Positions 1 to 30,140 of a DNA stretch of 30,140 nt are shown here, piece by piece. Below the pieces are notes generated by a model that was not told the DNA's origin, did no database searches, and saw only the letters and a list, made by a program, of their open reading frames with translations. Made by a program: the position numbers and the translations under genes. This DNA comes from Thermoproteota archaeon (GTDB taxonomy: Archaea; Korarchaeota; Korarchaeia; Korarchaeales; Korarchaeaceae): the NCBI GenBank assembly GCA_021158805.1, contig JAGGTZ010000032.1, forward strand, positions 1 through 30,140. The letters are read 5' to 3'. The stretch's first letter is position 1, and each line of letters begins with the position of its first letter.

Positions 1-321
1 AAACAACCTCTTTAGATTCACTATCGGGGAAGTGATCCTCCTCCTGATGGTGTCAGCTCCTAACTCATGATTCCCCTCGATTATCGCAATTGGGATGTCC
101 CTCTCCAGTACCTTCAAGAAGCCCTCAAATGCCTTAACGAACGCTCTGGGATGTGGTCTATAACTGTCAAACAGGTCTCCTGTATGTATTATTAAATCGG
201 GTTTTTCCATTAGTGCTAACTCTATGGCTTGATTAAACGCCCTATATAGATCCTCCTCCCTCTCTGCTAGGTAAAACTGCGCTTTTCCCAAGTGATTATC
301 CGAGATATGAACTATCTTCAC
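1..321 (-). CDS. mre11: Mre11 nuclease, N-terminal part (runs off window)
   Basis: Partial gene: 107 codons from a GTG start at 321 to the window edge. Mre11 is the Mn-dependent exo/endonuclease of the Mre11-Rad50 complex, which with HerA-NurA resects double-strand breaks in archaea. Calcineurin-like phosphoesterase motifs are visible in order: ISDNHLG (residues 6-12), GDLFD (48-52) and GNHE (83-86), which hold the metal ligands. The first motif has Asn where DTHLG or DWHLG is usual. The GTG lies two bases after the herA stop, so the two genes are surely cotranscribed; rad50 would be expected next, outside the window. Very confident in the family. Confidence 0.93.
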   Translation of the reverse strand, partial: MKIVHISDNHLGKAQFYLAEREEDLYRAFNQAIELALMEKPDLIIHTGDLFDSYRPHPRAFVKAFEGFLKVLERDIPIAIIEGNHELGADTIRRRITSPIVNLKRLF

Positions 322-323
322 TC

Positions 324-1931
324 TTAATCACCTATAGACCCGTAATACTCATCTGGACTGGCACTAAGCCTCCTGTGAAGGCCTTCGCTCCATAGCCTGT
401 GCGCATCAAGGCTCTCGCCGCCTCTCTTACCACTGAAATACCTCACCTTCACAAGCGCAGGCATCCTTATCATCGGGCCCACTATCACTGCTTCACCCAC
501 ATTTAACGAGGGGAGATAGGAGATCATCTCTTCACTGAGGAATTCTGTAGCTCTCCTAACATAGGACTGATCCTCGGGCTCCACTATCCTCAGGATGATC
601 TTGTTCACCATTTGGGAGAGCACATCGGAATCAAGTTTCTTCGGTCTCTGACTAACCAAACATAAGCCCACACCGAACTTCCTTCCCTCTTTAGCTATAG
701 AAGCAGCTGCTATGGAGGTATATGTATTGGCACCAGGTGGAATGAGCGTATGAGCTTCCTCTAGGACAGCTAGCACCGGAGTAGGGAATGTCTCATACCC
801 CCTTCCAACTTTCTTGTCTTTAGCCCTGAGAAGAATGGTTGTAAGTGTCTTTCCAACCACTACATCGGTCAAATCTGAGCCTAACTGACCAAGATCGACT
901 ATGACAAGTTTTCCATAATTTAGATGGTCGGCCAGTTCTCCTGCGGTAGGTCTGAGAACCCTCCCATAGCTGGATCTAACGTACTCGATCCTAGATATAA
1001 GCCCTACAACACTATCCCTATCTCTACTGTTTATATGAATCAGTTCCTCGCCGTCCTCCTCCAGAGACAGTGTAAGTATGGCTTGTATCCCTGCTAGTAG
1101 ATCATCCTTCTCTGCCTCTATGCCAGCTTTATCTATCTTATCGATCAGCACCTCCTTATTTAGGAGCGTTTTTGCCATTTTATATGCCTTCTTCAAGTAG
1201 ATATACATCTTAGCAGCGCTACTATAACTTATGTTGAGCAATGAAGCTAGCTCGTCCACTGATAGATAGTTAGGATCTAAAACAGGCTCAATGACCTCTA
1301 CTTCGCAGTGCTCGCAATCACTGAACGACATTCCTACATACTCAGAGTGAATATCGAATAGTATGGCTACTCCTCCCATCCTTAGTATCTCTTCTAGAAT
1401 AACAGCCACGGAATTAGACTTACCTCCTCCAGTGACTGCGAGGATGGCGAGGTGTCTCGCCACTAACTCATTAGGATCCAAATAGACATCTACATCTTCC
1501 CTAGTCATAAGTTTCCCTATTCTCAATCCCCTTCCATTGGGTGGTACGAAAATCTTGGACAGTAAGTACTTAGGAGCCCTCCTAACTAGGGCACCAGTAG
1601 GGGGCGGTGACCTAGGTAACCCGGAGAGTTCATCACCATTCAATCCACCTATAATTCTGATCGTTGCCTTAGACCAATCCGATGGGGAACCTAACAAATC
1701 TAAGATCTTATCATAATAGTTAGCTTGAAGCAAGTCCCCTCTGGAGAGCTCTATAGCTCCCCTTACTACATTACTAATCATTCCGAGGAGCGGCCCTTCG
1801 TCCCCCTCAATTATCACATATTCACCTATCTTAGGAACTATCCCCTCATAGGCGATCATATCGGCCTGTATTGGAGTCGAATTGGGAGCTATCCTCCCCA
1901 AGATATTACTCTCCAAGGAACTCCCTCCCAA
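324..1931 (-). CDS. herA: HerA hexameric DNA translocase/helicase
   Basis: 535 aa, usual length for archaeal HerA, a FtsK/HerA-class hexameric ATPase that drives NurA to resect DNA ends. Seen: an N-terminal HAS-barrel (about 8-65), Walker A VTGGGKS (166-172), Walker B LAVLEEAH (387-394) and the SQRP motif (427-430) where HerA keeps its sensor/arginine residues. The ATG at 1931 is kept because HAS-barrel homology (ILGRIAP) begins within ten residues of it. It overlaps the end of nurA by 26 bases and is followed after two bases by mre11, indicating one transcript with translational coupling. Nothing looks degraded. Confidence 0.96.
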   Translation of the reverse strand: MGGSSLESNILGRIAPNSTPIQADMIAYEGIVPKIGEYVIIEGDEGPLLGMISNVVRGAIELSRGDLLQANYYDKILDLLGSPSDWSKATIRIIGGLNGDELSGLPRSPPPTGALVRRAPKYLLSKIFVPPNGRGLRIGKLMTREDVDVYLDPNELVARHLAILAVTGGGKSNSVAVILEEILRMGGVAILFDIHSEYVGMSFSDCEHCEVEVIEPVLDPNYLSVDELASLLNISYSSAAKMYIYLKKAYKMAKTLLNKEVLIDKIDKAGIEAEKDDLLAGIQAILTLSLEEDGEELIHINSRDRDSVVGLISRIEYVRSSYGRVLRPTAGELADHLNYGKLVIVDLGQLGSDLTDVVVGKTLTTILLRAKDKKVGRGYETFPTPVLAVLEEAHTLIPPGANTYTSIAAASIAKEGRKFGVGLCLVSQRPKKLDSDVLSQMVNKIILRIVEPEDQSYVRRATEFLSEEMISYLPSLNVGEAVIVGPMIRMPALVKVRYFSGKRGGESLDAHRLWSEGLHRRLSASPDEYYGSIGD

Positions 1932-3039
1932 CAGGCCCTAAGGGACTCATTAAATTTCTAGTAAAGTGCTTTAGGAGATCTACACCCACCTTAGCCATCT
2001 CATGGACTATCCTTAAATGATAAGGATACCCCCTGACCGAGTGATTAGCTAATGAGCTGATGATCCCCCTAACCAGATCAATATCTGCGTTGCCAAGAAT
2101 CTCAATCCTTAAGGGACTGGATCCCTTCTCCAGCTTAGTATAGGTCAAAGTAAGAGGATAACTGCTCTCAATACCGGTGAATTCAGGGAATTCTAATCTT
2201 AGCTCAATTGGCTCCAGAAATCCATTTTCCAGTATGAACCTACGTACGATCTCCATATCAGGGATTCTCTCATTGAAGTATGCTCTACTACTAGATCTTT
2301 TAGATATACCGACTAAAGTAACGTTTCTCAAGCTAATAACCTTCCTTAACAATTTTTCGAGTGTTAATAATGCTTCATACCTCTCTACAAAGGCCCTTGC
2401 TCTCCTTACCTCATCCCTACGTACCTCCATCCCTAACAGGTCTAAGAGACTGTCTTCAACGATCCTATCTATCTCCTCGTTGAGGCGGAGGTCATGGGTA
2501 ATAGAAGTAAGACCCGATGCCAAATCCCCTATGTAGTTCGTAACCCTGTGGATTATTTCTCTTAGGGGATATGGAGGTCTATATCCATAGGGAGTCGCTA
2601 GATCACCTCTATCAACCAAAGCTAACATAGAACCATCTAGGAGCAGAATTTCTGGATCTAGCTCCAAGGACTTCATGAGCATTTTGATCTCTAAGGTTTC
2701 ACGACAATACCTGACCCTAATCTGGTGATAATAATCGTCTAGTACACCGATTTGATATTTTCTAGCCCTTATAGGTTCGGTATCTCTCATAAATAGGGAT
2801 GCGGATGCGATAAATAGTACTTCTCCTAGAGAGAAGTATATACTGTTGCTTCCTCCATCTACAGCAGCTATCTTGGAATAATCTCCGTTACCAAGGGGGA
2901 CCCACCTCCTGACGACACTTTTCAGTAAGGCCTCCCTCCCATGACTACTCGGACTTTCAAGCAGATACTTTAGGTGGTCCCTTACTGAGATTAGAGCCTC
3001 CTCTATAGATTCGAGGGGCATTCTCTGATTTATTCGCAT
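1906..3039 (-). CDS. nurA: NurA 5'-3' nuclease
   Basis: 377 aa, RNase H-like-fold nuclease that works with HerA on double-strand break ends. Acidic motifs typical of NurA are visible: AVDGGS (59-64, catalytic Asp61) and LLLDGSML (132-139, Asp135). It is first in the nurA-herA-mre11 operon. The ATG at 3039 has no clear ribosome binding site, but a TATA-like TTTTAA box is centred 27 bp upstream (about 3066), so the mRNA is probably leaderless. The middle of the protein is divergent, as is normal in this family. The context makes the assignment secure. Confidence 0.93.
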   Translation of the reverse strand: MRINQRMPLESIEEALISVRDHLKYLLESPSSHGREALLKSVVRRWVPLGNGDYSKIAAVDGGSNSIYFSLGEVLFIASASLFMRDTEPIRARKYQIGVLDDYYHQIRVRYCRETLEIKMLMKSLELDPEILLLDGSMLALVDRGDLATPYGYRPPYPLREIIHRVTNYIGDLASGLTSITHDLRLNEEIDRIVEDSLLDLLGMEVRRDEVRRARAFVERYEALLTLEKLLRKVISLRNVTLVGISKRSSSRAYFNERIPDMEIVRRFILENGFLEPIELRLEFPEFTGIESSYPLTLTYTKLEKGSSPLRIEILGNADIDLVRGIISSLANHSVRGYPYHLRIVHEMAKVGVDLLKHFTRNLMSPLGPVGREFLGE

Positions 3040-3061
3040 TCAGGTAATAGCCCCCTCACTA

Positions 3062-3070
3062 AATTTTAAG
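3062..3070. promoter_or_regulatory. Shared TATA-like box, nurA / acetate-CoA ligase
   Basis: AATTTTAAG is the only TATA-like element in the 59-bp gap between divergent nurA (start 3039) and the ligase gene (TTG 3099). Its centre is about 27 bp from the nurA ATG and 33 bp from the TTG, which fits transcription start sites at or within a few bases of both start codons. Bidirectional use is inferred from spacing only. Confidence 0.5.
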
Positions 3071-3098
3071 TGATCCCATTAGGTAATCGGGGATATAA

Positions 3099-4484
3099 TT
3101 GGGCTTGGATATTTTCTTCAAGCCAAAATCTATCGCCATTATAGGTGCTTCGAGGAATCCGGAGAGAGTTGGACATGTAATTCTAAAGCGAATGATAGAG
3201 ATAGGCTTCCCAGGGAAATTATATCCGGTTAATCCTAGGGCAGAGGAGATCCTTGGGATTAAGTGCTATTCCTCTACAGATGAGATTCCCGATCAGATAG
3301 ACCTCGCTGTCATAGCGCTTAGGGCTGATATGACCCCTCAAGCGCTGGAAGAAGCAGCTAAGAAGGGGGCTAAAGGTGCTATAGTTGTTTCAGGGGGATT
3401 CTCGGAAATAGGAAATGAGGATCTAGAGAGGAAGCTACTCGAGGTGGCCAGGAACTATAAAGTGAGGGTTATAGGCCCAAATTGTCTTGGAGTATTCGAT
3501 CCTAAGGATAGGATAGATACTCTCTTCCTCCCGGAGGAGGTTATTCCAAGACCACGACCTGGTGAGGTCTCTATCATAACGCAAAGCGGTAGCTTAGGGA
3601 GTGCGCTTCTAACAATGATCAGGAAGGAAGGCAGGGGGATTAGCAAGTTCATAAGCTATGGTAATAGGCTAGATGTAGATGAAGGGGATCTTATCAATTA
3701 CCTAGCTGACGACGACGAGACTAAAGTAATAGCTGCCTACATAGAGGGAGTAGCTAATGGAAGGAAGTTCATGGATGCCATTAGGAGAGCATCTATGAAG
3801 AAGCCAGTCGTTATTCTGAAGGGAGGACGTACATCATCAGGAGATAGAGCAGTTAAGAGCCACACTGGATCTCTAGCCGGGAGAAGCGACATATTCCAAT
3901 CAGCGGTTAAGCAAAGTGGCGCTGTAGTAGTGGATACCCTAGATGAGTTCATAGACGTCCCAGTAGCATTAGCGACGCAGCCACCTATGAGAGGAGATAG
4001 GGTAGCCGTTATCACTAACGGTGGAGGGTTCGGCATCCTAGCAGTTGATTCCTTAGAGCAGAGAGGGTTCAGGGTAACTCCACCATCGTCTAAGCTCATG
4101 GAGAGGCTCAGAGAGATGCTCCCGCCGTACTATCCCGTAGGGAACCCAACTGACCTTACCGGTGACTCTACACCGGAGCAGTTCCTAGAGACAGGATTAG
4201 CTTTTACTGAGAGCGGCGAGTACGATGCGCTCTACCTCATACCCTTGTTTGGAGTTCCCGGTATGGAGCCTGAGAGGACAAAAAGGCTGCTAATAGAATT
4301 GGTTAACAGATCTAAATTACCTGTCGTGGCCTGTGCTGTGCCGACTACACCAGAGGTAGAAGAAACGCTCAATGAAATCGAAAGGATGGGTCTGCCCATA
4401 TACCCAACGCCAGAGAGGGCAGCTTCTGCGCTCAAAGGGCTATTAGAATATGGAGAGATTAGGAGAAGGATAGAACATTTTTAA
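3099..4484 (+). CDS. acdA: Acetate-CoA ligase (ADP-forming), alpha subunit
   Basis: 461 aa, length of a free-standing alpha subunit of ADP-forming acyl-CoA synthetase, which converts acyl-CoA, ADP and phosphate to acid, CoA and ATP. Seen: N-terminal CoA-binding Rossmann domain (IAIIGASRNPERVG, 12-25), two succinyl-CoA-ligase-like domains (for example TQSGSLGSAL, 161-170), and the phosphohistidine motif KSHTGSLAG (253-261) with His255. The ATP-grasp beta subunit is not fused and is not in this window. The start is TTG at 3099, shortly after a purine-rich GGGGAT; MGLDIFFKPKSIA is a typical N-terminus for the family. The exact acyl substrate cannot be read from sequence. Confidence 0.92.
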   Translation: MGLDIFFKPKSIAIIGASRNPERVGHVILKRMIEIGFPGKLYPVNPRAEEILGIKCYSSTDEIPDQIDLAVIALRADMTPQALEEAAKKGAKGAIVVSGGFSEIGNEDLERKLLEVARNYKVRVIGPNCLGVFDPKDRIDTLFLPEEVIPRPRPGEVSIITQSGSLGSALLTMIRKEGRGISKFISYGNRLDVDEGDLINYLADDDETKVIAAYIEGVANGRKFMDAIRRASMKKPVVILKGGRTSSGDRAVKSHTGSLAGRSDIFQSAVKQSGAVVVDTLDEFIDVPVALATQPPMRGDRVAVITNGGGFGILAVDSLEQRGFRVTPPSSKLMERLREMLPPYYPVGNPTDLTGDSTPEQFLETGLAFTESGEYDALYLIPLFGVPGMEPERTKRLLIELVNRSKLPVVACAVPTTPEVEETLNEIERMGLPIYPTPERAASALKGLLEYGEIRRRIEHF

Positions 4485-4485
4485 A
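4477..4485 (+). promoter_or_regulatory. Probable pspA promoter (TATA-like box)
   Basis: ATTTTTAAA lies over the last codons of the ligase gene, about 26 bp before position 4507, which would leave a short leader carrying GGTGAT (4507-4512) ahead of the TTG at 4518. This suggests pspA can be transcribed apart from the ligase. Confidence 0.4.
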
Positions 4486-4517
4486 CCCCAATAGTTAATT
4501 ACAAATGGTGATCCCTT

Positions 4518-5225
4518 TTGGCCGGATTTTGGGATAGATTGAAGGCCAGCATTGAGGCCAAGTTGAACAAGCTTTTAGACAACTTTGAGGATCCCAGAGA
4601 GCAACTGGACTATGCCTATGATAAGTTGATACAACAGCTTCATAATGTGGAGATGGCCCTATCTAGGGCTATAACAGCTAGAAAGAAGCTTGAATTCGAG
4701 TTAGAGAGGATAAACGAGAGAATAGAGGACTTAGAGGATAAAGCGAGGAGAGCATTACAGGCAGGCAGGGAAGACCTCGCTAAAAAAGCTCTAGAGAGAA
4801 AATACGTTCTAACATCTCAGAAAAAAGCCTTAGAAGAGAGAATAGCTGATATGAAGGAGGATGAGGAGAACCTAATTGAAGTGAGGGACAAGCTCAGGAT
4901 AAAGGTCGACCTCTTTAAGGCAAAGAAGGAGCAACTTAAATCGGAATATGAGGCCTCTAAAGCACAAGTTGAGGTACAGGAGATGCTTACCGGGCTTTCT
5001 GATGACTTTAGTTCAGCAGCCAGGGTTATAGAGAGAGCAGAAAGTAAAGTAGACGAAATGAAAGCCAGAGCTGCCGCATTAGACGAATTAATAGCCACCG
5101 GCGGAGCTTTAGATATACTTGAACCCGAGGAGAAGGATGAGATAGAGAGAGAGCTTGGAAAAATTGAGATGCAGAGTGAGATAGAGGAAGAGCTAAGGAA
5201 ACTTAAAGAGCAGCTAGGGGGCTGA
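4518..5225 (+). CDS. pspA: PspA/IM30 (Vipp1) family membrane-remodelling protein
   Basis: 235 aa, almost entirely charged coiled coil, matching PspA/Vipp1, the bacterial-type ESCRT-III relatives that polymerise on damaged membranes. Family hallmarks are the N-terminal amphipathic stretch followed by DNFEDPREQLDYAY (21-34, the conserved EDPxxxLDxAI/Y motif) and long alpha-helical hairpins to about 185. A C-terminal acidic tail (200-235) extends past the core. Start is TTG at 4518 after GGTGAT. Seven bases separate it from the downstream membrane-anchored winged-helix gene, so the two form an operon. Role in envelope stress is inferred from the family. Confidence 0.92.
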   Translation: MAGFWDRLKASIEAKLNKLLDNFEDPREQLDYAYDKLIQQLHNVEMALSRAITARKKLEFELERINERIEDLEDKARRALQAGREDLAKKALERKYVLTSQKKALEERIADMKEDEENLIEVRDKLRIKVDLFKAKKEQLKSEYEASKAQVEVQEMLTGLSDDFSSAARVIERAESKVDEMKARAAALDELIATGGALDILEPEEKDEIERELGKIEMQSEIEEELRKLKEQLGG

Positions 5226-5232
5226 GGCTTTT

Positions 5233-5631
5233 TTGCCAGCCCTCATAGATATTTTATCTTACTTATCTGCAGCTATTTTGATCTTCCTAGGTCTTATGTT
5301 CCTCATAGCAGCAACAATCGAACCTACTAGGGTCTTTCCAGGACTTGCACTATTACTACTTGGATTAGGAGTAATCTATGTGAATAGGCAGCTAAAAAGA
5401 GCTAAACTCACTGAAGAGATGCTGGAGACATTAGTCATTAAATTTGCTCAACGAGAAGGTGGGGTGGTAACCGTAGCTGAAGTATCTGCTGGTCTAAATA
5501 TACCAGTCGATGTAGCTAAGAGAGTTCTAGAGAGGCTTGAGAGAAAGGGGCTAGCTTTCCTAGACTTCGAGAGGATAGGCGACGAAGGAGTTGAAGTCTA
5601 TCGAATCTTAGGGATTAAAGGAGAAGAGTAG
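5233..5631 (+). CDS. Membrane-anchored winged-helix protein, partner of PspA
   Basis: 132 aa. Two hydrophobic helices (about 9-27 and 34-51) are followed by a soluble domain whose pattern LVIKFAQREGGVVTVAEVSA, then NIPVDVAKRVLERLERKGLA, is a winged helix-turn-helix (about 67-125). The start is TTG at 5233 after GGGGCTGAGG. I do not recognise a named family. A regulator tethered to the membrane and cotranscribed with PspA could sense or report membrane state, loosely like bacterial Psp regulators, but that is inference. The wHTH may also serve protein contacts rather than DNA binding. Confidence 0.8.
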   Translation: MPALIDILSYLSAAILIFLGLMFLIAATIEPTRVFPGLALLLLGLGVIYVNRQLKRAKLTEEMLETLVIKFAQREGGVVTVAEVSAGLNIPVDVAKRVLERLERKGLAFLDFERIGDEGVEVYRILGIKGEE

Positions 5632-5635
5632 GAGG

Positions 5636-5968
5636 TTAAGTAACCGGGCTACCCGGTGGGACCTTTTCCTCCGGAGACAAGAGGACCGGCCTATTCTCAT
5701 CACCAACCACAGCTGCCAGTAGCATTCCTTGGGATTCTACTCCCATGAACTTCCTCGGCTGAAGATTAGTAACTACCACTATTTGCCTCCCCAGGAGACT
5801 CTCTGGCTCGTAATATTCAGCTATCCCTGCGACCAGCTGCCTACGTTCATTGCCTAAATCTACTATTAATTTGACAAGTTTCTTGCTTCCTTCTATCCTC
5901 TCAGCTTCTACTATCTCGCCAATCCTTATGTCTAGTCTCTTAAACTCGGAGAATGAGATGTATCTCAT
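5636..5968 (-). CDS. Standalone EMAP-II-like tRNA-binding domain (MetRS beta-type)
   Basis: 110 aa OB-fold tRNA-binding domain like the C-terminal domain of methionyl-tRNA synthetase, found in many archaea as a separate beta subunit. Seen: FSEFKRLDIRIGEIVEAERI (6-25), then LVDLGNERRQLVAGIAEYY-type strands, TNLQPRKFMGVESQGMLLAA (67-86, the conserved NLxPRKxxGxxSxGM signature). It probably docks on MetRS and raises tRNA affinity; CsaA-like chaperone function is a less likely alternative. ATG at 5968 is preceded by GGTGTGA. It ends five bases from the convergent winged-helix gene. Confidence 0.88.
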   Translation of the reverse strand: MRYISFSEFKRLDIRIGEIVEAERIEGSKKLVKLIVDLGNERRQLVAGIAEYYEPESLLGRQIVVVTNLQPRKFMGVESQGMLLAAVVGDENRPVLLSPEEKVPPGSPVT

Positions 5969-5997
5969 AGGTCACACCAACCTCATGAAACAGCTAC

Positions 5998-6007
5998 TCT
6001 TTTAAAT
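5998..6007. promoter_or_regulatory. Shared TATA-like box, tRNA-binding protein / aCPSF2
   Basis: TCTTTTAAATC contains a TTTAAA core at 6001-6006. It is about 35 bp from the leftward ATG (5968), giving a leader of about 9 nt with GGTGTGA, and on the right gives a predicted start near 6029, hence a leader of about 51 nt before the nuclease ATG (6080). Confidence 0.5.
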
Positions 6008-6034
6008 CAGTAACTTGACTATTACACCTGTAAA

Positions 6035-6054
6035 GGGCCGCTTTGGGACGGCCC
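6035..6054 (+). promoter_or_regulatory. 5'-leader hairpin upstream of aCPSF2 gene
   Basis: GGGCCG (6035-6040) and CGGCCC (6049-6054) form a perfect six-base-pair GC-rich stem with an eight-base loop, inside the predicted leader of the beta-CASP nuclease and about 9 bases ahead of the GGAGGG ribosome binding site (6064-6069). Most genes here have little or no leader, so a structured one stands out. Function, perhaps autoregulation of the nuclease, is inferred. Confidence 0.45.
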
Positions 6055-6079
6055 ATTGTGAAAGGAGGGATACTAGAAA

Positions 6080-7351
6080 ATGGGTAAGATATCAGTTAGT
6101 GTACTTGGTGGTACTCGTGAGGTTGGAAAGAGCGCTATACTACTGGAAGCAGGCGGAACTAGGGTGCTACTTGATTACGGCATGAAACTTATTCCAAAGG
6201 AACACCCCCAGTTTCCACCCATACCAGAGAAGGTAGATGCTGTTCTCCTCAGCCACGCACATTTAGACCACTCCGGATCTCTTCCTAGACTCGTAAGGAA
6301 GGGATTTGATATCCCGATATACGGAATAGATATTACTAGAGAATACATAGATCTCTTACTATATGATGCAATCAAGGTAGCTAAGTTAAAAGAACATAAC
6401 ATAGGCTATGGATCTAAGGAGGTAAGGAGGGTCCTTAATAACTTTAGACCCGTGGAGTTCAACGTCCCCTTTAAAATAGGCGATCTTGAGATCACTGCAT
6501 TCAATGCAGGCCATATACCTGGTAGCGCAATGTTTTACATAAGGTATGACGGCCGATCACTCCTGTATACAGGAGATTTCAATACACTTTCATCGAGGTT
6601 AATGCCACCAGCTCAAATAGAGAACATTCCTGAGGTAGACATACTGATCACTGAATCCACATATGCTATGAGGGAGCATCCACCTAGGGAGAAGCAGGAG
6701 AGCTTGCTCAAGGAGATAATTATAGACACATTAAAGTCAGGGGGGACTGCAGTAGTAGCTGGCTTTGCCATAGGGAGGCTTCTAGAAGTAGCGATGGCCC
6801 TGAGGGCTAAAGGTTTCAGAGGGAAGATCTTCCTCGACGGAATGGCTCGAAGGAGTACTGAAATAACCGAGTTCTTCTCAAACAGGGTAAGGGACTCAGA
6901 CGATCTTAAGCTAACCACTATGAGTATAACATCCGTAAGGAACTGGCAGATGAGGAAGAAGATAGCTAAGAAGCCCAATGTCATTCTAACGACTTCTGGT
7001 ATGCTTGAAGGGGGACCGGTCCATTATTATATGAAGGAAAGGAGAGAGGATGAAAACAGCACGATAACCCTCACCGGATATCAAGTTGATGGGACGGAGG
7101 GTAGAAGACTCTTAGAGGAAGGAAGAGTGGAAATTGAGGGAGAAGAAACTTGGATAATGATGAAAGTCAATCAGTTAAACTTTTCTGCCCACGCAAGTAG
7201 ATCTGGCATCCTTAGAATGATAAATGAACTTAAGCCCGAGAGCATCATGGTGGTCCATGGTGAACACTCAAACCTATTCGCTGAGGAGTTGGAGGATAAA
7301 ATGGGCACCTCCTCATTCTCCCCCGAGATAGGTGAGGAGATAATCTTTTAG
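6080..7351 (+). CDS. Beta-CASP ribonuclease, archaeal CPSF2-like (no KH domains)
   Basis: 423 aa metallo-beta-lactamase/beta-CASP RNA nuclease. Seen: GGTREVGKSAI (10-20), zinc motif SHAHLDHSG (58-66), GHIPGSA, YTGDFN (metal Asp), a beta-CASP domain in the middle with a DGMARR element, then FSAHASR and VHGEHSN for motifs B and C. It begins directly with the nuclease domain and lacks the two N-terminal KH domains of aCPSF1/FttA, so it matches the shorter aCPSF2 type rather than the termination factor or RNase J. It should process or degrade RNA. ATG at 6080 follows AAGGAGGG. See the leader hairpin entry. Confidence 0.9.
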   Translation: MGKISVSVLGGTREVGKSAILLEAGGTRVLLDYGMKLIPKEHPQFPPIPEKVDAVLLSHAHLDHSGSLPRLVRKGFDIPIYGIDITREYIDLLLYDAIKVAKLKEHNIGYGSKEVRRVLNNFRPVEFNVPFKIGDLEITAFNAGHIPGSAMFYIRYDGRSLLYTGDFNTLSSRLMPPAQIENIPEVDILITESTYAMREHPPREKQESLLKEIIIDTLKSGGTAVVAGFAIGRLLEVAMALRAKGFRGKIFLDGMARRSTEITEFFSNRVRDSDDLKLTTMSITSVRNWQMRKKIAKKPNVILTTSGMLEGGPVHYYMKERREDENSTITLTGYQVDGTEGRRLLEEGRVEIEGEETWIMMKVNQLNFSAHASRSGILRMINELKPESIMVVHGEHSNLFAEELEDKMGTSSFSPEIGEEIIF

Positions 7352-7356
7352 GCCAA

Positions 7357-7609
7357 TTAATCCACACCATACCCGACTATCTTAACTTTAGCCTCCTTAA
7401 TCCCCTTAACTCTCTCAGCAGCTTTCTTTACAGCTAGCCAATAAATCGGCAATCGGGCAAAAGGGCGTTGTGAGAACCATATCTATGTAGGCTACACCGT
7501 CCCTCTCTTCGACTCTCTTTATTAACCCGGCATCGACCACGCTTGTCTTCAGCTCCGGATCTATAACTCCTTTCAAGGATTCCCAGACCCTCTTTTCAAT
7601 CTCTTTCAT
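7357..7609 (-). pseudogene. MIP18/DUF59-family Fe-S assembly factor, frameshifted
   Basis: Reading from ATG 7609 gives [20 protein letters not shown], then SVVDAGLIKRV and TTPFCPIADLLA, a clear MIP18/PaaD/SufT-type domain with its conserved TPFCP cysteine. The frame then hits a stop at 7415 after CKESC. Shifting frame near 7432-7440, where GCTAGCT repeats, restores VKKAAERVKGIKEAKVKIVG and a stop at 7357, exactly the missing helix and last strand of the family. So this is either a real pseudogene or a one-base (or four-base) sequencing/assembly error. The start overlaps the end of the upstream radical SAM gene by 14 bases. Family members help insert Fe-S clusters. Confidence 0.8.
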
Positions 7610-8684
7610 GTCTCCTATCCTCCCTGATGACATAATCAAGTGGATAGACCTGTAGGATTCTCCTGTCATCAGTGGGCATTACTTCCAGTAGCCTGGCCTC
7701 TAACCCCATAGATCTCAGCTGATTAGCGATCTCATGGAACTTATAGACATCTATGAGCAGTCTCCCGCCCTCTAAGTAGCCTCCATATCTAGCAACCAGA
7801 TCTTTAAGCACTTCAGGAGGCCCCTTAATCTCCCCGAAAATCAAAGTACCCTCGTCTGTGGGCATCTCATAGCTCCTAGCTACATTACATGCGCGGCGAG
7901 CCCATCTCATCCTAACCTGATATTCTTTCTGTGCTGCTGGGCAGAAGTATCCAGAAATGGACGTCTCCCTCTCTATGAACTCTAATACCTCTATCGCAGC
8001 CTCTCTACTCCCATATACTGCAACATCACTGTCTTCTCTAGGCACAAAATCCATTGACAATAACTTCTGCCGGTTGGATGGTGTAAACTCTAACTCATTT
8101 AAGTTCATAAAAGAAGCACCAATCCTGTCGAGGAAGGATGCTAACTCCTCCAGAGCTTTGATCCAACCTTGCCCTGGAATTGCCGGCATTTCAGCGCCTA
8201 CAACAAATCCCATATCCGATGCTAGAGTAATTCTCGACCATAACCTCTTATCCCATGTGTGGAACCTTATCTCATCTAAACCAGCATCAGCCAGCATATC
8301 CAAACTCCTCTCATTTATCCCAATGGCGTTAGTGTACATGTGTATATGAAATTGGTTTCCAAACCTCTCTTTGAGAAGCCTAGTGTAATGAGCCACCTTT
8401 TCAGGCACTAATGAGGGCTCCCCTCCTGTTATACCGGCTCCAAGGGCCGATATTAGCTCTGCTTCCTTTAGTATCTCCTCATCCTCATGAACGGTTAGTT
8501 CATTCACTACTACTAAGTCCTTACCTCTCCTCCAATTGGATATCGTGCAGTAAGGGCACCTATCATAAAGGGGACATTTCCCAGTGACGAATAAAACTAG
8601 TTTGGCTCCTTTCCAACAGAGAGCGCATCCTCTGCTCCAACTTCTTACCCTAATAGCTCCTAGCGGTAACTCTTCCATCGTCAT
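7596..8684 (-). CDS. Radical SAM protein, PFL-activase-like, uncharacterised (COG2108-like)
   Basis: 362 aa. An early CALC (about residues 20-23) is followed by [19 protein letters not shown], in which the 4Fe-4S-binding cysteines are spaced CX5CX2C instead of the usual CX3CX2C. Next come the SAM-binding GGEP-type motif ([10 protein letters not shown]) and later strands such as HMYTNAIG and EIRFHTW, so it has a radical SAM barrel. A C-terminal region carries two more cysteines (YFCPAAQ, RACNVAR), possibly for an auxiliary cluster. I chose ATG 8684, which overlaps the AHCY stop as ATGA; a TTG at 8693 is possible. Substrate unknown. Operon with AHCY upstream and an Fe-S assembly gene downstream. 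Confidence 0.82.
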
Positions 8685-9919
8685 CCACGCCAACTAGACA
8701 GATATCTCTCCTGTTCTGGGGTTAGGAAATCTATCTCTATTCTCATACTCTTTAACTTCAATCTAGCTACCAGCTCATCTATTTCCCTAGGAACAGGGTA
8801 GACTTTAGGTGGTAGGTTGCTACCATCCCTCACAAGGTATTTGACAGCTAATGCTTGGTTAGCGAAGCTCATATCCATTACCTCACTTGGATGTCCCTCT
8901 GCAGCCACTAAGTTGACTAAGCGACCTTCAGCGAGTAGGTAGACCCTTCTACCATTAGGAAGTAGATATTCCTTCACATGATCCCTAATCTCCCTGCTGG
9001 AAAGAGCCATCAGCTCGAGGTCCTTTACAGATACCTCGACATCAAAGTGTCCAGCATTGGCTAGGATAGCTCCGTCCTTCATGAGACTTATGTGCTCGGC
9101 CTTTATCACATCCCTGTTCCCAGTGGCAGTTACGAATATATCGCCTAGCTTTGCAGCCTCCTTCATGGGCATTACTAAATACCCATCCATTGCCGCCATT
9201 AAGGCCCTTATCGGATCTACTTCCGTTACAATAACCTTTGCACCCATTCCTCTAGCCCTCATAGCAATCCCTTTACCTACATGCCCGTATCCAGCTACTA
9301 CAAACCATTTTCCAGCTATCATCACATTTGTGGCTCTTAGGATACCATCTATTGTACTCTGGCCAGTTCCATACACGTTATCAAAGTTCTTCTTTGTCTC
9401 AGCATTGTTAACTGCTATTACTGGGTATTTTAGAAGACCATCTCTTTCAAGGGACTCTATTCTAAGAACGCCTGTGGTAGTTTCTTCAGTTCCTCCTCTG
9501 ATCCCTTCAGAGTATCCTTTTTCATGAGCCATGACTGTTAAATCACCCCCATCGTCCATGGTGATGTCCGGTTTGTATTTCAGTACGCTATCAATGGCCC
9601 AGAAGTAATCCTCCTCCGACATACCTTTCCATGCATATACCTCAATTCCCTCTTGGACTAGAGCAGCAGCTACATCATCTTGGGTCGATAACGGATTGGA
9701 GGCAGATAGGTATACCTCAGCACCCCCCTTTCTCAATGTAAGAGCGAGAACCCCTGTTTCCTTGGTTACATGAAGGCAAGCAGCTATTCTCATTCCTTCC
9801 AATGGTTTCTCTCTTGAAAATTCTTCCGCAATCTGCGATAAGACTGGCATGTGGGCAAAGGCCCACTCTATTTTGAGCATACCCCTTTCTGAAAGCTCGG
9901 GATCCTTAATCCTAGGCAT
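8681..9919 (-). CDS. ahcY: S-adenosylhomocysteine hydrolase
   Basis: 412 aa, the shorter archaeal-type enzyme that splits S-adenosylhomocysteine to adenosine and homocysteine, using bound NAD. Seen: [20 protein letters not shown] (52-71), [21 protein letters not shown], the Rossmann motif [18 protein letters not shown] and GHFDVEV. Strong AHCY along its full length. ATG at 9919; a TATATTT-like box (9949-9957, minus strand) would give a leader of about 8 nt. The next gene, a radical SAM protein, overlaps its stop by four bases, so relief of SAH inhibition may be tied to SAM-using chemistry. Confidence 0.96.
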
Positions 9920-9947
9920 ATAACATCCAATGCCACTAGGGAGAAGG

Positions 9948-9957
9948 AAATATAAAC
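9948..9957 (-). promoter_or_regulatory. Probable ahcY promoter (TATA-like box)
   Basis: On the minus strand the box reads GTTTATATTT, centred near 9953, about 34 bp before the ahcY ATG, giving a predicted leader of about 8 nt. It abuts the stop codon of the TusA-like gene, so ahcY may be expressed on its own as well as by read-through. Confidence 0.4.
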
Positions 9958-10178
9958 TAAGTTCTCTTGGTTATCAAGACATTCCAGTAATCTCCTTTCC
10001 TTACGATCTGCCTCAAGAGATTTCCTGTTCTCTTTACCCAGCCATAAATGTCATCTACCGAGTCTTTATCGTTAATAAGGAAGGTCACTGTCTCCCCCGG
10101 CTTGGCTTTCTTCATGATCTTAGCTATCTCGATTATGGGGTAAGGAGACCTTCTCCCTCTTAGATCCACAGTTCTCAT
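9957..10178 (-). CDS. TusA/SirA-like protein lacking the catalytic cysteine
   Basis: 73 aa, the usual size of a TusA-like sulfur carrier. The signature strand-loop-helix is plain: [20 protein letters not shown] (4-23) followed by [12 protein letters not shown]. In active sulfur carriers the motif is CPxP; here it is SPYP, the codon being TCT, one base from TGT (Cys). It therefore cannot carry a persulfide at that site. It overlaps the acetyltransferase gene by four bases (ATGA at 10175-10178). Related Cys-less SirA-fold proteins exist, but their role is unclear. Confidence 0.82.
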
Positions 10179-10705
10179 TTGGAGACCCTCCTTCCTAGAA
10201 CCTCCCAGACCATTGAATCATCAACGAAGTCCTCGAAGATCTTGTACATTAGGTAGGCATCTTCGCCATCAGCGTAGTAGGATGGTATTACTCCAAGGAT
10301 CTTATATTCTAAATTCTCGTAGAGCTTTATGGCCGGTTCATTCGAGACTCTAACCTCTAAATAGACTACATCCGCCCCATATCCCTTTAGGCCACTTTCG
10401 GCCTCAATCATTAATGCCTTGCCTATTCCCCTCCTCCTATGCCTCTTGCTCACTGCAATGGAGAGGACATGACCAAATAGTAGAGTAGTGCTCCTTACAT
10501 AGTAGCTCTCGACTCTACACATGACATATCCTATCACCTCTCCTTTTTCATCCTCTGCAACGAGGAAACTATTTGGGAATCGCCTATAATTCTCGATGAA
10601 GAAGTAGCTAGGATAGTTCTCTGGCAGGAAGACCCTATTTATCCTCTCAACCTCATCTAGATCCTCAGGACGGAAGGGCCTTATCCTATAACCCTGTAAC
10701 ATCAC
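10175..10705 (-). CDS. GNAT N-acetyltransferase, archaeal RimI/Ard1 type
   Basis: 176 aa. The acetyl-CoA-binding signature RHRRRGIGKAL (Q/RxxGxG/A) and the peptide-binding LPENYPSYFF segment typical of archaeal N-terminal acetyltransferases are both visible, plus VRVSNEPAIKLYENLEYK near the C-terminus. It probably acetylates protein N-termini. A TATA-like box centred at 10731 is 26 bp from the GTG at 10705 and 29 bp from the ATG at 10702; no ribosome binding site precedes either, so a leaderless mRNA starting at the GTG is likely. Cotranscribed with the TusA-like gene. Confidence 0.88.
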   Translation of the reverse strand: MMLQGYRIRPFRPEDLDEVERINRVFLPENYPSYFFIENYRRFPNSFLVAEDEKGEVIGYVMCRVESYYVRSTTLLFGHVLSIAVSKRHRRRGIGKALMIEAESGLKGYGADVVYLEVRVSNEPAIKLYENLEYKILGVIPSYYADGEDAYLMYKIFEDFVDDSMVWEVLGRRVSK

Positions 10706-10726
10706 AGGGGAGTATCGAGGTCATAG

Positions 10727-10735
10727 GTTTTAAAC
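10727..10735. promoter_or_regulatory. Shared palindromic TATA-like box, GNAT / site-2 protease
   Basis: GTTTTAAAC is near-palindromic and centred at 10731, exactly 26 bp from the leftward GTG (10705) and 26 bp from the rightward ATG (10757). It is the only TATA-like element in the 51-bp gap, and neither gene has a convincing ribosome binding site. One box serving two leaderless mRNAs is the simplest reading. Confidence 0.6.
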
Positions 10736-10756
10736 ACAACATTACCGTTAAGAGAG

Positions 10757-11848
10757 ATGTCAGAAATCCCACCCGATATAGAGACATTGGTAGCCAACCA
10801 CTTCACTGTTATAGATGTAGTGTACTACCCCAATGCAGTAGAATTCGAAGTAGAGAAAGTAGATCCCGTTAACTCTAGAGAAAAATTCTTGGAACTTGTG
10901 AAGGAGCTCTCTCCCCATGGACTACTTCCCAAGTTAACTCTAGACGGGAATTCCCTCAAACTACACGTATTCAAGACATCTGTACCCTCCCGTAGGGGCT
11001 TAAGGGGGAGGATAATCCTGTTGATAGCAACAATAATCACAGTTATACTCTCCGGATGGGTAATATCCCACGGCACACTAGAGCTTTTAAGGGAAGCTGG
11101 TATTTCCGAGCTTTATGACCCTATTATATCAACGGTTGCTCACACTTTGGGCCTGATGATCCCCTTGGCTTTACATGAGTTGGGTCACGCAATATATATG
11201 AGGAAGTGGGGGGCTGGGGAACTAGAACTACCAGTATTCATACCCGCTCCCCCTCCACCTTTTGGCTTTGGAACCTTTGGTGCTCTTATCATCCAGAGGA
11301 AGCCATCCTTCAATAGAGATGAGCTCTTTGAACTTGGAATCTCCGGTCCAATATTTGGCTTGATTCCGGGTATAGTCGTCTCCATCTTGGGAATACTACA
11401 GTCCCACTACATTCCTGCATCCGTAGCTCGTACTTGGATCGAACAGGGAAAAGCTGGATTCCTTCCAACACCGCTCATATTTGCCCTACTTGAGAATATT
11501 ATGTCCCGAGGAGAAGGTGTCCTTCTACTGTCACCATTGGCCTTAGCAGGCCTTATAATACTTCTGATCACGTTTCTCAATGCACTCCCAATATCACAGC
11601 TCGATGGAGGACATATAGCATATGCGCTGACTGGGAGTAACAGAAAGCTCAAGAGAATGGGATGGCTAGCTAGTATCGGGCTCCTATTCATCGCGCCAGT
11701 CTTGGGAGCGCTAATGCTTATTCTGAACGCTATTACGCTACATCCACCTCCACTTGATGAATACAGTTTACCGTCGGAGAAGAAGAGGAAGTGGGGAGTC
11801 CTAGCATATCTATCGATCCTACTGCTGACATTCCCAGTCCTCCAATAA
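10757..11848 (+). CDS. Site-2 protease family (M50) intramembrane metalloprotease
   Basis: 363 aa integral membrane protein. The zinc site HELGH (140-144) sits in a hydrophobic helix after about 85 soluble residues and a first membrane segment (86-104); the third ligand motif NALPISQLDGGH (275-286) is present, followed by two or three more membrane helices. A Pro/Phe-rich loop (about 163-175) and GISGPIFGLIPG are typical of archaeal S2P. Such proteases cut anchored regulators in the membrane. It has no PDZ domain, but the N-terminal soluble part may bind substrate. Predicted leaderless mRNA (see the shared box at 10727-10735). Confidence 0.93.
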   Translation: MSEIPPDIETLVANHFTVIDVVYYPNAVEFEVEKVDPVNSREKFLELVKELSPHGLLPKLTLDGNSLKLHVFKTSVPSRRGLRGRIILLIATIITVILSGWVISHGTLELLREAGISELYDPIISTVAHTLGLMIPLALHELGHAIYMRKWGAGELELPVFIPAPPPPFGFGTFGALIIQRKPSFNRDELFELGISGPIFGLIPGIVVSILGILQSHYIPASVARTWIEQGKAGFLPTPLIFALLENIMSRGEGVLLLSPLALAGLIILLITFLNALPISQLDGGHIAYALTGSNRKLKRMGWLASIGLLFIAPVLGALMLILNAITLHPPPLDEYSLPSEKKRKWGVLAYLSILLLTFPVLQ

Positions 11849-11857
11849 GTTAAAATT
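11849..11857 (+). promoter_or_regulatory. Probable promoter of coiled-coil gene
   Basis: GTTAAAATT is centred about 27 bp before the ATG at 11881 and directly follows the protease stop. No ribosome binding site precedes the ATG, so a leaderless transcript starting at the A of the ATG is likely. Confidence 0.5.
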
Positions 11858-11880
11858 AGTGTTTTTCCCGATAGCAGTAA

Positions 11881-12726
11881 ATGGGATATGAGGATTATGA
11901 TGAGAAGCTAGCTGATAAAGAGGAATTAGAGGAAAGAATCAAAGAGTTAAAAGAACTTGCAAACAAATTGAGGGACGACATTGAGTCCCTTAACGATGAG
12001 AAAGAATCCCTAACAAAGGAAGTTGTGGCCTTAAGATCCGAGAAATCCGAGTTAGACGAAGAAATCAAGCAAAAGAAGCAGTTAATGATGGAGCTGAAGG
12101 CCCAAATAGAGGAGTTAGAGGGAGATATAGATGTCCTCAGAGAGGGAAAAGAGAGAGTGAGGGCTGAGCTAAACTCCCTTGAGTCTAAAAGAGAGAAGCT
12201 TGCATCTGAAGTAAAACATATGGAAACTCTGATGAAATCCCTCGAGAAAGAGGAGAGATCGCTAAGGGATAAGATAGAGGACCTGAAATCTAATGTTGCT
12301 AAGCTTGAGAGGGTCAAGAACGTGCTTATAAGTGAAATAGATGAATTAAGGGGTATTAGAGCCGATCTAAGTAAGGAAGTACAAGAACTCTCTAATCAAA
12401 TTAGGGATATGTCCAAATCTTTGTCAGAGACGCTAACAGCCACAATGGAAAAATTGGAACCGACCACTAGGCTACTGAGTCAAGGGGTCACCAGTGTTGG
12501 TAGCTTCGTTACCTCCTTAAATGATCTAAAAGAGTTAGTAGAGGACTTAATTAGCCGAAGAGACATCATAAGTAGCCTAGATTCTGAGATAGAAGCTAGA
12601 AAATCTAGAATAGATGTCTTAAGGATGGAAGAGAGCAGATTAAGGAGCCTGATATTAAAGCTGAAACAAGAGATTTCTGCTCTCAAGGAAGAGAATGTGG
12701 ACTCCCTAGATAACCCGAGGAGTTAA
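11881..12726 (+). CDS. Long coiled-coil protein, unknown function
   Basis: 281 aa made almost only of heptad-rich, highly charged helix (about 5-180 and 210-275), with a break near 180-210 rich in Ser, Thr and Gly (TRLLSQGVTSVGSF). No signal peptide, membrane helix or nucleotide-binding motif. It resembles rod segments of SMC-type proteins but has no heads, so it is not SMC or Rad50. It could be a structural or scaffolding protein. Only the coiled-coil nature can be stated. Predicted leaderless from its own TATA-like box; ends 40 bases before eS25. Confidence 0.8.
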   Translation: MGYEDYDEKLADKEELEERIKELKELANKLRDDIESLNDEKESLTKEVVALRSEKSELDEEIKQKKQLMMELKAQIEELEGDIDVLREGKERVRAELNSLESKREKLASEVKHMETLMKSLEKEERSLRDKIEDLKSNVAKLERVKNVLISEIDELRGIRADLSKEVQELSNQIRDMSKSLSETLTATMEKLEPTTRLLSQGVTSVGSFVTSLNDLKELVEDLISRRDIISSLDSEIEARKSRIDVLRMEESRLRSLILKLKQEISALKEENVDSLDNPRS

Positions 12727-12735
12727 ATTATATAT
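12725..12735 (+). promoter_or_regulatory. Probable eS25 promoter (TATA-like box)
   Basis: AAATTATATATA lies just after the coiled-coil gene and about 37 bp before the ATG at 12767. A start near 12755 would leave a leader of about 12 nt. Confidence 0.5.
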
Positions 12736-12766
12736 AGCTCTTACAGCTATCCCAAGGGTATCAAGC

Positions 12767-13030
12767 ATGAGTGCTGAAAAGACTGAGAAGATAACCAGGG
12801 ATATTGAGACCAAGCCCTCGGTCCTAGAACAGATAAAGAAGGAAGTGCCAAAGTCAAGGGTTATTACACCCCAGTCGCTGGCTATGAAGTACAACATAAG
12901 AGTTAGTGTAGCTAGAAGATTGCTTAGGCAGTTTGAGAAGGAAGGGCTCGTTTTCTATGTAAATGGTAATTCGAGGGTAAGGATTTATAGGGGAGCCATG
13001 TCTAAGACCCCGAAGGAGGGGAAGGAATAA
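12767..13030 (+). CDS. rps25e: Small-subunit ribosomal protein eS25
   Basis: 87 aa. After a basic/acidic N-terminal tail the protein has the eS25 winged-helix core: SRVITPQSLAMKYNIRVSVA (38-57), then RRLLRQFEKEGLVFYV and SRVRIYRG. eS25 is an archaeal/eukaryotic ribosomal protein found mainly outside Euryarchaeota, which supports a TACK origin for this DNA. An alternative is a free-standing wHTH regulator, but the SLA-N-AR-LLR-EKEGL pattern fits eS25 best. ATG start at 12767 chosen from the promoter position. Confidence 0.87.
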   Translation: MSAEKTEKITRDIETKPSVLEQIKKEVPKSRVITPQSLAMKYNIRVSVARRLLRQFEKEGLVFYVNGNSRVRIYRGAMSKTPKEGKE

Positions 13031-13067
13031 GCTTCTTTAATTCCCTCCTTGGGGGTGAAAACATAAT

Positions 13068-13454
13068 TTGAAAAATAGAACTGAAGGGATAGAGAGGTAC
13101 TTAGTATGCCTTAAATCTGATGTATTTGGTAAAAAAGTTTCATTAGAACTCATTAGGCACCTCTCACCTATAACCATTGAGAGACTTTACAGGAACATTC
13201 CCCTGAGTGGGATGGTAGTTAGGGATAGAGATGTAATCTATATCTCGATCCCGATAGAGGCTCGAGTTGAGAAGCCTAGGAATAAGCTCAGAAGAGGACA
13301 AGTCGGCTACTCGCCAGCTAAAAAGATGCTGGTTATTGCGCTATCCGATGTAAGGTTGAATGAAAAGATAAATTCCTTAGGTCGCATAACTGGGGGATTA
13401 GAAGAGTTAGAGAACCTAAGGACTGGAAGCATAGTAAGGTTGGAGAGACCATGA
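13068..13454 (+). CDS. Cyclophilin-like protein (DUF369/COG2164-like)
   Basis: 128 aa, mostly beta-strand. ELIRHLSPITIERLYRNIPL, the GQVGYSPAKKMLVIALSD segment and LGRITGGLEEL match the small archaeal/thermophile cyclophilin-like domain family (TM1367-like). Whether such proteins have prolyl isomerase activity is not clear. Start is TTG at 13068 with a strong GGGGGTGA ribosome binding site ten bases upstream. It overlaps the next gene by four bases (ATGA, 13451-13454), so the two products are made together. Confidence 0.78.
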   Translation: MKNRTEGIERYLVCLKSDVFGKKVSLELIRHLSPITIERLYRNIPLSGMVVRDRDVIYISIPIEARVEKPRNKLRRGQVGYSPAKKMLVIALSDVRLNEKINSLGRITGGLEELENLRTGSIVRLERP

Positions 13455-14104
13455 TATCCTTCGTTTGGAAGGGCTACTCCTCAGTACTTCTTAACATTGA
13501 GGATCTTAGCATACTGCTTGATCCATCCAATAACTTCACATTAGAGGAACTGGAGGACCTCACGGATAAAGTTGACATAGTAGCTTACACACATGAACAT
13601 TCTGGTCATTTCGACATGGATTTCCTAATGTCGCTCATAGAGAAATATAACCCATACATGGTCGTAAACAAAGGTGTATTCAGGCTTATAAGGAGGAAAG
13701 TGGATTGGGATAGGCTGTTTAAACTAAAATCAGGAGAGATGATAGAACTTGAGGGTACTAGGATACACGCCTTAAGGGCTGTCCATCCTGGAATCCATCC
13801 AGTAGTCTTTCTCATCGAAATCGGGGGGAAAGCAATATTTCACGGCGATAGCACGGGCTTCACTCATATGTTTGAGGCGTTTTCGCCCGTCAATCTGGCT
13901 TTCGTACCAGTAGGCAAACCATCACCAAATGCGAGCCCCAAAGATGCCATAAGGATCATTAAGACCTTAAGTCCTCGTGTGGTAGTTCCCTTCCATGGTG
14001 ATGAGAGAGAGATAGAGGATCTAGAGCTGAAAGTGAAACTAGCAAATCTCAATGTAGAGGTAATAAAGCCGGTACTGGGAGAACTCACTTACGTTCAGAT
14101 TTGA
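13451..14104 (+). CDS. Metallo-beta-lactamase-fold hydrolase with altered HxHxDH motif
   Basis: 217 aa, UlaG-like metal-dependent hydrolase. YTHEHSGHFD (51-60) is the zinc motif, but Gly stands where HxHxDH has the metal-binding Asp. Later ligands are present: HALRAVHPGIHP (His), FHGDSTGF (Asp), VVPFHGDE (His). The altered residue may mean a single-metal or changed active site, or that the nearby Asp60 takes over. Substrate unknown. Coupled by ATGA overlap to the cyclophilin-like gene; its 3' end overlaps convergent thiL by 20 bases. Confidence 0.85.
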   Translation: MISFVWKGYSSVLLNIEDLSILLDPSNNFTLEELEDLTDKVDIVAYTHEHSGHFDMDFLMSLIEKYNPYMVVNKGVFRLIRRKVDWDRLFKLKSGEMIELEGTRIHALRAVHPGIHPVVFLIEIGGKAIFHGDSTGFTHMFEAFSPVNLAFVPVGKPSPNASPKDAIRIIKTLSPRVVVPFHGDEREIEDLELKVKLANLNVEVIKPVLGELTYVQI

Positions 14105-15068
14105 AGTGCTCCCATCCACCTTCTCTGACCTCTAGAAAATCCTCATTGTGCTTCAGGAAGACTCCTGGTTCACTTATGACATGTCCAATTTTGAGTAGAT
14201 CCCACCCTCTCCTTTCGAAAACCTCTTCAAGCTGAGATACCTTATCTGGGGATACAGTGAAGACGAGCTCGTACTCTTCACCTCCGTGGAACACTACCTC
14301 TGTTGGATCAAGGCCGGCCCGCTCAACAAAGCTCAAGATCCTCTTGTCTATGGGTAAATTGTCCACAACATAGCCGTATCCGCTGGCTCTGGAAAGCTCT
14401 TTAAGTGACCAGTACAATCCGTCGCTGCTATCAGTGCTCGAACTTGCAAATTCAGATATACATATCCCCTGTTCGACCTTAGCTACAGGTTCATATACAG
14501 CTCTGAGTACTAAATCCCTTAGACCAGGAGGAAGGTCCATCCCCTCAAGTAGATGCATATATGCCAGCGAAGTTAGCCCAAAACTACCAGTTGTGAATAT
14601 TAGATCACCAGGCTGCGCATCTTTCCTACTAACGAGTCTACGTAAAACCCTGCCAGCGGCAAATCCCGCTATAATCACCTCATTAGCCTCACTTATGTCT
14701 CCTCCTGAAAGATATGAATCATACTCGCTAACACCTCTCTGCAGCCCCCTCATTATCGAGATGAAATCCTTGTCCTCTAAATCCTTTGGCAACCCAATTG
14801 ATGCTAGGAAAAGGAGGGGCTTAGCTCCTTTAGCTGCTAAGTCGGAATAGTTCGAGATAACACATTTCCTAGCTAACTGTCCTAGCGACATACCGGGTAG
14901 GAGATCTGTAGACTGGACTACCATATCCGTATTGAAGACGTAGATACCTCCTACAAGACTCCGTGCTGATGAATCATCCCTTCCTAGCTCTAGAAGGCCC
15001 TCGGGATCTCTAATCAAGAGTTTTCTGAGCATATCTACTAACTCTCTTTCAGGTCTCACAGGGCGCAT
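14085..15068 (-). CDS. thiL: Thiamine-monophosphate kinase
   Basis: About 327 aa, AIR synthase/PurM-like-fold kinase that phosphorylates thiamine monophosphate to the diphosphate cofactor. Seen: NTDMVVQSTDLLPGMSLGQL with its metal Asp residues, CVISNYSDLAAKGAKPL, SGGDISEAN, and the late SSTDSSDGLYWSL motif. The first plausible start is ATG 15068 (MRPVRPEREL). A TATA-like box centred at 15085 is exactly 26 bp from a GTG at 15059 in the same frame, so a leaderless mRNA beginning at that GTG (MRPERELVDML) is also likely. The ORF continues upstream to 15128 but would run through the divergent gene's start. Confidence 0.93.
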   Translation of the reverse strand: MRPVRPERELVDMLRKLLIRDPEGLLELGRDDSSARSLVGGIYVFNTDMVVQSTDLLPGMSLGQLARKCVISNYSDLAAKGAKPLLFLASIGLPKDLEDKDFISIMRGLQRGVSEYDSYLSGGDISEANEVIIAGFAAGRVLRRLVSRKDAQPGDLIFTTGSFGLTSLAYMHLLEGMDLPPGLRDLVLRAVYEPVAKVEQGICISEFASSSTDSSDGLYWSLKELSRASGYGYVVDNLPIDKRILSFVERAGLDPTEVVFHGGEEYELVFTVSPDKVSQLEEVFERRGWDLLKIGHVISEPGVFLKHNEDFLEVREGGWEHFKSERK

Positions 15069-15081
15069 TTTGAAACTAAAT

Positions 15082-15088
15082 GTTAAAG
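15082..15088. promoter_or_regulatory. Shared TATA-like box, thiL / COG2403 P-loop gene
   Basis: GTTAAAG is centred at 15085. It is 26 bp from an in-frame GTG of thiL (15059) and 26 bp from 15111, the first base of GGGTGAT, the ribosome binding site of the rightward gene (ATG 15121). No other box is apparent between the genes. Confidence 0.5.
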
Positions 15089-15120
15089 CCTTTTCCCGCC
15101 GATACTCATGGGGTGATGTT

Positions 15121-16446
15121 ATGGTCAAGAAGGTTATAATAATGGGTGCAGCCGGTAGAGATTTTCACAACTTCAATGTCTTCTTCAGAGATAACGAACG
15201 GTACCGGGTAGTTGCATTCACAGCAGCACAGCTTCCCGAGATCGCGGGTAGGATCTATCCCCCTGAACTGGCAGGTAGGCTTTACCCTGAGGGTATACCC
15301 ATATATCCTGAGGAGGATCTTCCAAAACTAATAAAGGAGCACAGTGTCGACCTGGTGGTCTTCGCGTATAGCGATGTTTCCCATCAATACGTCATGGAGA
15401 GAGCCGCAATAACTCAGGCTAATGGAGCTGACTTCATGCTACTAGGTCCTAAGAGTACTATGCTCGAGTCAGAGAAACCCGTAATTGCCGTCACAGCTGT
15501 CAGAACAGGTGCCGGAAAGAGCCCGACGAGTAGGAGAGTCTCAAAGATCTTAAGGGAAAGGGGTTTGAGGGTCTCCGTAGTTAGACATCCAATGCCATAT
15601 GGTGATCTAAGGAAGCAAGTCGTTCAGAAGTTCGCATCTCTAGAAGATCTAGACAGGTATAATGCTACAATAGAGGAGAGGGAGGATTATGAACCGCACC
15701 TGAAAATTGGCAATATAGTACTAGCTGGCGTAGACTACGAGAAGATTCTTAGGGAAGCCGAAAGGGAGGGGGATGTGATACTCTGGGATGGGGGTAATAA
15801 CGACTTCCCATTCTTCAAACCCGATCTCCTGATAACCGTTGTTGATCCACTCAGGGCAGGGCACGAGCTCACTTACTGGCCGGGTAGTGTGAACGTGAGG
15901 ATGGCAGATGTCATAGTAATAAGTAAAGTTGACACAGCTTGCTTCTCAGATGTTGAAGAGGTACTAAAGAATGTAAAAACAGTTAATCCTAAAGCTAGGA
16001 TTATCACAGCAGCAATACCCTTCCTAGTTGATAAGCCGGATTTGGTCTCTGGAAAGAAGGTGATAGTAGTGGAAGATGGCCCCACGGTAACGCATGGAGA
16101 AATGGGTTATGGAGCAGGCTATCTATTGGCAAGGAGGTTAGGCGCAGAAATCTTAGATCCCAGACCATATGCAGTCGGTTCTATTAAGGAGATTTATGAG
16201 AAATACAAGCAATTAGGCCCTGTTCTGCCCGCTATGGGGTATAGTGATCGCCAAATGAGGGAGTTAGAGGAGACCATAAATGCCGTGCCTGCAGACTCCG
16301 TAGTCCTAGGGACCCCGACGGATCTAGGGAGGTATCTGAAGGTGAATAAACCCGTAGCACATGTAAAATATGAGCTACAGGAGATAGGACCACTAACTTT
16401 GGAAGATATCATAGAGGAGTTCCTCGAGAAGGTGGGTCTGCGATGA
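15121..16446 (+). CDS. P-loop NTPase of cyclic 2,3-diphosphoglycerate synthetase family (COG2403)
   Basis: 441 aa. An N-terminal Rossmann-like domain (VKKVIIMGAAGRDFHNFNV) is followed by a P-loop domain with Walker A VRTGAGKSPTSRR, an ILWDGGNNDFPF segment, and VISKVD, a G4-like NKxD variant. This is the family that includes the synthetase making the thermoprotectant cyclic 2,3-diphosphoglycerate in methanogens; in other archaea the activity is unproven, so the specific function is tentative. ATG 15121 is chosen because of GGGTGAT just upstream and because MVKKVIIMG begins the first strand. It overlaps the creatininase-family gene by four bases (ATGA at 16443-16446). Confidence 0.82.
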   Translation: MVKKVIIMGAAGRDFHNFNVFFRDNERYRVVAFTAAQLPEIAGRIYPPELAGRLYPEGIPIYPEEDLPKLIKEHSVDLVVFAYSDVSHQYVMERAAITQANGADFMLLGPKSTMLESEKPVIAVTAVRTGAGKSPTSRRVSKILRERGLRVSVVRHPMPYGDLRKQVVQKFASLEDLDRYNATIEEREDYEPHLKIGNIVLAGVDYEKILREAEREGDVILWDGGNNDFPFFKPDLLITVVDPLRAGHELTYWPGSVNVRMADVIVISKVDTACFSDVEEVLKNVKTVNPKARIITAAIPFLVDKPDLVSGKKVIVVEDGPTVTHGEMGYGAGYLLARRLGAEILDPRPYAVGSIKEIYEKYKQLGPVLPAMGYSDRQMRELEETINAVPADSVVLGTPTDLGRYLKVNKPVAHVKYELQEIGPLTLEDIIEEFLEKVGLR

Positions 16447-17201
16447 AAGAGAGGAGGATATGGCTTTTAACCTGGAGAGAATTTAGCGAGGCACTTAGGG
16501 ATACAGATCTAGCTATACTTCCAGTAGGTGTTATAGAGGCCCATGGTCCTCACCTGCCTCTGGGCACGGACTTCCTAATATCTGAATGGATATCAGAGCA
16601 GTTAGCAGAGGAATTAAACGCTCTAATAGCACCACCAGTAAGTTATGGTGTGGTTTCAGGTCTATCGGGCTATTGGGGATCAATAACTCTCAGGAGAGAG
16701 ACATTACAATCCATAATGTATGATATACTAACGGAACTCGCTAACAACGGGTTTGAGAAAGTAGTGATAATCAATGGTCATGGAGGCTCAGGTCATGTAC
16801 AGGCAATAAGCAATGCTATGAAGGAGGCTTGGAGTTCTGTGGGACTGAAGAGCGTATTAATAAACTGGTGGGAATTTTCCTCCAACGTAACTAGTGATAT
16901 GTTTGAGGGAAGTGGCGGTCATGCAGGTGTCGATGAAGCAGCTATGATAATGGCTATGGACCCTGACCTAGTAAAGGGTGAACCAGAGGAAGAGGAAATC
17001 TATAAGATAAGGAGGGGTATCCTGCCAGTGCCCCTCCCCGGCTCAGTCTTAGCATACCAAGATGACTTCGTGGGAAGACTACCAACCCCTCAAGAATCAG
17101 AGGAGTTTGCCAGAAGGATCCTAGAGAGAATCAAAATAGAAGTAGAGAGAATTATTGAGGGCTGGGATAGGCAGGATATCTCCCCGGATATATCTCTATA
17201 A
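16443..17201 (+). CDS. Creatininase-family metallohydrolase (possibly ArfB-like)
   Basis: 252 aa. Metal-binding motifs of the creatininase/formamide hydrolase family are clear: GVIEAHGPHLPLGTDF (Glu, His and Asp), IINGHGGSGHVQAISN, and GGHAGVDEAAM. In archaea one member, ArfB, removes the formyl group in riboflavin and F420 synthesis; others act on creatinine or mycofactocin precursors. The sequence alone does not separate these. It is cotranscribed with the COG2403 protein through an ATGA overlap. It ends four bases before a convergent gene. Confidence 0.88.
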   Translation: MKERRIWLLTWREFSEALRDTDLAILPVGVIEAHGPHLPLGTDFLISEWISEQLAEELNALIAPPVSYGVVSGLSGYWGSITLRRETLQSIMYDILTELANNGFEKVVIINGHGGSGHVQAISNAMKEAWSSVGLKSVLINWWEFSSNVTSDMFEGSGGHAGVDEAAMIMAMDPDLVKGEPEEEEIYKIRRGILPVPLPGSVLAYQDDFVGRLPTPQESEEFARRILERIKIEVERIIEGWDRQDISPDISL

Positions 17202-17205
17202 CGCC

Positions 17206-17922
17206 TTAGATGAAATTATTCCTCCAACTTTTTATCCTCAGAAGCATCCTCCTGAAATCATCGCTTCTAAACAGATGTCTCCTCTCCGGGTTTATTAGAA
17301 GGTACGGAATTTCTCCTCTCATACCAGGGATTACTCTCCTAGGGTAGTTCTCCTCAGAAACATAAAGTGATACTCCAACGGTCTTCCTGTGTGTTAGAAG
17401 CGCTTCTGGGCTCTGTCCATGGACATAGATTATTCCAGCCCTGTTATCAATGAGCTCATCTACAACTAATTCAGACCTCTTACCAATTAGTTCAAAAGCC
17501 ATATATTGATGTCTCGTAACCTTACTCATGAGCGATTGTAGCTTTCTGGCAGCTATCTTGGGATTATCTCCTATAGGCTTATTTGATGGCCTAACTACTA
17601 AGAAATCTGCATCTATCAGATAAGCCAACTTAACTGCCTCTTCAATGCTCTTTATGGACGCATTAGCTATATGAGGATTCGGAGAGAATACATTCGTATC
17701 TACTTCTGGCGATCTGACTGCTACTGGTACATCAACATTCCTTAAAGAATCCTTGAGGGCAGAGAGAACCGATCTATGCATTAGGGAGGGTAAGTAATGA
17801 GGTGGTTCGGTAGATATTACTAATCCCTCGCAACCGCTCCTCAAAAGGAAACTAGCTATTTCTGGAACCTCAGCACCCCATAAGAAATCTGTTGAACACA
17901 TGATAACCAGTCGATCCGGCAC
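17206..17922 (-). CDS. Divergent TIM-barrel protein, xylose-isomerase/AP-endonuclease-2-like
   Basis: 238 aa with alternating strand-helix pattern: LVIMCSTDFLWG, CEGLVISTEPPHYLPSLM, DVPVAVRSPE, DADFLVVRPSNKPIGDN, MAFELIG, GIIYVHGQ, YLLINPE. The spacing suggests a small sugar-isomerase-like TIM barrel, but the usual metal-ligand His/Glu/Asp motifs are hard to place, so activity is uncertain. Start is GTG 17922, preceded by AGGGGG on the minus strand; Met8 is an alternative. A TTAAAT-like box near 17958 could be its promoter. A better-conserved relative lies at 20144-20992. Confidence 0.65.
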   Translation of the reverse strand: MPDRLVIMCSTDFLWGAEVPEIASFLLRSGCEGLVISTEPPHYLPSLMHRSVLSALKDSLRNVDVPVAVRSPEVDTNVFSPNPHIANASIKSIEEAVKLAYLIDADFLVVRPSNKPIGDNPKIAARKLQSLMSKVTRHQYMAFELIGKRSELVVDELIDNRAGIIYVHGQSPEALLTHRKTVGVSLYVSEENYPRRVIPGMRGEIPYLLINPERRHLFRSDDFRRMLLRIKSWRNNFI

Positions 17923-18029
17923 CCCATGTTCCCCCTGAGGGATCTACGCTCTCTATTTAAGGTAAATGGTGGTCTTAATGTATATAACTTTGATGCATAG
18001 TATCGATCTTCAGCTTATTTAAAGCCGCA

Positions 18030-18106
18030 TATGACGGGATATTTTTTCCCCTATGACTCATGACTGAAAAATATGATGATAACCTGTTAAAGTGACCTCT
18101 TGTCAT
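18030..18106. repeat. Cluster of ATGAC words, possible operator array
   Basis: ATGAC occurs at 18031-18035, 18053-18057 and 18060-18064, GTGAC at 18092-18096, and the reverse GTCAT at 18102-18106; the last two form TGAC-CTCTT-GTCA. TATGAC occurs again at 18413-18418. The density suggests a binding site array but the words are short. Confidence 0.3.
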
Positions 18107-18148
18107 ATCGGCACTCTTCATTAAAGTTAGGTTGTAGAAGTCACATCT

Positions 18149-18166
18149 ATTATACGACCATATAAT
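18149..18166. repeat. Perfect inverted repeat ATTATA-N6-TATAAT
   Basis: ATTATA (18149-18154) and TATAAT (18161-18166) flank CGACCA. It may be an operator or a bidirectional TATA-like site. In AT-rich DNA such a repeat can arise by chance. Confidence 0.35.
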
Positions 18167-18477
18167 CATCCAAGTGGATTTGCATGGCCTGACATTATAC
18201 CATCCTACTATATGATCTAAGTCTCATTAATAACTTCTCTAAAAGAACATCTACAAAACTAATAAGTCAATGGTATTATGTCAATTATAAGAACAATATA
18301 ACTCTATATGTAAATATAAGAGAGAAAAACAGGTAAAATAGGAAGTATATTAATGGAATAGTATATCTCTCCCATTATCTGATGATGATTGTTCTTGGTA
18401 GGATAATGGTCTTATGACTATTCAAGGTATTGGCAATCATGCTAATCATGAAGGAGAGACGAATAATATAGAAAAAC

Positions 18478-18499
18478 TTATATTTAAATCACATATAAT
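18478..18499 (+). promoter_or_regulatory. Probable histone gene promoter
   Basis: Two overlapping candidates, TTATATTTAAAT (18478-18489) and CATATAATA (18492-18500), lie 40-60 bp before the histone ATG. Either leaves a leader of about 20-35 nt that carries the ribosome binding site GAGGTGAG (18529-18536). Confidence 0.5.
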
Positions 18500-18541
18500 A
18501 GAGTACGGCCCTAATAAGGGTTTGTTAAGAGGTGAGACCGT

Positions 18542-18772
18542 ATGCCGCAGAAACCTGCTAAGCATCTACCTCTCGCCCCGGTGTACCGGATAATAAAGGA
18601 GGCCGGCGCCGAGAGGGTTAGTGATGATGCTAAGGCCAGGCTAGCCTACTATCTCGAGAAATTCGCTCACGAAGTGAGCAAGTACGCGGTCGATCTTGCC
18701 AGGCACGCTAAGAGGAAGACCGTCACTGACAGGGATATAGAGCTAGCTGTTGAGGCCATTTGGAAGAAGTAA
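18542..18772 (+). CDS. Archaeal histone
   Basis: 76 aa single histone fold: a short N-terminus (PQKPAKHLPLAPVYRIIKEA), a central long helix (ARLAYYLEKFAHEVSKYAVD) and KRKTVTDRDIELAVEAIW, with the conserved RKTVTxxDIxLA signature near residues 57-69. It should dimerise and wrap DNA into archaeal chromatin. No tails like those of eukaryotic histones. Codon use is more GC-rich than in adjacent DNA, as expected for a highly expressed gene. ATG at 18542 follows GAGGTGAG. Strongly supported. Confidence 0.96.
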   Translation: MPQKPAKHLPLAPVYRIIKEAGAERVSDDAKARLAYYLEKFAHEVSKYAVDLARHAKRKTVTDRDIELAVEAIWKK

Positions 18773-18786
18773 GCCGGCCTCCAATC

Positions 18787-18800
18787 CCCTTTTTATTTTT
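18787..18800 (+). terminator. T-rich terminator of histone gene
   Basis: CCCTTTTTATTTTT begins about 15 bases after the histone stop, with two runs of five T. Oligo-T stretches act as intrinsic terminators in archaea. It also lies at the 3' side of the convergent tRNA gene. Confidence 0.6.
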
Positions 18801-18802
18801 AT

Positions 18803-18877
18803 CGGGCCCGGGGGGACTTGAACCCCCGACCTGCGGCTCCGAAGGCCGCCGCTCTATCCTTGCTGAGCTACGGGCCC
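18803..18877 (-). tRNA. tRNA-Arg (anticodon UCG)
   Basis: 75 nt on the minus strand. The cloverleaf is perfect: acceptor GGGCCCG with CGGGCCC, D stem GCTC/GAGC, anticodon stem GCGGC/GCCGC around loop CTTCGGA (anticodon TCG at 18840-18842), five-base variable loop, T stem GGGGG/CCCCC with TTCAAGT loop, discriminator G. It reads CGA (and possibly other CGN) codons. No intron and no encoded CCA. An upstream ATTAAAT-type box lies 26 bp before the first base. Confidence 0.97.
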
Positions 18878-18897
18878 AAGGATATGACAAATATGGG

Positions 18898-18907
18898 AAA
18901 TTAAATC
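18898..18907 (-). promoter_or_regulatory. tRNA-Arg promoter (TATA-like box)
   Basis: On the minus strand GATTTAATTT is centred near 18903, 26 bp before the tRNA 5' end at 18877, the standard archaeal spacing. It directly abuts the stop codon of the upstream membrane protein gene. Confidence 0.6.
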
Positions 18908-20106
18908 TATTCCTTTGACCCTTCCTCCCCTCCCTTTATTACCTGTCTACTGAAGATGAAAGCCCCTACTAGTATAGCCACTATAGAAATTACTAGGAAG
19001 AACCAATCACCTCTAGCTAATCTCTGGCCAACTAGTCCGAAAAATGCTGCTCTAGGTATTATCGCTAGGACATTAGCTAGGAAGAATATGAGGAAATCCA
19101 TTCCAACAGCGCCAGCTATATATGCCACTATATCTAGGGGGAGGAATGGTACTAATCTTGTGAGAAAGACTACCCACCCACCCCACCTATTGAACCAGAT
19201 GTACACCTTGTTGAGGAGGTCTCCTCTTACATAATACTCCAGTATTTTCTTTCCGATAGCTCTAGCAATAAAGTAGTTTATTGCTGAACCAACGGCAATT
19301 CCCATCCCTCCATATATACCTACCTCTAGGGGACTCATTCCAAGGGCTCCGGCAGCAACTAAGACGGCGTCAGCCGGGATTGGCGAGATAACTGCTTGGA
19401 TTGCCATAGCGGCAAAGAGTCCTATGGAACCATACTTCCTTGTGAAATCGGATATTTCTTCTGCGAGTTTCTGGTATCGTTCAACTCTCTCCTCTATAAA
19501 CTTCAGCTGATACAGGTTGAACAGGAATGCGATATCTAGTATTGCTCCTAAGGTGCTCGGTCTCAACTTTAACCTCGTCAATAGGATTAGGATGGGAATG
19601 GACTCTATTATGTATAAAAGCCAGATTAACGAAGGTTTTTCGATTAATAGTTGCATTAACACCAGAGGTATAGAAGATATTGAAGAGAGAAGAACAGCTC
19701 CTCTTATCGAGACCCCAGACGATGAAAGTAGAGCTAAGGAAAGACCACTACCCCCATATCCTACCGAGCTTAGTCCTTGAGCGATTCCGGATACAAGTCC
19801 ATCCATGACATCGGGCTTTCTCCCTTCCTCCACTGCCAGGAGACCAAATCTTAGGAAAGCCATGGAAAGGAGTCCTATGAAAGAGATTCCGGCTACTATG
19901 AGGCCCCCCACTACTGGATCTAGGTAGCCTATCCATCCTCTAATGACGGCTGCCAATATGGAGGAAGTAGCCAAAGCAGATGCGGAAGTCTTTAAATCTA
20001 TCCTCTCTTCTCTGATCAGATAAAGTCCGGAAAGGCCGGCTATGTGACCGCTAGGATGTGGCCATAGCGGAAGCCATTCCAGTAGACCAGCTAGGTAGTC
20101 TAGCAT
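18907..20106 (-). CDS. UppP(BacA)-like domain fused to DedA-family (VTT) domain
   Basis: 399 aa, many membrane helices. Residues 1-200 resemble undecaprenyl-diphosphatase UppP: AGLLEWLP then PSGHIAGL (6-24) matches the EGLTEFLPVSSTGH motif, and GIAQGLSSVGYGGSG (107-121) matches its second motif. Glu10 and His21 fit E. coli Glu21 and His30, but Glu17 is Ala and the Arg of PGxSRSG is Gly, so phosphatase activity is doubtful. Residues 215-385 are a DedA/VTT domain: YGSIGLFAAM, SPIPADAVLVAAGALG and FLTRLVPFLPLDIVAYIAGA, with its conserved Arg. Some bacterial DedA proteins flip polyprenyl phosphate. ATG at 20106. The combination suggests carrier-lipid recycling; this is inference. Confidence 0.8.
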   Translation of the reverse strand: MLDYLAGLLEWLPLWPHPSGHIAGLSGLYLIREERIDLKTSASALATSSILAAVIRGWIGYLDPVVGGLIVAGISFIGLLSMAFLRFGLLAVEEGRKPDVMDGLVSGIAQGLSSVGYGGSGLSLALLSSSGVSIRGAVLLSSISSIPLVLMQLLIEKPSLIWLLYIIESIPILILLTRLKLRPSTLGAILDIAFLFNLYQLKFIEERVERYQKLAEEISDFTRKYGSIGLFAAMAIQAVISPIPADAVLVAAGALGMSPLEVGIYGGMGIAVGSAINYFIARAIGKKILEYYVRGDLLNKVYIWFNRWGGWVVFLTRLVPFLPLDIVAYIAGAVGMDFLIFFLANVLAIIPRAAFFGLVGQRLARGDWFFLVISIVAILVGAFIFSRQVIKGGEEGSKE

Positions 20107-20143
20107 ACGACCTTATGACCTACGAGAACTTCATATATTAATT

Positions 20144-20992
20144 ATGGATATTAAGTCGATGTCAGACTACACCTTTGGGGGGATGAACAATCCCTATGAG
20201 GAACTAAAGAGCGAGGTCACTGCTATACTTAATTATGGCATGGACTTTGTTGAACTCACGGTAGAATGGCCTAACTCTTGGATAGATAATATAAGAGAGA
20301 ATTTAAACTGGTTAATGGATGTTGTAGACTCTTACGATACTTTCTATCTAATCCACTCCCCTTGGTACTTGGAAATAGGGCACCCCTACGATGAAGTTAG
20401 GAGAGGCGCATTAAAGGAGGGGTTCAAAGTGATCGATATAGCATCTAAGCTTGAAGCTCCATATGTCACCTTTCATCCCTTTACACCCGGATGGCTCGCT
20501 ATCCTCAGGGATAAAGCCAAGGAACTAAATGTAGAGGGTTTTAGGGAGCTAGTAAAGTACTCTAAGGATAAAGGAGTGCAGGTGCTAATCGAGAACATAG
20601 ATCACGGAGCTTTTAGATCTCCCTCTGATATTCGGTACATAATGGATAGGGTTCCCGACCTATTTATGACACTTGATATTGCTCACACTTTCTTAAATGG
20701 TGGGATGGAGAAGTTTAGATCATATCTCACTAAATTTGGTGGGGAAATTCTACATCTCCATGCTCACGATAATGACCTTAACAGAGATCTACATCTGCCC
20801 ATTGGAGCAGGGAAGATTCCATGGAAAGATGTAGCAGTGGAACTCGTTTCTCATAATTATAGAGGGACTATAACACTAGAACCGCATGTTTCCGACTTAG
20901 ACTACCTGGCGATATCTAAGGAAAAACTACTCTTAGCGCTAAATGCTGCTAAGAAGGACGCAAATAGCAAGAGTAACCAATATAGAGACTAA
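20144..20992 (+). CDS. Sugar phosphate isomerase/epimerase-like TIM barrel (AP endonuclease 2 superfamily)
   Basis: 282 aa with the metal-site pattern of the xylose-isomerase-like superfamily: LIHSPW, VTFHPF, VLIENIDHG (Glu), MTLDIAHTF (Asp/His), HLHAHDND, LHLPIGAGKIPW and TLEPH (Glu). It should bind divalent metal and act on a sugar or related substrate; endonuclease IV is less likely because the order and length differ. Start may be ATG 20144 or ATG 20159: a TATATTAA box centred near 20137 fits a leaderless mRNA from the latter better. Its end overlaps the convergent PAP2-like gene by 54 bases. Confidence 0.85.
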   Translation: MDIKSMSDYTFGGMNNPYEELKSEVTAILNYGMDFVELTVEWPNSWIDNIRENLNWLMDVVDSYDTFYLIHSPWYLEIGHPYDEVRRGALKEGFKVIDIASKLEAPYVTFHPFTPGWLAILRDKAKELNVEGFRELVKYSKDKGVQVLIENIDHGAFRSPSDIRYIMDRVPDLFMTLDIAHTFLNGGMEKFRSYLTKFGGEILHLHAHDNDLNRDLHLPIGAGKIPWKDVAVELVSHNYRGTITLEPHVSDLDYLAISKEKLLLALNAAKKDANSKSNQYRD

Positions 20993-21511
20993 AATCCCCA
21001 AAGCTATTTGTGCAATGCTGTGGGATCCTGATTTCCATCTAGACCATGCTAGAAGTGGTACAAAAGCAAAGAGCATGTATCCGAGCCACGAGCTATTAAT
21101 GTAGATTAGGAAGGTAGCAGGTCCAGCAAGACCTGCCATGTGGACACTGACCTTCGTATATTTGTGATTCACATAAGCCACGACGGTTGTGACCATGGCA
21201 TAAGATAATGATAACATAGCCCAGAGCTTCCCACCCAGGATTATGAAGATTGCTGAGGCGAGGAAATAACAGTAAATGGCTTGTATGAAGAATGGCCCTC
21301 TGGATGGTCTATCGGGGACTAATATGTCTATTTCTCCCGTAATGGACTTCCTTAGAACCGATATTATGGGACAGAAAGTCACTAAGACGATAGATAGAAG
21401 TAGATTCAGCGGATTAGGGTCAAGAACGTATGTCCCTAAGGAGGCTATCAGTGATATGGTGACTGGCGAGAGTACTAAAGCTATCATTTTATGCAGGTTC
21501 ATCGATTCCAT
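20939..21511 (-). CDS. PAP2-superfamily-like membrane phosphatase
   Basis: 190 aa with about six membrane helices. Degenerate PAP2 motifs occur in order: VPDRPSRGPFF (67-77), KVSVHMAGLAG (119-129, where PSGH or KxSxHxxG is usual) and WSRWKSGSHSIAQIALG (SRX5H, then Gln in place of the last Asp). PAP2 enzymes remove phosphate from lipid phosphates or pyrophosphates, including polyprenyl-PP. ATG 21511 or, better placed for a leaderless mRNA, ATG 21502 (MNLHKMIAL), 24 bp from the TATA-like box. Near an UppP-like/DedA fusion, so it may share the same lipid pathway; inferred only. Confidence 0.7.
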   Translation of the reverse strand: MESMNLHKMIALVLSPVTISLIASLGTYVLDPNPLNLLLSIVLVTFCPIISVLRKSITGEIDILVPDRPSRGPFFIQAIYCYFLASAIFIILGGKLWAMLSLSYAMVTTVVAYVNHKYTKVSVHMAGLAGPATFLIYINSSWLGYMLFAFVPLLAWSRWKSGSHSIAQIALGILVSILVTLAICVLLSSI

Positions 21512-21521
21512 CTGAAAGCTG

Positions 21522-21531
21522 ATTTAAAAAG
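21522..21531. promoter_or_regulatory. Shared TATA-like box, PAP2-like / dtdA
   Basis: ATTTAAAAAG, centred near 21526, is the only TATA-like element in the gap. It is 24 bp from ATG 21502 on the left and 32 bp from the dtdA ATG (21558) on the right, consistent with leaderless or very short-leader mRNAs on both sides. Confidence 0.5.
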
Positions 21532-21557
21532 GATTTATCTGTAGATTCACGGTACCT

Positions 21558-22388
21558 ATGAAGGTGGCTTTAGTATACTCCGCTAGAGACTTAGCAGGAA
21601 TTGGCATGGCCGAGAAGATTAGGGACTTGCAGGGAGATCAGTTTAGGATAGGAAATTCCAGCGTAGAACTGATTAAATATGAAAGAGAGGTTCTCTACGT
21701 TAAAGATGAAGAGCAACTTGGTGCAGAAGACGCTGATTTCATTGTAGTCCTATCTAGGCATAGTGGAACGCCTAATGTACCTATATTTACTGCTCATGTC
21801 CCAGGAAATTTCGGTCAAGCCAAATTTGGAGGAGAACATTTTACACTAGGAGTGGCTATTCCTTCGCTTATGAAAGAATACCTAAAGGCTGTCTCAAGGA
21901 TAGCTCCTAAGATAGGCTATGAGGTCGGATTCGAGCCTACGCACCATGGCCCTACATTAGATACTCCACTAGCTTTTCTAGAGATAGGGTGTGATGAAGT
22001 CGCTTGGAAAGACCCCAAAGGAGTGGAAGCAGCCTCCTACTCAGTAATAGAAGCCCTAGAGAACTGGAAACCTGGAAAGTATGTGCCAGCAATAGCCTTC
22101 GGTGGTCCTCATATAAATAACCACTTCACCGCGGTAGAGCTATACACAAAATTTGCAATAGGACATGCAGCTCGTAAGCTAGATGCAGGCTGGGTAGATC
22201 TTCCCATGATAAAGCAAGCCCTCGAGAGAAATGGAGAGGTAACGGAATATGCTATAGTGGACAATAAAGGACTAAGAGGGGAGGAAAGGGCTAGGATAGA
22301 AGAGGCCCTAAGGGAACTTGGAGTTAATGTAATCAGGGTGAAAAAGATCCTGAGGGAGAGCCGTGAAAAGGCCAAGGAAGAAGTATAA
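21558..22388 (+). CDS. dtdA: D-aminoacyl-tRNA deacylase, archaeal/plant type
   Basis: 276 aa, the GEK1/DTD2-type zinc enzyme that hydrolyses D-aminoacyl-tRNA for translation quality control. Seen: VVLSRHSGTPNVPIFTAHVP, GNFGQAKFGG, FEPTHHGPTLDTPLAFLEIG (catalytic region), AIAFGGPHINNHFTA and GHAARKLD. Full length and intact. The ATG at 21558 lies about 6 nt after the predicted transcription start. The next gene starts inside its last codons, so the two are coupled. Confidence 0.95.
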   Translation: MKVALVYSARDLAGIGMAEKIRDLQGDQFRIGNSSVELIKYEREVLYVKDEEQLGAEDADFIVVLSRHSGTPNVPIFTAHVPGNFGQAKFGGEHFTLGVAIPSLMKEYLKAVSRIAPKIGYEVGFEPTHHGPTLDTPLAFLEIGCDEVAWKDPKGVEAASYSVIEALENWKPGKYVPAIAFGGPHINNHFTAVELYTKFAIGHAARKLDAGWVDLPMIKQALERNGEVTEYAIVDNKGLRGEERARIEEALRELGVNVIRVKKILRESREKAKEEV

Positions 22389-22704
22389 AACCCCCTTTTT
22401 CTTTGATAGAACCGTACCACGCGACCTATACTTTAAAGTACAGAGAAGGCTTAATCTTCTCGGTTATGGTGCCGTATGGCAACCAAGGAGTGCCGTTAAG
22501 GGAAAAGATAGGGATCTTAGGGAGATTCTCGACTACTGTCAGGCTAGGGGCATACGAATTTTAGTGACATTTTCAAAACATTTAGAGATTCCACGCGAAT
22601 ACTCTGATAAAATAAAGCTGATAAGGCTAAAAGGAGGTAGACATAAAACTGTAAATAAGATCATCTCACTATTGTTTAACGAGTTAAGGAGGGAAAAGAA
22701 TTAA
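22363..22704 (+). CDS. PIN-like protein (DUF5615/Mut7-C-like)
   Basis: 113 aa. PFFFDRTVPRDLYFKVQRRL opens like DUF5615/Mut7-C PIN-like domains (LDENLPRxLxxxL), followed by GYGAVWQPR, DRDLREILDYC and RILVTFSKHLEIP, where that fold has its acidic and Thr/Asp sites. The usual TxDxDF is TFSKHL here, so nuclease activity is uncertain. Start GTG 22363, 26 bases inside dtdA and just after GAGGGAGAG. Basic first ten residues may bind RNA. No antitoxin gene is adjacent, so a toxin role is not supported. Confidence 0.65.
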   Translation: MKRPRKKYKTPFFFDRTVPRDLYFKVQRRLNLLGYGAVWQPRSAVKGKDRDLREILDYCQARGIRILVTFSKHLEIPREYSDKIKLIRLKGGRHKTVNKIISLLFNELRREKN

Positions 22705-22745
22705 TTAAGGTAGCACCAAGAAAAGATAAGGGAGGATATAAGGAA

Positions 22746-23057
22746 TTGCTGAGTTTCCGACCTTCATCCTCAGAGGATGAAGAAAGGAAAGGTAGACGTA
22801 TAATCGTCAAGAAACTGGTCCTAGATGTTGTTAAGCCACACAATCCGAACATTGTAGACATGGCTGAGGGCCTCTCAGAGTTAAAGGGAGTCGAGAAAGT
22901 GGATATCGATGTTCAAGACTACGATTCTACCATAGAGAGGCTAAAAGTGATAATAGAGGGAGAGGACCTTGATTACGATGAGATAGTTAAGGTAATCAGG
23001 TACTACGGGGGGAATGTAGCAAGCCTAGACGGAGTGACCGTGGTATCAGAGGAGTAG
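22746..23057 (+). CDS. DUF211 protein
   Basis: 103 aa with an archaeal DUF211 domain: RRIIVKKLVLDVVKPHNPNI (17-36), MAEGLSELKGVEKVDIDVQD, LKVIIEGEDLDYDEIVKVIR and YGGNVASLDGVTVVSE. This is a ferredoxin-like (ACT/MTH1-type) fold of unknown function, often linked with ligand or metal binding. TTG at 22746 follows GGGAGG; it adds a polar 16-residue leader before the domain, and I see no in-frame ATG or GTG later that would keep the first strand. Five bases separate it from the e-MtaB gene. Confidence 0.88.
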   Translation: MLSFRPSSSEDEERKGRRIIVKKLVLDVVKPHNPNIVDMAEGLSELKGVEKVDIDVQDYDSTIERLKVIIEGEDLDYDEIVKVIRYYGGNVASLDGVTVVSEE

Positions 23058-23062
23058 GCCGG

Positions 23063-24364
23063 ATGAGGTTCTACCTAGAGACCCACGGTTGTGCTATGAA
23101 CAGATCTGACTCTCAGATAATAGAGTCGATCCTGAGAAGAGCTGGCTGGGATAAGGTACAAGAACCTGAAGAGGCAGATGTTCTAATACTGAACACATGC
23201 AATGTCAAGACACCCACTGAGCAGAGGATGGTGCATAGGGCTAAAGTACTATCATCATATGGCCCACTAGTGGCTGCTGGATGCATGGCTGTATCTCAGC
23301 CGGAACTCTTGAGACCATATTCTAAGGTACTAGTAGGTCCTAGAGCCATTAACAATATATTAGAGGCAGTTAAGTTAGCATATAATGGGAAGAAGGGAGA
23401 ATTCCTGGAGAATGAAGCAGTAGACAAGGCTGCGCTGGACAGAGAACCTCAAGGCCTCATAGGAATAGTTCCCATAGCGGAAGGGTGTCTAGGGTCCTGT
23501 ACCTACTGCATCACGAGAATTGCTAGGGGAAAGTTAACGAGTTTCCCCTCTGAAAGTATACTGAAGAGAGTAAGGAGCTTCTTAGAGAAAGGAGCTATAG
23601 AGATATGGCTAACTGGAGAGGATACTGGAGTATATGGGCTAGATTTAGGGACCAATCTACCATCGCTGCTTAGGGAAGTTTCCTCTATCGAAGGTGAATT
23701 CAGGATTAGAGTTGGGATGATGACGCCTGATTCAGCCCTAAAAATCAAAGATGACCTATTGAAGGCCTTCAAACATGATAAGATCTATAAGTTCTTCCAT
23801 ATACCTGTCCAAAGCGGGTCTGACCATATTCTGAAGTTGATGGGAAGAAGATATACAGCGAAGCAGTTTATAGATCTGATAGGCGACATAAGGAGGAACT
23901 TCGAGTGGGTTAGTGTAAGTACTGACATTATAGTTGGATTCCCCGGTGAGACCGACGAAGACTTCGAACTCACACTTAAGCTGCTGGAAATAGTTGAACC
24001 AGATATAGTAAATCTCAGCAAATTTGGGCCAAGGCCCAAGACCCCGGCGGCCCTCTTCAAGCAATTACCTAGAGATCTAATAAAGAGGAGGAGTAAAGAG
24101 GCCATGAAGATAATAGAAGAGATCAAAGAGAGAAGGAACTCGAGGTATTTAGGAAAAGAATTCATTGTACTAGTATCTGAGAAAACCGAGAAGGGAATTC
24201 AAGGTAGAACTTCCTGCTACAAGCCAGTAGCACTCCGAAAAGCAGAACTCGGCTTCTTCTACAGAGTAGAGATAGTTGATTTTAGGGGGAATTACCTAAT
24301 TGGAGAGATTACAGAAAAATTAGGGAGAGCAGGACTCTCTATACAGTGTCAAGTCCACTCTTGA
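23063..24364 (+). CDS. tRNA t6A37 methylthiotransferase (e-MtaB/CDKAL1 type)
   Basis: 433 aa radical SAM methylthiotransferase that converts t6A37 to ms2t6A37 in tRNA. Seen: N-terminal UPF0004 domain with Cys10 (THGCAMNRSDS), Cys46 (NTCNVKTPTEQ) and Cys74 (AAGCMA) for one 4Fe-4S cluster; radical SAM motif CLGSCTYC (142-149); then WLTGEDTGVYG, HIPVQSGSD, IVGFPGETDEDF; and a C-terminal TRAM domain (about 365-425). The NVKTPTEQR variant is the archaeal/eukaryotic type rather than MiaB. ATG 23063. Its last 26 bases overlap the convergent SpeD-like gene. Confidence 0.94.
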   Translation: MRFYLETHGCAMNRSDSQIIESILRRAGWDKVQEPEEADVLILNTCNVKTPTEQRMVHRAKVLSSYGPLVAAGCMAVSQPELLRPYSKVLVGPRAINNILEAVKLAYNGKKGEFLENEAVDKAALDREPQGLIGIVPIAEGCLGSCTYCITRIARGKLTSFPSESILKRVRSFLEKGAIEIWLTGEDTGVYGLDLGTNLPSLLREVSSIEGEFRIRVGMMTPDSALKIKDDLLKAFKHDKIYKFFHIPVQSGSDHILKLMGRRYTAKQFIDLIGDIRRNFEWVSVSTDIIVGFPGETDEDFELTLKLLEIVEPDIVNLSKFGPRPKTPAALFKQLPRDLIKRRSKEAMKIIEEIKERRNSRYLGKEFIVLVSEKTEKGIQGRTSCYKPVALRKAELGFFYRVEIVDFRGNYLIGEITEKLGRAGLSIQCQVHS

Positions 24365-24707
24365 TCTCTACGGCATTCTGTTGGCTTGGCTTTAGTATCT
24401 TCACTAGTACCTTGTATACATTCCAAGCCCAGCTCTCTTTCGAGAAACCAACGACATTTACAGTTGCATACGAGTGCTCGGGCCATGTATGAATAGCTAC
24501 ATAGCCCTCTTTCATCATTAGGAAACCACTCACACCATAGGGCTCGAACTCGTGCACATGGACGTGAGTTTCTTTTTCTCCTATCTCCGAGGCAAGTTGC
24601 CTCAGTATCTCTTCCATAAGCTCAGGCGAGTCTAGTACCTCTACATACTCAATATCATACAGTTCAGCAATGACCTGAGTTTCCTTCGGCTTTACTTCAG
24701 AACTCAT
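24339..24707 (-). CDS. SpeD-like protein lacking the pyruvoyl-forming serine
   Basis: 122 aa, size and fold of class 1b S-adenosylmethionine decarboxylase proenzyme: VIAELYDIEYVEVLD, then HVHEFEPYGVSGFLMMKE and AIHTWPEHSYATVNV. In active SpeD the sequence ESHLSIHTWPE is cut between Glu and Ser, and Ser63 becomes the pyruvoyl group. Here the pair is Glu67-Gly68 (GAG GGC, one base from AGC), and the position of the catalytic Cys83 is Phe88; His73 is kept. It should be unable to self-process, so it is probably a pseudoenzyme or has another job. ATG 24707 follows GGAGAG inside the UPF0173 gene, which it overlaps by 11 bases. Confidence 0.88.
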   Translation of the reverse strand: MSSEVKPKETQVIAELYDIEYVEVLDSPELMEEILRQLASEIGEKETHVHVHEFEPYGVSGFLMMKEGYVAIHTWPEHSYATVNVVGFSKESWAWNVYKVLVKILKPSQQNAVEIKSGLDTV

Positions 24708-25374
24708 AGCTCTCTCCTGGCTTTAGAACTATGATCTCAGCATCAATACCTCTTTCCTTTAGGATCTCTCTAAGCTCATCGGGCTTGCCAATCAGTACGG
24801 GGAAAGTCCCATAATGCATCGGAATTACTCTCTTCACACCTAATAGCTCAATAGCCTTGGCTGCTTCTTTCGGTCCCATGACGAAATGCCCTCCTATGGG
24901 GAGAAGCGCTAGATCTGGACTGTAAAGCTCACCTATTAGCTTCATATCGTAGAAAACACCTGTATCCCCGGCATGATAGATTCTCTTACCGTCAAGCTCT
25001 ACCACAACCCCCGTTGGAGCACCTAAATCGCTACTGTGTGTGGCCATAGTAAGGGCCACCTTGATCCCTTCCACCTCGAAGAAGCTCCCTATGTTTGCCC
25101 CAACCGTCTTCTCCACCCCCTTATTCGCTGCTTCTAATGTAATCTCATATATGCCAACTAAGGTTCCGCCATGTCTCTTGGCTAACTTTATGGCGTCCTC
25201 TAGACCATGATCTCCATGCGAATGCGTCACTATGTAGATATCTGCTCCTCCCACCTGATCCAGGCTTATGGGGGCCTGAGGATTCCCCTCAATCCAAGGA
25301 TCTATCATGACCCTCTTGCCTTGACTTCCCTCTAGGATGAAGGCAGAATGCCCTAAGTAAGTCACCTTCACCAT
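24697..25374 (-). CDS. UPF0173 metallo-beta-lactamase-fold hydrolase
   Basis: 225 aa, UlaG-like metal-dependent hydrolase. Full zinc motifs: VTYLGHSAF, VTHSHGDHGLED, MATHSSD, YHAGDTGVF and VIPMHYGTFP. The biochemical substrate of UPF0173 proteins is unknown. ATG 25374 is chosen over ATG 25392 because the strong ribosome binding site GGGGGTGG lies between them and because a TATTTTTA box near 25408 would start the mRNA close to 25382, after the upstream ATG. It is translationally coupled to the SpeD-like gene. Confidence 0.9.
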   Translation of the reverse strand: MVKVTYLGHSAFILEGSQGKRVMIDPWIEGNPQAPISLDQVGGADIYIVTHSHGDHGLEDAIKLAKRHGGTLVGIYEITLEAANKGVEKTVGANIGSFFEVEGIKVALTMATHSSDLGAPTGVVVELDGKRIYHAGDTGVFYDMKLIGELYSPDLALLPIGGHFVMGPKEAAKAIELLGVKRVIPMHYGTFPVLIGKPDELREILKERGIDAEIIVLKPGESYEF

Positions 25375-25403
25375 ATAGTTCCACCCCCACATAGATCATG
25401 ATG

Positions 25404-25411
25404 TATTTTTA
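25404..25411 (-). promoter_or_regulatory. Probable UPF0173-speD-like operon promoter
   Basis: On the minus strand TAAAAATA is centred near 25408, placing the transcription start near 25382 at the GGGGGTGG ribosome binding site. This supports ATG 25374 as the true start. Confidence 0.45.
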
Positions 25412-25443
25412 GAGATAAGTTTTCCCAAGGAGAACTCTCCTAT

Positions 25444-26103
25444 CTATCCCCCTCTGAACAGCCGACAGATCCATCCCTTTCTCTTCTCTTTATGCTTCTT
25501 CTCCTCTATTGTTTCTGAGAGGGCCGTAATGATCTTAGTTCTTATACTACTTCTCCTTTCAATAGCTAGCATTCTACTTAAGAAAGACCGTACTTCTGCC
25601 TTATTCGTACCACAATATCTCTGGAGAGAAGAGACCAGGGCTTCCCTCACCTTAGGTGAAGGATCGGTCATGAATTCCTCTAGCTGATCTAAACCCAGCT
25701 TACCCTCCTCATATAACTTTAGAAGACACTTTATTGATCCGATCCTTACACTGGGCTCTCTATCGGATGCCCACTTCTTCATCATACCTACTGCCCTCTC
25801 ATCGCAGATCTCCCTTACTAATAAGAGGAGGAGGCCATGAAGGTCTTTTCTATAGGTATAGAAGGAGGATTTTAGGTAATTTAGGAGGTTCTCATAACTC
25901 CTCTCTCCTTTGGAGAACATCAAGAAATTATCTATGAGACTCAACAGCTGGCCCCTTAGTTCCTCATCACAGAGGCCATTCTCGAGACACTCTCTTACAA
26001 TTCTCAAGGCGGCTGACTTTCCTCCTTCAATATCGCCCGATAACATATTTGAGATCGAAATGTATATTGGTTGAATCATCTGCTCAAATTTTCCTCTTGT
26101 CAT
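25444..26103 (-). CDS. HEAT/ARM-repeat-like helical protein, unknown function
   Basis: 219 aa, all alpha. The second half shows HEAT-like helix pairs: DERAVGMMKKWASDREPSVR, IGSIKCLLKLYEEGKL and EFMTDPSPKVREALVSSLQR; the DPSPxVRxAxVxxL pattern is characteristic. The first half has similar helices with weaker repeats. A very basic C-terminal tail (EKKHKEKRKGWICRLFRGG) could bind nucleic acid or membrane. Such proteins are usually protein-binding scaffolds. ATG 26103 is 26 bp from a TATA-like box and has no ribosome binding site, so the mRNA is probably leaderless. Confidence 0.78.
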   Translation of the reverse strand: MTRGKFEQMIQPIYISISNMLSGDIEGGKSAALRIVRECLENGLCDEELRGQLLSLIDNFLMFSKGERSYENLLNYLKSSFYTYRKDLHGLLLLLVREICDERAVGMMKKWASDREPSVRIGSIKCLLKLYEEGKLGLDQLEEFMTDPSPKVREALVSSLQRYCGTNKAEVRSFLSRMLAIERRSSIRTKIITALSETIEEKKHKEKRKGWICRLFRGG

Positions 26104-26123
26104 CAACTGTAAGAACCGCTACT

Positions 26124-26133
26124 GTTTAATATA
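26124..26133. promoter_or_regulatory. Shared TATA-like box, HEAT-like gene / tes
   Basis: GTTTAATATA is centred at 26129, 26 bp from the leftward ATG (26103). On the right a start 26 bp away at 26155 would begin the tes mRNA at GGTGAT, its ribosome binding site, 11 nt before ATG 26166. It is the only TATA-like element in the gap. Confidence 0.55.
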
Positions 26134-26165
26134 AGGGGGAGGGCTTTAGTATCTGGTGATAAAAT

Positions 26166-27899
26166 ATGGTGGTCGAAATACCCTCACCGCGCTTCTTTGA
26201 GGCTGAGGGGAGGAAAATAGCGGCAGGAGGACCACGGCCCAAACTAAGCTCCAATGAGAGATTCTTAAGACACACCTCCTCAGTATGTCCTGAGTGTTAC
26301 AGGCTACTTCCAGCGATAATATTCGAACGCGATGGGGCTGTCTACATAAGGAAGGAATGTCCTGATCATGGGGAATTCGAGGAAATCTACTGGGGAGACA
26401 TCGAGATGTTCAAGAAGGCGATGAAATACGAGGTCCCCGGGAGGGGGATAACTCCTCACATGAAACTCAAGGCTCCCTGTCCATTTTCATGTGGAATCTG
26501 TAATGCCCATCTAAATTCAACAGCCCTCGCCAACTTAGTGGTTACTAATAGGTGTAATCTTGACTGTTGGTACTGCTTTTTCTATGCGGAGAAGGCCGGA
26601 TATGTCTACGAACCATCACTAGAGGAGATAGATAAAATGGTAGATCTTCTCATAAACGAAAAACCAGCTCACGGGAACGCTATCCAAATAACTGGGGGAG
26701 AACCTACACTAAGAGAAGATCTCGTAGAGATAGTCAAGTTATTGAAGAGGAAAGGGATAAGGCATATACAGCTCAACACACAAGGAATCATCTTCTTGGA
26801 GAAGCCTGAGCTAATGAGGCAGTTGAGAGAGGCAGGGGTCAATACAATCTACCTAAGCTTCGATGGCGTTACCCCCGAGGCTAATCCTAAGAACCACTGG
26901 GAGATACCCTACATACTGGAGATAGCTAGAAAATCCTCAATGACAAGCTTAGTGCTCGTTCCTACGGTGATAAAAGGTATAAATGATCATGAGGTAGGCG
27001 ACATGATTAGATTCGCGGCCCTGAATATAGATGTCATTAGGGGTGTGAACTACCAGCCGGTCTCCTTGACTGGGCAAATGCCGAGAACGGAGAGAGAGAA
27101 GTATAGGATAACAATACCTGATGTGATAAGGAAGATAGAGGAGCAGACAAATGGCGAAATATATAGAGAAGCTTGGTACCCGGTCCCCTTTACTGTAGCT
27201 ATCAGTGATTTCGTTGAGGCAGTCACTGGAGAACCCAAACTCATGATGACCAACCACCCTGCCTGTGGTATGGCCACCTACGTCTTCCCGGAGTTTGAAG
27301 GCGCCGGAATGAGCAGAAGAATTAAGAGATTCGTCCCCATAACAGATTTCGTAGATGTAGAGGCTCTTCACGATTACCTAAAGCAGAAAGCGGAGGAAAT
27401 AAGGAACGGTGCAAGCAGATATCTAACCCTAGTGAAGGCAGTATTTAACTTATACAAGTTCATAGACAGGAAAAAACAACCGAAAGACCTGAATTTAACT
27501 GGAATACTTAGGAAAATACTCTTAGAGAGGAGTTATAAAGCTTTAGGTGAGTTCCATTATAAATCACTCTTCTTAGGAATGATGCACTTCATGGACCTAT
27601 ACAATTATGATGTACAGAGGGTTATGAGGTGTAACATTCACTACCTATCTCCTGACGGTAGGGTAATCCCATTCTGCACATACAACGTTCTTTCCGACAT
27701 TTATAGGGATAAGATAATCAAGGAGCATTCTATAAGCCTTGAGGAATATGAGAGGAGATACGGAAAGGGGCTCATAGGAGAGGAAAGCAAGTATAAGAGA
27801 GATATTAGGAAACTTGAATCCTCAGAGATCTATATAAGAACCTATGAGCCATTCTTCCACAAATTTAGGAGAGTACCTGCTATAGCGAGGAAGTCTTAG
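26166..27899 (+). CDS. tes: Tetraether lipid synthase (radical SAM)
   Basis: 577 aa. Matches Tes, the radical SAM enzyme that joins phytanyl chain ends of two archaeol-type lipids to form biphytanyl tetraethers (GDGT). Seen: N-terminal cysteine pairs CPEC (41-44) and CPDHG (65-69), then CPFSCGIC (105-112), the radical SAM motif NRCNLDCWYCFFYAEKAGY (CX3CX2C at 130-137), ITGGEPTLREDL, and C-terminal cysteines in MRCNIHYLSPDG and PFCTYN for auxiliary clusters. The order and spacing follow the Tes type. ATG 26166 after GGTGAT. The reductase gene starts the base after its stop, so the two form an operon. Confidence 0.9.
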   Translation: MVVEIPSPRFFEAEGRKIAAGGPRPKLSSNERFLRHTSSVCPECYRLLPAIIFERDGAVYIRKECPDHGEFEEIYWGDIEMFKKAMKYEVPGRGITPHMKLKAPCPFSCGICNAHLNSTALANLVVTNRCNLDCWYCFFYAEKAGYVYEPSLEEIDKMVDLLINEKPAHGNAIQITGGEPTLREDLVEIVKLLKRKGIRHIQLNTQGIIFLEKPELMRQLREAGVNTIYLSFDGVTPEANPKNHWEIPYILEIARKSSMTSLVLVPTVIKGINDHEVGDMIRFAALNIDVIRGVNYQPVSLTGQMPRTEREKYRITIPDVIRKIEEQTNGEIYREAWYPVPFTVAISDFVEAVTGEPKLMMTNHPACGMATYVFPEFEGAGMSRRIKRFVPITDFVDVEALHDYLKQKAEEIRNGASRYLTLVKAVFNLYKFIDRKKQPKDLNLTGILRKILLERSYKALGEFHYKSLFLGMMHFMDLYNYDVQRVMRCNIHYLSPDGRVIPFCTYNVLSDIYRDKIIKEHSISLEEYERRYGKGLIGEESKYKRDIRKLESSEIYIRTYEPFFHKFRRVPAIARKS

Positions 27900-29057
27900 T
27901 TGTATGACGTTATTATAGTTGGTGCTGGCCCTTCTGGGGCCGCCCTATCCTATTTCTTAGTAAAGAAGGGATTTAATGTCTTAACTCTAGAAAGGGACCC
28001 AAAACCAGCTACTAGAGTAATATGTGGCGAGTACCTGCCTGACCCAGATTCTCTAGGCATGCCGAAGGATATCTCTAAAGCATACTGGGAGTTTTTCAGA
28101 CCCTTCATAGTACATCGGATAAAGAGGATCTCCATGGAAATTGAAAATAGGAGGTTTACTACGGAATATATCGGCTACTCCATTGACAGAGCTAATATGA
28201 TAAGAAAGCGGCTGATGGAGTCTGTAGAGAATGGCCTCTCCCTTAGCACGAAAGAAGCTTTTCTTACAGCTAAATTAGGTGATGGGTGTATAAAGGTAAT
28301 TACTAGTAAGGGAGAGTATAGAACGAAATTCCTTGTTGGGGCGGATGGCTTTGGAAGTAAGGTAGCTAGATCATCAGGGCTTCATAATGTGATTAAGTGC
28401 GATGATTTAGCTTTGGCTTTCACAAATGAGGTGAATCTCGACTTACCGGATCCGGAAGAGATGAGACTTATCATAAATGAGGAACTGGCCCCGGGTACTT
28501 ACGCATGGGTAATTCCTAGATCTCCAAGTAGAGCCAACGTAGGTTTAGGGGTAAGACTGAGCATGAAGAGATCCTTTAACCCAGTTAGAGCTATGAAAAA
28601 GTTTTTTAAAGAGCTTAAAATTAAAAAGGAGCCAATTTTGAGGGGAAGATACGTCCCAGTGGGAGGGATCTCTCCCAGAATAGTTTCACATGGAGTGTTC
28701 TTACTAGGGGATGCTGCATGCATGGTAATCCCATCTAATGGGGGAGGGATGCATTTAGGGATCATAGCAGCATATCTACTATCTAACTCCTTGGAAGGAG
28801 AACCTGAGAGGAGGTATGAGAGGGCGGTGAGGGAGTATATAAAGCCAGTAGTAGACTTGGGCCTTGTTCACAGAAAAGCCGCTGACTTCTTCACTAGAAC
28901 AGGTCTATTAAGACGGACTGTTGGGCTGCTACCTAATAATATGGTTAGCGAGGTGATTAAGGTAGTTAAAGGTAATTACTATCCCCTCATTAAGGTTATG
29001 GCTTCTATGTATGATTTTCTTGATATGGGCAGATCTGGTAGCTATCCAAGATGCTAA
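27900..29057 (+). CDS. Geranylgeranyl reductase family FAD protein
   Basis: 385 aa flavoprotein of the geranylgeranyl reductase family, which saturates isoprenoid chains of archaeal lipids. Seen: FAD-binding VIIVGAGPSGAALSYFL (4-20), RVICGEYLP, the mid-domain APGTYAWVIP that corresponds to the YxWxFP active-site motif, and GDAACMVIPSNGGGMHLG for the second flavin-binding strand. Start is TTG 27900, with no gap after the tes stop (TAGTTG), implying termination-reinitiation. Coupling with tes suggests that chain saturation and tetraether formation are coordinated; menaquinone side-chain reduction is another possibility. Its end overlaps the convergent gene by 53 bases. Confidence 0.9.
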   Translation: MYDVIIVGAGPSGAALSYFLVKKGFNVLTLERDPKPATRVICGEYLPDPDSLGMPKDISKAYWEFFRPFIVHRIKRISMEIENRRFTTEYIGYSIDRANMIRKRLMESVENGLSLSTKEAFLTAKLGDGCIKVITSKGEYRTKFLVGADGFGSKVARSSGLHNVIKCDDLALAFTNEVNLDLPDPEEMRLIINEELAPGTYAWVIPRSPSRANVGLGVRLSMKRSFNPVRAMKKFFKELKIKKEPILRGRYVPVGGISPRIVSHGVFLLGDAACMVIPSNGGGMHLGIIAAYLLSNSLEGEPERRYERAVREYIKPVVDLGLVHRKAADFFTRTGLLRRTVGLLPNNMVSEVIKVVKGNYYPLIKVMASMYDFLDMGRSGSYPRC

Positions 29058-30078
29058 TAGGCTCTTCACACTCGTCACAGGATAGGACAGAGTCAAATTC
29101 TTTCAGGTAACGCCTAGCCTCTCTAATACTTGATATGAAGGCTCCTCCTTTCGAAAACCTACTTATTAGCCACCTGAGTCCCCCAACAATGCCAGGAGGA
29201 GTTCTCTCGTCAGTTAATGGCGATAGAAATGGTGTTATGAGTACAAAATCTCTGTTATCGTATACTGCTACCTGTAAAGAGGTTATCAGAGATACTATCT
29301 CCTTCTCCCTAGCTGACATGTTTGAAGCATCTATGAGTAGTACCCCTGCTGTCTCCGGTAGGGCCTCATGAAGTTTTGTTGACCCCCCCAAGATTCCTAA
29401 CAGTATGGACCTTGAGGGTTCTGGAATTCTGACGTCTTCAAGTAACTTTAGGTCACTAGTTCTCATTGCCTCGTTAATAAGGGATGCACTAACTCCAGTC
29501 ATATAAGATAAGAATTCTGCCAGTGTTAGGAAATAAGATGGACCTAAATTTCCAGAAAAACCAAACCATATCTCATTTGGCGATATGGTCTTCAAGTTAA
29601 TATCGCTTAATCTATCTAAGGCCTCTCCAATCCAATCGATTAGGATAACTCTCCTAAACTGGGCTAGTTCTTTGGCTAATAGGATGGCAACGCCGGATGC
29701 TAGCTTGATGGAGTTACATAGTACTAGATTTGATCCAAAGGATAGCTCAAGCAACGAACTCCTCCGAACTTTCTGTTCGGTGGAGGATCTTGAAGGCCAT
29801 CTAACTGGGACAACAGCTAGGAAAAGGAAGAGGGGTACAAAGATAGACAACAATGTAAGAAGGAGCATTTTACTAAAATCCAATCCTCCCCTCAAATAGA
29901 GTCCTAGGGATAATATCGAGGAGGCTATCAGCACATTGTATATCCGGTGCATGTCCGGAAGAATACCTCTCTTCAGCTCTACAAGAGCCCACATTAGCCC
30001 AATAAAAATTAAAGCTAAGGATATTAATGCTTTTGGCGAGGAGAGACCTCTTTTCTCCAAAAAACCCATTCCCTTCAT
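29005..30078 (-). CDS. Membrane protein of unknown function with cysteine-rich C-terminus
   Basis: 357 aa. Three hydrophobic helices at about 17-36, 45-61 and 69-90 are followed by a soluble region of about 260 residues with alternating strands and helices (VILIDWIGEAL, AGVLLIDASNM, FVLITPFLSP). The strands resemble a P-loop-like alpha/beta fold but no Walker A Gly-Lys motif is present. Near the end, CDEC, then ICPY and a final His could bind a metal. I do not recognise a family. ATG 30078 (or ATG 30069). It follows closely another minus-strand gene, and its 3' end overlaps the reductase gene. Confidence 0.65.
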   Translation of the reverse strand: MKGMGFLEKRGLSSPKALISLALIFIGLMWALVELKRGILPDMHRIYNVLIASSILSLGLYLRGGLDFSKMLLLTLLSIFVPLFLFLAVVPVRWPSRSSTEQKVRRSSLLELSFGSNLVLCNSIKLASGVAILLAKELAQFRRVILIDWIGEALDRLSDINLKTISPNEIWFGFSGNLGPSYFLTLAEFLSYMTGVSASLINEAMRTSDLKLLEDVRIPEPSRSILLGILGGSTKLHEALPETAGVLLIDASNMSAREKEIVSLITSLQVAVYDNRDFVLITPFLSPLTDERTPPGIVGGLRWLISRFSKGGAFISSIREARRYLKEFDSVLSCDECEEPISILDSYQICPYQENHT

Positions 30079-30084
30079 ACCCGA

Positions 30085-30140
30085 TTACCGCTCCAGAAGG
30101 AACCTACCTATATCGAGGAGGGTCCTAATGGACTTCAATA
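30085..30140 (-). CDS. C-terminal tail of an upstream gene (partial)
   Basis: From the window edge one frame stays open for 17 codons, ending SIRTLLDIGRFLLER then TAA at 30085-30087, six bases before the ATG of the membrane protein gene. The helical look and tight spacing fit the end of a cotranscribed gene. Too short to identify. Confidence 0.35.
   Translation of the reverse strand, partial: LKSIRTLLDIGRFLLER

Follow-up and report, generated by a model that had tools for sequence, protein, structure and literature searches.

A korarchaeal gene joining an UppP fold to a DedA domain

Within the window, by which we mean the whole 30,140-nucleotide stretch of DNA analyzed here, one reverse-strand frame encodes a korarchaeal polytopic membrane protein homologous to both UppP and DedA, with the order of the two parts being fixed (Table 1). 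Pfam recognized the VTT domain alone in this protein (PF09335; 74.7 bits, the cut-off being 33.9, over profile positions 1-122 of 123). A PF02673 search of the window protein gave no match at E 1, and the orthologue in genome G018 reached 25.9 bits, under the cut-off of 33.4; the N-half matched UppP by profile and showed the BacA fold. Of the HMM matches that a sequence-only reading of this DNA had anticipated, the one to PF09335 thus stood and the one to PF02673 did not, the UppP relationship being recovered through the profile and fold comparisons.

Table 1 Features of the fusion gene and its locus-marking neighbor (window coordinates)
Feature	Position	Strand	Basis or remark
UppP-fold + DedA fusion gene	18907..20106	-	one open frame, 399 aa
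N-half, residues 1-205, UppP/BacA homologue without catalytic Arg	19492..20106	-	profile and fold match
First UppP motif, residues 10-21, EWLPLWPHPSGH	20044..20079	-	Glu10 = BacA E21
Second UppP motif, residues 110-121, QGLSSVGYGGSG	19744..19779	-	Gln110 = BacA Q164
C-half, residues 206-399, DedA/VTT domain, YdjZ/COG0398 side	18907..19491	-	Pfam, profile, tree
VTT_dom (PF09335) match, residues 243-361	19024..19380	-	Pfam
DedA half, first re-entrant tip, Q237...D246	19369..19398	-	E39 position Gln, D51 position Asp
DedA half, second re-entrant tip, R317-LVPFLPL-D325	19132..19158	-	R130 position Arg, R136 position Pro323
tRNA-Arg(TCG), locus-marking neighbor (context, outside the protein)	18802..18878	-	in fusion-free genomes adjoins TIM-barrel gene

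When the protein collection was searched at E 1e-3, with 7998 candidates being scored, 24 proteins came back, 23 of them full-length relatives of 396-408 aa with a query coverage of 91-100% (including P0001, the window's own cluster) and the last a plain DedA. The full-length fusion was present in one frame in 13 of 61 genomes; within the phylum these are 13 of 29, all from the window's own family. A scan of the collection gave 12 loci, ten of which carry full-length relatives in MAGs of Thermoproteota or Crenarchaeota archaeon. The natural fusion proposed in the sequence-only reading is borne out by this single frame in 13 genomes and 23 database proteins, as is its domain order, which recurs in the full-length relatives and in 13 Asgard proteins.

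A TIM-barrel gene adjoins the fusion in all 11 loci compared, and the wider gene order is conserved among the long fusion loci. For comparison, eight fusion-free genomes were searched and the locus was obtained for four (G009-G012, G009 being of the window's genus). In G009, G011 and G012, the tRNA-Arg and the TIM-barrel frame are 30 to 200 bases apart, the remaining matched genes follow in the same order (G012 with a longer unmatched stretch), and neither the UppP half nor the DedA half was found at the locus; the G010 contig stops at the fusion site. By this comparison, the fusion gene is either present or cleanly absent at one fixed site. An assembly or annotation artefact that joined two genes has the fragmented state of the window genome (230 contigs, 79% complete) as its sole point in favor, and is virtually excluded by the recurrence of the single frame in 13/29 genomes and in 23 database proteins (one being the window's own), on contigs of up to 359 kb with the same neighbors; two separate genes joined by assembly error are refuted by these homologues. 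One genome has a second, partial copy, a frame of 96 aa that shares 72% identity with the terminal part of the DedA half (G007:C41:6325-6606).

Neighboring genes

The membrane gene at 20939-21511 (reverse strand) received no Pfam or NCBIfam name at E 1, its PAP2 score (PF01569; 7.3 bits, E 3.5) lying under the cut-off. The sequences SVH(M/A)AG and SRW(K/R)SxSHxxxQ are kept in nine of nine aligned sequences, and the gene possibly represents a divergent PAP2 family, presumably with Gln where PAP2 has Asp. It is present at the locus in 4/4 fusion-free genomes obtained; at three of 11 fusion loci (L070, L071 and the short L012), no copy was found next to the fusion. Given the low score and a distribution that does not track the fusion, it was rejected as the fusion's partner. 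Nor is a PAP2 partner needed, because a separate PF02673 gene occurs in 13/13 fusion genomes (in G004 only as a fragment at a contig start). The earlier proposal that the PAP2-like neighbor supplies catalysis was therefore abandoned.

Apart from a possible geranylgeranyl reductase, no glycan or dolichol pathway genes were seen in the window (by eye, with four genes compared to Pfam), and Rfam at its gathering threshold returned only the tRNA in the gap beside the fusion. Between the gene at 17206-17922 and a 76-aa forward-strand frame near the tRNA-Arg (18542-18772), which by eye we take to resemble an archaeal histone, ~570 bases (17975-18540) gave no Rfam match at E up to 1 and hold no frame longer than 64 aa.

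The UppP half has lost its catalytic Arg

Active-site positions were tabulated across E. coli BacA, 29 archaeal UppP frames (one being the window genome's own, and L058 being truncated where its contig stops), 30 database UppPs, the 13 Asgard fusions and 26 sequences of the korarchaeal fusion family. Compared to UppP/BacA (PF02673; E. coli BacA 5oon, 6fmt and 6cb2), the N-half falls about 65 residues short of the 270-residue chain, and carries DedA at the C-terminal side of the fold. Among the catalytic residues E21, S27 and R174, the first is retained and the last replaced by Gly in all 26 family sequences, with the S27 position being altered. The PGxSRSG loop of BacA has given way to G(F/Y)GG(S/T)G; in the window protein, S173 and R174 become Gly118 and Gly119, and the preceding Pro is missing. 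The first motif has two more residues between its Glu and its His than that of BacA, so that S27 has no safe counterpart, and the canonical Ser27 loop is probably lost as well; in the predicted structure, this motif falls in the worst-modelled stretch. The BacA E17 position holds Ala in 23 and Asp in three family sequences. Q164 (Gln110) is retained in 26/26, R96 and S113 are likewise invariant, S/T19 occurs in 25, and His21 in 22, with Arg in the other four. The changed Glu and the lost Arg that the sequence-only reading had described are thus both confirmed.

In E. coli BacA, the S27A, R174A and E21A mutants retain 0.013%, 0.13% and 1.4% activity, respectively, and none complements, while H30A retains 6% and complements (PMC4641660, in extract). 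In view of these activities and of the residues lost, the UppP half is most likely inactive as a phosphatase, and binding of a lipid pyrophosphate, as first suggested, would be a likelier role than cutting it. An altered phosphatase that is still active, using S/T19 as its nucleophile and R96 instead of R174, would be in line with the conservation of Glu10 (26/26), S/T19 (25/26) and R96 (26/26), but it would have to do without S27 and R174, the most damaging losses in BacA (PMC4641660, in extract), and with the remodelled loop, in genomes that all have a separate UppP; we regard it as improbable. The window genome's own stand-alone UppP retains E21, S26, S27 and R174.

His30 of BacA is replaced in 12 of the 29 archaeal UppP frames, by Gln in nine, including the window genome's own; these UppPs and the Asgard fusions with a changed His30 still keep E21, S27 and R174.

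Placement of the DedA half on the YdjZ/COG0398 side

E. coli has eight DedA proteins (PMC10127716, in extract), six of which were scored with the C-half profile, YghB and YohD being left out. YdjZ came first with 92.7 bits, followed by DedA (48.8), YdjX (44.4), YqjA and YqaA (12.6 each) and YabI (7.0). Three sequence sets were used for trees: a first set, from which 16 of 94 hits were dropped as near copies or fragments; an 80-row set with 14 further rows dropped (six near copies, the duplicates L155 and P0038, and L020, L021, L022, L024, L029 and L151) and 16 added; and a 70-row set with 16 rows dropped (near copies, and long branches such as P0024, L198, L199, L028 and L023) and the six E. 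coli proteins added. In the 70-row tree, a starred branch (98/95) placed both the korarchaeal and the Asgard fusions on the YdjX/YdjZ side, together with L072 and the Asgard stand-alone DedAs L185-L191 and L193, and placed DedA, YqjA, YabI, YqaA and the stand-alone DedAs of the window's relatives on the other side, with E. coli being represented by six proteins only, several of them long-branched, and with YdjX and YdjZ flagged by the tool as meeting long branches.

The residues E39, D51, R130 and R136 of the COG0586 flippases correspond to Q237, D246, R317 and P323, each in 26/26 family sequences, and D325 at the second re-entrant tip is equally constant. With COG0586 (UptA, DedA, YqjA), the undecaprenyl-phosphate flippases, the korarchaeal half shares the VTT domain, the D51 and R130 equivalents and a weak UptA match, the best in NCBIfam (E 2e-8, 34.5 bits where the cut-off is 250); it differs in having Gln and Pro for E39 and R136 and in lying on the opposite side of the tree split. 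With COG0398 (YdjZ, YdjX), it shares an RLxPFxPxDxxxYxAG-type motif besides the profile ranking and tree placement, and differs by its Asp at the first re-entrant tip and by the UppP-fold N-half. According to extracts of PMC10127716, the COG0398 branch lacks the acidic residues of the first tip, is the DedA branch nearest to the eukaryotic scramblases, with TMEM41B/VMP1 as its eukaryotic kin, and its members are unlikely UndP flippases. As D246, kept in 26/26, is atypical for COG0398, we speak of the COG0398 side and claim no membership. By these sequence comparisons, the DedA half is placed on the YdjZ/COG0398 side and outside the COG0586 flippase subfamily; the assumption that it is of the undecaprenyl-phosphate flippase type is not supported by the profile scores (YdjZ over DedA), the tree split and the Gln and Pro at two flippase positions.

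Stand-alone DedAs were found in 12 of the 13 fusion genomes and none in the window genome (79% complete), so that the fusion is not the sole candidate translocase. DUF368 (PopT, PF04018) matched none of 20 genomes, including the 13 with the fusion, with control matches in 3/14.

The DedA half might accordingly be read as a general ether-phospholipid scramblase of the TMEM41B/VMP1 kind, with the UppP half serving as a structural or dimerization scaffold only. This would agree with the COG0398-side placement, with the nearness of that branch to eukaryotic scramblases (PMC10127716, in extract), with the loss of the catalytic Arg and with the grouping of the fusion genomes' stand-alone DedAs L106, L108, L126, L128, L153 and L154 with DedA/YqjA/YabI in the 70-row tree; these stand-alone proteins could flip the carrier. 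However, the invariance of E10, R96, Q110 and S113 in 26/26 seems to go beyond the needs of a scaffold, and the Asgard fusions of these two families retain the UppP motifs; we hold this explanation to be somewhat unlikely.

Asgard counterparts and the origin of the fusions

Thirteen Asgard proteins (P0025-P0037; e.g., 488-491 aa in Odinarchaeum) carry PF02673 and PF09335 in the same order as the korarchaeal fusion. Unlike the korarchaeal one, their UppP half is recognized by Pfam, and its UppP motifs are nearly intact: in 13/13, E21, S27 and R174 are present and H30 is changed to Gln. In G038, the fusion is the genome's only PF02673 match. In G233-G236, four Asgard genomes from a single family, uppP and then dedA are same-strand neighbors, the DedA of these pairs belonging to another branch.

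Whether the two fusions share an origin was judged from their DedA halves, with the root and exact sister groups being unsure because the choice of DedAs was guided by how similar they are to the fusions. Derivation of both from one ancestral UppP-DedA protein, split in other lineages, is suggested by the 80-row tree, in which both DedA halves fall into one starred clade (42/80 rows) with korarchaeal stand-alone DedAs outside, and by an hhalign alignment of the two fusions that crosses the junction (E 1e-34). Forcing one fusion clade is not firmly rejected either, at a cost of 10.9 log units (AU p 0.128) in the first set, whose sampling was poorer, and of 9.9 (AU p 0.0525) in the 70-row tree. 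Against this, the Asgard fusions join Asgard stand-alone DedAs and L072 (96/87 in the 80-row tree; 98/97 in the 70-row tree, there also with YdjZ/YdjX), the window's family standing apart. Two separate fusion events are favored by these groupings, and a single origin appears unlikely. L072 itself (L072:9869-10600), which belongs to the fusions' clade, is a DedA from Bathyarchaeum and lies between frames that by eye resemble ribosomal proteins.

A possible lipid receptor for a DedA translocase

We tentatively prefer a reading in which the UppP/BacA fold, having lost its catalytic Arg174, serves a lipid-receiving or lipid-sensing role for the fused DedA translocase. The UppP half would no longer hydrolyze lipid pyrophosphate and would receive or sense a polyprenyl phosphate or pyrophosphate at a pocket formed by Glu10, Gln110 and the Gly loop. 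In archaea, this ligand would probably be of the dolichyl type. The UppP half would then hand the lipid to the DedA half, or gate it, and the DedA half would move the lipid across the membrane, with dephosphorylation being left to the same cell's separate UppP. The Asgard fusions, with their UppP motifs kept, may be the active counterpart that first cuts and then moves the lipid. Such a receptor role is supported by the profile and fold match to UppP, the conserved E21 and Q164 positions together with the lost R174, the separate UppP in every fusion genome, the absence of DUF368 from the 20 genomes, the Asgard fusions and uppP-dedA gene pairs, and the published DedA-PAP2 and DUF368-BacA fusions. 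It is weakened by the DedA half lying on the side judged unlikely to flip UndP (PMC10127716, in extract) and having only one of two phosphate-binding Args, by the stand-alone DedAs in 12 of the 13 fusion genomes, by the near lack of glycan or dolichol pathway genes in the window as read by eye, by the poorly modelled stretch that holds the first motif, by the separate origins favored by the DedA tree and by the uppP-dedA pairs using the other DedA branch.

That the ex-phosphatase acts as substrate receptor or gate and, in addition, that the YdjZ/TMEM41B side handles archaeal polyprenyl phosphates is a combination we consider rather doubtful; if true, both DedA branches would have carrier-lipid recycling as their common original task. 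To our knowledge, hardly any translocase has been assigned to archaeal carrier-lipid recycling. An UppP-DedA fusion in two archaeal groups ties the phosphatase and translocase steps together and points to the scramblase-like COG0398 side, which has so far been discounted among possible flippases. Three of the new findings are the most useful, namely the loss of the Arg in 26/26, the COG0398-side DedA half and the Asgard counterpart with its UppP motifs kept; an active-looking Asgard and a disabled korarchaeal fusion make the question directly testable.

Known fusions of phosphatase and translocase families

DedA-PAP2 fusions (PMC10127716, in extract) as well as DUF368-PAP2, PAP2-DUF368 and DUF368-BacA fusions (PMC9876793, in extract) have been published, so that UppP-DedA is a translocase-phosphatase fusion with precedent. 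Like DUF368-BacA, DUF368-PAP2 and DedA-PAP2, it combines a carrier-lipid phosphatase family with a translocase family; it differs in the families paired and, in Korarchaeota, in the missing catalytic Arg, and is the remaining pairing among these families. No description of an UppP-DedA fusion was found in open-licence full text (supplements, including the fusion list in Supplementary Table 3 of PMC9876793, being outside this scope); the extract of PMC12826051 holds nothing on fusions, and that of PMC4973528 nothing on dolichyl pyrophosphate. The re-entrant helices of DedA models have been likened to those of UppP (PMC7818093, in extract), and BacA has been suspected of a flippase function owing to its interdigitated inverted repeat. 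A catalysis-free BacA fold joined to a DedA translocase would fit this idea, without proving it. Another lipid-phosphatase pairing is seen in P0084, a 454-aa protein combining UppP with PF04608, which we take to be PgpA.
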